A stretch of DNA of 64,000 nt from Auricularia sp. M13 (lineage: Eukaryota > Basidiomycota > Agaricomycetes > Auriculariales > Auriculariaceae): positions 930,001 to 994,000 of the forward strand of contig CM073196.1 of NCBI GenBank assembly GCA_037042915.1, in the 5' to 3' direction. The notes under the pieces were generated by a model. It was not told where the DNA came from. It worked only from the letters and a program-made list of their open reading frames with translations, and made no database searches. The translations under genes were made by a program, and so were the position numbers. Shown in pieces: positions 1-64,000 of this stretch. The first letter of the stretch is position 1. Every line of letters starts with the position of its first letter.

Positions 1-1
1 G

Positions 2-991
2 CTGCATCTCGGAACGGAATTCGTTAGAGAGGCCGTCATCAACCTCCTGCGCTGTCCGACGCCGGCCTTGGAAGAGCTCGATGTATACGTCCCCGAGGTC
101 AATTCCGGCCTGCTTCCCTGGCTCGGATACCCCGAACAGGCGTTCCCACGAATGCTTCCCGAGGCGCCCTTACTGCGACGCATGAGGGTGCAGGACATTC
201 CCATTCTCTGCTGCCACGCACCATCCAGTCTGCCATCGCTCGTATCGTTCGATTACACTTCTTCGCCCCATTCGGGTGCGTACGGGGAGCTGCTCTGGGA
301 TATGTTCAAGCTGGCACCGAAGCTGGAACATATCAAGCTCGACGTCGACCCGCTCGACACCGAGCGCCTCGCTTCGTCCATGACTACCGAACGCGACACA
401 TTAGCCATCCGATCGCTGCACGTCCGTAACCCTGATGCGCATCTCGTACTTCTGGGCCACCCACGCTTCAAAATGCCCAACCTTACAACGCTTTCTATCG
501 GAGCAAAGTTACTGGTCGACATCGACGAGGAGGTGTTGGGATCGTTGGGCGACACCCTCAAAAGGCTCACGCTCTTTTCTCCTGGACTACAGCCAGGGTC
601 AGAGGATGTGCTGCGACAACTGAAGGCCATCGAAGCGATCGAAATCGAGGGGGGAGGAGATATCGGGTTTGACTTTGACGACGACCCCAACCGCGACCTC
701 ATCTTTGACGGACTGTGCTCGCCGGAGGAGCCGTTGATGTGGCCGTGCTTGCGCTCTGTGAGCCTGAGCAACCGTCGTGAACGCGGCGTTGAAAACGACG
801 GCCTGCTTCGCCTGCTCTGCGCGCGGAACCTGAGGGACGGCGTCGCAGAAGGAGAGACTCGCACGATCCCGTGCCGCATCGAAAAGGTAGATTTCGACAC
901 GTTCAGTGTTCCCGCCTGGGTTGCGGTGAACATCAAGTCCATGCTGGGAGACAACTGCACTATCACTGATAAAAAGTATTATGTTCTGTAA
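2..991 (+). CDS. F-box/LRR-like protein, C-terminal part (5' end outside window)
   Basis: The frame is open from base 2, with no ATG upstream of the recognisable protein, so the 5' end lies outside the window; the visible part is about 329 residues with no intron. The residues form irregular leucine-rich repeats (LERIKL-, LTTLSIG- and LKRLTLF-like strands at 25-30 residue spacing), as in the C-terminal half of the large basidiomycete F-box-like/LRR protein families. Those families usually act as substrate receptors for SCF ubiquitin ligases, but the F-box itself would lie outside this window, so that role is inferred. The C-terminus is short and polar, ending in a TAA. It could also be an LRR protein without an F-box. 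Confidence 0.6.
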   Translation: MHLGTEFVREAVINLLRCPTPALEELDVYVPEVNSGLLPWLGYPEQAFPRMLPEAPLLRRMRVQDIPILCCHAPSSLPSLVSFDYTSSPHSGAYGELLWDMFKLAPKLEHIKLDVDPLDTERLASSMTTERDTLAIRSLHVRNPDAHLVLLGHPRFKMPNLTTLSIGAKLLVDIDEEVLGSLGDTLKRLTLFSPGLQPGSEDVLRQLKAIEAIEIEGGGDIGFDFDDDPNRDLIFDGLCSPEEPLMWPCLRSVSLSNRRERGVENDGLLRLLCARNLRDGVAEGETRTIPCRIEKVDFDTFSVPAWVAVNIKSMLGDNCTITDKKYYVL

Positions 992-2108
992 AATGCAGCT
1001 GTATCCCTCCTTTATCGTAATAGTTTCCCGGCAATACCTAGTTATCCGGGTTTCACTGCTTGTTCTGAACTGTGCAGAGAATCTGGACATTCAGGGCGAG
1101 CGTAGTCGTCCAACTGGATGAAGCTTCAGAATCGACTCTCCGCGCTCTCTACTCTCTGAGTGACTGGGCGGGCATCGATCGCCGTGCGTCGTTTCTCGGC
1201 TTATGCGCAGCACTGTGTGCAGCCCTCTCGCAGCTCTCAGACCACAGCTGGACCAACACTGGCAGTCGTGAGACCCTGAGAAGTGGCCTATCAGAAAATA
1301 CCGGCGATTTTTCTGACTGTTGACAGACTGGGCCGCAGTTTGCTCAGGGAATGTGGAATTGCACTGTTATAGGAGGTTTGACGAATTTTGTAAGACATGT
1401 GCTACAAACACTTGACCACTGCAGCTGCGCATGGTTTTCGTGGGAAATCAGGTTTTCAGTCTGCCGGCCGGAGGTACCGCCTGCGTCTTCAGCTTCACCA
1501 ATCATCTCCACTGCTCGCCAACTCTCTCCCGCGCGCGGAACAGCCTCTCGTTGTGCTGCCGTCTTTCTTTTGGGCGACTCGATTCCGCTCGAATTCTTCG
1601 ATACGACCGTCCCGCGCAAGCAGGACGACTTGAGGAAGAACGCACAGTAGGTGTAGGCAGAATACCGGGGTTCCAGAGGATTACCGGCGGCATGCTGCTG
1701 TATACTGCCAAGCGCTCGAGCTTGCGCTTTTGAAATGTATATATCGAACGCAACCTTCCTCGTCAAGCGCAGCCGTTTTGCTCCTTGAAGACTCGCACCT
1801 CCTGCCAGCTGAGCTCGGAGTCAGAATCGCGCTTTCCGACTCCGACTGGCTTGCGCCTTTTCGTCGCTGGGCTTTGTGTTCGCATATAATAGTCCATCGT
1901 CCTTGAACGCGCGCCATCCCGGGACCAATGACCTCTGTGCTCAAATGATATCGCTTACCTGAACAATAGGACAGTAGGCCTGCAAGCCGGGTCGTGATCA
2001 TCGGCCCGGGTCCGGTGGCTGCTCAAAACGCGGTTGCACGGCAAACAGCGGGTCAAGAGCTTTCTCTTCCTACTTTGCACATCGCACCCGCACACCCGCA
2101 CCTGCACG
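992..2108. other. Intergenic stretch, no gene supported
   Basis: Short open frames occur on both strands, but none has a plausible start, splice pattern or recognisable domain. The last 120 bases are pyrimidine-rich and probably serve as the promoter and leader of the acidic-protein gene that starts at 2109. Confidence 0.5.
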
Positions 2109-4124
2109 ATGTACAACGCCGCCATATCGTTCGCTCGCGACATGCGTCGGCGCCTCTCTGGGGCTGCCGCCACTGACGCCGGCAACGACGACCAGCCGGA
2201 AGATTTTTCCAACCACCACGCTGCCGAACGCGCTCACGACGACGACGGCGAAGAAGGGGACGATGAGGAATGCCAGAATGACGACGACTACGACGAAGAC
2301 GACGTGCAGATGCCCGTGGGACACGCCGGCCTGGTAGATTATGACAGCGACGAGGCCGAAGACGACGGCGACGACAACGGCAAACGCGCCAACGTCGAAG
2401 ACGACGGTGAACACGAGGATGACATCGGCGGGCCCTCCGTTGACGACCTGTTCGCCCCCGGCGAGCTCGAGAGGCGCATGGCTGAGGAGGCGGCTGGCAT
2501 CGACCCCTACGCCGACGAATTCGCAGAGGCCCCCACGGAGGTCGACGACGACGACCTCGCCGCTCGCCGCGCCGACTTCGACGAGGACGACGTGCCCGAG
2601 ATCAGCGAGGAGGAGCGCGCGGCTACCGACGCGATCTACGCGGAAATACGGCGCAAGGTGGCCGAGGACGAGGCTGCAAGGGCGGCCGCGTACGACACGC
2701 CCTACGTCGCGTCTCCATCCTCGTCGTCGTCTTCGGCCGGCTCGAACAGCACGAGCACCGGCTCTGACTGGTTTGGCCCTAGCGCGCCCTCGGCCGAGCC
2801 TCTTAGCGGTAACCGCGAGTTTAGGACGCCTCCCCCGCAAGACCTGGCCGAGCCCACGACGCCGGTCTTCGACGCCCTCCCGCTCGCCAGGGAGGAACTC
2901 GTTGTGCCGACCCCCGTCATGGTCACGTCGCTTGTTGGCGCTGCGAGGGGCCTCATCCTCCGGACGATGCTGGGCCGCAACCATCGCACGGTGACCCGCC
3001 CGAGCAGGCACGGTCCGCCTACGCCCTTCACGTCGCCGCGGACCTCCCCCGCTCCGGACCTTGGCATCGATGAGGCCGACAGTAAGTGGTCATTCATTCA
3101 TCCTCGCGAACGTGTTGCTGATATCAGCCCTGCAGATTCGCACGCACAAACCAACCTCTCGGCCGCGCCGCGCAACGCCCTCAGACGCACCATGAACGCC
3201 GATTATTTCCAGCCCGACGGGAACGGCGGCTTCTTCGCGATGCGTGCCCAGCACCATGTGTCCCGTCCCTGGGAGCTTTCGTACGAGGAGACGGCGCGGC
3301 TAAACGAGCGTCGTCGCGTGGAAGCTGCAGCTGCTGCCGCGTCGTCCGTGCCGCAGCCGCAGCCTCAGCCTGCACCACCTGCTCGGTCTCCCAGTGTGGA
3401 ATCGGACGACGTCGACATGGCTGGCTACGACACTGCTGATGAGCCTGGCGACTGCTCCCCCTCGCCCGTCGAGGGGACGAGCTCCCAGGTTCAGCAGGAT
3501 GTCGAACCGCCTGCCAATGTCGTGACGCCGCCGGCCTCGCCGTCTCCCAGGCAGAAGCGCGCGCGCTCGGAGGACGATTTGGTGGACGATGGCGCGCTTG
3601 CGGGGAAGCGACGCCGAGTCGAAACTGAAGCGCAGCCGGGGTCGCCGGCGGCGGCTCGTGCTCGCGCTGGCACGCACAGGCGCATCCAAGCGCGCTCGCC
3701 CACCGTGGCGACCCGCTCCACGATTCAAGTTTCTACCGCGATGACCGCTTCTCCTGCTCCTCGGAGCGCAGGACCGGTTGTCGCGGAACCCGATGCTGAC
3801 ATGGTCGATGGATATAACGAGGTATGTCGTTTGTGCTTGCGTTCTTTTCAGCTGATGCTCACCCATCTTGCTCAGTTGCCCATTGCTTCACCCCCAGCGG
3901 AGGCTGTGGCCGGCCCGTCGCGACAGCCCGCAACAGCATCCCCCTCTAAGCGTCCGTCGCGCCGCCGTGGCCGCGCCGTGCAGAAGGCTCCAACGGCACC
4001 AACGCGGCGCAGCACGCGTATCCGCAAGAACGAGGCCGCGCGCGCGAAGGCTGCAGAGGACGTTCGCGCGGCTGCTGCGGTCGCTCAGAAGCGCGGAAAG
4101 CGGGGCGGCAATGGGCGCGCGTGA
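2109..4124 (+). CDS. Acidic, low-complexity, probably nuclear protein of unknown function
   Basis: I read three exons, 2109-3081, 3136-3821 and 3876-4124, giving 635 residues. The ATG at 2109 is the first ATG in frame after a CT-rich leader. Residues 20-140 are strikingly rich in Asp and Glu. The middle is Ser/Pro-rich. Two basic clusters (KRARSEDD and GKRRRVE) look like nuclear localisation signals. The C-terminus is Arg/Ala-rich and basic (RRRGRAVQKAP, RRSTRIRK), which could bind nucleic acid. The acidic head with basic tail resembles histone-chaperone or chromatin-associated proteins in composition only; I see no named domain. Both introns are exactly 54 nt and leave the frame open if retained. 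Confidence 0.7.
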   Translation: MYNAAISFARDMRRRLSGAAATDAGNDDQPEDFSNHHAAERAHDDDGEEGDDEECQNDDDYDEDDVQMPVGHAGLVDYDSDEAEDDGDDNGKRANVEDDGEHEDDIGGPSVDDLFAPGELERRMAEEAAGIDPYADEFAEAPTEVDDDDLAARRADFDEDDVPEISEEERAATDAIYAEIRRKVAEDEAARAAAYDTPYVASPSSSSSSAGSNSTSTGSDWFGPSAPSAEPLSGNREFRTPPPQDLAEPTTPVFDALPLAREELVVPTPVMVTSLVGAARGLILRTMLGRNHRTVTRPSRHGPPTPFTSPRTSPAPDLGIDEADSKWSFIHPRERVADISPADSHAQTNLSAAPRNALRRTMNADYFQPDGNGGFFAMRAQHHVSRPWELSYEETARLNERRRVEAAAAAASSVPQPQPQPAPPARSPSVESDDVDMAGYDTADEPGDCSPSPVEGTSSQVQQDVEPPANVVTPPASPSPRQKRARSEDDLVDDGALAGKRRRVETEAQPGSPAAARARAGTHRRIQARSPTVATRSTIQVSTAMTASPAPRSAGPVVAEPDADMVDGYNEVCRLCLRSFQLMLTHLAQLPIASPPAEAVAGPSRQPATASPSKRPSRRRGRAVQKAPTAPTRRSTRIRKNEAARAKAAEDVRAAAAVAQKRGKRGGNGRA

Positions 4125-5943
4125 CGCCGTGCGCTCGCTGCCTTTATATTACCTATATGTAGCATTGAGGTGGCGCATTGACTGCCACCTCCCCGCGCCA
4201 CGTCGCCAGCCTCGCCGTATAGCCGGATGAGCAGGCCGCTGAGGCTGCCTTCGCCGTCGGCATCTCGTTGGCCGACGTCGTCGCAATGGTATCCGTCGAC
4301 CTCTCCCCCCTCGCCAGTGTGCATACCTGTATCGCTCCATCACGCCCTCCCCCCACCGTCACGTTCCATAATGACCCCCAGATTCGGATTCAGTTTTCTG
4401 CATCGTCATGTTGCATTCGCTCTTTGTACATCCTCCTACTTAGTTTGTTACATACCTTCCTGTTGCGTTCCTCCCGTTCCTCCTTTGTCTCCACTCTCCA
4501 GCTTGTGTTGCTTTGACCTTGGTTCGGAATTGATTGGCCTCGATTTGATCTTTGAGCAGTTGAGGAATGCGAGAGAGACTGAGCAGTGCGACGTGGATTA
4601 GTCCATCGATGAGAGCTGCATGGCACGGGCCGGTCAGACTTGACACGCCTCAGGCTAGTACTCGCACTGTTTCCTCTCCGCACACCACCAGGGCCCACAA
4701 GCTCAGCGCTCAGCGCTCAGCGAGTGTAGCGCAGATTTACTTCCAGTCCAAGCATCGCGGAGAACGGACGGGTTCATATTTGCGCCGGGCAGCTGCAAGT
4801 GCTCGCCTTGCTGCCCACCGTGGTCTGGTCCTGGTTCGCCTAACGCGCATGTCTGTCTTCTGGCACTGCTGCCACGCGCGTGTCTTTGTCGCAACGAGCT
4901 GTCCTGCGCCTACAACGGAACACCTTGCTTCACACGATGCGTGGCGTTGTCCTGCCTGCCCATTGACACTGCGGACGGCAGAAAGGCGCATCATGATACT
5001 GACTCGTATCTGGCGACACAAAGAGAATTTCGGCCTCGTAGGACAGCAACGAGCAACAGAAACTACTCAACGCCGTCTCCAGAAGCAGCCGTTCGTCCGG
5101 ACACCGCAAAGCCCAGCTCGAGGAGCAGCCCGCCGAAATCCTCTCAGTCTGCAGTTTCGCAACGGTGTTCTCCTTCGGAATCCGAGAGTCACTTGGGAAT
5201 GAGGACAGGGGGCTGGACTAGTAGTTGTACGTAGGGGATGCATTCTACGCGCCGGTTGGCAAGCGATCGAGCAGTGCGTCCCAACGGCGCATTTAATTCG
5301 TGCTACCTAGAGCCAGAGAGAGTAGCCACGATCCTCCAACTTGCCGACTTTAACAAAGAACATATGCAACAGTCATCCTCACCATCATCTCTCAAACCTT
5401 AGAAGGCTCAGGATGGCAGGCATTTCCGGGGCTAGAACAACTTCAGGAATTCACATTTGGTCCTGATCACTCCAGAACTACGCGGAAAACACGTCAATTA
5501 AGCAACTTGCCTAAGCAAGTGCGAGGAGGGAATGATACAAAAAAAAGGGAGCGGCCGGCACAGCGTCAAAAGAACATGAAGAGGCGTCAGAGAACGAAGA
5601 GTCCAGTCGAGTCGAAAGTGTGTTCTTCTAGCCACAACAACTAAAGGGGTGAGTGAACGTGAAGGTGGGGGTGATGATACGGTGCGTTTGCCTGGATTTA
5701 TGCTACATCAGGGGTGTCGTTGCCGTGGCCTTCCGGACCGTGTTGAGAGAGAGCGAGATCGATAAGAGGGAGCGAGTATGTCGATGTTTGATAGCGAGAC
5801 ATTGAGAGTTGACTTGAGACCATTGCGTTATGTGCGTTGCGGATGGGTGACTTGGTGAGTGGAGCCCGAGAGCGAGAACGAATTGTTGAAATGTCCGAAA
5901 TGGGTGCTGGGTGGGATAAGGCTACTCGTACACACGAGCCGGC
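4125..5943. other. Long intergenic stretch between convergent genes
   Basis: This 1.8-kb stretch separates the 3' ends of two convergent genes. Open frames of up to 211 codons appear on the plus strand around 4567-5202, but their amino-acid composition is random-looking and no homology is apparent. A short tandem of a GCTCAGC unit lies near 4700. I see no RNA gene or transposon end. Confidence 0.45.
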
Positions 5944-8900
5944 TCAGCGCCGGAAGGGGTTGCGGCTCTGCGAGCCGGACGACGCGCTGGACGCGTAGCT
6001 CTCGAAGCTGTCGCCCGTGCGGTGGTGCTTGACGATCGGGTCCATCTCGTAGTTGGGCTGCGGCTCGCGCTGCGGGCTGTTCCATATCGACGAGCCGATA
6101 GTGGAGGACGAGAAACGCGAGCCGCCGGCAGCGGGTGGAACGGCATCGCGGTCGCGCAGCGGCTGGCGCGGCTCGGGCGCGCGGCGCGGCGCGCCCGTCA
6201 TGACGGAGTACAGCGACGGCGCGCTGAGGCGGTTGGCGTGCTGGTCAACACTGAGCGCGTCGCGTTCGTACCGCGGGAGGAGCGACGGCTGCGGCGACGG
6301 CGCGCGCGAGCGGTCTTCATACCGCGTCGTGACGACCGACGGCGCGCGCGTCCACTCCCACTTGCCGTGCCCCGCGCCCGCGCCGCGCGCGTGCGCCTCG
6401 AGCGCCTCCATCTCGCGGTGGTGCCGCGCCTCCTCCGCCGCGCGCATGCGCTCCAGCATCTCCTGGACGTTCTTCTCGGAGCGGGAGCGCGCCTCGACGT
6501 CGCGGTGTTGGTTGTGCGCGCCGGTGCCGAAGAGCTTGTCGCCGAGCCAGTGCGCGCCGCGCGAGAGCAGCCCGCGCTGCTTCATCGCGCGCGCGAACTG
6601 CGCCGTCTGCGCCGCGCGCTTCTTGCGCATGCGCCGGCGCCAGCACAGCACGAACAGCAGGCAGATGAACGCGCACCCCAGCGCCATCAGCAGGATCTCC
6701 CACCACGCCAGCGGGCGGCGGCCCCCTCCCGAGGACGGCGGGGCGGGCGCCGTCGGGCTCTGCGCGGGCGTGTTGTCGATGAAGGGCGCGGTGACGAGCG
6801 TCGAGAGGCACGCGCCGAGGCCGGGCACGACGCCCGTGCCCGACGTGCACTTGGCGTCGACGCACGCGCCGCCCTGGAGCACCTGGCCGGCGTTCGCGCA
6901 CGCCAGGCAGCGGTTGGCGCCCGCGCCGGCGCACGACGCGCACGCGCTGTCGCACGCCTTGCACGAGTTGGACGAGACGTCGAAGAACTGCGCCCGGCTG
7001 CACGTCGCGAGGCAGCGGCCGACGGACGCGCCGCCGTCCTTGCTGGCCTGGAGGACGGGCCGCGCGGCCTTGCAGCTCGTGCACTGGTCGAAGCCCGGGC
7101 CCGAGCAGGTCGCGCAGTCGCCGTGGCATGGGAGGCAGGCGCCCGACGAGGAGAACGTGCCGGAGGGGCAGGACGATGTGCAGCTTCCGCCGCTCGCGAG
7201 ACTGTTGCCGGCGCACGTCAGGCAGAACTTGGCACTGCCCACACAGGTCGAGCACGTCGAGTCACATGCTGTTCAACGGATTAGTCGTCGGATTCGGGTG
7301 CATGGCATGTGAAGAGGAAACACAATGGCGTACCGGCACACGTGAAACCGTCGTCCGAGATGAACGTGCCAGACGGGCAGGCGTCGACGCACTTGCCGTC
7401 GGAGAGATAGCTGCCGGGAAGACACTTGGTGCACTGGACCTGATCCAGCGTGCTCGCGACATTGAAGTTCGGGATGCCGCACGCGGTGCACTTGGCCGGG
7501 CACGCGTCGCACAAGTTCTTGTTGTTGTTGGCCACAAGCGAAGAACCAGAGCAAACGCCGTTGTTGTCGATGGGCACGCAGCCGCCGTTGAACTTGTAGG
7601 TGCCTTGCGCGCAGATCAGACAGCCGTTGGACCCTGGCCCGCTGCAGGTCTTGCAGAGCGGCGAGCAGAGGGCACACGTGTCGCCATTGAGGAAGGAACC
7701 GTCGGGACACTGCTTGGCGCCAGGAGTCGTCTGGACGATGCACTTTGTCCTGTCGTTTCCATCGACGGTCAAGCCCGAGGCGCACTGAGTGCAGGTGCCC
7801 GAACCAGACTGGCAGGAGTTGCAACCAAGCTGGCAAGCTGACCGGAAAGCGTCAACGCGCCGTAAATAGAGAACAAAGGGGAGCCAGAAATACGATACCT
7901 TGACAGTTGCCGTCGTCGGTGAGGAAGAAGCCCTGGGCGCACGCCGCGCAGGCGGTGCCGTTGCCGGCGTCCGTCCAGCCGGCGTTGCACTCGCACTTGC
8001 CGTTCGCGCCGCACGCGCCGTTGAGGCAGCTGCACGATTCCGGCGCGTTGTCGACCTTGGGCTTGAGGCATTTGCCGGAGCCCGTGAGGCCGTCGTCGCA
8101 CTTGTCGCAGTCCTCCGGGCACTTGTCGCACGTGGGCCCGAAGAACCCCGCGGCGCACTCCTCGCAGCGCTCGCCGGCGAAGCCGCTGTCGGCCGGGCAC
8201 GCGCACGTCCCCGCGGGCGTGCAGACGCCCGCGCCGGAGCACGCGGGGGAGCACGCGGCTGTGAATAGTGTTAATACTACTGAAGGAACAATAGGCAGAT
8301 GGGAGTTCATTTCGGCGACGCACTGGATTGGAGGTCGACGAGGGCCATAGCGGCGGATCCCAGCCCGCCGGGCAGCTGAGACATGTCGGCGACGGAGTCC
8401 CAGAGCACCACGCGCTGGTCGCCCGCGGTGACCGCGGCCCACGCGTTCTGCGACACGACGAGCGAGCCGGGGGCGAGCGTGACCTTGTCGTCGGCGAGGG
8501 TGCCGTTCGTCGGGACGGGCGTGAAAGTCGTCTGGCCGCGGTAGAGCGAGGCGGTCGTCGAGAGCACGCCCGGCTGGAGTTGGATGGTGAGTGGGAAGAT
8601 TATGGAGCTCGAGTCCGTCGGGTCCGGGGCGAAGCCGGGAGAGTAGGAGAGGCGGGAGGACGAGGCCGTGAGCGCATTTCGTAAATTCTGGGGGTCCGAA
8701 GTCGAAGAGTACGTTCCAGGCAACAACACGAATGGGTCGCTCCCGCTTGTCGACAGCACGGCGCCGACTGACGAGCTCAGTTTGTGAATAGCAGAATAAT
8801 CCTGGGACTCACTCGAGATGTTGGAAGAGCCACTAAGGCATTGTCCTGCAACGCAGAGAGTTGTTGTGGATGACTGGGCTGCTGCAGTGTATTTGAGCAG

Positions 8901-8981
8901 TCTATAGCAGAATGAGCACCGGCCAGCGTACGTACCTGCGGTGGCAGCCAAAAGAATGAGTGGCGCGACGCTGGCCAGCAT
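5944..8981 (-). CDS. Cysteine-rich receptor-like single-pass membrane protein (growth-factor-receptor/furin-like repeats)
   Basis: Five exons read 8936-8981, 8324-8845, 7899-8258, 7334-7837 and 5944-7268 on the minus strand, all joined in frame by GT-AG introns, for 918 residues. It opens with a signal peptide (MLASVAPLILLAATAG). Residues about 15-190 form a non-cysteine ectodomain. Residues 190-620 carry many CxxC/CxxxC repeats of the EGF-like and furin/growth-factor-receptor type. One membrane helix follows near residues 666-686 (EILLMALGCAFICLLFVLC), then a basic stop-transfer WRRRMRKKR. The cytosolic tail of about 230 residues is Arg/Ser/Pro-rich with no kinase domain. This architecture is familiar from basidiomycete proteins annotated as insulin-like growth-factor-binding or receptor-like; ligand and role are unknown. 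A cell-surface sensor or adhesion role is inference. Confidence 0.8.
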
Positions 8982-9950
8982 AACGTTAACGGTCGTAGAG
9001 GAGAAGGTGGGAGCCAAGGGGCGGCTCCAGCCGGTGCCCAAGATATAGTCGCGTGGTGGCCCATGAGAACAATAGCCGTCATCCGAGGAGCGCGTGGTTC
9101 TTTTGCCTCCGGTCCGGGCCCGAGCGCCCTTTGTTCTGTCACCGCAAAAAAAATACAATGTCTGCCTGCCAACCGATCGCGGCCATGTCCCTCTCTCTCT
9201 TTCGCGCTTGATTTCGCCTGTAGTGACCGCTGGCACGGTTCAGCGTGCTCGGACGGGCTGTGCGAATTTGTCAATATGATCAATGAAGCTGGAGCTGCCC
9301 CACAGGCCTTGACATCGCCTCGCGTTGCCCAAATTTCTCACTTACTGTTGCCTGAGGGTCATGGACAGCAGCAGCCCACGTCCTTGCACTATAATAGGCA
9401 CCCTCTATTTGAACATAATCCAGCACCGACATAGGTTGAGCAAAAGCATCGGAAGGCCACCATAGAGCACTTGAGTATAGCGAACATCTTCCAGGCACTA
9501 CTTACGGTATTGCCAGATGGAAAGGGAGAACTTGCGCAGCATGTAACTCCAATGAAAGATTGTTAATCGCAGATCCACCGCAAGTCCTTACTATGTAGTC
9601 GTGATCGTCGCCTGAAGCTCAAACTTAGAGCGTTGTGCGAGTCGCTGCGAGCACATCCGCGGGTCGTGATCGCCGTGATACGGTCCTCGTCGCCAAGGAC
9701 GATCCCCCTAACATAGCTGAGAGGGGGTATTTTGGGAACCTTAACCTATCGCGTGGGCGCGGGTGGCGCTAGCATATGCACGGCGCCATTGGCTCTTGGG
9801 GCGTTCATAAAGAGCAGGACTATCCCGGAGTTGAGTTCGGCCTACCAAACCCTCCTCTCTTCCTCCCTCCCCCACCTTCTCACCTCTCCGTCGTCTCTCT
9901 CTTCCCTGAATCTCTTCGGATCCGGCCTCGCACTCACACTCACACTCACG
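8982..9950. promoter_or_regulatory. Divergent promoter region of the receptor-like and polysaccharide lyase genes
   Basis: The two flanking genes point away from each other, so this 970-base stretch must hold both promoters. A TATA-like CATAAAGAG lies near 9805. A CT-rich leader and a CACTCA microsatellite (about 9930-9949) precede the lyase ATG. No gene is supported within it. Confidence 0.45.
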
Positions 9951-11238
9951 ATGATCTTCCCCTCGTTTGTTGTTTTCGCGCTCCTCGCGCTTGACGCCGT
10001 GCTCGCACTACCCAGCGCGGGCGCCCACGACGACGCTCTCGCCATAGCCGGCCGCCATCACGGCAAGCGGGCTGCTGGTGCTCTCAGACGCAGCAAACGC
10101 TGCGCGCCCAAGAGCACCGCCAGCCTCGCTGCCCCGGCCGCGACCCATGTTGCTAAGCCCGCCAAGACTTCCACATCGGCGGCTTCCCGCACCGCAACGA
10201 AGCCCGCGTCGTCCCCGTCCTCCAGCTCCAAGCCCAAAGACGAGGACAACGACAAGAACAAGGACGCTGAGACGTCTTCCACCACCAAGAAGCCCTCCTC
10301 GTCCGCGCCCAAGCCGACCGCGAACGCATTCAAGGCGCTCGGCGCGCTCTTCCCGGCCGCCGCGGTCTCGAGCAACCGCGCGAGCTCGTGGAGCACGGCG
10401 CCGGGCGCGCCCAACCACATCGCGCTGTCGGACAAGGCGCTCGGCGCGGCGAACGTCATGAAGCTCGCGCACCCCATCACGACGGCGCCGGACGGCAAGG
10501 AGGCGATGGAGGTCTCCTTCAAGAAGGGCGCGTACGACTACCAGGGCCCCAAGGGCGGCTTCTCGCTCGTCGCGTTCGGCCCCGACGCCGTCGACCTCAC
10601 CACCGCGCGCGAGGCGACGTTCGCGTACCGCCTCTACTTCCAGGAGGGCTTCCAGTGGAACAAGGGCGGCAAGCTCCCCGGCCTCAGTGCGTCATCCCAG
10701 CGAACAGCTCCACCTGCATCTTGATGCTGATTTTTCTTCTTTTTGGCGTGCTTTAGTTGGCGGCGAGAGCGACGGCGCGGCGGAGAGCTGCAACGGCGGG
10801 AACAAGGCGACGAACTGCTTCTCGACGCGCATGATGTGGCGCGCGGGCGGCAAGGGCGAGCTGTACGCGTACCTCCCCCCGGGGCTGAAGGGCAACGACG
10901 GCATCTGCGCCGTCAAGCCCGAGAGCCACTGCAACCCGGCGTACGGCTCGTCCATCGGCCGCGGCGCGTTCCACTTCAAGGCCGGCGGCTGGACGACGGT
11001 CGCGCAGCGCGTGCGGCTCAACACGCCCGGCGCGAACGACGGCGAGATCGAGATCTTCGTCGGCGGGCAGAGCGTCATCAAGGCGTACGGCCTCACGCTG
11101 CGCAGGAACGACCAGGGCCGCATCCGCGCGTCCGTCATCCAGAGCTTCTTCGGCGGGCACGACCCCAGCTGGGCCTCGCCGCGCGACCAGAAGATCTGGT
11201 TTGCCGACTTCTCGGTCGCCATCACCGAGCGCCTCTAA
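9951..11238 (+). CDS. Secreted polysaccharide lyase family 14-like protein
   Basis: Two exons, 9951-10686 and 10757-11238, join across a 70-nt intron for 405 residues. The start at 9951 gives a clear signal peptide (MIFPSFVVFALLALDAVLALPS), whereas upstream in-frame starts would bury it. Residues 30-125 are a Ser/Thr/Pro/Lys-rich linker. From residue 130 the sequence matches fungal PL14-like domains in pattern: YRLYFQEGFQWNKGGKLPGL, then GGESDG with paired cysteines, CFSTRMMWRAGGKGELYAYL, and a C-terminal beta-sandwich ending GGHDPSWASP and IWFADFS. PL14 enzymes cleave uronate-containing polysaccharides by beta-elimination. The fungal substrate is not established here; alginate or glucuronan-like polymers are possible. 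It probably acts outside the cell. Confidence 0.85.
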
Positions 11239-11942
11239 GTAAATCGAAACGACACCGACAACGAAACATCCTTCCGGCCCGCACCGCATACCTCTAGACG
11301 CGACGACGACGGAATACCCTCGACAAACTCCACACGACATACACTCACTGTAGCCACTTACCCCTTTGCTGTCGCCGCTCGGTCCGGGCTGGCCGAGCGC
11401 TGTAGCTTATTTCTCTTCGAATATCTCCTGGAATTACTTACCCACGACACCCCTCGCCGATACCTACGCCAGGCGCCCCACGCATCGGCTGCTTCAGGCT
11501 TCACTCTAGGTTTGACACCGTCTCAGTCTGCATGTAGTAGACGCTTGAGTTACTTACTGGAACTACTTCGGCTGCTTTGCGCATTGAATGCACAGGATTC
11601 ACAGTTTGCTACCCTACTTACTGTAAGCCGAGGTTCTGTGAAGATCAAAAGGTCATGAATCGCGATGAAAATTCGCAGACCGCTGCGATAGATCACGTGA
11701 TGTCAGAGTGCCCGCGTCAAATGCTGGTTTTCCAGTGCTCTCATTGCTGCCTGGCTATGGCAGTGCGTCCAACCGACGTGCAACACATTCGATGGCTTCT
11801 TCGAAGAACGTTTGACCGCTGTGAGTGAGTATTGACGGTGGCAGGTAGGCAGGCATCTGCACTGGCCGCAGAAGACTGAAAAGAAGCTGCCGCGGCGGAA
11901 TTGGCCGACTGGCAAGTTCAAGCAGCAGCAGCGAGATCGAAC
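11239..11942. other. Intergenic stretch, no gene supported
   Basis: This stretch holds the presumed 3' UTR of the lyase and the promoter of the next gene. A short frame at 11577-11828 has no start context or recognisable content. Nothing else stands out. Confidence 0.45.
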
Positions 11943-12224
11943 ATGCCTCACGCTATGGACTACGCTGCAAACACCTATCTGGCGGTCACGGTCTCTCCGA
12001 GCTCGCCGTACATGTCGGATCCCTCGTCGCTCGCGGAGGTGCACTCGCAGCTGCACTACGTCGGCAAAGTCGGCGAGCTCGCGGACGTGCAGCTGCTGCG
12101 CGTGCCGAAATCCGAGTGGGAGACCGTGCAGGACGCCGTGCAGCGGGCGCTCAAAGGCGCGGCGGGCGTGCAGAGCGTCGACGTGCAGGTGCCCAGGCAG
12201 CGGAAGCAGCGAGACGAATTCTAA
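11943..12224 (+). CDS. Small conserved-looking hypothetical protein (93 aa)
   Basis: This single-exon frame begins at ATG 11943 (MPHAMDYAANTYL) and ends at TAA 12222-12224. The middle (SLAEVHSQLHYVGKVGELAD, then an amphipathic segment around WETVQDAVQRAL) looks like a folded alpha/beta domain rather than a random frame. The tail is charged (PRQRKQRDEF). There is no signal peptide or membrane helix. It sits 167 bp upstream of the carboxymuconolactone-decarboxylase-like gene in the same direction. I do not recognise the family and assign no function. Confidence 0.5.
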   Translation: MPHAMDYAANTYLAVTVSPSSPYMSDPSSLAEVHSQLHYVGKVGELADVQLLRVPKSEWETVQDAVQRALKGAAGVQSVDVQVPRQRKQRDEF

Positions 12225-12391
12225 AGCAGCAACGGACCGTTACAGTAAGCTTTGAGGACGCTGCCCCTCGCCGTGTGTAGAACAAACGGTTTGTACACCT
12301 ACAGTACGCTGAAGCAGCTGCATTTTTCTTTCTGCAAATACACGCATTTGCGAGCTGCGAGCAACAGGCGCCGGACAGGCAGGCTTGACCA

Positions 12392-13230
12392 ATGACCGCC
12401 ATCGCCTCGCGCTCCTTCCTCGCGCGCCTGCAGTCGCTTTATCCGTCTTCAGGCGCGAGCCACGTGCAGAAACCATGGTACCACGTAGCAGGCGTCGCGT
12501 ACGCAGCCTCGAATCGGCCTGACGGCGTGCCAGCAGTCTATCGCATGGCCTCTGAAGAGCTCGGCGAAGGACACGCAGACCAGCTCTTGCTGGTCCGGAA
12601 AATGCGCGACGCGGTCTTCCAGGCGGGTCTCACGTGCGGCTATCCTCGTGTGAGGGACGACTTGAAGTGGGAGTAAACCCAGCCTGACGTTATTGCAGAG
12701 CATAAACGCTCTCATAGAGCTGAAAGACGCGACGCCCGAACATTTACGAGACGACAAGCCTTTGCGGTGAGCCTCCCATTAAAGTCCAGCTTTACGGGAT
12801 GCAAAACGGATTTTGACCGTGATACCGCAGTGACGTGACGCGCCCGATCTCAGACCTCCACGCGCAGGGCACCGCGATGTTCCAAGCAGCGTACGGCCCG
12901 ACAGCAGCGCCCGTCGCGCAGCTGCTGAGCTCCATTTACCCGGACTTCTGATTCTTCTGCACGGCCGTGGGCTACGGCTTCACGTACTCCTTCACCGGCG
13001 TGCTCGCGCCCAAGGACGTCTCCTTCGCGCTGATCGCCGCGCTCGTCGCGACGGACGCGCCGCGCCAGCTCGGCTGGCACCTGCACAACGCCGTGCGCAA
13101 CGGCGCGACGCCCGCCGAGGTGCGCGCCGTGCGCCAGATCTGCGTCGAGGTCGCCGCGGAATGCGGCGTGCGCTGGCGGGGCGCGCTGCCCGACTTGGAG
13201 TTGGACGTTGTGGGAGACCAACACGTGTAG
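12392..13230 (+). pseudogene. Carboxymuconolactone-decarboxylase/AhpD-like protein with an in-frame TGA
   Basis: Exons 12392-12649, 12699-12766 and 12831-13230 join in frame by GT-AG introns of 49 and 64 nt and would give about 241 residues, the usual length for fungal CMD-like proteins. The family pattern is visible: INALIELKDATPEHLRDD, then a region around YPDF-FFCTAVGYGFTYSF and a helical C-terminus. The codon at 12949-12951 is TGA where the surrounding context (YPDF-x-FF) suggests a glycine, one base from GGA. Coding quality continues strongly for 92 codons after it to a TAG at 13228-13230. Literally read, the product ends after 147 residues. It may be a nonsense allele, a read-through site, or a sequence error. 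Members of this family carry out thiol-based peroxide or decarboxylase chemistry; I do not see a clear CxxC pair here, so the activity is unknown. Confidence 0.7.
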
Positions 13231-13291
13231 GGAAGAGTAATAGAGCATTCTGGATCCCACCGCATGGTACTGTACATAACACAGAACAAGA

Positions 13292-14582
13292 TCACAGCTT
13301 GCTCTTGGAGTGGGGCCGCTCGGACGGCGGGCCTGCAATCATCAGCCCGCCGTCGAGCACGATCGCGTTGCCCGTGACGTGCGCGCCGCCGCGGCTGACG
13401 AGCCAGAGGACGGTGCCGCCGATATCCTCCGTGGTGCCCGCACGGCCTGCAAGCGCGGTCGTCAGAGTCAAGCGCTGAAGAATGAGGAAGGCAGGCGTAC
13501 CCATGGGGTGCACAGAGTCGAAAGCGTCTTTGCCGCCCGCCTGCTTGTAGCCGAAGGCGGTCATTTTGCTCGGGAAGACACTGTCCTCGGTTAGCAGGCG
13601 TCAGACAGGTCGAGCGCGATGAACGTACCCTGGACATATCGCGTTGACACTGCGCCGACGGTTAGTATCAGTTGATCTGGTTCGGGTAGAAGGCTCGACG
13701 TACGTTATGCACCGCGGGCCAAGAGTGACGGCGAGTTGCTTCGAAAGGTGGATAGCAGCGGCCTTGCTGGTATTGTCTGCGTCTCCATCAGCCAGAGCGC
13801 AAGCCCACAAGCATCACTGACAGCTCCAAAGCCCATTGCCCTCTCCAGAAAGCGACACAGTGCCGCCTTCAGCGCGGGGGCTGATTCCAGCCACCGACGC
13901 GATGTTGATCACGCGGCCGGGGTCGGTGTTGGTGGCGTCCTTGGCCAGGAGGTCGGTGAGCGCGGCGGTGAGGTAGAACAGGCTCTTGACGTTGAGCGCC
14001 ATGATCTTGTCCCAGCCCTGGCTCTCGGGGAAGTCGCTGTACGGCGCGCCCCACGTCGCGCCGCTGTTGTTGACCAGGATGTGCAGCTTCGACTCGCGCT
14101 TCTTGAGCTCGTTGGCGAGCGCGTCGCAGCCGGCTTTGGACTGGGCGCTTCGGTGAGTCCTGACTGGTACTCAGCAGAAGCGGATGCGGATGCGTACGCC
14201 GAGGTCCGCGATGAAGTAGTGGCAGCTGCCTGGTCCCTTCTTGTTCAACGCGTCCGTGACCTGAAGAGCTGGGTCAATGGTCGCATATGACTGGTGGAAG
14301 CGGGAGTCGAACGCGCCTCCTTGAGCTGTTTCTCCTTGCGCGACGCAATGTACACCTTGGCGCCGTTCTGCACGAGCGTGGCCGCAATCATCGTGCCAAT
14401 GCCAGAGCCGCCGCCAGTGACCAGCGCTGCGCGTTCCTTGAGTTCGCGAGCTCGTCGAGTCGGCTGCAACGAGCATACCAACTTTGCCCTTGACATTGAC
14501 CAGCGTCGACACAGAGAGGTCTGTTGGCCGTCAGCGACAACCTGCCGACCGTGCCTCGACGCTGCGTACCAGGAGCAGACAT
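13292..14582 (-). CDS. Short-chain dehydrogenase/reductase (classical SDR)
   Basis: Nine short exons can be traced on the minus strand: 14570-14582, 14479-14520, 14313-14426, 14198-14268, 13822-14140, 13704-13776, 13629-13649, 13501-13580 and 13292-13446. They sum to 888 nt, or 295 residues. The Rossmann cofactor motif is present (ALVTGGGSGIG), as are NNSG, the catalytic Ser region (INIASVAG), the YxxxK active site (YNTSK, assembled across an intron) and the typical C-terminal GTTEDIGGTVLWLVSRGG. The first exon is only 13 nt and exon 7 only 21 nt, encoding VNAICPG. The third intron, 44 nt with a weak GTTCGA donor, is the least certain junction; a GC-AG alternative exists nearby. It probably uses NADP(H) on an unknown carbonyl or alcohol. 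It is convergent with the CMD-like gene, their stops only 62 bp apart. Confidence 0.88.
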
Positions 14583-14911
14583 TGAGCTCAGAGTTGGGGT
14601 GTATGAAGGCGAGGGGAGAGTGTGAGTGTGGGGATGCAACCGGCGTGCACTCGACGCCGGAAGTCGCTCAGGATTAAAAGCATATGCATCACTTCCCGGT
14701 CCGACTCATTGGCGCCGCTCCGCGGGGACAATAGAATTTTTTGCGACCGAATATCTACAAAGAAGGACCAAATGCAATCGCGAGCTTGTATGGCGAAAGC
14801 ACGCATAACCAGGGGAACTAGCAGGCGGGAAAAACAGAATTCGCACCAACTTCGCGACGACTGCAGTATAAGGCCTGCCAAGTACTGCAACTCACGACTC
14901 GGACGTCACGC

Positions 14912-15868
14912 TCAACGCCGGAAAGAGTGGTGGGGGCATCCCTGTGCATGCGGGCTATTGCACTCGCAAACTGCTGTGATAAAAAAGTTGTTGACGACCA
15001 CGGGAAGTGGGACATCGTAAGGCCCGGGGATGCCATAATAGCCTGCCACGGGCGGGAGAGCATACTGCGCGGGCATGTCGCCGTACGGGTCGCCCGGGAC
15101 AGGGTGATCTGCAACAGCGCGGAAATGGTCGTAGCGGGGCTGGTTGGCATGGTTGTCTGGCGAGTTGCGGTCGATCTCCTCGACCTCCTCCTCGTCGTCC
15201 TCCCAGTCCTCGTCGATCGTGGATGCCGAATACTGACTGCTAGAAGGCAAAGACCCGCTCCTCTGGCTGTCATGACGCCGGACGAGGGCCCTCTGCTCTG
15301 GGTTCAGGCGGCTCCAGCCGATGGTGGACTCAGATTGGCGGCTCGACGACGACGCAGCGGACGACCGGCTGCGGTGCGTGCTGCCGGTGCCAGCGCCGCT
15401 GCCGTAGAGGTTGGAAGAGCGGGCGTCCGAGTACCGGGAGCTCGAAGACGACTGCGCCGATCCATAGGCAGATGGGGGAGCGTGGTAGCGAGGGCCGGTC
15501 ACAGTTGCACTACTGGCGTCGCTGCGCGAGCTGCGAGATGAGGCCGAAGTGCTGCCCGGCGTGCGATGCGTGGACCTGCCGCCGGCGGAAGGATGCGTGA
15601 ACCTGCTACCGCCGGAAGAGTGCGCAACAGTGCCGGCGGCGTCGAAGGCCCTGTCGATGATAACCTGCGCAGCCTGCGGGCCGTTCCGCTCGACCGCGCG
15701 CTGGACGGCCCTGTCCAGCTGCTGCATCGTCGAGCCGGAATGCGCGCTGGAGCGCGAGCCGGAGGTCGTTGTTGAAGCGCTAGCGCTGCCAGCGGTCGAG
15801 CGGCGCGACGAGCGCTGCTGCTGCTGGTGCGACGATTTCTTCTTGTTTCCAAACATCCGCTTGAACAT
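14912..15868 (-). CDS. Serine-rich low-complexity protein with acidic patch
   Basis: This intronless frame of 318 residues starts at the ATG 15866-15868 (MFKRMFGNKKK), whose basic head follows an upstream frame that looks non-coding. Residues 15-60 are Gln/Ser/Arg-rich. Residues 50-80 hold a short ordered-looking segment (MQQLDRAVQRAVERNGPQAA then VIIDRAFDAAG). Residues 85-220 are dominated by Ser with Arg, Tyr and Gly. An acidic patch (DEDWEDDEEEVEEID) lies near residue 245. The C-terminus contains two Cys and two His (CECNSPHAQGCPHH) that could bind a metal. I do not recognise the family. The composition suggests a largely disordered, possibly phosphorylated protein. Confidence 0.6.
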   Translation of the reverse strand: MFKRMFGNKKKSSHQQQQRSSRRSTAGSASASTTTSGSRSSAHSGSTMQQLDRAVQRAVERNGPQAAQVIIDRAFDAAGTVAHSSGGSRFTHPSAGGRSTHRTPGSTSASSRSSRSDASSATVTGPRYHAPPSAYGSAQSSSSSRYSDARSSNLYGSGAGTGSTHRSRSSAASSSSRQSESTIGWSRLNPEQRALVRRHDSQRSGSLPSSSQYSASTIDEDWEDDEEEVEEIDRNSPDNHANQPRYDHFRAVADHPVPGDPYGDMPAQYALPPVAGYYGIPGPYDVPLPVVVNNFFITAVCECNSPHAQGCPHHSFRR

Positions 15869-17089
15869 GTTCAAGGGACGGGGCGCAAGGTGAGAGCCTC
15901 GGTTTTCGCAGGGATAGGATAAACAGCACACTGGAAGGGGGAATGTGGTGCAGTCTACGAGGGAAAAAGAGAGCAAGGCGACATGCCCTTTAAATACCCT
16001 CCCCACCGAAGCGTCGAGGCACAGTGTCACATATCGATGAAGATTTCGTGGTGGCCTTTGTGGCCGCTTCGGGACGAGGCGCAAATAATCATCGACGATA
16101 ATCAGGACATGTGAGAGATATGCGGGGGCGCAGTCCCAGCTTGACGTCGCCCATCGTGGTATAGCAGCATGATGCATACACGCTCGGGCTTCGCGCAATA
16201 ACGATCGCATACAAGACGAGTCGGGTCGGACGAGCCAAGCGACTCGGATAGTCCGGTGACCACCGAGCACCGAGCACCGAGCAACGCGCTTCGCAGGAGA
16301 TAAGAACCACCACGATGGGCGAAATCCGAATGAGTACGGAGCTGTTCCTGAGGCGGGCGCAACGACGCCTCAGCGAGAGGCGAGCGTATCAACACGCTTC
16401 AGTCGGTGACAGATTCAACCTGACCTGTCGAAGGGAGCACCTGACCCCTACGCTGTGGGAAGCGTGGGAGCCCCGCCAGCAGCCTCATGGCTCAGGCGTG
16501 CGCTGTCAGCGTCGCAATCTCCTCAGGCACGCCGTCGATGACTGAGTACTGAATGGGAATCGAGAATATATTTGATGGGAGCATGCCCGCCTTTTGTTGT
16601 TCAATCCGGCAGCGGCCGCAAACGTGGTTCTGCTGACCAAAGGTGGCTGCCAAGACTTCTGATGTGCCAGAGCTCGTGGAATAACTTGTTGTGCACTTGA
16701 CGTACGTGCGGGACGAGCGACCGAAGGGTGATGCGAAGGGCCTCCTGTCCCGCACGACAGCGCGAAGAAAGAACGTGCATCCTCGACTCGGCCAGATAAC
16801 AGAGCAGGTCCCCGGTCAATTGCGGCGAGGACGCGGAATCTTCAAAGGAGATGTTGAATCCAGGGCATGTTGACGGGTTGGCGCAGAAGCTATAGGCAAG
16901 TAGATCTCGTGAATTATGCGGTTAGCGAGCAGTATCACAGCGATGGGTCACAGCGGCGACGAGTTGTGAATATTCTAATAGTGCGTGCGTTCGATTCGTT
17001 CCGTAAAAGATCAGATCTCCGAATTGAATCTACTTGTATGTCTTGCTCAAGATGTCGTTGCAAAGTATCGTAGTCGGCGCGTCGCAGCT
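15869..17089. other. Intergenic region with a possible degenerate gene (about 16495-16880, minus)
   Basis: On the minus strand between about 16880 and 16495, two overlapping frames have coding-like composition (LLCYLAESRMHVLSSRC, then QQNHVCGRCRIEQQKAGML). A GTACGT donor and a GGCAG acceptor lie between them, but the spliced frame is not clean. The Cys-x2-Cys stretch vaguely recalls the ends of basidiomycete BTB-domain proteins. I treat it as a possible remnant only. The rest holds no supported feature. Confidence 0.3.
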
Positions 17090-18157
17090 CTAGTTCTTGC
17101 GTTTGATTTCTGCGATGCGCATGAGTTTACACTAGCTAGCTTCTCGGGATTGGGCAACATACCCGTTTTCTTCGGCGGCGCGGGTTGCACTCTAGCTTTA
17201 TTCCTCTGGCTGAACTCGGGGTAGAAGTTCTTGACAGCACGCGTGGAAAAGGCGATAGACAGGCCGACGGCGCACGCAGCACGAATCATCTCGCGGTCGG
17301 GCATGCCTTTTGGCCGGAGAGTTTGGTCCAGCGACTGAATCCAGGGCAACAGATAACGGTGCGCTTCGCGCCAGAAAGGTTGCGAAGCGGGTTGTGTGAA
17401 CAGCGCGAAGAAGGCAGTCGTGAGCGGGGCGACCCAGAGATCCAGCGTTGTCCAGCCGTATGCCTGAAGCTCCGCCGGTGTGGAAAGCGAAAACCCGTGT
17501 GGAGACAGCATGGAGAAGAGATTCACAAAGAAGAAACCTCCGTTTGCAAGTAGCTTGGACAAATGTATCAATGCACATTGTGAGGTGTGGAACAGGCATT
17601 GCTTACCAGCGATCCTAAGCAAAGACCAAATGAAGACGACGTCACAGCCCCGTGAGAACTGGAGAGCAGGGCGCCGGGTACGAGTTCCGTTAAGAGTAGC
17701 GTACGCGTCATGCCATCTAGCAGTGCAATCGGAAGTTCCAGTTCCAGGCTCAATGACGGTACGGAGGGCAGGAGATAGATAACAGCATGCGCGGCGGTAA
17801 ACAGCAGAGGAAAAGTCGGCGAAGTCAAGAAGGATGGCGGCAGGCCCAGCCACGGCGCTACGGAAATGAGCCAGCGCACGAGGCTACAGCAGCCGACGTC
17901 GACACACCCATGAACGCCTCGCCGCCGTACACAACAGTCATCAGGACGCCCAGATCCTTGCAGAACGAGTGCGACTCGGCCTTCTTGCCCGCCGGAACGG
18001 ACTTGTAGTTTATGTCCTTGAGCTGCCGCATGATGAGCGCGAGGCGGAGGGCGCCCATGACGTCCAGCGGGCTTATTCGCGCGCCCGTGGCGGACTCCAG
18101 CGCCGCAAACGGCGTAAGCAGCGTCCGGTACGCGTCGACGACGACCTGGAGCGACAT
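17090..18157 (-). CDS. Multi-pass membrane protein, unknown family, possible ER-retrieval tail
   Basis: Four exons, 17908-18157, 17607-17857, 17163-17553 and 17090-17109, join in phase for 303 residues. The start at 18157 (MSLQVVVDAYRTLL) is the only good ATG. At least four or five hydrophobic segments can be seen: around VLMTVVYGGEAFM, a stretch after WLGLPPSFLTSPTFP through AVIYLL, a long segment ending LCLGSLLLANGGFFFVNLF, WVAPLTTAFFALF, and AACAVGLSIAF. The last exon is 20 nt and gives the C-terminus KKTEIKRKN. Basic residues at -3 and -4 resemble a dilysine ER-retrieval signal. The topology loosely recalls TRIC-type cation channels, but I cannot confirm that. It shares a very short divergent promoter with the Pfs2 gene. 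Confidence 0.75.
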
Positions 18158-18233
18158 GGCGGATGCTGAGCGGCAAGCGGACGGAGGACAAGACGCGTCC
18201 GCGGCGTTTGAATTGCGCGCGCACCTTTTCTTC

Positions 18234-20476
18234 ATGGCAGAGTCCGAAGCTGCCGCCCCTGCGCCCGTTCCGCTGCTCCTGCCACAGGCCTATATACCTG
18301 GACCGCGAGCCGAGAAGGAATGGGTGCCCAAACGCTACCTGGCCGACCCCACGCCGCCGCCTGTGGACGTCGACAAGCTGCGGGAGCTTGAGCTGGCTGC
18401 TCAGAGACAATTATTGGACGGCAAGGCTCTCAAGAAGACGCGTCCACGGCGGACTGTGGATTACAGCGGTGGACTCAGTCGCTGGGCCCTGGTGCGTGTA
18501 AATTACTCGAAATTTTGGGTATAATAATGACAGGCGTTGCCAGTTGAACAAGACGCGGCCTAATCCTCGATACATACCGTATCTTCGACCCGCTGCCTCG
18601 TATATTGTAGACGTAAGTGAATATATTATTTTGTGTGGACTATCACATTGGTCGAGACTTGCCGAAACTCTGCCGGTCTGAGTGGTCTTGAAGTTGCCGC
18701 CACCAATTCCCACGAATTTCAAGTCAATTCGATACTGGAAGAAGTACTGCGGAAACTGCATCGCAGTCGAACTATCAGTCGAGACCCGTCGAGACAGCAT
18801 TTCGTCGCTTGTTTCCAAGACACATCCAGTTCCATCCGCAACGAGTCGACGCGCACAGTGATAGTCCCTGTTCGAGTCAGCACTAACTTCATTTCAGTTA
18901 TTTCCGCCCAAAGCATACGGGGACAACGCGTCGACATCACTATGCACGAAATTCGTCCACACCTCGACAAACAAGATACGATGTCCTGTAAACTGCGTCA
19001 CGGTAGGCGATTGCGTGCGCCCGTGCGCCAATAAAATAGAGCTAACTATGCCCCAGTGGACGCCAGAAGGACGACGCGTACTAACAGGCTCGACAAGTGG
19101 CGAGTTCACGCTCTGGAATGGCCTGACATTCAACTTCGAGACCATCCTTCAAGCACACGACACCGCCGTCCGGGCCTTCCAGTTCAACCACGCTGGGACG
19201 TATCTTGCCAGTGCGGACCAGAGCGGCATCATCAAGTACTTCCAGCCCAACATGAACAACTTGACGGCGTGGCAGGGCCATCGTGAGGCTATTCGTGGTC
19301 TGAGCTTCAGCCCGGACGACGCCAAGTTCGCCACTTGCAGCGACGACTCGACAATACGAATATGGTCGTTCGTGGAGAGCCGCGAGGAGCGCGTCTTGAC
19401 CGGTAAGGGATCCTTGGAACGTGCACGGCATCGTGTTGACTGACTTTCTAGGTCACGGATGGGACGTGAGGTGTGTCGAATGGCATCCCACCAAGGGTCT
19501 TCTGGCTTCAGGAAGCAAAGACAACCTGATCAAATTCTGGGATCCGCGCACTTCGACGGTCCTCACGACATTGTGCGTCCGAGCCCATCCCATGTCATAT
19601 CCCTTTCAGATTCATAAACTAACGCGACCCACACGCAGGCACGACCACAAAAACACCGTCCAAGCGCTGGCCTGGAACCCGACAGGCGACCTGCTCGCGT
19701 CGGCCTCGCGCGACCAGACCGTGCGCGTGTTCGACATCCGCGCGATGAAGGAGTACGCGCTTCTCAAGGGGCACAAGAAGGAGGCGTGCAGCGTCACCTG
19801 GCACCCGCTGCACCCGCTGCTCGTCACCGGCGGGTCCGAGGGCGCGATCCTGCACTGGGACCTCTCCTCGCCGCCCGCGGACCCCGTGCTGCAGGCCATC
19901 GCGCCGCGCGCGGCGCTCACGCAGGCGCACGACATGAACGTGTGGGCGCTGACGTTCCACCCGCTCGGCCACATCCTCGTCTCCGCCTCGAACGACCACA
20001 CCACCCGCTTCTGGAGCCGCGAGCGCCCCGGCGACCCGACGAGCAACTTCTCCGCCGGCGGGCAGAAGCCGCCCGAGGTCGCGCAGGAGGATTACGGCGA
20101 CGACGGCGCCGTGCCTGGCTTCACGGCGTGGGACGAGCAGCAGGGCGGGCCTGCGGGCGGGTCGGGCGAGGACGGCATTCCTGGCTTCTCGGGCGGTGCC
20201 CCGCAGCAGCTCCAGATGATGCCGCCGCCGCATGCCATGCCGCCGCCGCGCGCGATGCCGCCACCGCGTGCGATGAATGGTCATCCGGATGTCGATGAGT
20301 TTGGGCGCGAGCGCAGGGACGGAGATAGGCAAGATGAACGGAGAGAATGGACTCCGAGAGGCGGTGGAGGTGGAGGTGGTCGAGGTGGGCGAGGTAACTG
20401 GGGCGGCGGTGGGCAGGATCGTTGGCGAGATGGCGGCGGCGGCGGAGGAGGAGGAGGGCGATACGACCGTTATTGA
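18234..20476 (+). CDS. PFS2: Pfs2/WDR33-type WD40 subunit of the mRNA cleavage and polyadenylation factor
   Basis: Six exons from ATG 18234 (18234-18491, 18544-18612, 18898-19002, 19057-19402, 19452-19572, 19639-20476) give 578 residues; an earlier in-frame ATG at 18156 would add 26. The conserved Pfs2 lead-in ([30 protein letters not shown]) is followed by about seven WD40 repeats, with clear GH...WD units such as [17 protein letters not shown] and [16 protein letters not shown]. The C-terminal 180 residues are low-complexity: Pro/Met repeats, then an Arg/Gly-rich tail ([15 protein letters not shown]) that could bind RNA. In yeast and animals this protein helps recognise the poly(A) signal within CPF/CPSF in the nucleus. 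The second intron (285 nt) is far longer than the others. Confidence 0.93.
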
Positions 20477-20819
20477 GATTAGGATTGTATCCCCATGATG
20501 CGCCTAGGGTATGTACCATATAGCATTGCTCTGTATTCGACTATAGTCACGGGGTGTGGTGAAGGACGTCGTGTGAGGGGGGGGGGGTCATGCTATAGTT
20601 GCCAACACACCATACAGTTTGGAAACTCGTGATCACTGGATGAACAGACTGCGACATAATACCTGAGTCTGTAGACTCGGAGGACATATGTATATGGCTT
20701 CTCCGTTCCTGTGAGATCCTGAAAAGACTATCTTAAACCATAAATATTGCTGGTCAGTGCTTCGTTCCAGTAAAGTTGGAAGGAGCTCAAGGATACTGAA
20801 AGTTACCCCATGGGATCCA

Positions 20820-21303
20820 GATGCGTGATTACATAATCGGGAGTCTGACAAATTTGAATAAATGCTCAGGAAAACCGCGAGCGTGCGGCTCGGAAGGCCC
20901 ATCGACGCTTACAAGGGACTAAGTCTCCTTTGCAGACTTTACGATGGAAGATAATCGTTCCAATGTACAAGGGACTCATCTTGGCAGCAGTATAAAAAGC
21001 TGCGACGGCCTGCAAGGGGTCGCGTCAACTGCGAACTTTTCCTCTGTTCGAATTGAGGATGACTGATGTGCTCAGGGAAACTGACTTGCCCTAATTGCGT
21101 GACTACATAATCCAAAGTATGATGACTGCGGGATGACAAATTTGAAGAACAGTGCTTAGGGAAACCGAGAGCTGCGGCTCACAAGGCCCATCGAAGCTGA
21201 CTACTCTAATAGGGACTTATTCGGGGAGTACTTCGAAAACTTAAAGGTCTGCAACGGGACGCAGCAACTCAGAACTGATCCCAATCCTCCGAAGTTCGAA
21301 CTG
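20820..21303. repeat. Diverged tandem duplication upstream of the MDR gene
   Basis: Two units of roughly 210-240 bases share, in the same order, GTGA(T/C)TACATAATC, GACAAATTTGAA, AGG(A)AAACCG(C)GAG, a GCGGCTC..AAGGCCCATCGA block, a G(T)CTGCAA(C/G)GGG block and an AACT(C/G)(C/A)GAAC block. The first runs from about 20822 to 21060, the second from about 21093 to 21303, ending at the MDR start codon. The second copy therefore sits where the promoter must be, and the first copy has no gene attached. The 20477-20820 stretch before it is Pfs2 3' flank with a run of nine or more G near 20578. Confidence 0.65.
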
Positions 21304-21305
21304 GC

Positions 21306-22586
21306 ATGTCGACCCACAAAGCATTACTCGTGAAGACCCCCGGCGAGCTCAACGTCGTAGAGCTCCCGACGCCGATCCCCGGGCCCGGAGAGGTGCTTGT
21401 GGAGGTGGCGTATGCAGCGATTGTGCAGTTCGATGCGGAGCTTTGCGGGCCCGGGCTTGGAGGGATTTACGCGAATCTTTTGCCGCTCATCCCCGGATTG
21501 AGCCTCGCGGGGACTGTCGTTAAGGTTGGAGAGAATGTCGGAGAGACGGTGTTGAAAGTTGGGGATAAGGTATGTCTTTGAGGCCGCCATGTACGAATTG
21601 CAGATGCTGACAGCATGCAGGTGATCGGGTTCGCGCTGCCAAAGGACGGGTTGAAGGCGAAAGGCGTGCAGGAGTATGCTGTCCTTCCGTACCAGTCACT
21701 GGCTAAGGTCGGCGCGTATAGGTTCCATAGACAGCCGGATTACTGACATCCGTCCAAGGTCCCAAGCAATGTCCCGCTCGAAGCAGCAGCGGCGGTGCCA
21801 GACAACTTCGTCACGGCATGGTGGACGCTATCACATTCCCTCAAGCTCTCCCTCTCCCTCTCAGCAGCGCCAGAGAAACAACCATGGTCGGACCGCACAT
21901 TCGTCGTCTACGGCGCCAGCGCAACGTCGGGACAGTACACGCTGCAGATCCTCGCGCTCTTCGGGTGCACGCGCGTCATCGCCATCGCGTCCAAGGCCAA
22001 CCACGAAGTAGTCAAGTCGCTCGGCGCGTCGCACACGATCGACTACCACGACGCGGATTGGGCGCAGCAGGTGCTCGCGGCGAACGGCGGGAAGCCGGTG
22101 GACTACACCGTCGACACTATCGCGACCGAGGCATCCGTGCGCGGCCTGGCCGCCGTCACCGACGCGCGGAGCACCGTCGCCATCATCGTTCCCGTGAAGC
22201 TCGGCCAGGCTAAGCTGACCAGGGACGACAGCGAGCGCGCGCGCGGCGCGGAGTACGCGTGGGAGATCCCTGCGGAGCGGAACCCGTTCGACAAAGCCAT
22301 TGAGATCCAATACGTCAAGACGTTCTCGTACTACCAGGTGCGTAAACTGAACCCCGAGTATCTGTGCCTCTGCTGATCCGAACAGGACGCCGAGTTATAC
22401 GAAACCTTGCTGCCCAAGATTCTGCCCCCTCTTCTGGAGCGCGGGTTCATCAGGCCGACGGCCACGAAGCTCCTCGATGCGTCGCAAGGGAAGACGTTGG
22501 CAGAGCGCGTAAAGGCCGGATTCGACCTGTTGATCTCGAACTCGGTCAGCGGTTACAAGGTTGTCGTCAAAATCCAGGACGAGTGA
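21306..22586 (+). CDS. Zinc-independent MDR oxidoreductase (GroES-like/enoyl-reductase type)
   Basis: Exons 21306-21569, 21621-21707, 21759-22337 and 22386-22586 give 376 residues. The N-terminal GroES-like domain is plain (PIPGPGEVLVEVAYAAI, PGLSLAGTVVKVGENV, VGDKVIGFALP). The Rossmann domain follows with VVYGASATSGQYTLQILALF and the typical SLGASHTIDYHD. The cysteine and histidine ligands of zinc alcohol dehydrogenases (GHE and the four-Cys lobe) are absent, which points to the quinone-reductase or trans-enoyl-reductase branch using NADPH. Fungal relatives are often named ToxD-like, but there is no biosynthetic cluster here. One acceptor is AAG rather than CAG. The duplicated region directly upstream is likely its promoter. 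Confidence 0.88.
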
Positions 22587-23208
22587 TGCTGCCAGTGGAA
22601 ATGCACGTTGTTCTTCGAATCACTTCATGTTGTTTGTCAGGGAGAAAAGAATAAGAAGTATCGGCCCCTGAAAAAAGGATTCTGTATCATCGCCAAACGA
22701 TGAAGATCAACGTAGTGGGCGGTGTGAGCGTTCTACGGGTCGAACTTGGTTTGAAACCACCCATTTCCGGCCAGGCAGAAAGATTGAAACATTCATGTAA
22801 TAGCGGCGAGCGTACTCCTGTAGCTGATGAAGGCCCCATAAAGCATGCGAATGAGCAGGTAGTCTGTGTCATCGCAGCAGGTGCTTTTCCGACGAATACA
22901 TGGCTGGTCAGGAGCTGGAATGATGTCGGCAAGGAAATCTGAGTCGCTGGAAAGCAAGGCGTAGCCAGCCGCAAAAAAAATTACTCCAGCTCAAGCTGGA
23001 CTCGGAAACAGAATGCTGCATCCGTTCTCCCAAAGGATTCTGAAGGAGTCGCAGAAACATACGGAGTTGACAGGTGGTGGCAGCAGGGAAAGATGCGGAG
23101 TTGGCCGACCAGCGCTTCCTGACTGACGCACCGCTGAACTGCACTCGCGTACCTTCAGACCGTACCAACGACACAGCTAACTACCTTGACAACGGGATAC
23201 CCTGAGCT
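22587..23208. other. Intergenic stretch, no gene supported
   Basis: The stretch holds the 3' flank of the MDR gene and the promoter of the Rab gene. Short frames on both strands have no recognisable content. Confidence 0.45.
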
Positions 23209-24296
<1,088 letters not shown>

Positions 24297-25173
24297 AGCC
24301 CGAACTCCGAGGCTCAGGCCCAGGCTGTTTTTTGTCGCTTTGCTCTTCTTCCCTCTCGCTCGCTGACTCGCCTCCTGCATCACACCGGCATATATAATGT
24401 ATAATCATCAGGACCTGCAGTGCCAGACATTATCGATACAATCTTGGGCGGATGGATATGGCCATGACGTTGACACTCTAACCGGGCGCATCTTCCCGTT
24501 CTGTTCGAGTGACCATGAACACAACTCGGGCGCTTGGCGTTATGGACTGCTGCTGCTGCTGCATGTCCTGCCCAACTTCATCTATTCAACCTTCAAGCTT
24601 TACTGATAGGATCTTCAGTACATTGGGAGCTTGGCTTATTGAAACTGATTCAGACTGGACTGGTTCATTCACAAGCGATGAACTCGAGCGCCCAAGACTG
24701 CAGACGGAGACCGCTACCGCCGACGTTGGCCCAAATTTCGTGGACAAAATTTACCAAATGCAGGCATAGGAGGACCAAAATGGGCAAGATCTTCCCACGA
24801 CATCGCTTGCTAAGTCCATTCCAGACCATTCTCCTCGCAGTGCATCTTCTAAGTAATGCCTCGGCTTCCTGACCATTCTACTGATTCTTGAAGATTCTAC
24901 ATTACTGTTACAGCATCCGGACTGTCGCTGTCGCCGTAGACAATGCGCGCGCTCAGCCGACGGATTTGGAATCGGGACTCTCACCGTGCATGTCCGGTCA
25001 GCTACTGAGTCAGCAAGATTGACAGGCGTGGCAAACGCGATGCGCATCCATTACCGAGCGCCAGGGGCGGGCCATATATAAAGCAGGCGCGCAGCAGCTA
25101 AAACTCGCGATCGCACCATCCATCCATTCCTCTCCCGTTCCCCCGAAACTCAAACTCACACTTCAGATTCAGG
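24297..25173. other. Intergenic stretch, no gene supported
   Basis: The 3' flank of the Rab gene and the promoter of the flavodoxin-like gene lie here, with a TATA-like GCCATATATAAAGC near 25070 about 100 bases before the next ATG. No gene, repeat or RNA is supported. Confidence 0.5.
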
Positions 25174-26307
25174 ATGTCGAAAATCGGACGGCGCATTAGC
25201 AAGCTGTTCAGCGGGAAGAAAGACAAGGACGGCAAGAAGGGCGCGCACTCAAAGGAGAGCACCGGCGCGACGACTGGGAGCGCCGTCGCGGCGGACGCTG
25301 GAGCTGCCACTGCCGCTACCCCCGCCTCTGGCGCCCGGAGACCGAACATCGCCATTGTGATATACTCGATGTACGGCCACGTCGCGAAACGTACGTCGTT
25401 CTCGTCCTCGTCCTCAGCTGGCCCCTGACCGGACGCCCGCTCTCCGCTGGCCAACAGTCGCCGAGTCCGTGCTCGAGGGAGCAAAGGCGGCCGGCGCGGA
25501 TGTTACCATTTACCAGTGCGTCGTCATAGTGTTCGAGTTGGACCGGGGTGTGCTCATCGTGTGTGCTGAATTCGATAGGATTCCCGAGACGCTGCCGAAG
25601 GAAGTCCTCGAGGCCATGCACGCGCCCCCCAAGCCCGCGTATCCCATCATCACGCCCGAGAAGCTCGCGGAGCACGACGCGTTCCTGCTCGGCATTCCGA
25701 CGCGCTACGGCAACCAGAGCGCGCAGTGGAGGGTGCGTTGTGCACATTGCTAATTTCCGCAGCTTTATTGAAAGTTGAATTTTGGCAGGCCTTCTGGGAT
25801 GCCACGGGCCAGCTGTGGCAGTCCGGTGCGCTGCACGGCAAGTACGCCGGCGTTTTCGTGCGTCCCCGTGCCGTCTGTTGTCTCGTTGGTGTGGGCTGAT
25901 CGAATTGCAGGTTAGCACGGCAGCCCACGGCGGCGGCCAGGAGGCGACGGTCTTCAACACCATATCCACGCTGACGCATCACGGCATCCTCTACGTGCCC
26001 TTCGGTTCGTCCAGATTCCAGTTGCATCTGCCAACCTTTGTTTAGTATTCAATGTGTCAACGCAGGCTACAAAAACGCGTTCGCGCAGTTGACGAACCTC
26101 GAGGAACCGCATGGCGGTACGTCCCCGTCTCGCCGGTTGCTTCTGTTAGGGCGCTGGTAGACTGATCGTGATCGTGTCGCAGGCTCGCCCTGGGGCGCCG
26201 GTGTGTTTGCCGGCGGCGACGGCTCGCGCCAGCCGAGCGCGCTCGAGCTCGAGATGGGCAGGCTGCAGGGGAAGAGCTTCGCAGAGCTCGTCGCGCGCGC
26301 CGTGTAA
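25174..26307 (+). CDS. WrbA/Pst2-type flavodoxin-like NAD(P)H:quinone oxidoreductase
   Basis: Seven exons (25174-25390, 25458-25515, 25579-25732, 25789-25857, 25911-26004, 26066-26116, 26183-26307) join in phase for 255 residues. After a basic, Lys/Ser/Ala-rich extension of about 55 residues, the flavodoxin fold begins ([19 protein letters not shown]). The family's signatures follow: the FMN-binding [21 protein letters not shown], then [32 protein letters not shown] and the terminal [15 protein letters not shown]. Such enzymes reduce quinones by two electrons and protect against oxidative stress; in fungi some associate with eisosomes or the plasma membrane. The basic N-terminal extension is not part of the catalytic fold and could target the protein to membranes, which is inference. 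Confidence 0.93.
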
Positions 26308-26791
26308 AATGCTATATCTTTCTTGACTGTTTGAACTATCGCCGGATTTAGTCCTCCTTCGTGTCCCAATACCATTTGTTTATAATCGGCGTGTGCGGGG
26401 CCGTCTGTTTGAGCGGGAGAAGTAGAAGGGAGACGAGCATTCGGCGCTCCGCGAAACTCCGACTAGGGCGCTGTTCGACCGATCGGCGTAGCCACCATCG
26501 TGCCATGTCGCTATGGATGCAAGCAGCGGAAGGTGATCATGGACTATTAGCGCGACGGAATAGGAAGGATTTTCTCGGTTCGCTGTGAAGGGGTCCGATC
26601 GAGGGAGCAGTGAGGAGCAGGCAATTCCTCACTGCTGTGGACGAATCAAAGCAGGAGCAACACGATTGTCCCTCACCGTTCAAGTATCATTTCAACGTGT
26701 ATTTCGTGGAATTGTATATCATAGTTCGCGCACATGAGTGGATCTCATTCAACGAGCTTGTATTTGTGTTGCAGCTGGGATTCTCGTGGCG
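26308..26791. other. Intergenic stretch between convergent genes
   Basis: This 484-base stretch separates the stop codons of the flavodoxin-like gene and the P-type ATPase gene. Nothing is recognisable beyond shared 3' flanks. Confidence 0.45.
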
Positions 26792-29700
26792 TTATCTCCT
26801 GGAGCGCATCGACATCGTCCTCTTCGTCGGAAACATCATGAGACCGCTGAAAACGTCGTCAGTTACAATACGCAAAAAACAAAGCTTTTGTGGGACTTAC
26901 CTTATGTCCTTGACGCGTGCATCCTCGACCGTCTTGCGCAGCACGACCACGCGCAGCGAGGACCACGCGAGGAGCAGGATGCCGAACGCGCACGGGATGA
27001 GCCAGTAGAGCGGCAGGAGGTGGAAGGACCCGCCGAAGACGACGTGCAGCGGCGGTGTGTAGATGATGAATCTGCGCGCCGAGTTAATTGTGTAAGATGT
27101 CCGGGAGGGAGCGAATGAGATGTGAGGCGGTCGTGTGTGGTGGGCTGCAGGGAGGAAGGAGAGGGATAATTGACTGAGACAGAACTCACACGCCGAGACA
27201 TGCCCCGAAGAGGATGCCCAGGAAGTTGTACTGGTTCGACACGACGCGCCGCCCGAATGGGAACTTGAGCCGCGCCTTCACCGCGAAGACGTTGAAGCAC
27301 TGCGTGATGAAGATGCCGAGGTAGTAAATCGACTGCGCCTGCGCAAGAGCGTCGACCTGGGCAGGCCCGCTGATTGCGTGCCCGCTGTGGTTGACGAAGT
27401 TCGGGCTGCTCTTCGTGAAGTAGACTGCTCATGAGGGGTATCAGAAAAGCAAATCTAGTAACGAATTTATGAGCGAATTTATTGGACTGTTCATACCGTT
27501 GGCCTTTTGCGCGCGACGCAGGTCGCTCGGGGAGAAGCCCTTGGTGAGGAAGACGACGAAGTAGCTGACCAGGCTGCGCAAACCGTCTAATCAATATCAA
27601 GGACGGCTGGCAATGCGAATGAGCTGATAATGATACACGCACCATGCGAGAAACTCGATGACACCAGCTTCCAAGTACGCATAGCTGAGCAATTTTCCGT
27701 CCACGAGCGTCTCGTCGTCCGTCTTCTCAAACCGGTCCTCCCAGAAGTGCCGCGTGAAGGGCGCCTGCAGCTCCTGCAGCGCGCGGCGAAAGACGCTGGG
27801 CTTCATCGGGCGGCCCTCGGAATCGTGGCGCAGCGTCTTGGTGCGGCGCAAGGCGCGCTTCTTGAGAGTCGAGATGGACCGCTCGTTCACTGTAGAACTG
27901 TCAGCTCGCAACTTTACATGTCGAGAATCCCTACCGGGCTTGCGCGGCTTGAGACGCATGAGGGCGTCCTGGGATTCCGGGGGGTCCCACGCAAAGGATA
28001 GCTACACATTATCGTCACGGTGGCGTCAGTTGAGAGCTCATTATACTGTAGCAACAACTGTCGATCGACGCACAGCAATGAACAGCTCGAAGCCCAGATC
28101 TGACTCCTCTCAATGAAAAAAGGGTCGCAGAGACGACTCGGCGTACCGATGACGAGAATGAGAATCGCCGATAGCGGCAGCGGGATCGGCACGACGACGT
28201 AGAGGAGCTGGGGGATGACCTCCGGCGTGCTATGCGTGATCGTGTACTGGATCGACCGCTTCAGGTTGGTGAAGATCTGGCGGCCTTCAGCCACGCCCTT
28301 GACCGTGGAAGCGAAGTTATCGTCTGGCTCCAGTTAGCGCAATCGTGCGCGGAGACGGAAGTGCGAGTTCACCAAGTAAAATCATGTTGGCAGCTTCTTT
28401 GCTGACGTCTACAAAGAAAATACGTTTAGATCAAGCGTAAGCACGAACGTCTGCACACACCCGAGCCGGAGATATTCATCGCGATACCCAAGTCTGCCTT
28501 TTTGAGAGCAGGACTGTCATTGACGCCGTCTACGGGGGTTGAGTGGAAACCTGAAATCAAGGAGGCTTGGTACGTACCACCAGTGCTGCGGGTAAGATCG
28601 TCAGCAATGACGGCTTTGCAACACAGCAAAATTTTACTTACACTCCGACTATGTGACCCAATGCCTGAGCGCGCTTCACTTTCAGTGAGATGCAGAGCGT
28701 GAGAAACAGAACTGCGGTGAGGGCGACAGGGAGGCGAACCGATCTCAAGCTTGTGCTTTGGCGATGTTCGAGCGAAGACGATCTCGCTCTTGCTGAAGAC
28801 TACCGCCGTCCACAGTCAGTGGTTCGTCGAAGAATATATCTCTGCACATACTTTGATCCCATTGCCAGCCCTGTAAGCCGTCGATGTCGTCACCGTGTAC
28901 AACTACCGCAGAGACTTCATCGTCGTAAATTTCGTCTACCGGTCGACCCGTCTTGGCCGAGAGACTGTCTTTGGTGTCACCTGACGGAACCGTTAGACGG
29001 AGTATAGACAGTCAAGAGCAGATATCGACCTAGCACAAGGTTAATTTTTCTATATCGTCCGTTGTGAGCTTCGTGCACTTCTACAACTCCTGTATCTTAC
29101 CTCGCAATAGCTCTAGAAAGCCGAATGGGCATTAGAAATGCTGAAGAAAGGTGATGCACGTACTCTGCGGTCTTTGGATGGTCACCGGTCACCATCATCA
29201 CCTGAATGCCCGCCAAACGTAACGTTCCAATCGCCTCGCGCACACCGTGCTTGGGAGGATCCTCAAGCGAAACGAGGCCAACAAAGCAATATTCTGTGCT
29301 AGGATACCCGTTGTCCACATTCTTCGAGAAAATGTGGGATTCGTGGTATGCTTCGCCGTTGAGGAGCTTCTGCGCGCAGGCGATAACACGGTGCCCGCGA
29401 GATGCCATGTACTGCGATTGAATGAGCGTCAAATGCGATGCTCCAAGCACGAGCCCACAGAGTACGCATTGTCGTAGGATTTCTTGAACTCGTCGGTGAT
29501 GAGCTCTTCCCGACCGTCGACAAGATATGTCGTACACTTGGCAAGGACGCGCTCGGGTGCACCCTTGATAAAGCTGACGAGGACGCCGTCCTTGTGCGGC
29601 TTGTTGACCTAGAGAGGCTTAAGCCCCGAGTAAAGAACCTCGCGCGAATACTGACAATCACAAGGGCCCACTTATTCGTTGAGTTGAAAGGCACCTCGAA

Positions 29701-31965
29701 AGCCTTGGGACACTGCGCATGAAGCAAATCGTAGTCCGGAAAGTACTTTCCGGCGAAGCGCGCGAGGCCAGTTTCCGTTGCGTCGCCTAAAATCTCGCGG
29801 CGCTCGAATGGGACGTCTGTCTTGTCGAACTTGACGCGCGAGTTTAGGGCCGCGATGTCGACCATCTCTTGCATCCCGGGGCTCTCGAGCGTGAAGGGTA
29901 AGGTGTCGTCTTGATCGTTATTCGACTGCGAGCATGAGGAGCAAGAACTTGCACACAGCCGATGAAACACGAACCTCGAATGCCGAGTACATCCGGTTGC
30001 CACTCCAAAGATTTGTGACCTGGAGCACGTGAGACGAAGCATTCATAGGAGGGTAGCTGTTCTCACAGTCATTTGGTTACGTGTGAGAGTACCAGTCTTG
30101 TCGGTTGCCAACAGAGTCAGAGCGCCGAGTGTTTCGACGCCTTGAAGATCCTTCACTAGGACGTTCTGGGCCGCCATGCGCTTCGCGGCAATAGAGAGGC
30201 TCGACGGGATATGTAAGACGCCTAATACCTTCAAAACATACTCACAGCAAGGTGACGGTCGAAGGCAAGCCCTTCGCACGAGGAGTGAGAATTAAACGTC
30301 ATAGTTTCTGTGCCTTCGTACTCACCTCTGGCACAAACGCAACCAGGATAGAGACGGCAAAGGTCACGGTCAGTGCTGCATTGCCCTTGTATACAGATGT
30401 TATGCCTTGAAGATATTAGCGCTCGAAATATTTAGGGCAATTTGCTGGACTGACCGACGGCGAAGAATATGATGGCGATGACAAGCGCAATGCAAGATAT
30501 CATAACAACGAACTGAGCACTGGGCAATGTTAGCATGTCGAATGAAAGGCGGGGAAGGGATATTCCCACATTTCTTGACCAAGGGGACTCTTGTTACCAG
30601 TCTCTCCCCCGGTTAAGGCAGCGATTTGCCCTGCAGTGCATCCGGTTGAGAGATGGAACAAATAGATCGTCCAGATGCATACCAATGAATGTACGATCTC
30701 CCGTACGGACTACAACGCCGTATCCCTCCCCACTGACAACGAGAGTAGAGTTGAATACCTACAGATAGCGAAGTCAGCACGGGCAGAGATCGGCGCAGAC
30801 TATGACAGGCCATACGTACCAGATTCTCAGCTTCCACAACGCGCGCCTTGGACCCGGAAGTCTGCGGGTGGCGCTCTTGGGGCTCCGACTCGCCTGTCAG
30901 ACTGCTGTTATCAACCTTCAAGTCTGTCGCCGATATGAGAACCAAGTCGGCGGGCGTCTTGTCCCCCATGCGCTGTGCTCGACTCAGCTGCCAGTGTCAA
31001 TCGCCACGTGGAGCGACCGGGACGTACCAGAAGCACGACGTCGCCATAAACGAGGTCTGCGGCTGGGATTGTCGCGAGCACGCCGTCGCGCATGACGCGG
31101 CAGGACGGAGGGATCATTGCAAGGAAGGAGGCCAGGATCGCCTCTGACTTCTGCACTTGGTACCATTCGATGAAGGCATTGAGAACTGCAACCGAGATTA
31201 GATCTTTAGATTTGGTGTGGAGCTTCAACGAACGTGCGACGACTATCAAGATTGCACCGAGGTAAGTATTCTGCTTGCTTAGCTGCGATGCCGCTTCAGC
31301 ACCAGCACGTCAATCTCATTGAAAGCAGCAACGGACATTAAAGTCTGCCATAAGTCAGGAAGGCCCCGCACAAATAATAGAAATAGCTAACCTATCCCAA
31401 GCAGGATGTATTCGAGGATGCCTGCCAGGATAAGCAGGACGTTGAACAACGAACGGAGACATTCCAGGTACTGCCAACGTCGTCAAGAACTCTGAATAGT
31501 TCACGTCATAGGACGTACCTTCATCAGAGCGCTTTTCTTCTTTGGGGGCGTCAGGACGTTGCGGCCGTCGCGGAGCAGGCGCTCGGAGGCTTGAGCGCCG
31601 GTCAACCCGGAGGATTGGCTCGGCGCCTTCGCATCGAAGCTGCTGTCCGTGGCCAACGCCAGAGCCTCCAGAGTCAGCGCGTGCTCAGTGATGTCGCTCT
31701 TGTCAGTATAGGAGGCCTGTTTGAGCTTGACCTCCTCAAGATGGCTGTAGCCGGCCTGCGCGAGCTCGCGGTCCTCGATGGTGATCTCACGCCGCATCTC
31801 CAGCCCGCGGGGACGTGGGGAAGTCGCATGCTGGGTTGCTCCCTGTTTTTCATCGTGGGAAGCGCCGTGAGAGGCCGCTAGGTCGCCTCCAAACGCGATA
31901 GCTCGAGGGGGGTTGGCATCCTCGCTCGCAGCGGAGAGGCCCGGAGACGCTGGCAGAGAAGCCAT
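26792..31965 (-). CDS. Type IIC P-type ATPase (Na,K-ATPase-like cation pump)
   Basis: The gene starts at 31965 and ends at TAA 26792-26794, with more than 25 exons. Clear exons include 31519-31965, 31392-31470, 31234-31282, 28642 upward, 28578-28585, 28461-28529, 28373-28408, 28147-28323, 28074-28099, 27935-28001, 27643-27889, 27497-27573, 27190-27424, 26901-27071 and 26792-26846. All hallmarks are present in order: actuator TGES ([14 protein letters not shown]), M4 motif [10 protein letters not shown], phosphorylation site [11 protein letters not shown], nucleotide-binding KGAPERV, hinge [20 protein letters not shown], and the C-terminal [19 protein letters not shown] typical of the animal-like IIC branch. 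It should pump Na+ out, or exchange Na+, K+ or H+, across the plasma membrane; no beta subunit is seen. The N-terminus has about 130 cytosolic residues. I see no break. Confidence 0.92.
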
Positions 31966-34619
31966 CCTTATCTGCGGAGGGAGACCCGGGGCAGCCGCAC
32001 AAATACCAAAGCGAGAGGTTCGATTTATATGATGACCCGCCGGAAAGTCGCGCGAGCTACAATCTGAAAAGAAGGCCGTCCAGCTGCCTGCGGGGCCCAG
32101 AACACAGCGCGCTTACAGTCAGCTGCCACGCGCAGACCCATGTATAGTTTAGCAGCCTCCGGTACGACCATCCGACGCGAGATTGCGCGTCCAAAGCTGG
32201 TTCGGGTACATGGTGGTTGGAAAGGAAGCACCAGTCGGTGGCTGTGTTGGGAATCGTCGGCGTCTGAACCGCGTTTGTTTCCGCGCCCAAACTGCAAGAC
32301 TGCAGCAGTGGGCGAGATTCTAGAGGAGGAGGCGGTTTCTCATGGTCATATATCCATACGGCAGGTCAGGATCGACGCTGGAACCCCTCCGCAACTCAGC
32401 TCTGTCGACAGGAAGCTCCCAGCCCGGGAGTGTTACGGGTCTCGACTTGGACGCCAGCTGTATACCAGCTAAGAATAGTCACGGTACGCTATGAGAGCAT
32501 TCTCACTGACGCAATATCATTCCAGAATACCCGGGAGTTGGCAGAGTGAATAGTGCTGCGTCCGCCTAGCATCTGTCCGCGCCTGTTCACACCACATCCC
32601 CTATCAGTGGCTCCCTCCGACCATCCGAGAGTCGTACCTCGACCAAGAAGATGGAGATATAGTCGCTATACCGTATTACTGAATTAGGAGTGTTCATTTG
32701 GACGAGAAGAATACAGCCAAGCGAACCTTACTAGCGCATTGCGACGCGGAAACTTGGGATGATTCTGGCGGCGTACCAGAGCGATGTGAAGATTGTGCCA
32801 TATGGATAGATGGTACCCATTATCATGCATTATGTCCGTCCTGTGATAGCCATGTCTTCATAGTAAAATCTCGATACACTCCCATGAGCAGATTCATGCG
32901 TCATGATCAGTATTACGGCTAGCTTCAGGTCAAGCATGTTCCGGTGAGGTCGAAGCCGGGATGCAAGAGTGCTTTCTGGTGGATACCAAATGCGAAGGCA
33001 ACTTTCAGCGGTTATTGCTGAGTCCGACGATGGCAACAATAGCCGCATTGTGCAAGGCCCGCAGCCTGACATTTCAAAGTACATCTTCTCCCGTGGCACT
33101 GTGACCCGCTTTTCAGGCACTTCTGCTGTCTCCGCCTCCCATGAGGTGCTGGGTACGACTATTGTAACCGCATCATACTCAGTGCATTGCGGCGGATCTT
33201 GTGGGAGAGAAGCATCTCACGAGCTCCATCGCACAATAAAGCCGTGGTTCCCGAGGTCACTGCTATCCGTAATCGCCGGTGATTAACTAGCCGGCGGAAG
33301 TACTCGAGGAATCACATCGGAAAACATTTGTTAGCTGCGCGGTGCGTGGGCAAGACGATCGAATTCGCTTTTGGTCGCGCTACACTAAGGCTACTGATAC
33401 AGGGCGCATGGAAAGTTTACAGGGTTCTTCGGCCATTCCTCGCCACGTGCGCTGACAGGTGACGTCTCGATCCAGTGCCTGTCTTGGACTTCTGCACGGA
33501 GTTGGTCTCGATGGCCGATTCTCGCCCCATTGATTCCTCGGCTCTTTCATCTCTGCCAACGCAACTCCCTCGCTACTGAGATGATCACAACCAGAGCAGT
33601 GGACGTCTATCTTAGGGCTAGGGTGCGCTGCGTGCTATGACCATCGGTGTATGCACGAATAGCTCACTAACAGAAAACGCCGAACGGCAGCGATCCCCCT
33701 AGACCGGCTTTCAGGAAGGGGAAGGAGGTGGCGGGTTCGGCAATCGAGCTTTCTACGGAGGTTGCGACGCAACGATAGCGCCGTTGCCGGTCGAAAGGCG
33801 GCGATGCTAAAGTAACTCAAGCTCTGAGATAGGCAGAGACGCCAGCCTGCCGAGCGGCAAGGACTGCATACACGCTGCATAGTGATTAATGCAAGAGTGT
33901 CTGCGTGAGAGAGAGATTGGACGTGCATTGGGCAGAGCGGTGATGATGCTGTTCTGTCTCAGAGCTATATCGCGACGGATGCATCCGCGGACACATCTTC
34001 CTTTGCCGGACGCCCTGTGGTCATTCGAGTGCTCATCGCTGAATCTGATGGGTTGCGAGTAGCGGCGGCGCTATGGCTGGGCTGCTAACCACCCCGCTCT
34101 AGCACGTGGAGCCCAGCCGTTCTGGACGCGTCGGTCGATACCCTTCTCGGCGGGTCTGTGCCTGCCTCGCAGAACCCAGTTCTGCAACTGAAACCACCGG
34201 CGCTTCGTAATCTCGTCGCACGCGTTGCTCTGAGGCGCATGCCGCTGCTGCTCGGACGGACTCTGCGGGCCTGCTAGACGGACTTTGGGGCCTTGTCTGC
34301 GCGCGCGCGCCGTTTGCGGCCCCGGCGACGCAGTGACCTGGCCGCCGATCGGCGAAAAGCCTATTTGGACTATTTGGACCGGTATTCCAATAACGTTTCT
34401 GTCGATCTCTCGGCGCGCACGTGGGATTTTTCCGCCGAAGCGTACCTGATTATCTGGTGGAACAATAGTGCTCTCATCGAATTGGCATGTCTCACTCTGC
34501 CGGCTCGTGTGGGCCTCGCGTGGGGCTCAACCGTATTTAGGGCGGGCGGACGTCAACGTCTTGTTTCCTTGTCTCGCCCCGAGCGTTCCCTTTCCTGAGC
34601 TCAACGCAAACGCCGAACA
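31966..34619. other. 2.6-kb gene-poor stretch
   Basis: No frame here has a plausible start, splice pattern or domain. The left 300 bases are probably the ATPase promoter and the right 300 the promoter of the HMG-box gene, which has a CT-rich leader. Base composition is lower in GC than the flanking coding DNA around 32600-32900. I found no inverted repeat, tRNA-like box or transposon protein. Confidence 0.45.
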
Positions 34620-35703
34620 ATGCCTGCCTCGATTAAAGATCGCGTCGATGCTCACGGTACGTTCCCGGATGTTTGTTCTCCGCTGTCGTCTTACATCGCT
34701 CACGCTGCGCGTCGCCAGGATGGGTCACCCGCAGCTGGAACTCGCTGTGTCCGACCCGCAAAGACAAGAAGATCGCCAGGCCGCTGAATTGCTTCATGCT
34801 CTTTCGCACCTGGTGGGTCGCCAACCAGATGCACCTGCCAGAGAACAACCCGCCGCCTCCCGTGAACGGCAGGACCCTCACGACCTCCCAGCGCGCAGCC
34901 AACGCGTGGAACGAGCTCAAGCCCAGCGAGCGCGTCGTCTGGCAGCTGCGCGCGGAGGCATGGCGCGACCGTCACGCGATCGTCTACCCTGAGTACAAGT
35001 TCTCGCCGCGTCGCACGAACGGCAAGCACCTTACGCGCAGCCCGACCCCGGCATCTGGACATGGCATGCGCCGTCGCTCGCTGTCCGTACCGCCGCTGCC
35101 TGTTGGCCAGCAGTACTTCCAGACCATGGACGCTGGCGCGTCGTCGATGCCATCCTCGCCGCAGCAGGTTCCCGGGATGTACCCCATCCCTGAAGGCTGG
35201 AACCCATACGCTACGCAGCACACGGACGCCTCGCCCATGGCCCAGTTTCCCGCTCCGGTACATCACTTCACGCCCCAGCCATCGCACCCTTCTCACACTC
35301 TGCGCAGGTCATAACTAACGCTATGGGCTTCAGCTTTGGCGGCGCGGGAGAGCCGGTTATGGACTTCTCGACCTTCGCGCTCGACAGCAACCTCACGTCA
35401 CCAGCGGGCAGCAGCGCGCACCCCGACGAGTTCATGTACGTGCACGGCGCCGACATCTGGGAGAATTCGCCCTTCCAGTTCCCGCCCGTGGACGGCGGCG
35501 CGGGCTTCACAGTGCCGGGACCCGACTCGGTATACATGGCGCCGTACGCGCCATTCCCCGGCGCGCCTCTCGTCCCCGAGGGCAACTTCATCCCGCCGTC
35601 GTCCCACCAGCCCGCGCTCCCCGTGCCGGTCACGCCATACCCTTTCGTCCCTTCGAACGCGCCGGTTGAGAACGACGCTGAATATGCCTACGAGCAGCAC
35701 TGA
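34620..35703 (+). CDS. HMG-box transcription factor
   Basis: Exons 34620-34656, 34719-35257 and 35308-35703 give 323 residues. Residues 32-105 match a MATA/Sox-type HMG box: RPLNCFMLFRTWW, then SQRAANAWNELKPSERVVWQLRAEAW and HAIVYPEYKFSPRR. These boxes bend DNA and bind sequence-specifically. The acidic-poor, Pro/Ser/Gly-rich remainder, including SPMAQFPAP and a Phe/Pro/Asp-rich C-terminus, looks like an activation region. A loop of about 15 residues (MHLPENNPPPPVNGRTLTT) separates helix 1 from helix 2 and is longer than in canonical boxes. Fungal relatives regulate mating, light or development; which applies here cannot be said. Confidence 0.88.
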
Positions 35704-36859
35704 ATGGTGTCCCCTTCCTCTCCTCAAAGACACTTCATTCCTGTGTTATTGTAGCATACTTACAGCTCGTCGACCGTGTATCTTTGGATGTGATGACGAC
35801 CTCTTCTATGCATACCCCACCATCCTATGCCTATCTCTTCCTTATCCACATCTCATTCGACTGTATTTTGGATTTCTGCATTGGGGTGTATATCCCTCCG
35901 TCTTCGTCTAATCAAGACTTCTTCCTCCATTGCCCCATGTCGATATTACCTCGCATTTCACTTTGTAGCCTATTACGAATAGCTGGAATATACGTCACGA
36001 CTTGTCGCTTTCGACACTTGCACGACACTTGCAGCTGCACAGCTTTGCTCTTTGACTTTTTCCAAACACGAGGTTGATCTTGGGACAATCGTTTGAATGG
36101 CTGCCGCTGCAAGCAGTGTACATAACCGCCAAACACGGGGGGTCTGCACCAGGTCTGCACAATGCAAGCGAACCGATGCAATCTTAGATCTCGTCCGCCA
36201 AGCCAGGTCTCGCAGCAATCTCTGAATCATCCTCCACGTTCCCATCGAGCGCCACTGCGCAGACATCACGTTTCCCACGCAATGCACGACCGCCTCCGCC
36301 GGCGGTTTGGGGTACGCGGACACCGGGATATCGATGTGCCCCGTCCCCGCACATGCACTGTATCAGCACTGCTTTGCTCCTTCCGCACTCAGCACGAGGG
36401 CGATTCTGCTTCTCTGGCAATGCACGCTCATAAATTTCCCCGCCACTGCACAATGCGCCACCGCGACGGCGATCACACAGCATGCAGGGTTGTTGGAGGT
36501 TATTAGTGGTTCTTAATATTCCCAGATCAGCAATAATGCTGCTTGCACGCTGCGCTCTGAGGCATTGTTGCTGACGGGGTTGTCACTATGTAGGACGCAA
36601 TTCATCCAGAACTAGTCCACGCAGCACGCAGCATACAGTACTATACGGTGCTTGTCTCCCGCCATCGCAGAACCCCCCCACACGCGAGAGTTCCGTTGAC
36701 ACCTCTCGTTGGGCCTCACGATTCATGATCAGGACCGCCGGTAACCTTGCAGCTCTGATGCATGATGCGCGAAGCATCTCCTTTTGTGTAGAACGGGCAC
36801 ACCCAGCCCTCCGCGAAGGTCGAGCCTACGAGGCCGAGGATGTAGCCAAAGGGTCTATA
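35704..36859. other. Intergenic stretch up to the transposon end
   Basis: Contains the 3' UTR of the HMG-box gene, CT-rich in the first 250 bases, and a GC-balanced stretch without credible frames. It ends at the first recognisable terminal sequence of the KDZ-type element. Confidence 0.4.
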
Positions 36860-36925
36860 TTCTGGGATAACCCCCACACATTTCTGGGAGCACCCTAACT
36901 GGCCGGTGCCCCACATTTGAGGACT
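36860..36925 (+). repeat. Left imperfect terminal inverted repeat of the KDZ-type element
   Basis: The core is TTCTGGGATAACCCCC, followed by a looser match to the right end over about 50 bases. Some similarity also extends about 30 bases outward (CCAAAGGG and a GGCCGAGGAT/GGCCTCGGAT block), so the true terminus may be nearer 36828. Confidence 0.6.
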
Positions 36926-36936
36926 ACCTAATACGG

Positions 36937-37008
36937 GGGGCCCCATGATAGTTGGGGTACCACAAAGACGGGTACCCAGATTTGCGTACCCAACTATCGT
37001 GGGGCCCC
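36937..37008. repeat. GC-rich hairpin near the left end of the element
   Basis: The arms are GGGGCCCCATGATAGTTGGG at 36937 and its near-exact reverse complement ending at 37008, with one mismatch and one extra G, around a loop of about 25 bases. It lies between the left terminal repeat and the transposase stop. Confidence 0.8.
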
Positions 37009-37183
37009 AGATTCGGTATGCCTAAGACACTACCGAGGCCCTCGCATTGTCGTGACGCAAGCCGGCGCACAGACCCTCCCTCGCAAAGTCTACTCAGGGA
37101 AGAAAACTGCCTAAGTACAAGATGACAAAGAATAGTTACAATATGGGTCGTGCATTAGAAAAACGCTTGTAACCACGGGAACT

Positions 37184-40100
37184 TTACCGACACCCCGTCC
37201 GAATATTGTGAAGGCGGCGCTCCCGGTTCCAAGTCGCCAAGTATGTATGAATGTAGATGATAGCGTGACGCTGAGTCATGTAACTGAGTGATCGTCGAAT
37301 TTTGAGGAGTCCGCGGTTGCCGCACTCTGCCGCACTCGAATTCACGGCGGCGAGCTCACTGTCGTTCTTGTAACTGCTGATCATGCAGCACTTCGAGCAA
37401 CGTGTATGGCCTTTAGCGTGAAACCCGTCGATCACAAACCGAGTTTTCTTGAAGAAGACTGGCTCGCGCAACATGCAGTAATGCGCGAGTGCACACGCGA
37501 AGTCGTAGACGACGGTCTCAGGGGGTGTCTCCCAGCGAGTAAAAAGTGCCGAGAACACGTCGTTCCGTCCCTCCCCTTGGGAATGCAATGGAAACCGAGA
37601 CAAACGAGATGCGGGCACCACGCAGCCATTAGCCCGCCCGTCTGGCCCCTGATACCGTAGGCTTCGAAATATTTCGAACAGCCAATGCCGCCCGCGCCTC
37701 CGTCAGTGACAACAGAGCGGTCCACTTTGGCGTCCCCAGGTAAATGAGGATATTGCGGGCGAAGTCGAACCCGCGGCCGACCATAAAAAGCACCGGTCTA
37801 TGCAAAAATGAGGCCTTCAGACGCACATATGACTGTCTAACTCACCTCTCGCCAGTTCTCACTGTCGTCGAACGGTTCCGCAGGCTCAAAGTCGTGCTCG
37901 CTCAGACTGCACATAACTCGAATCGCGCGTTGCCGCACGAAGCCAACCACACCCCGCAAAGTCTGCGAGTACGACCCGCTCTCCTTCCACTCATGATACG
38001 CAACAGCGCCCAGGGCCGGCACGGTGCGTTTAAGCACGTTCGCCGCGTTCTCCTCGTTGTTTTCAAGACAGCGTAATGCCACCCAAGTCGATGCCGGCGT
38101 GAATAGCAAAACCGATTCATAAGCAAGAACCTGCGCAACATTAATGACAGGCAGAGACAACCAATATGGCACGCACCTGGTTCAAGAGCTCAAGGTATAG
38201 CCGCCTGCTCTCTTCGCCGACCCCGTAGTTGGGGGTCACGATCACTTCGAACATGGAACCCAGCGCCTCATTGACAAGACCTAACTCCGAACCAATCCCG
38301 GGTAGACTCTCTCGCATTGTTCGGTCGACGAGATCTCGCTTGGACAAACGCTTCGCAGTGGCTCGTGCGGCTTTCTTGATGTCGACATCCGCGTCCGGAA
38401 CAGCGCGCGAACTTCCGTCGTCTATCTCTTCGCTCTCGATACCAGCGACTTGACTCTTGTTCTCCTTCGTCAAATGCTTGCGCCAGCGCACTGCAGCCTG
38501 AGCTCGCTGCCGCAGATGTCCCCAAACAATCGAGGTCGCTTCGATCGGCGGTCGCACAGATGAACGAACGGGAGCGCCGGGCAGAATAGTCGTTGGCGGA
38601 GTCAAAGACGACGTGACATGTTTTGCTTTGAAGCCCGCAGTTACACCGTCGAAGATCACGCAGCGCGGGTTTGGGCCGCACTGCTCACACTGGAAGCTGT
38701 CCCCGAGATCCTGCAGACGACGGAACGAGAACCATACACGTCGAAATGTTTCGTCAGTCACAAAGTCCACACGGCTGTCATGTTCGATGTAGGCGCGAGA
38801 GACGACGGTGGCGTAGGCGTGGAACGGGAGTTCATGCGCCGTGATGGAACTCGTGAAGTTGTTCAGCAACTCGTGTGTGTAGACGCTGCCGTTGTTGAAG
38901 TTGAATAGCCCGTACTCGCGCAGGTCGGGTCCAGCGTAAACTTGAGATCCCGGACACGACGAGCATGCCTGCACTTCGATAGAGGTACTGACGGCTGACT
39001 TGGATCCGTATACTGTGCAGTGTATCGTGCGCACGGGCGATGCAGACGGAGAGGCGGCCCCGCAGCGACACCGTACGCGCTGACCAAGCGGCAGCACAGG
39101 CGGCAGGTTCTCTACGGTCGCCACCGACTCGACGGTGTCCCCGGGCAGACGACACCAGCGGGGTGGGCCTACTGGACAGTAGGAAACGCTGCGCTCCTTC
39201 TCCTTGTCGTTGTCACTCAACTCATCCGCTGGCGGATTGTCAGCGGGGAGATCAATTGAGAAGCCCCTATACATACCTCTCTCGCGCGCTTCAGTCCTAG
39301 CTACTTGTTCATCATCCTCCTGGACGGCGTCGTCTATGTCGCGCCCGACGGAATCATTCATCCGAGCTATTGCCTGCCGTAGCGACCGGCGAAGCTTCCC
39401 AACGTGATGGCAGTTGGGCGTTCGATCCTTGCTGCATGCCCATGTGCCACCATCGAAGGCAGAGCCTGCGTGGCTGACGAATACCGGGGGTGCGTCGTCG
39501 GACATCACGGCGAAGGTCCACTGCGGAACACCGGTTTCCTCCTCGCCGCATCCCTCCAGCGGCACGAACTCGTCACCGTCTATGCGGTTGGTCAATATCA
39601 TATCATCTGCTTGTACCAAAATGCTAACGTTGGTCTGATAGGATGATCCAAGCGGGAGCGTTCGGGTCCGTAACCACTCGTGTATGAACACACTCTTTAT
39701 GGGCTTTGAAGTCTGGGCACGGACTACATGTATACGACGCAGTGCCGTCAAGTTCTACATCGGCGCAGATAACAGTCCAACCCGTAACGCCGGGCAGACG
39801 ACAGTCTCGGTCGAAGTCGTACATCTGTGCGACCCATGTCCGTGCGTCCAGTTGACAGAAGATCACACTGCCCTCGAGCACAAGATCTCGATACATCGGA
39901 TACGTCCCGTCCATCGGCAACGAAGACGCGCCAGGCAGCGCCCCCGCCTTAACATGATTCTGGGCGAGCGTGGCACATGTGTTGCACCACCGGCCGTTCT
40001 GAGCCTCTTCATCGCCGGCCTGGCCGGGCCTGCCTCCACTGCGCGTGGTGACACGTCCTGCGGCAAGCTGTCCGTCGCCGTCAGCGAGCCGACTGCCGTA

Positions 40101-40219
40101 TGACCGTCATTGATCTTTCGAGCATCCGAGAAATTATCTACTACAGGCAGACAGTCTTCATCAATGGCTTTTCGTTTACGGCCACGGCCTCGAGCAGGGG
40201 CAGGTTCAGTGAATGACAT
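37184..40219 (-). CDS. KDZ-superfamily transposase, one apparent 1-nt frameshift
   Basis: Five exons, 40105-40219, 39678-40057, 38177-39634, 37846-38130 and 37184-37797, joined by 43-48 nt introns, give about 950 residues. The N-terminus is basic (RGRGRKRKAIDED). A cysteine-rich zone follows (WCNTC, then CSPCPDF and HKECVH), as in the zinc-binding modules that precede KDZ catalytic domains. The RNase H-like core shows VDRSVVTDGG (first catalytic Asp), WCPHLVCLGFH, VYDFACALAHYCMLREPVFF (second Asp), FVIDGFHAKGHTRCSKCC and SSAAECGNRGLLKIR (final acidic residue). Near 37575 the match passes from one frame to the next in a G-run (IPKG to GEGRND), consistent with a one-base loss or a homopolymer sequencing error. 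Otherwise it looks whole. Confidence 0.88.
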
Positions 40220-41193
40220 CTCCGCGCTACCTCACCCACCTGCAACCCCTCGCCGCCCGTTGACAAGACTGTCACACGAGTGGCCCAGGAGTCACAGTCC
40301 AACGCCGTTCACAGACTGTGATACGACGCGCGACGTGGACGAGGCAGCACGGGGAAAGGGGGAGGGGGAGAAAGTTTTAGTAAAGCGCGGCGAGCACGTG
40401 TAGCGGGCTCACCACAACGTGCACCTGCGGAATACCGGGTCAGACCACGGTAACGGCGGTGGGTTAAACGCGTACCTAGGCGCGCGGGCTGGACCTTGTC
40501 GTCGAGGCCGAGTCGGCGTGGAGCGGCAGTGGTGGTCGGCGGCGGCGGCGGCACGAACGTGCGCGTCGACGAAGGTGCGAAGACGAGAAAGAGATGCGGC
40601 AGCAATTGGAACCCCGCATGGGCTCAAGTCCCGTAGCGGAGTCGGAGCTCAAACGGGTCTTGAAGCCGTGCGGGGTTTCAAATGCCCCTTGCTCTCTTTC
40701 CGCTCGGCCCACCGTGATCACAGTCGAATGTGAACGGGCGGCAGCGAGCGCTGGGCCGCGGATTAGCACGTTCGTGTGCATTCGCGGCGGGCGCGCGTGA
40801 GCGGGGGGCGGGGCCATGTTATGTAGTTGCTCTGGTAGCTCGTAGTTCTCGTGTGTCTCTTGGCTTTTCGTCCACCTCGTGCTATGTGTCTTCCTTGGCT
40901 GTCGTATTGCCCACTCCTCATCCTCACCTCCCTCTCTTTGGTGTATCCCATGTAACGTTGCTCGTGACGAACAGTGCTTTGTTTTTTGCGTGTCGAATGT
41001 CTGAAACTGGTGTGAACTTGAATCCACGAATTAAGGTTTGAAATTAAGTTTGAGTCGCCCATGACATACTGAACAACTGTGCAGGCCTTGGCGCCGGCGC
41101 TTAACATGACTGTTGATGACTCAGCAGGTGAGTAAAGTCCGGATCGGGATATGGATTGCGCGCTAAACAAACGTAGTAACTGGGATCTATCTA
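40220..41193. other. Upstream region of the transposase with a GC-rich palindrome
   Basis: This stretch lies between the transposase start and the stop of the next minus-strand gene. A hairpin with 25-base arms (AACCCCGCATGGGCTCAAG at 40609 and its near-complement ending 40676) sits in its centre. A looser inverted similarity continues outwards for about 60 bases on each side. It may be a small nested element or a regulatory hairpin. Confidence 0.5.
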
Positions 41194-42532
41194 TTAGACT
41201 TGAGGCACGTTCTCTTTATCTGCCCGAGCGGCGTCCAGCTCCTTGCGCAGACGCTCATTCTCCTTCTCCTTTTCCTCGTTGCGCTTCTTCCAGAACTCGA
41301 TTTGATCCTCCTGGTCCTTGTTTTTCTTCTCGAGATCCTTCAGGTACTGTTCACGGAACGGCTTGAGTTTGTCATAGACGACCTCTCTGATGTTCGAGAG
41401 CAGGTCGGGTACGTCCTTCGTGATCTGTTCGGACTGCCAAGTCCTCATGATGCCGGTTCCGCCGCGCGGCAAGAACAGGCAGAACGCCCATCCGTTCGTA
41501 CGGCTGGCCAGAGTATCGCCCTGCGGCAGACATCAACGGAGTGCGCACGGGGGGCGGGTTGACAAACCTTCTGCGCCATCGCCTGGAACATGCGAGGTAT
41601 GCGCTTGGCCTTCTCGGTCTGCGTGGGATACTCAATCTTGCGCAGGTTGTTGCGTTCTAAGTCTGGCATCAAGTGAGTGTGCGATGCATGGGGAACATCA
41701 CCAAGGTCACTCACCCAAAGGGAGAAGCCCGGCCGATGTCGCCTTGAGGCCGCCGCGCAACACATACGTCGGCCGCTTCTTGCTCGACGGCTTCGTCAGG
41801 GGGCCCGGTGGCATGGTCAGCGCGTCACCAGGTGCAACGACGGGCGCCTCCGTGTTGGTAACGACGCCCTGCTTGTCTTGCTCCGACACGTCCATCGGCA
41901 CGACGTCTTGGACGTCTTCGACGTCAGCCGCGTCGTCGTGGTTGATGTCGCCGTCGTCGTCGTCATCCTCGTCGTCGCTTTCAATATACGGGCCAGCGGG
42001 AACGAAGTCGGCAAGGGTCTTGCCAGGCGGGATGGCCAGCCTGGCCTTCATGAGTGCGGCATTGATCTGGGCTTCGTCGACCTTGCCGTCGTTGAGCTCG
42101 AGCGCCTCAGCAATGACCGCGTCCACACGGCGGGAGAGCAGGTCGGTATGCGCCGCAAGGACGACTTCCTCGGCGAGCTTGGCTTTGGCGGTCAGCGCCG
42201 CAGCCCCACCATTCTTGCCCTAAACGACATAAGTTCCAGCACGACAATAACACCGAGTCGTGCGTACCTGGCATTCCGCTGCTACATGACCTTTCATGGG
42301 CTTACCGCATGACCTGCACATCCTAGGTTTGCGTGCGGGCTTGTCCTGCGTCGGCGACGAGATGGTCGAGGTCGACGAGCGCGTTTTGGCCCGAGTGCCG
42401 CGTGCTGCAGGTGCAGGAGTCGCAGGTAGCTCGGCGAGCGCAGCGCGGGCCTGCTTTGCCTTCCCTGCAAAGTCGTCAGTGTGCTGCTTGTCGACGGCAG
42501 ACACGCTGCTCACGAGTCTTTGAAGTCGCCAT
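41194..42532 (-). CDS. Cargo gene A: zinc-knuckle, acidic and coiled-coil protein (380 aa)
   Basis: Five exons, 42514-42532, 42268-42464, 41715-42219, 41568-41662 and 41194-41520, join in phase for 380 residues. Near residue 60-75 lies CRSCGKPMKGHVAAEC, a C-x2-C-x6-H-x4-C pattern like a retroviral-type or plant-type zinc knuckle with a longer spacer. A helical Ala/Glu-rich middle follows, then an acidic run around ESDDEDDDDDGDINHDD. The last third begins RNNLRKIEYPTQTEKAKRIP and ends in a strong coiled coil of alternating Lys and Glu (LEKKNKDQEDQIEFWKK). I do not recognise a named family. Its position between transposase and other cargo suggests an accessory DNA- or protein-binding factor of the element. 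Confidence 0.7.
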
Positions 42533-43157
42533 GGCGAAGTCGCCTCGAATGTGGGTGTGAGGAGACGAGTTGAGCCGGAGTTCAAATGGGGCCCAATATT
42601 TGTGAGTGTCTGGGCCCCCCTCACTTGCGTCCATGCAGGCTGGTGACTAAAAGGACAGCAGGTCTTCCCACGCTGGTATCTGAGAAGTCCATCTGCCAAC
42701 CGAATGCTGTCCTTGACTCACCTTGGCACCTGATACCTGTCGTAATCTCCGCCTGATCCGAATGGTGGCATCGAGTTCCCTTGACTAGCTCTCGTCCGGT
42801 ATGGGACAATTACTGTCAGCAGCAGTCATGCACACCACAGTACGGTCGAGCACGAACAAACGGCTGCAGCAAACAGCTTGAATACCTGTGCAGGACTTGT
42901 CCGAGCCAACCCTGAGCCCTACCTTCGCAGTCGCACAATAGACTATAGGCGAAGACTTCTCCACTTAGCACAGAGTGTTTCAAGGATGAATTCAGCGCAC
43001 TTCTTTCGCGCCACCGCCTCCGCCTGTTCACTGGGGCAATTCTCACGCTCACGGTTGTCTCACCCTTTGGCACCGTGTATGCCCTCTAGGTTCAGGAGAT
43101 AGAATATCGAGCGGTCGAACCAACAGCACTTCGTCTGACACCGTCCCCAACTGCGCA
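42533..43157. promoter_or_regulatory. Divergent promoter region of cargo genes A and B
   Basis: The two cargo genes start at either side and point away from each other. Near the A side a pair of GGGGCCCA and TGGGCCCCC (42588-42620), about 15 bases apart, mirrors GGGCCC-pair hairpins near both ends of the element. Confidence 0.5.
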
Positions 43158-44685
43158 ATGTACACCCAACGCCGCATCACGTCTCCGCCCATGGCTCGCA
43201 TCGCTGCATCTGCAGGCCGCCAGCAGCGTTCAACACCTCTCGCGCGTCGCACTCGGTCTGCTCGCGCCGGAGTGTCACATCTCAGCCCATCCGAACAGCT
43301 CGACCTCGCCGAGCTCGCCAACGTCGTCTCCTGCAAGGTCGCATACCTTCATTATCGTCGCACCCAGCACCCCAACAACTATTCCCCTGACGTCGAGTTC
43401 ATCTGCGGCCCGCACGACCCGAACCTGAAACTTCGAAGTGTCGAGCCCCCGCTATGGTCTGAAATCATGTGCTCACGGTGCGGGGCCGTCGAACCGCATC
43501 TCGACTCGTTCGTTGGGCGCGACGATGCAGAACTTACGTTTATAAAGGTGCTTCGTGAACTTGCGGTTCATAGCTCACACTCACGTCGTTATAGTGTCTC
43601 AACTGTAATGCGTTCAAGGACTCGGATACCCAGGACAAACAGGTCACCACCTCGCCTCGTTGCCCCGATCCCTACGGCCCGTTCGCAGTGTACGACAGCA
43701 AGAAGAATGAATTCAGAACTTGGCTTGCTCGGCGCGCCTCAGAGCGTCAGGCCGAAATAGGTGTGATCAATTCTTTGCTGACTGTATGCATCTTCTCACC
43801 GTCTGCAGATCGAGTCCAGGCTGAATCGCGTTCTCCGTCCGGCTCGCGCACTTCATCCGCCGAGAAACTACATTTCTTCGGAACCGACGAGGAGTCCAGC
43901 GATACCGAGTCGAACGCTTGGCGCCGCCTACTCCATCGCTCTCGAGGACCACTTGCAGAACTCCCGAAGAGCTCGAAGTCGCGGCCTGTCAAAGCTGCTG
44001 GCGCCGCAAAACGTTTACCAGCACGGTCAAGAAACCGCGCATCACGACTCGCCGTCCGACTCAGCCGACCCGGAGCAAGACCGCGAGTGTCAAAGTCGCG
44101 GGAAGCAGCGCGCTGCCGCATTGTCCAAGACACCGTCTCCTCCGCCCACTTCGCCTTCTCCGGGCAGCGACACCGCGGCTAGTGCATCGGTGCAGGCAGC
44201 TAATCGGACGTCGCCCGCATTCCGCTCACACGGACCTTCGCCTTCAAAACCCGGGAGGTCAAGTTCAATCTTGAGTTGATGGTGAGCGATAGTGCAATTC
44301 GTTTTGTATCTGTGACTAACAAATGTAGAATCGTTCTTACCACGAGCTGACCGTCGCGATTACCGATAACCGCTTGACTTGGAGCAGCATCAAATCCGGC
44401 CTCGCCATGTTTTTCGTCGACGATACACACGGACTGGAAGTCTTCGACACAATCGGGCAGCAGTGGCGCCGTTTCGGCCTGGGTACCTGCGTCGGCATTC
44501 ACGTTTCGCAGCAAACAGTCGTTGCCCGCATTGTCCACGGTCGCGCATTGTCTCTCGAGGTCATCGAAATCCCAACCACGACGGACGACGGTGCCTCGGC
44601 CAAGCCTCAAATCGGCGAGAAACGTTTCGCAGTTCGTCCGCTGAAGATGGAAATGCGGCCCACGAAACGTACCAAGACTGCTTAA
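43158..44685 (+). CDS. Cargo gene B: CxxC zinc-binding protein (439 aa)
   Basis: Exons 43158-43547, 43595-43762, 43809-44189, 44258-44281 and 44329-44685 sum to 1320 nt, 439 residues. The N-terminus is Arg-rich. Two CxxC pairs (CSRCGAVE near residue 112 and CLNCNAF near residue 132) are spaced like a zinc ribbon. The centre is Ser/Pro/Arg-rich and probably disordered. The last 125 residues, from VKFNLELM through NRSYHELTVAITDNRLTWSS to EVIEIPTTT, look like a compact beta-rich domain. The 24-nt fourth exon and its acceptor (GGGAG) are the least certain. I recognise no family; zinc-dependent nucleic-acid or protein binding is inference. Confidence 0.65.
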
Positions 44686-46010
44686 ATTTCTCATATGGCC
44701 AATCGTCCCCGCTCCCGCTGCTATGATCTCTCATTTCGCTACGCTCCCCCGCTACCGCTGCTTAGATCTTAATATTCATCTGTGTTCCGTATCTTGAATG
44801 TCATCCTCCTGATTTGGTGTCGCGCTTAATCCCGGATCGACAGATCGACAGATCGACAGATCGACAGATCTGTGTGCCTGCCAATCCTCAATCCTGGTAT
44901 CTCGCATGTTCAAAACGTGTACGTGCATTGGGTGTTCAGTGCATTGTATCGCGGTGCACTGCCCAGCATTGTCATGTCGCTGACGCTTCTGCTGCAGGTC
45001 GACCTACTGAGCGTAGGCGAGGTTCGCAAGAATATGTACCTCATTTACGAACCAAACATACAAAGGCAAGTTCCACCGCTGCGACGAATTTGCCGCGTAC
45101 GTGTCTCAACCGCACGATGTAATATCCGCGTGTTTGCATCGTGCAGTTCGGCCACATCCTCGAGTTTGAATACGTCGTTCGTTGCGGCCTTGCTCAGCTG
45201 ATACGCAGGGCTGACTTAATTTCTGCAGGGCACCTCTCAGTCAGTTTTCCGTCATCGCTGAGCGCTTGCCGGCTCGACGTGCATCTCTCTGATCCGCCCT
45301 GACAGGTACTCCATCAAGGCCCGGGTCTGCACCCCTGCACTCACGTTCTCTCCACGATGGCGAGTACGCGCAGCGCGTGCGTGAGCATATCAGGCGCACG
45401 GTAATGCTACGTAGAGTTGCGTCCGGGCGCCGACCTGTTGGTACTGTACCGTTGGCGGAGTTCCGTTTCGGGAATGTTGCCGGTCATCCGAATCAACCGG
45501 TAACTTCCGCATCTCCTTCCGCACCGTCGTACAGCGCGCTGCGCTCCCGAGCTTCCACCCCTCATCCCCTTCCAACGGCACTGTGGCGGAGGGAAATTGC
45601 AGTCTTGCAGTTCCCTCTGGACTTTGCCTGTTGCTTGTGGCTTCGTTAACAGTACAGTCTTGTACTTAGCGAAGGACTTGCAACTTCGCCCCTACTTGCC
45701 TGCGAACGGAGCCGCCGATCCATCACGATGCTCGAGGAGAACGAGACGTTACCGCCCGAATCAGGGGTCAGGTACGTTCCTCGATCCTTCAGATAGTGCA
45801 TGATCTGACGATGATCTTGCACTGTTGCGTGATCTGATGATGATCTTGCACTATCTAGCGCGGATCGCGACACGGCGGACGCGGCGCCGAGGCGTGGTTC
45901 GCAACGCGACCCACGCCTGAGGATGTGAGCTCTGTTTAGTCTTGGTGCAATGAGCACGTGCTAACCGCTGCCAGTTCCATCCCTGGGCGACGCGTCACAC
46001 CAGGGACGCC
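44686..46010. other. Non-coding stretch inside the element
   Basis: Between cargo genes B and C there are no convincing frames; those at 44814-45200 and 45377-45650 lack good starts. It contains the 8-bp tandem repeat at 44835 and a hairpin at 45790-45856, in which AGATAGTGCA and TGCACTATCT flank two copies of a GATCTGA(C/T)GATGATCTTGCAC unit. Confidence 0.5.
44835..44870. repeat. Short tandem repeat of GATCGACA
   Basis: The 8-base unit GATCGACA occurs four times in a row, ending GATC, just downstream of cargo gene B. Confidence 0.95.
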
Positions 46011-49000
46011 ATGGACGTTGACGATTCCCAATGGCTTGACACCGTAAGTCCTTGCTCGTGCGGGCGCGCGATATGATTTTGATTAGGTGCATCAGTGAAG
46101 AGTACTGGCTCAATTCCCCCCCGCCGTCGCCTCAGGTCGACTGGGACCCGTGCGTACTGCCAGATCACGACGATGTCTCAAGCCTGACATTCATTTCAGA
46201 TACTTCAACTATTCCGCGGACCAGTTGCTTTCGTCGTCGGGGCCAGTTATGTTGGAACCAGCACCGCGATACGAAGACAAGAATAATTGGTTCTTCCTCA
46301 TGAAGCACGCCCTCCTCATCGACGAGGATATGAAGAAGATTCGTCGCGAGTTGCGCAGGCCAGCCGTAGTGCGGGCGCGACACAGCTTACGCTTAGAGCT
46401 CGCACCCAGGCGTCCAAAGGTCTATGTCGTACCTGGTTTCAAGGAGTACGCGGCTGCATGGTCCGAGGAGTCTTCCATGCCCGGCAAGCCTGGCACCATT
46501 CCTCACAACCCCAGTGCGGGCTCGGAAAAGGCGTTCTTCACCAGGCTGGCAGAATGGTACCTGGCGGCTCAGATGTGGTGCAACTGGCGCAACCACGAGA
46601 ACGTCCTAGTCAGGCTCATGCTTGGCGCAGAGGAGGCGCGCGAACGCAGCCAGCTCCCTCCGTCCACGACAACCCCCGAAGTTCTGCGCACCATCGTACC
46701 GTTCCATATCGACGAGAAGACGTACGCTGCAGACCCGACCGCGCCCCCGATTGGTCGTCATCATCGTTGGTGGACCTATACGCATTTGCCGGCGCCGCGG
46801 GGATATAACCCACGTCACCGCATCCTCATTCTCAGCAACGTCGACTACATCCCACCGTTGCCACCCAGCATGCGTCCGAGGATGCGCATCGATGGCCGGT
46901 ACGGTCCTCACGAGGAGACGAGATATCCCGCGTTCCATGAGCCCACCAGGTGGCACATGGCGTTCATCCCGACCGAGATGCATGGCCGCGTCGAACGACG
47001 CGTACACTCGACGCTTACCCGGGAGATGGAGTTCTACGAAGTCGACTTCGACGCGCACTTCGAGACATTCGACTTCGGCAGGACGTACCGACCGACACGC
47101 GCGCTGCAGAAGGCCATGCGCAAGTCTTGGGCAAGATTCGGCGACGTCGAGGAGGATCCCGAGCTGGAGTTGCCGGCGAAGTTCGTCGCGCAGCGCCCCT
47201 TCAAAGCGGTGTTAACTGGCCGCCAGGCCATGCAGTTTATCTTCGACCATAACCTCACGCAGCGCGACGTCAAGGAGACTATGGCGGCTTGGCAGCGAGC
47301 ACTTGCGGAACTGCGAGGCTGGCATTCGTACGCGTCGAGTCGCGCTTGGCTCGCGCGGTTCCTGGTGCTCAACAAGCGCATGATCCCACTCGCTGCCGAC
47401 CTTCGCGTCAGCCATTACCGCAAGTATACGCGCGGCGTCTTTACCGACAACGAAACGGTCGCGCGCCAATATGCGCAACTCTGCGTTCCCGTTTTCTTTG
47501 TGACCACACCGATCACCCAGTTCTGGACAGCAGACCCCCAGCACGACCAAATTGAGGTGTCTCCGCCGTTCCCCTGCGAGACCCGAGCCTACGATGAAGG
47601 CCAATACGGCTATCAGCCCGCGCATCTCGTGGCCCAGCAGGACTACTTCGGCGCCGGCAATAGGGGCAACTACAATACGGAAGCGTCACACGCAGACGAC
47701 GATCCCATGATTGTGCAGAACGACGTCGACTACGGTGGCTCCCAGCGTGAGTACTGAACTTTTGTTTTGACTCTGAGCATGCTGCTGACTGTTGAGCAAG
47801 CAGGACCGTCTACGTCAGCTGCAACCGGCCAAAAACGCAAAGGTGAGGTCAGTTGTAACATGCGCGCTACATCTACTGATCTCTCTCGTATGCAGCTTCT
47901 GCGATCGAGGACGCTGAGAAGCCGACAACCAAGAGCAGCAAGGGCAACAGGCACCCACCAGCGATAGGACTGCCAAAGCGTCCTCGATCCACGACGCTCA
48001 ACACGTACCCACCTTGGTGGCCCGCGCAATGGCCCGTCGCGCACAACGCAATGCAGGCTCACTCGGAGCTTGACCCCGGCCGCGCTCGCTCACTCAAGAA
48101 GGCGCAGGATTATCCCATCCCAGACTCGAGATATATCGCGGCGTTATTCGCGACACCAGTACTTGAGCACTTCGGAGCCAGCGCCAACGAGATGAACCGT
48201 TCACGGCTCTTTGCCTCGTACATCATTCTGCGGCCGAAGCTGCTCTTCTCCTTGGCGACAACGCCCGTTCGCGAGCTTGCGGTTTTCAAGGCGAAGGAGT
48301 GGAAACAAATCTTGAACGGCCATATCCCGTATCGCGAGCAACCAGCGTATATGCATCGCCTTGGCTTCCGTGACGCGTCGGTACCCGCAATTGTTGAAGT
48401 CGACGATGCTGCTATCGATCCCGCATTCCCGTCTGTCATCGACAATGTGCTGCAGGCGGCTGCCGCTACATCGGCCGCCACTTCGCAGACAACTACACCG
48501 TCATCGGCTGCGTCGCAGCTCCCGACGTCGACTTCCGCATCCTCGCGCGCGCCCACTCCCGATGCTAGTGACGACGACGACAGCGATATCGACATGGAAG
48601 CCGTGCACGCGGCCGATCCACCTGCGGCAAGATACTTCGAGCCGTACGAAACGGTGCTCGAGCGGTGCCTTGCCAGGGAGGACGAGCGATATCTCTACGA
48701 GCCTTCTGCGTGGCGGCACGTCAAAAAACACCAGAGCCGCGCCATGAAGACTTTGATTTGGTGGCAGGAAATGGACTCGAATCTTACTGAAGACGACGTC
48801 CTGGAGTTTGCTGCAGTCGGCGAGACGAGGCGCACGAAGATGCTGGACGAGATGGAAGACTGCGATATCTGGTGGGATTATGAGCACGGTTGGGTCTTCG
48901 TCTTTGAGAACGCTCCGATGACGCACGAGGGTCCTTTCATTGGAGAGCGACTGACGAAGCCTGTGCGACTGTGGGACGGCAACCGGACCAACCCCAAGTA

Positions 49001-49992
49001 CATTCGCGGCACATCCGCGACGCAGACAGTGCAGTTGCGCTTGTGGCACGCGCAGAACTGGAGCACAAGGTCAGTTTCTTTCTACTCATGCCCATGAAGC
49101 TAGCTCACTCTGTGCAGCGTTCTAGTGCCAATGATGCCGCTAGGTGCAGTTGGATGTCGCTCGAAGTTGGGGTGGGACCTCAACGACGACGACTACTACT
49201 TCTACTTCCCGTCGGTGCCGCGCCGCGCATATCAGCAACCGAACGAGAATGCTTTGTCTGCCACTGCTGCTGCGCGCGCCACAGCCCGCTGCTGTTGTTC
49301 CCGCTGTGCTATCTCCGCCGCTACCTGTTGTCGCCGCTGCCTCGCAGCCCGCGCCGCCCGCTGCTCCTCTCCCGCCGCCGCCGCCGCCGCCACCTAGCAA
49401 TGTTGTCCCTTTTGCGCCGCCACCGTCTGCTAATCCGGTCGCGCCGCAGGGCATTTCAAAGCCGCTGAACGACTTGTTGTCGCCGCAGCGCATCATGCGG
49501 TTCGACGACATCGAGCTGTCGGAGTGGAACCCTTCGGACAGGGACAAAGAGTACTCTTGGCCCAGTGACCGGGAGCGTCGTCTCATCGTCTGGGACGTTG
49601 CAGAGCTCTCATTCCGGCTGAGGCTCTTCCAGCTTGACGACAAATTGCGCACTATGTACCCGTTCGACCCGAAGCTAACTGCTCAGTCCAACCTGGAGCG
49701 GTCTCAGATGATTTGCAGAGTCTGGGACTCAGACTCTTTTGTGCCCAAGTCGGCAAGCCCGCTGACCTCGCCTGAATGGACGCAGCGCATCGAGCCTGTG
49801 TTAGCATTCCATGCCATTGTCTCTACATGGCCGCGCGTCGATCTTCCTTCGAGCCAGCAGGTATTCGACACCGAAGACAAGTTCGTTGAGTTTGAGAAGG
49901 CGGTCTGGAATGCGTACGCGCGCACATACGCGGACTATTTCTTCTTCGAGGCCGCTGTTCCACTGCAGCACCCTGACAATAATGCCCCCTGA
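46011..49992 (+). CDS. Cargo gene C: large protein of unknown family (1203 aa)
   Basis: Seven exons, 46011-46043, 46136-46149, 46200-47746, 47804-47842, 47896-49069, 49118-49214 and 49285-49992, sum exactly to 1204 codons including the stop. The first 500 residues are a dense, well-ordered Trp/Arg/His-rich region (HRWWTYTHLPAPRGYNPRHR, then WARFGDVEEDPELELP and FIFDHNLTQRDVKETMAAW). A basic linker (KRKASAIEDAEK) leads to a second ordered block with WWPAQWPVAHNAM and WWQEMDSNLTEDD. Pro/Ala repeats and a C-terminal block (YSWPSDRERRLIVWDVAEL) complete it. There is no membrane helix or signal peptide. I see no transposase, helicase, TET/JBP or reverse-transcriptase motif. The second exon is only 14 nt. 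The sharp intron phasing suggests it is under selection. Confidence 0.72.
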
Positions 49993-50174
49993 TTACGCCT
50001 GCTCGTTGTACTTACGTTTGCCCGTCCCCTTGCCAGATGATTGTCTTACGCTCCATGTCTCAACCAATGAAACCCGTTTGCTCTCACTGTAGTTCAGGAT
50101 TTGGACTCGCGAACTTGACTCTTGCAGCTCAGTTGAACGTCTTGGCACCGGCATCTTGCCACCGGCATGCCGAA

Positions 50175-50252
50175 CTCACCGGCATGCTGCACCGGTATTC
50201 TTACCCCGCGCTCGAGTCACCGGCATGCTGCACCGGCATTCTTACCCCGAGC
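50175..50252. repeat. Two-copy 41-bp tandem repeat
   Basis: Two nearly identical copies of a unit that begins TCACCGGCATGCTGCACCGG and ends TTCTTACCCCG start at 50175 and 50216. Further CCGGCATGC palindromes flank them. The repeat lies just downstream of cargo gene C, inside the right end of the element. Confidence 0.85.
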
Positions 50253-50396
50253 TCACATGCCGGCATGCCGCAGCAATCATCGCTGCATCAAGTTGCCCGA
50301 CTGAGTCTCAGCCTTGATGTAGTACAAGGGCCTGCAGTAGTGTCTGGGGCCCGCAAAGGTATGGGCCCCTAAGCTATGAGGGTACCCCCAGACTGG

Positions 50397-50412
50397 GGGG
50401 GTTATCCCAGAA
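50397..50412 (-). repeat. Right terminal inverted repeat core of the KDZ-type element
   Basis: GGGGGTTATCCCAGAA is the exact reverse complement of the left core. Inward of it, bases 50344-50396 continue to resemble the left end, including a GGGGCCC/GGGCCCC pair at 50346-50370. Confidence 0.65.
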
Positions 50413-52837
50413 AGTTGCCCTTTGGTTATCCGAGGCCGAGTTGGCGTACATGCAACGTTTGACCGTTTGCCCCGACCAAGGCCCGCTGTCTCTAACAAAA
50501 CTAGAATCACTGCAAGTATTCACAAGTCGATAGTGTACGAAAGCAAACAGAGTCCAACGTGGAAAGCCGAAAAGACGTGTCACAAGTAGAGTAAGCGGGT
50601 TTACTTGCCTGATCCGTACCAGCCTTCGCCCTTCCACTGCTTCAGGCGCATAGCCAGCGCAGAACGAGATTCGTGATGATGCACCTCGTCATACTTGTCA
50701 TCGACTCGCACGCGCTCCTTCTTGGACTTCCTGTAGTTGCCATGAGGATGATAGTCGGGGCTCGGGTCGTGGTCTGACTCGGAGGTATGGTCCGGGCTAT
50801 CCTCCTCGTCGGCGCCGTCAAAGGTATTCACATCAGCATTGCCCTTAGGTTCTGCTGACCCTGCTCCGCCAATAACCTCGTCTGATTCACCAGGTACGTC
50901 GTCGGCGTCGTCCTGGTTAAGTCGCGACCGCAGGCGCAAGGAGGTTCGTCGGTCCATCTTCTGCTTCTTGTGCGAGGACTGCACAACAGAGGGCGCGACT
51001 GGATTGACCTCCTCGTGACGTCGCTTGAGAGAGCCGTCGCTCGTGACAGAGCTGCCGCCGCTAGGCACACTGTACGTCCCACTGACAAGCGAGACGACGC
51101 TGGCGGGCTGGCTATTCGAAGTGGCACTGCGCGAGGCGGAGGAGAACGCTTTCGTACGAGCGGCGTCGTCCAGTGCCGCCGTAGGGCGAGGCCGCTCGGT
51201 AGTGAGCCGCATATCTAGATGCATATCGTCGTCCTTCACTGCTGCCTGGTGCATGTGCGATAGTATGAGCCGTTGGAAGACAATGATGGCGTGCTCCTCC
51301 GGAAGGTTTGGGTATAAATGCCACGGAACAGTTAGATAATCCGCCATTATCAGGAAGAGGTCATCGAGGGCGCCATTCATGTCGGGATGAAAAAGTCCAA
51401 TTAGATACGGCTCCAATAGGCAGCCCCATCGCTCGACCTCCCGATGAGAGTCGCCCACGACATGACCGAGCATGACTTGGCAAAATTGATCATAAATCTC
51501 AGTGCGGTCGTTGGTAATCTGCTCTTGTGGCAATGCGCGAGCGGTGCTGAATAGGAACACCCAGAACGAACTCTGGACATCGAAGAGCAAAGGGTGCCCA
51601 GACGGAAGGGCGATAGGAGGCCGATTACGCACAGGCTGCACGCGCCGAACCTCTTCTGTCTTCAAGATGTCCACGAGACGGCGGACGAGAACGTCGTCGA
51701 GGTGACCGACTGCTGCCTTGTAATGCTGCTCCATGGATACAAGGTCGAGCAGGCGCTGCTGCAGCCGCACGTAAGAGCGTCCGGTGCTAACGAAGCCGCT
51801 GTATAGCGACTCGGACAGGCTCAGTTCATAGGGGCTGAACATTGGAGTACCCTGAAAGTAAATATTCAACATTTTGCTTCCCCAGAGTATCACGATAACT
51901 ACTTACGGTCCGTTCGACGCGAGTCGATCCATCCATCTCAGAGATAATGGCACCATGATCGAGGTCGGTCACCAAAGCGGAAGACTCGAAAGTCGTCTCG
52001 CCAGTGTCAGGGTCATAGACTCTCCCCAGCTTCTCCGCCGCGGTCGAAAGCTCAAAGTTCAGTTCTTTCGAAAGCTTGTCCCTGGAAGACAAGTGAGTAG
52101 GAGTATGCAGAAACTCGCGCATCACATACATGATCTCGGATATGGGCACATGGTCCATCGTCTTCTTCTCCCCCTTGCTGAAATGCTTCGGATGCATAAG
52201 ACAATTGCCGTAGCTGAAATCGCGATGGCGGATGCCTTTCGTATGCAGGACGAACAACGCTGCAACAACAGATAAGCATAGAAAAGTGATGCACACTCAT
52301 CCCGCGTACTCATCATTGAGTCGAACCAGACGTAAAACAGCTCTCGTATTGTCAGCGCCGAATTGAGAGGTTCGCCGATACTTTCAAAAAGAACGACCTC
52401 CTTGACGCGTCGAATGGCGCGCGTTTGGTTGAGCGCAATCTCCACCTCGTCGTCCTCGAGGAGCGGGTCGCCCAGGTTCTGAACGATGGGCCGCGTGCCG
52501 TCCGCGTAATCGTCACGTGTGACCACACTCCGATGGCGAGCCAGGCCAGGAACATACTCTCCAGTGTGGGCGTGCTCCAAGAGTCGGCCTTCCGTCCAGC
52601 GCCCCTTGACGTCCTGCCATGAGATCTTGAGGAATCCCTCGACCTCGTTCCCAACGTACTTCTCCGAAAGCTCATCCTCAGACAACTGCGCATCACCGAC
52701 GATCCACGACGCAAAGGTGACGGGCCCAGGTGCTTGGCCGACATGGAAGGGGACAACAGCCAGCGTGGCCTCGCCGACCTTGACGTCCCATCGGTGGAAA
52801 TCGTTCTGCATCGGGTTGTAGGTGATGGACGTGTCGC

Positions 52838-53380
52838 AGGCCCCCGGAAAGCTCCGATATATGTCCCATCTAAACACCGTGCAATTTGGCCGCTCAGGAG
52901 GCCGCATGACACATCTAAACGACGTCAGATTTGGGCTCAGGTGTGCACCACGTCCCATGTAAACGACGTCAGATTTGTTCCGTGGTGCGGCGAAGCCGGC
53001 CGGAAATCTTGAACACCGCAAGCGGCTTGATCGTGAACCACAAGCTGGGCGCAGCGTGTCAAGCGCCTCCGCCTCGTGGTGGGGTTGCAATTCGCCTCAG
53101 CCGTGGTGCACCTCTAGCCTGTGCCCGCTGGGCAACGGTTACGGGTGCCTGGCATGGCCGCTGTGCATTTCCTGGCCCCACACGAGGTTCACAGGTACGT
53201 GACCAGCTCATATTTAGGCGGAACCACGTTCTAATCGTATAAAAGCGCGGCAGCCAGCTAACCGGGAAACGCCGAGGTTCCAGGTAAACGACGTGCAAAA
53301 TGGGCCATCGGCGAGGTCTAAACGCCGTCACATTCCACCTGGCGGCGGATGGGACCTCTACCGGAGCTTTCCGGGGGCCT
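52838..53380. mobile_element. 543-bp MITE-like TIR element inside the FunK1 gene
   Basis: The ends are inverted copies beginning AGGCCCCCGGAAAGCTCCG, with similarity continuing to GTCCCATC. The 8-bp sequence CGTGTCGC lies directly outside both ends (52830-52837 and 53381-53388) as a target-site duplication. Subterminal repeats of the form TAAACGACGT or TAAACGCCGT occur near 52917, 52960, 53287 and 53321. There is no coding capacity. An 8-bp duplication is typical of hAT and of KDZ/Zisupton transposons, so it was moved by a transposase of one of those groups. Confidence 0.88.
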
Positions 53381-53436
53381 CGTGTCGCGTGTCTCCTGCG
53401 AATGATAGACTAGCGCGACGTGTGTGATCCAGCCGC

Positions 53437-54420
53437 TACCGTTGCCGAGAGATGCAAGGATGAACGGATTTCATCCGCACAACCGAGCAATCTACTTTTC
53501 ACCATCTTGGGGCAATAGTGCATTAATCTTGAGCCTTATGTTATTGTATTGATGCCTCATACACAGATCTGAGGCTTATAAGAGGATCACAGCAACGGTG
53601 CCCGAATACCAGACACAGCAGATAAGATAAGATTAGATAAGACCAACTGAGAAGGAACCATTTAATTCTTATAATGAGGTACTACAGTATATGATCTACA
53701 CATTATCTGCTGGGTTGGGGAGACCGATTCCCTTGAGAATAGAGTTGGTACCGAAAGCGGATCCGCTTTCCGGATACGGCCGAAATCGCCGGTATATCCG
53801 CAGCATCCATCCACCCTTGCCTCACTGCTCCGAGATCAATGGTAACCTGCCAACTGCCATAGACTACAAATCTTGGTTTGAATAAAACTTGTTCTGAATG
53901 TGAAGAACTGGAGAGCTAGTTGCCACCCAGGTTTGATCTTTATTATCTACGCATATTGGCCATTTAGTTAAGACCTAATTCAGCCTTACAAAGCTGAGCC
54001 AGGAGGCTACAACAGAGCAGAGGGAGAAACGGGACAATGGATGAAAGACGCTGCTGCGGATATACCGGCGATTTCGGCCGTATCCGGAAAGCGGATCCGC
54101 TTTCGGTACCAACTCTATTCTCAAGGGAATCGGTCTCCCCAACCCAGCAGATAATGTGTAGATCATATACTGTAGTACCTCATTATAAGAATTAAATGGT
54201 TCCTTCTCAGTTGGTCTTATCTAATCTTATCTTATCTGCTGTGTCTGGTATTCGGGCACCGTTGCTGTGATCCTCTTATAAGCCTCAGATCTGTGTATGA
54301 GGCATCAATACAATAACATAAGGCTCAAGATTAATGCACTATTGCCCCAAGATGGTGAAAAGTAGATTGCTCGGTTGTGCGGATGAAATCCGTTCATCCT
54401 TGCATCTCTCGGCAACGGTA
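53437..54420. mobile_element. 984-bp foldback element with 369-bp inverted arms
   Basis: Bases 53437-53805 and 54052-54420 are inverted copies of equal length with no difference that I can see, around a 246-bp AT-richer spacer (53806-54051). The arms start TACCGTTGCCGAGAG. The hexamer AGCCGC, or AGCCGCT if the first arm base is counted, flanks both sides as a target duplication. There is no coding capacity. The identity of the arms and the intact frame of the flanking kinase indicate a recent insertion. It could be a long-TIR MITE or a Foldback-type element. Confidence 0.88.
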
Positions 54421-55196
54421 AGCCGCTGGCGTCCTTGACGGGTGCCTTGAGAGACACATACATGCCGCATGCGTTTAACGATGCGATTTCGAGCTCATGG
54501 TTGGAAACGTAAAGCCCATGCACCGTTGCAAGGTCGGGCCTGTAGCGCTTCAGAGTTGTAAGGTAGGACTTCAGCTGGGCCATGGAGTCCTCTTTGAGCA
54601 CTTTGTGCTCGCCGACCTCGAGGACGACTGACCAAGGAGGGTAGTCGAAGGACTTGTTCCACTTGTCGACCGCCTCCTGTAGCTTGTCCACCGAAGTGAG
54701 CCACGCGCAGTAATCAGGCATGGAGTCAGGACCGAGGTATGAGCCCCATTCTATCCCGCGAGCACCGCTGAAAGCGAAGACGATTCCGTAGTCGAGCCCG
54801 CGCGCGGTGCTGAGCGCAAGGCTGATCATGTTGAGGATTTTGGTTGTATACTGATAGCGCAAGTTCTCCTTGCCAGACGTTCCAAGCGAGTACAGGTTGC
54901 AGAGAGCTGTTTCCAGGCCCTTGCTCCCGCTGATTGACTCGAAGGTTTTGTTGTCAACGACATCGATAAGGATAGAGCGTCGGGCGTGCGACTCGTAATC
55001 CTTCTGCGCGTAGCCGTGGACCGCAATCACAGACATCTCGGCTTTTAACCCATGCGCGCGTGACCTGTGCGCAGCATTGGTCGCCGAAGGAGAGGACTCG
55101 GCGGCTTTCACCGGTGCCACCTCCGCAAAGGATCCTGGATCGCTCGCTACGGTCTAAGATTCTATTCCTGAGGGCGTTATATTGAGTATCTACTAT

Positions 55197-55720
55197 CTAC
55201 AACTCATCCGTTGGCCAGCCGTGCTCGCCGTAGCAGTCTCGCTCCTGCCTCTGCAGCGTCTTCCCCCGCGTCTCCACATCGTAGCTCGACAGCACCGGCT
55301 CCTGCTTGCGCGCGAGCTTGTCCTGCTTCGTGACGCGCTCCTCGAGCCACTCGAGCGTCTGGCTGACCTTGCGCTCGATCCCGTCGACCTCCTCGAGCGT
55401 GTACTTGGGCTCGAACCCGCTCGCCTCCTCCTCCACCGTCCGGTTTTCTCGCGCGGACTGCACGAGCGTGCGCCTATCGCCTGCTGCAGATCCTGTACAG
55501 CAGTCGGCGCCGCAAGGAACTCGCGGTTGCGCGTTTGGGTGAGGGTCTCGATCGCCCTGCGCCCAACACACACTGTTTGTGTCCCCATCTGAAGGAAACC
55601 TGCACTCAAGACTGACTCGAGGGCCTTTTTCTTCGCAATCAAGTCCGCGGTGCTAGCAGTCGAGCAAGCTCTTGAGCTTCGTCCGCTCGCTCTCCTAATG
55701 ACAATCCTGAGCATAAGTAG
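55197..55720 (-). pseudogene. Decayed C-terminal fragment of a GRP170/Lhs1-like Hsp70
   Basis: On the minus strand the segment EPKYTLEEVDGIERKVSQTL, followed by WLEERVTKQDKLARKQEPVL, matches the C-terminal helical domain of the ER Hsp110/GRP170 chaperone (Lhs1/Hyou1) in pattern. Upstream pieces in other frames also fit that protein (ERTKLKSLLD, ADLIAKKKALES), but a stop follows the first and a frame change near 55475 separates them from the last part. The ATPase and substrate domains are absent, because the fragment abuts the FunK1 5' region on one side and the helical-bundle gene on the other. It is a broken host-gene copy; a functional copy should lie elsewhere. Confidence 0.6.
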
Positions 55721-55916
55721 GCATGGTGGCAATCTGCGCTTGCATTCGTCCCGTCGGTGCGGGATAATGCATGGAGTTGAACATGCGTCACTCATGAGAT
55801 AACGCAAGCATGGCCGTGCCGCCGCGGAAATTAAAGCTTGAAAGCGCGTTTGAGTTCGCAAGGGAAGGGTACGAACACATGCCTCACTATATGAGCAGAT
55901 CGTGTATTGTCAACAT

Positions 55917-57720
55917 TCATCGGGATTCAGCACCATGAAACCTCCACGATGGCGGAGAAGATGGAGCCGATGGGACAGTCTCAGAGAGTGCCGACGCGGC
56001 TATCTCGGGACTGCCAATCGCGCCAATTTCATTGTCACTCGCGATATCAACGGCTTCCTCAATGGCAGCCTGCATGAAGATGAATATGAGAGAATGCTGA
56101 AACAAGCTGGGTTGCGCACAGTGGATCTGCTCGAGAACGCCTCGATGAGATGGCTTGTTATCTGCTGCGGCAGCTTTTGCAGCTCAGCCTTTCTCCTGCG
56201 TTCCTGCAGCGTCGTCAGCATCAATTGTGTGCACCAGCGTTCAAGGCGACCAACCCAAGCGTGATGTTCGTCGTGCATGAAACGGATGTCCCTCTTCCAG
56301 GCTTCCAAGTCCTCCTTTCGCATGGCTTCCCCGTTGGCGATTCTATTTTCCAATGCGTCTAGACGTGAGAGTATCGCTTGCTATGAGAGAGAGCGATAAG
56401 CAACGTCGGCGGGTCGATTCGCGTCGGGGACGCACGTTCCGCGCCTCCCTGGCCTCCATCTCGTCACGGAGTAGCTGCAGTAGTGGCTTGATTTCAGATT
56501 CAATTTTGCGGTCCTGGGTGATGATGATGGGGGCGTCGACCACTGGGATGCGTTGGTCAGGCATCTGCGTTATGACGATAAGTTGCTCGCTCTTCCGCAA
56601 CGGGGTTGTAGAATACATACAACCACTCGCTCAACGACGACTTCCGAATTCATCTTCTGGTTCATATCATTGAGTAATGATAGTTTTCTGCACGCACTGA
56701 GCGCGACGTACTTGAAGTTGAACAGGGAGCGGAGGGCTCGGAGACGCGCTCTTCGGCGGAAGAGCGATTGGCGGTGGGGCCGGGTTAGTGTTCGCGTCCG
56801 GGTTGCGGATATGTAACTTCAATTGGGCGATCACGTCCTTCATCGTCTTCGCCGATTGTCGCAGAGCCCGTTCGTGCTTGATGTGGGCCCGCACCTGCCC
56901 ATTCCCGAAGTATTGTCATCATGCCGCTGCATTCCAGAGCTGAGAGTTGATTGCGCACCTTGAACATCTCAATGGCGTCGCGGAGACGTTTGTCGAGGGA
57001 CTTGAGCTTTGCGCGATCGCGGTCCTTCGTAAACAGTCGTACCCAGAAGCTTCGCTTGGGGGCGACCTTTCCCTGACCATTCCTGTACATCTTCGTTCAA
57101 CGCGCCATGAAGAGGCGAGGGAGCCCTGTTAAAAACACACTTTTTCGGCTCAAAAATCTTCTTGATCTCGCTTAGAATGCTGAGACGCAGGGCACAGTTC
57201 AGACCCAGTCAGCAATACAATATAGTGTTTGCACGCACCGGTCGATGTCCCTGATGGCCGATTTGACGGCGGCCGACAAGCGGATAGGCGTTGTGTTGTG
57301 GCCTCGTTTCATATCGAGAGACACCACAGAGGACTCATCGTCGCTGTGCTCGCCATTCAAGGTGGGCATTGGGATATTCCCGTCCAAGCCGCGAATGGGT
57401 ATAAAGCCGCCCTTGTTCTGCCGCCCCGCGGCGATGAGGATCTCGAGAAATTCTCTAATGAGCCGCTCGAGCTCGAGATACTCTTTCTGGATGGCCTTGA
57501 CTGCCTAAAAGCGAAGGTGGGTGGTAAGCTGAGCCCCAACTAACTGCGCAGACGTTACAGCAGTGACATGCACACTTGCCTCAAGATACTCGATGAGCCA
57601 GAATATGCCGCTGGCGGTCGTCTTCAGCGGAGGGAAGACCTCAGTGCAAGCTGCCGTCCATTCAACCAGCGCTTTGGCGGCTTCGAGGGGGTAGACCTTC
57701 AGGCAGGGGGGAACCTGCAT
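55917..57720 (-). CDS. Helical-bundle protein resembling fungal MLKL-NTD/HeLo-like proteins
   Basis: The start is the ATG at 57718-57720 and the stop is at 55917. Exon 1 (57580-57720) is followed by a GC-AG intron with a perfect GCAAGT donor, then exon 2 (57239-57504). Later exons cover DIDRILSEIKKIFEPKK, RSFWVRLFTKDRDRAKLKSL and KRLRDAIEMFKVRNQLSALE. The first 190 residues are amphipathic helices (LIEYLEAVKAIQKEYLELE, LIREFLEILIAAGRQNKGG) with the spacing seen in basidiomycete proteins annotated as MLKL-like N-terminal domains. The rest is charged helix and a Ser/Pro/Ala tail. I see no kinase, NACHT or repeat domain attached. Internal exon limits after residue 140 are approximate. MLKL/HeLo-type bundles can act in membrane-permeabilising cell death; that is family knowledge, not shown here. 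Confidence 0.5.
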
Positions 57721-58683
57721 TGGGAACGACGCTGACAGGAAGACGGGGGTCGCAGGCTAACGGCCCGTCCATGGCATTGGCAGTCTTTTATTGTCAACGG
57801 GAAGCTGCAAGGCAAAATCTACCGACCGTGTGTTGAGGCCGCACCTCAGCTGGGAGTGCTCTGAGGTTCTGGGAATGATCCTCGGCTTCTGCACCGGACC
57901 GAGGTGGCGACGGAGATCCGCACCGCGTGGAAGCACTGGCAGAATACCTCTTCACTGCGCAACCAAAGTTGCTGAACTCTGGGAAAATAGCGTTCATCGA
58001 GTTTGTGAGAGGATCCCTAGACCTGCCCGGAGCGAGATGCGGCCTTGCCCTCGACCGCTTCACGTAGACATCGCAATTATTTGAGGCAAAAGTTTTCCAC
58101 CATGACCGCCGCGCAGTCGACGACGGCAGTCGAGGAACCCAAAGTGATCATGTGAAAGGTCACGGCCACTAAGCGCTTGGGCGCTGAAGCATTCGAAGAA
58201 GGATGCTATAGAGCCAGAGGAAGGTCGGCGCTTCCACTGGCAGCTGGCAAAAAAGAGCAGATCGAGCGAAGAGCACGAGCAACCCGTCCAACCTGCCCAC
58301 AAATATACGCAGACGCGAGTCAAGATCCCCAGGCGCGTCGGAGCACGATGTGGAAGCGCGTCAACGGCAAAACTCGAGGAGAGGAGGGCAAGCGGTTTGC
58401 CTCCGGAACGGATGTCAATTGAGGAAAGCAAAAATAAACCGAGCGATGCCAAATAATACTGATGCTTATTGTATTGATAGCAGTACGGTACTGTATGGTA
58501 GTGTAGTATATACATTGGATGTGGAGAGATGGCAGGAGAGAAGGCAAAACATACTAATAACAGCGAGGCGAGCTTGAGAGCGAGACACAACACACACGGC
58601 CGGCGGAGACGTCTAGATACAGACCCGTATTACAGCACATACAGCCCGTCGTCAGCAATAAGAAACCATTCATCAGCGTATGT
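57721..58683. other. Intergenic stretch, no gene supported
   Basis: This stretch contains the promoter of the helical-bundle gene on the left and the 3' flank of the Ser/Thr kinase gene on the right, with AT-rich sequence around 58430-58520. A hydrophobic minus-strand frame at 58060-58593 has no supporting start or splice context. Confidence 0.45.
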
Positions 58684-60934
58684 TCAAGAAATATGGCGGA
58701 CAGCGGGCGGCGGCACCCCGCCCTCGCCGCGCATCCACAGCGCGCCCTCCGCGCGCGGGTCGCCCTCGCGCTCGCCGCCGTCCTCGTCCCAGCTCTCCCA
58801 CAGCGCGGCGACGGCCGCCCGGCGCGCCGGCTCGCGCACCAGCAGCCGCTCGACGCACGCCTTGGCGCCCGCCGCGGCGTCCGCGTCCCACCACGCCGCG
58901 AGATCCTCCTCGGGCCAGCCGAAGTGCGCGCTGGCCGCCAGCCGCCGCTCGCGCGCCGTCTCGCACGCGCCGAACGGCAGCGCGCGCGTCGTCAGCGCGT
59001 ACAGCACGACGCCGAGCGCCCACGCGTCCGTCAGGCGCGCGTCGTAGCCCGTTCCCGCCGTCGCGGACGTCGCGAATGCCGGGTGCGCGTGCGGCGGCGA
59101 GAGGAACGCGTCCTCCGTCGGGGTCTGCGTCTGCGCGTCGGCCACCGCCGCCGGCGTCGCGGGCTCGAGGAGCAGCTTGGGCGGCGTGCCCTGCGCCGCG
59201 ACGCGCCCCGAGTCGCTGCTCGAGAACGCGCGCTCGTGCGTCCGCTCGTCGACGAGGCCCCACATCGCGGGCGGCGTGCCCGGGCCCGCGGACGACTCCT
59301 CGCTCGCGCTCGACACGCCGGATGCCTCGCTCGACAGGCTGTGCGCGCTCTCGGACGCCTCGAGCGCGCGCACGTACGTCGGGTTCATGCCCTCCTCCGT
59401 ATCAAAGTCGTCCTGCGCCTGCCGCCGAGCCGACGAGCCCGACGTTAGCAGCTCCGGAGCGGCGTAGGCCTCGCTGCCGCAGCGGGTTGTCAGGAAGGGC
59501 TTCGCAGGGTCGACGAAGCGCGCCAGGCCAAAGTCGGCGAGTTTGACGAGCGGCGTCGAGAGCGGCGGCAAGGGGGTGCCGATAGCGGGCAGCTGTTGAG
59601 TAAGCAAGATATCTGCAAAATATGAGTACGAGTGCAAGCGATATGTAGAAATACGTACTCTCCAGCTTGATGTCGCGGTGTACGACGTTGACGGAATGCA
59701 TCCACGCGACGGCGCTCGCGAGCTCGCCAAAGACGCGGCGCAGCAGGCTGCCGTCGCCCTTCTCGGTCTCGTTCATGCCGTTCTGGTCCCACGAGCGGCG
59801 TTTGACGGCGCGTCCATCGGCGCGGTAACTCCGGAAGGAGCGCCACTTTTCGTCGTCGGACACAACGTCGAACAGCTCGCCGCCGGCAGCATACGAAATG
59901 ACCAGACAGTGCGTAGACGGCGTCGAGAAGGCGTGGCGGTAGGCGACAATAGACGGGTGGGAGATATGGCGGAGCACTTCGACTTCGCGCACGAACGCAA
60001 CCCGGGTGCGGTCGTTGCTGTCACAAAGCGCCCGTGACATGATCTTGACGGCGACCAACGGATTCTCTTCTTCGACGGCGCTTCCGTCGGCGCTGTAAAA
60101 GACGCTGTTCTCGCGATCGCGCGGCCGGAGTCCCTGTACGCGCTCGCCCTTTTTTGGCGCCGCGCACTCAGATGGCCGGCGACAGGGAGTTCCGGGAGTA
60201 TCGGACTCGTCGCGGGCAAGCCATACGGACGAAAATGCGCCCCGTCCAAGAGACTTGACCAACACAAACCGGGTACCAGCACTGGGCTCCAGCGTATCTC
60301 CAGGCCGAGGCTTCGAGGATGAGCGGGACGTCCTCGTAGTGGGTGAAGTGGCTGTCGGCGAAGCGGCTGTCGGCGAAGCGGGCTGCGTCATGGGCGCCTT
60401 TTCCGCTGGCAGCACAAAGCCCAGCGCAGAGAGCCCCAGCGCACTGCCGGAGCTAGCCGCAGTGGGGCTATCGACGAGGATAGGGTCGGGGTCAGCCTGG
60501 ACAGCGTGCAGATCCACAAAGGCCCTTGTGCGCATGCTCGCCGCGCGCCGTAGCTCAATCGCGTCCTCCTCCCTGCGCGCACGGTTAGCAGCGCGCAGGG
60601 AGCGCAGCCTGGCTAGCTGGACGCCTGGAGATGAGCTGGGCGAGCCATAGTCAGAGAGCGCGTCGTCCGGGTGCACTGAGGGCGGCGGCGTCGGGTGCGC
60701 TGTCAGCGGTTGGTAACCATTGTCACTGGAAGCCCGCGAATGCGGCGCTGGCGGCGGCATAGGTTCTGCTGGCGGCGGCGGAGGGGGCACAGGGGACGAC
60801 GCGAACGGCGACGAGAAGAAAAGCGAGGTTTTCTTGCCAATTGCTGGCGGCGGCGCCGAGGTAAACGATGGCGAGCGGGATGGGCCAGCGCCGGGCGTCG
60901 CGGCAGGCGTAAGAGTCGTGAAAAGCGAGGACAT
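58684..60934 (-). CDS. Ser/Thr protein kinase with long Pro/Ser-rich N-terminus
   Basis: Exons 59659-60934 and 58684-59612, separated by a 46-nt intron, give 734 residues. Residues 1-220 are Pro/Ser/Ala-rich and probably disordered. The kinase domain follows: P-loop GRGAFSSVWLARD (230-242), VAVK (294-297) after an insert of about 45 residues, EVEVLRHISHPSIV, HRDIKLEN (419-426), ADFGLARF (451-458) and AAPELL (476-481). A second insert of about 115 Ser/Thr/Ala-rich residues interrupts the C-lobe before DAWALGVVLYALTTRALPFG. All catalytic residues are present. The domain resembles the yeast Prr1/Rtk1-like and CAMK-related kinases of fungi, but an orthologue cannot be fixed. The two inserts would be sites for regulation or docking. 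Confidence 0.92.
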
Positions 60935-61844
60935 GGCGGCTGGGGACTGTGCTCGATGGGAGTACGAGTCAAGCCGGAATAAAGAGGTAAAAAAGCAGGG
61001 GCGGATATCAATCGCGCCCGCGTGCGTTCCAGGCCGAACCGAGCCTATCTCAAATCAGTCCCCGCTCAGTCTGAACCCATATGATCGCTCGTATCTCAGA
61101 TCTCCATTCAGACATCCACGCTCAGTCTGTCTTGTAACTCACAGAGCTAGCCCGCTCACTCAGCCGAGACTCATCCAGCCGCGCGCGATGACTCCGAGAG
61201 CAGGTCCCGTGCCAGCAGATGCAGCCAACGTAACATCCGGCTCCCGCTCGATCCGCCCGACAACAGCCGCCATCTACACTCATTCCCATCTGTGTCTTCG
61301 CTGCTTTTTACAAGTCTGCCAGCGAGCCTGGCCGCGCCACGATACCGTTGCTTCGATGTTGCAAGCAAGTCTAAGCTCAAAACGGCATATCTTTGCGAAC
61401 GGGATTCGGATTCTAATTGGGCACGTGCGTCTAAAGATAGGTCCCCTGTTTTGCCTTTTTTTTCTTGTCATTTGCGAAGACGACCTTCAGTACCAATATC
61501 CACAATTGAACATGAAAATCTGTGAATCACTGAATTCTGCACCGCTCATCACCTTTCTGAGCCTGTGGGAGCGTGGACCTCATACCGATCATCAACAGCT
61601 AGCCACACAGAAGTCTGCTCAACTGGAAGGTATTATTATGTACGCGTATCCACAGCAGGGATTATATGGATCACATACAAGTTATGAGAGGTGTCGGACT
61701 GGATGTCCATTGTGCCAGTAACATTGCGAGTTCGATCGAGCAATCAAAATGCAAATAACACCAGATCACACGATAGACAAAGCATCGAATGGCACTGAGC
61801 AGGCAAAGAAAAGTGCCAGAGGTCGAAATGTAGTGTCATTAAAT
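60935..61844. other. Intergenic stretch, no gene supported
   Basis: Holds the kinase promoter, with frames of moderate length on the plus strand that have no recognisable content. A run of eight T lies near 61463. It ends at the stop of the LRR-like gene. Confidence 0.45.
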
Positions 61845-62650
61845 CTAATCCTGTACTTGCACGCCGTTGAGCCACACAGTGCGTGCATTTAGCAGCAACT
61901 TCACGCGCTCAATGTTCTCCAAAAGCAGAACCACGTCGCCATAGCACGGCATATTGATTTTCAGACGCAGAGAAACGTCTGGCAAGAAAATCCACGACGC
62001 AGAATCGTCGCGCAGGCGAATGCAGTCAAGACTGGCATTGTCAGTGACACGCAGAGTAATTTGTTGCACCTGCGGTGTGGGCGGTAAGGCACGGAGCACA
62101 TCGTCCCAGAGTCCATGGATAGTGTCGACTTCAGAGATTCTGGTAAGGTGTCCCAGCTGATAGTTGCGTGCCTGGCAGGTAAAGCCGGGAAGGAGATTTC
62201 GACCGCATTTATGCCATCGAAGACGTCCAGTTCAATGGCATCGCCATACCGCGCGAGCCTCAGTGCCAGTCCGTGCTCCGATTCCAGATGTCTGCACGCG
62301 CGGAAGCCCTGTGCAACCGTCGTCTCCAGATAACCCAGCTGAAGGTACATGCGCCTAGAGCGTGCGAAAACCGCCAAGATATCGTCTTCGAGCGCCGCTG
62401 AGATGTTGGTGATGTACGCGTTGCGGAGGTCGTTGAGCACGGCGTTCAGCATGTCGTTGATGGCGAATATGCCCGGTTTGAGCAGGCTGAGACGCCAGGG
62501 AAATGCAAGGTTGACGACCCGTGCAGAGCCGGGTGCCCAACAGGCCTCTAGGGTCAGGCCCAAGTCGTACGCGGTCCCGAATGTGCACGTCATGGTTTTG
62601 ACTTGAAGATGTTCGGACTTCGCACCATTGCGGTACCACGCTGTCACGTG
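61845..62650 (-). CDS. LRR/F-box-like protein, C-terminal part, structure uncertain
   Basis: On the minus strand a frame from about 62647 (TAWYRNGAKSEHLQVKTM) shows irregular leucine-rich strands typical of fungal F-box/LRR proteins. It passes into a second frame (EVDTIHGLWDDVLRALPPTP, then VQQITLRVTDNASLDCIRLR) that ends at 61845. The two could be joined by a 58-nt intron with a weak GTCTTC donor and a GCCAG acceptor near 62172-62230; otherwise there is a frameshift. No F-box is visible and the N-terminus is unresolved, so this may be a partial or decayed member of the same broad family as the gene at the left edge. Confidence 0.45.
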
Positions 62651-63578
62651 AATCGGAACTTCGGACGCAAATCAGCTCCTTCTTCGTCTTTCTCCCGTTG
62701 CAGGCCGGAGCGCCCTTGGACATCACGCTCAGGCGGCAAACTATCACTAGGATCGAGAAGATATGTTTTATGAGCAGGACCCAGAGCCTGATTGGAGAAA
62801 CTCACAAGTTGCTAAATTAGAATTGGACGCGCTTTCGTACTCCGCCAAAAATCTCTTCTCCTCGAACGCAACCATTCAAGAGGGCATCTGCGCCGTGTAC
62901 GCGCGCAATCTACCCTAAGCTGGACCATAACAGCTTGTTGGTTTTTGGAATGTAGCCTGCGTTGGCCTGCTCAAGAACTCCATTCGGACGTTCTGAAATC
63001 GTTTGGCAGTCTCGACCGCGCTCAGGATGCTTTGACTCGCCGAACATGACCTTACGGCGCGCCATTCGCCTGTCTACAAGCTCGTAGTCAACCACACCTG
63101 CTGCTTTGAGTACCAGTGGCACCTGCGCGTCTCGAGGATGCCCACTGCTTGTCTGTCGAACAATCTTTTGGCGCGGCGGCGCCGTCCACAACCTTTCTGC
63201 CTGGAACGATTAACGCATCTGGGTCCCTCCACCGGCATACTGCACAGACTTGCCAAAGAACCACCGGTCCGTTCGTTACCAGTCTGTGCTCATACTGAGG
63301 CTGCTACCTTTGAACGCAGACCAGAGCATTCTGCGACAAGAGGCATTCCACCTGATATCTGGAGAAACTTTCGTATACCTAGCGACACCGCCGTCGATGT
63401 ACGAGACGGCGTGACCAGCCGATTACTGTATGGGCTATACGACGAAGATCGGTTCCTACTAAAGGCTAACGTCTATGCTCGGGCACAGCCCACGACTTGC
63501 CCAAAGTGTTTCCGCGCAGAATGACGAGCAAGGCAAATAGGGACCGACATCTGGCAGCCCCACTCCGCCTTTCAGCTT
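62651..63578. other. Unresolved stretch
   Basis: Open frames overlap on both strands (62910-63191 minus, 63138-63524 plus), but none has a recognisable domain or convincing splice pattern. I see no repeat or RNA gene. Confidence 0.35.
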
Positions 63579-64000
63579 ATGACCAACCCTGCCACCGATT
63601 TTTTGGCTGCCCTCAATCGCGCGTACTGGCTGGCTATGGCTGCGACAGTGAGCTACTTTGGAGGGGAGGAGGCGATGCTGGGTCCGTCGGTATCCCGGCA
63701 AGATTCGCCACAGCAGATTCACGAGGGCCGCCAAGACAACGTCATCCAGAACTCTTCCAGTTCCGCCGACCTCGCGCTCGCTTCGACATCGACCTCGATG
63801 GCCGCCGATGTCTCTGGCTTTCTGCTCTTGACGCTGCCCGACTGCCGCATCGACTGCGCTGGCAATGTGTACCAGGGCACGCTTGCGCTCGAATGCATCA
63901 CGCTCGCCGCGGGTTCAGAGTCTAAATCGCAGGCCGAGCGCGACGTCTGGCTCGTCCTGCGCCTGGACTCGTTCGAGACGCCCATCCCGCCGACGCAGCC
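63579..64000 (+). CDS. Hypothetical protein, 3' end outside window
   Basis: From ATG 63579 (MTNPATDFLAALNRAYWLAM) the frame is open for 140 codons to the window edge. The first 25 residues form an amphipathic helix. A Gln/Ser-rich linker follows, then an alternating hydrophobic region (SGFLLLTLPDCRIDCAGNVY) and WLVLRLDSFETPIPPTQ, which look like beta strands of a folded domain. There is no signal peptide of the classic type. I do not recognise the family; an intron may lie beyond the edge. Confidence 0.55.
   Translation, partial: MTNPATDFLAALNRAYWLAMAATVSYFGGEEAMLGPSVSRQDSPQQIHEGRQDNVIQNSSSSADLALASTSTSMAADVSGFLLLTLPDCRIDCAGNVYQGTLALECITLAAGSESKSQAERDVWLVLRLDSFETPIPPTQ

Follow-up and report, generated by a model that had tools for sequence, protein, structure and literature searches.

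The question posed by this locus is whether a KDZ-class transposase gene and the three multi-exon genes beside it form a single mobile element, and if so what the three additional genes do for it. They lie within a 64,000 nucleotide stretch of the Auricularia sp. M13 genome (the window, to whose positions coordinates refer), where a first-pass annotation had placed a large KDZ-class transposon with three linked cargo genes between inverted copies of TTCTGGGATAACCCCC about 13.5 kb apart. Those copies are exact, at 36860 (+) and 50397 (-), and specific, being the only two matches in the window when up to 2 mismatches are tolerated (none in 100 shuffles); the real ends lie slightly beyond 36860-50412. 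One transposable unit occupies 36839-50432 (13,594 bp; C4:966839-980432). Its terminal inverted repeats are imperfect, and an 8-bp target-site duplication flanks it. The left terminal inverted repeat (36839..36878, +) starts GATGTAGCCAAAGGG and the right one (50394..50432, -) has the final letters CCCTTTGGTTATCCG; both were prolonged by eye, as far as the duplication, from computed arms (36849-36878 and 50394-50423) that are 80% complementary across 30 nt. The duplication, AGGCCGAG, stands at 36831..36838 and, in the same letters, at 50433..50440. An 8-bp duplication was found in all three elements with both ends readable, namely the window element, a copy on C8 (GCCCTTGG) and a relative on C9 (GTTAGAGC), against agreement at 0 of 600 shifted control positions. 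Given a second copy and these duplications, chance or composite pairing of the repeats is ruled out.

The C8 copy is 99.5% identical to the window element across 13,620 bp, in flanking DNA that is unlike. The C9 element is a diverged relative that keeps the terminal ends and has its own duplication; it is nearly identical to a further element on C3 (dS 0.004), and gene sets are collinear in the diverged elements. All comparisons were made within one genome of one species, where further copies with the same four genes and ends are present, and they uphold both the assignment to one large KDZ-class transposon and the movement of the three linked genes with it, mobility here being read from copies and duplications and so probable. 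Genome-wide, the exact 16-mer TTCTGGGATAACCCCC occurs six times (the window pair, a C8 pair 13.5 kb apart and two single sites). The left-end pattern was found at 6 places with up to 3 mismatches permitted, all 6 exact: four are gene-set elements (one with its right end unread), one is a left part and one a bare end.

The transposase gene (37187..40106, -; exon limits approximate) comprises several conserved reading-frame blocks: an N-terminal block (39627-40106), a CxC4 block (38144-39754) and the KDZ core (37193-37797 and 37840-38181), all on the minus strand and conserved in six other elements. The cysteine cluster CxC4 (PF18717) is matched at E=2.3e-39, and the KDZ domain (PF18758) at E=2.7e-5 with 24.4 bits, slightly below the Pfam cut-off of 26.6; the C8 copy reaches 29.5 bits, above it, which together confirm the predicted KDZ transposase. 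The other three genes are supported by reading frames that are conserved in relatives. In the C8 copy a single open frame of 204 aa covers the KDZ core, whose conserved frame appears to shift near 37.57 kb in the window copy; because of this frame change, and of several frame-changing differences in the C8 copy, activity of both copies is only putative. Genome searches gave 42 CxC4 places (78 rows, C10:1963646 being joined with a match 10.7 kb away) and 95 KDZ places (149 rows), to which the window's own KDZ was added.

Between the transposase and the large right-hand gene lie two central genes. The zinc-knuckle/coiled-coil gene (41203..42717, -; several exons, labelled by eye) has nothing over the cut-off in a Pfam scan; with one exon as query it was found at 9 places genome-wide, all collinear, and relatives show further conserved blocks. 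The CxxC gene (43158..44011, +, for its conserved part, with later exons beyond) gave 17 matches at 15 places. A tandem repeat of GATCGACA (4.5 copies, 44835..44870) occupies the spacer ahead of the right-hand gene, which we call the companion. Every zinc-knuckle place (9/9) and CxxC place (15/15) found falls inside a pair of CxC4 transposase and companion, the searches having given none elsewhere in this genome. The central slot of the 36 such pairs holds a TET/JBP match in 13 (3 of them above the Pfam cut-off), zinc-knuckle plus CxxC in 9, CxxC alone in 6 and no detected gene in 8, indicating that central genes are either dispensable or missed. Orientation is constant, in the direction of the transposase for TET (13/13) and zinc-knuckle (9/9) and of the companion for CxxC (15/15). 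No slot holds both TET/JBP and zinc-knuckle/CxxC (0/36; P=9e-5 with relatedness ignored, the elements probably forming two clades so that events are not independent), and since the slot holds a TET/JBP match in 13 pairs, CxxC in 15 and never both, the window element is a sister type of the TET/JBP-carrying KDZ elements. None of 19 genome-wide TET/JBP matches falls in C4:966839-980432, in agreement with the absence noted at first pass. The proposal of a 'private gene set' fails, for other CxC4 elements have the same genes, and that of the 1203-aa protein lies near other KDZ transposases as well.

The companion gene (46099..49992, +; start and splice sites approximate) encodes this 1203-aa protein in three stop-to-stop frames on the plus strand, at 46099-47757, 47880-49097 and 49144-49992 (first, middle and last blocks). 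Its relatives number 57 places by the first block (65 rows) and 73 by the last (81 rows). In one further genome search, 87 rows were merged into 47 places. A divergently oriented companion lies within 27 kb of 36 of the 42 CxC4 places and is missing from the other 6; 2 of the 36 pairs rest on a first- or middle-block match rather than the last block, the pair analysis being run on 75 companion places, in which the 73 were supplemented by a middle-block and a first-block match for elements with no last-block match listed. Within 25 kb of KDZ/CxC4 there are 55 of the 73 last-block places (8.1-8.2 expected), 46 of them divergent and 9 not. By comparison, only 2/73 lie near Plavaka transposases (3.1 expected), a control without association; these expectations use guessed sizes for C12 and C13 and leave out C14. 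First-block matches alone are within 12 kb of KDZ/CxC4 at 30/57 places and within 20 kb at 42/57 (3.5 and 5.4 expected, from rougher contig sizes). Of the 34 remaining companions, outside CxC4 elements, 16 have another KDZ no more than 27 kb away, divergently in 13 cases and in many at a spacing of about 9 or 20 kb, so that the companion seems to be part of the make-up of many elements of this sort. It is not taken as general to KDZ, however, because 58 of the 78 KDZ places away from CxC4 have no companion match within 25 kb; the other 20 do (about 6 expected at a random rate of 7.3%). A Pfam scan of the companion returned nothing over the cut-off. Searched by sequence against the PDB, the first block matched nothing and the last block only weakly (best E 0.11); AlphaFold models of the first block and of the C-terminal part were both poor (mean pLDDT 44.5 and 39.8), and Foldseek with the first-block model found nothing at E<=0.001. 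It looks like an unnamed protein family beside many transposons of KDZ class, and like machinery rather than random cargo.

The reading that we favor, with moderate confidence, is a multi-gene KDZ element whose companion serves as a second mobility protein and whose central genes form an exchangeable module. Such an element would be a cut-and-paste KDZ-class DNA transposon with two divergently transcribed halves. The left half encodes a transposase, in which a KDZ core is joined to the CxC4 cysteine cluster, and the large companion comes from the right half; the variable slot between them holds zinc-knuckle and CxxC genes here and a TET/JBP-like gene in sister elements. The transposase would cut the inverted ends and insert with an 8-bp stagger; the companion would act with it, most likely by binding the ends or helping to assemble the complex; and the central genes would be an accessory module whose likeliest task is to counter silencing by the host. 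The roles given to the non-transposase genes are predictions. A bolder version, possible and offered tentatively, is that a large group of KDZ elements are two-component machines, with an unnamed conserved companion and a plug-in slot, in which zinc-knuckle/CxxC functionally replaces TET/JBP as a second, unrelated means of silencing evasion and slots or halves are swapped by recombination.

An alternative that we consider somewhat unlikely is that this element type was already described in 2014 and that the companion is one of the additional proteins of Iyer et al., who reportedly found that several KDZ elements encode such proteins, including one with a divergent HMG domain. A Pfam scan of the companion, though, gave neither an HMG box nor any other family above the cut-off, and no such companion is described in the part of the literature on KDZ elements that was available.

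Doubtful, too, is an anti-silencing role for the companion as well as the central genes, directed against host DNA methylation or heterochromatin, with the transposase alone sufficing for movement. Plant Vandal/MuDR elements encode comparable regulators. The same slot in sister elements holds TET/JBP matches (13/36 pairs), and the portion available of one recent account proposes that this gene class counteracts silencing (PMC12730594). Between the window element and the C1 and C3b elements, the companion's first block has 40-41% identity against 62-64% for the CxC4 block, an arms-race-like pattern, and the 58/78 KDZ places lacking a companion suggest that some KDZ may move without it. Set against this are companion omega values of 0.21-0.34 relative to C9 and C3, which indicate constraint rather than positive selection, the occurrence of the companion in CxC4 pairs both with and without TET matches, and a Pfam scan that gave no methylation-related domain.

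Capture of host genes as Starship-like passengers, by chance or for host fitness, would account for three multi-exon genes from no known transposition family between the ends, and for the 18/73 companion places with no detected KDZ/CxC4 inside 25 kb. We consider it very unlikely, as all zinc-knuckle and CxxC places found keep to CxC4 pairs and most companions (55/73) to the vicinity of KDZ/CxC4, and as diverged elements keep the same gene set, unlike variable cargo. Those 18 places are also what this genome yields for the first-pass refuting condition of cargo genes apart from the transposase.

The halves of the element have discordant histories. Relative to the C9 and C3 elements, dS is 1.0-2.4 for the left genes, 0.6 for CxxC (C9) and 0.22-0.25 for the companion, and from this contrast the element is a mosaic. 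For CxxC the first 131 codons give dS 0.61 and omega 0.12 against C9; over 156 codons dS is 0.74, in a stretch that runs into a probable intron. For the KDZ core, dS is 0.97 over codons 8-168, which take in codons upstream of the frame change, and 1.13 over codons 71-168, which do not. Between element lineages omega ranges from 0.06 to 0.38 across the tested blocks, which are under purifying selection; C9-C3 omegas (0.32 and 0.61, at dS 0.004) were excluded from the ranges for their very few differences. Protein identity between the window and C9 elements is 75% on the left and 89% on the right, and the order is reversed between C1 and C3b (79% left, 61% right). Identity to C9 starts rising in the divergent intergenic region (42838..43160), the probable module junction: in 250-base windows it is 51-83% (mostly 58-73%) to the left and 72-98% to the right, except at 44.1-45.1 kb (52-70%). 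This last interval has many gaps and adjoins unread C9 bases. That a left KDZ unit and a right companion unit, independently mobile, were recently fused would explain the dS difference of about four-fold or more and the rise near 43.1 kb, yet it is the least probable explanation, since outer ends and 8-bp duplications enclose the whole element in two diverged lineages, the same arrangement recurs at 36/42 CxC4 places, within the window element the 16-base end repeat sits only at the outer extremities, and exchange of halves between elements accounts for the same data.

KDZ elements are known chiefly as spreaders of TET/JBP genes in fungi. If the companion is regular in a large KDZ group and TET is one filling of its slot, these elements become a concrete system for what transposon movement needs, and make it testable whether unrelated occupants of one slot share anti-silencing work; one genome holds elements with a TET match, with zinc-knuckle/CxxC and with neither, whose methylation and expression can be compared.

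Among known systems, Starships are fungal elements that also carry non-transposase genes. No tyrosine recombinase (the Starship captain) was found among the element's reading frames scanned with Pfam, and the window element differs in its inverted ends, 8-bp duplication and recurrent gene set. Cryptococcus neoformans KDZ1-KDZ3 are about 9-11 kb elements with inverted repeats (139-241 bp), shown to move, whose duplications measure 8 bp in KDZ1 and 4-8 bp in KDZ2 and KDZ3; they are of type CxC1, unlike the CxC4 window element, and no companion is mentioned in the accessible part of that report (PMC12810828). The Zisupton type shares the KDZ core, cysteine cluster, inverted ends and 8-bp duplication, the last as given in the sections available (PMC12730594), and the Zisupton branch is a candidate placement for the transposase; the window element adds three genes and a divergent two-half layout, and its imperfect inverted repeats are short, at about 40 bp. 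In Laccaria, the TET-carrying Kyakuja families, as described in the available part of Kojima 2025, have 7-bp duplications and are without inverted repeats (PMC12730594). The window element, having 8 bp and inverted repeats, falls outside that definition. TET/JBP-carrying KDZ elements of mushrooms are treated in Kojima 2025 and reportedly by Iyer in 2014. In this genome a TET/JBP match lies in the slot of pairs whose CxC4 transposase type and companion are those of the window element, where the slot holds zinc-knuckle and CxxC genes and no TET/JBP match. MuDR, En/Spm and Harbinger/Nuwa, the last with a Myb-like second protein, are two-gene DNA transposons. The pairing of Nuwa with Myb is given in the part available of PMC12730594. 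It is in presumed function that we liken the window element to these systems, as a transposase accompanied by a second element-encoded protein.

The element, a 13,594-bp KDZ-class transposon at window positions 36839-50432, ends in GATGTAGCC...GGTTATCCG; the right end reads GAGGTAGCC in a diverged relative on contig C9 of the same genome. The 16-base repeat TTCTGGGATAACCCCC, which the first-pass annotation had placed in inverted copies 13.5 kb apart, was recovered by a window search as an exact inverted pair at 36860 and 50397 (no match to it in 100 shuffled windows), and the longest inverted pair within 34-53 kb has arms at 36849-36878 and 50394-50423 that are 80% complementary. Just inside the left end lies a further 20-bp inverted repeat (36937-37008, 95% complementary, 32-base gap). 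An exact search of the whole genome (14 contigs, 52.1 Mb; the window is C4:930001-994000) returned six sites for the 16-mer, of which two make up another pair on contig C8, spaced by 13.5 kb; there C8:2211583-2225187 matches the window block at 99.5% over 13,620 bp, with no match between the flanking DNA of the two copies. In each of the three elements with both ends read, the 8 bases adjoining the left end match the 8 adjoining the right (AGGCCGAG in the window, GCCCTTGG around the C8 copy, GTTAGAGC around the diverged C9 element), and 0 of 600 shifted control positions agree. This second copy in different flanks, together with the duplications, bears out the suggestion of a single large transposon. 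Target-site duplications of 8 bp are described for Zisupton and of 7 bp for Kyakuja (PMC12730594).

A genome-wide search with a 24-base left-end pattern, allowing up to 3 mismatches, returned six places. The same genes and ends recur at four of them: the window, the C8 copy, C9:1418072 and C3:793.8 kb, the right end of the last being unread. The other two are a left part alone (1,315 bp, C8:1201.6 kb) and a 38-bp bare end at C3:4003.2 kb (C3:4003194-4003231, 94.7%), near which no KDZ match occurs among those listed and which may belong to a further, unread element sharing these ends. An HMG-box frame (PF00505, E=3.3e-5, 24.7 bits, just below the cut-off of 25.4) at window 34637-35314 (+) stops some 1.5 kb short of the element's left end and lies outside it. 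To the right, a multi-exon gene (50601-53096, -) resembles by eye, judged from a motif, a fungal FunK1-type kinase; three pieces of it gave no Pfam match at E<=0.01.

All four genes of the element are backed by reading frames conserved in other elements, and between element lineages the tested coding blocks show purifying selection (omega 0.06-0.38). The leftward transposase gene encodes the CxC4 cysteine cluster (PF18717, E=2.3e-39) and a KDZ core (PF18758) that falls below cut-off in the window (E=2.7e-5) and above it in the C8 copy (29.5 bits), confirming the KDZ transposase proposed for this block. A zinc-knuckle/coiled-coil gene, so labelled by eye, is also leftward; the CxxC gene, starting at 43158, and the gene for the 1203-aa protein (the companion; 46099-49992, +, three main frames) run rightward. 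Pieces of these three genes, when scanned, matched no Pfam family above cut-off. The conserved KDZ-core frame shifts near 37.57 kb in the window, at a site where the C8 copy has a single open frame of 204 aa, and the C8 copy differs from the window by frame-changing indels in the CxC4, zinc-knuckle and companion genes; either genuine decay or assembly error may be their source.

The companion does not belong to a private gene set, contrary to what had been suggested. Genome searches place its first block at 57 merged sites and its last block at 73, 55 of which lie within 25 kb of KDZ or CxC4 (8.1-8.2 expected), 46 of those 55 in divergent orientation; near unrelated Plavaka transposases the control count was 2 of 73 (3.1 expected), in a genome rich in both kinds of element, with at least 95 merged KDZ and at least 47 Plavaka places. 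A companion lies within 25 kb, in any orientation, of 37 of 42 CxC4 places and of 20 of the 78 KDZ places that are not near CxC4 (about 6 expected), so it is regular in CxC4 elements and found in some other KDZ lineages, and a general KDZ role goes beyond these counts. Of the 34 companion places more than 27 kb from CxC4, 16 have another KDZ nearby, in 13 cases divergently; the spacing is about 9 kb in four and 18-22 kb in most others. No KDZ or CxC4 was detected within 25 kb of 18 of all 73 places; with 150 of 163 candidates scored, exon by exon, the KDZ search may have missed some on both sides. Several such copies have long open frames (e.g. C6:4218714, C12:675632, C9:3222495, C10:2873745, C1:8887400); these may have been domesticated or be moved in another way, or their transposase may have escaped detection.

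The element is a mosaic whose two halves have diverged to different degrees. Against the C9 and C3 elements, which are near-identical to each other, dS reaches 1.0-1.1 in the KDZ core, 1.0-1.3 in the zinc-knuckle gene and 2.4, near saturation, in CxC4; it is 0.22-0.25 for the companion and 0.61, a value between those of the left genes and the companion, for the CxxC exon. Measured in 250-base steps, identity ranges from 51 to 83% left of 43.09 kb, with 52-56% over the last 500 bases of that stretch, and from 72 to 98% on the other side, apart from 44.1-45.1 kb, a gap-rich interval (52-70%) that adjoins unread C9 bases. The companion is the less conserved between the window and C1 elements (40% identity, CxC4 62%) and between those on C1 and C3b (61% vs 79%), an order reversed between window and C9 (89%, CxC4 75%). 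The simplest reading is that halves were swapped between elements within the divergent central region; gene conversion or several junctions are possible alternatives.

We somewhat favor a multi-gene KDZ element in which the companion would be a second element-encoded mobility protein, as its regular partnership, orientation and constraint in CxC4 elements suggest, and the central genes, which look accessory and exchangeable, would form a module. That the companion is instead an anti-silencing factor seems rather unlikely, but 58 of those 78 other KDZ places lack a companion hit within 25 kb, which counts for this rival, so that we weigh it slightly higher, and the mobility reading slightly lower, than otherwise. 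Two parts of the companion yielded poor AlphaFold models, and a fold search with one of them gave no significant match. Iyer et al. 2014 reportedly list additional proteins of KDZ elements, among which the companion may already figure; it may thus already be published, and we claim no novelty for it. The text consulted of PMC12730594, PMC12810828, PMC8290104, PMC7641404 and PMC12062965 holds no description of a KDZ companion protein.

The exchangeable module of the favored reading would occupy the interval between transposase and companion genes. At 36 of the 42 CxC4 places a divergent companion lies within 27 kb, and this central slot holds a TET/JBP match in 13 pairs, zinc-knuckle plus CxxC in nine, CxxC only in six and nothing detected in eight; no slot among the 36 combines a TET/JBP match with either of the other genes. 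All 13 TET matches and all nine zinc-knuckle genes run in the transposase direction, all 15 CxxC genes in that of the companion. Six of 19 TET matches lie outside CxC4-companion pairs, and only 4 of 19 exceed the Pfam cut-off, three of these in a slot. Since TET matches are mostly sub-cut-off and a single exon from the window served as query for each of the zinc-knuckle and CxxC genes, apparently empty slots may contain diverged genes. KDZ elements can carry TET/JBP genes (PMC12730594). The window element, with zinc-knuckle and CxxC where other pairs have a TET/JBP match, is therefore a sister type of the TET/JBP-carrying KDZ elements.
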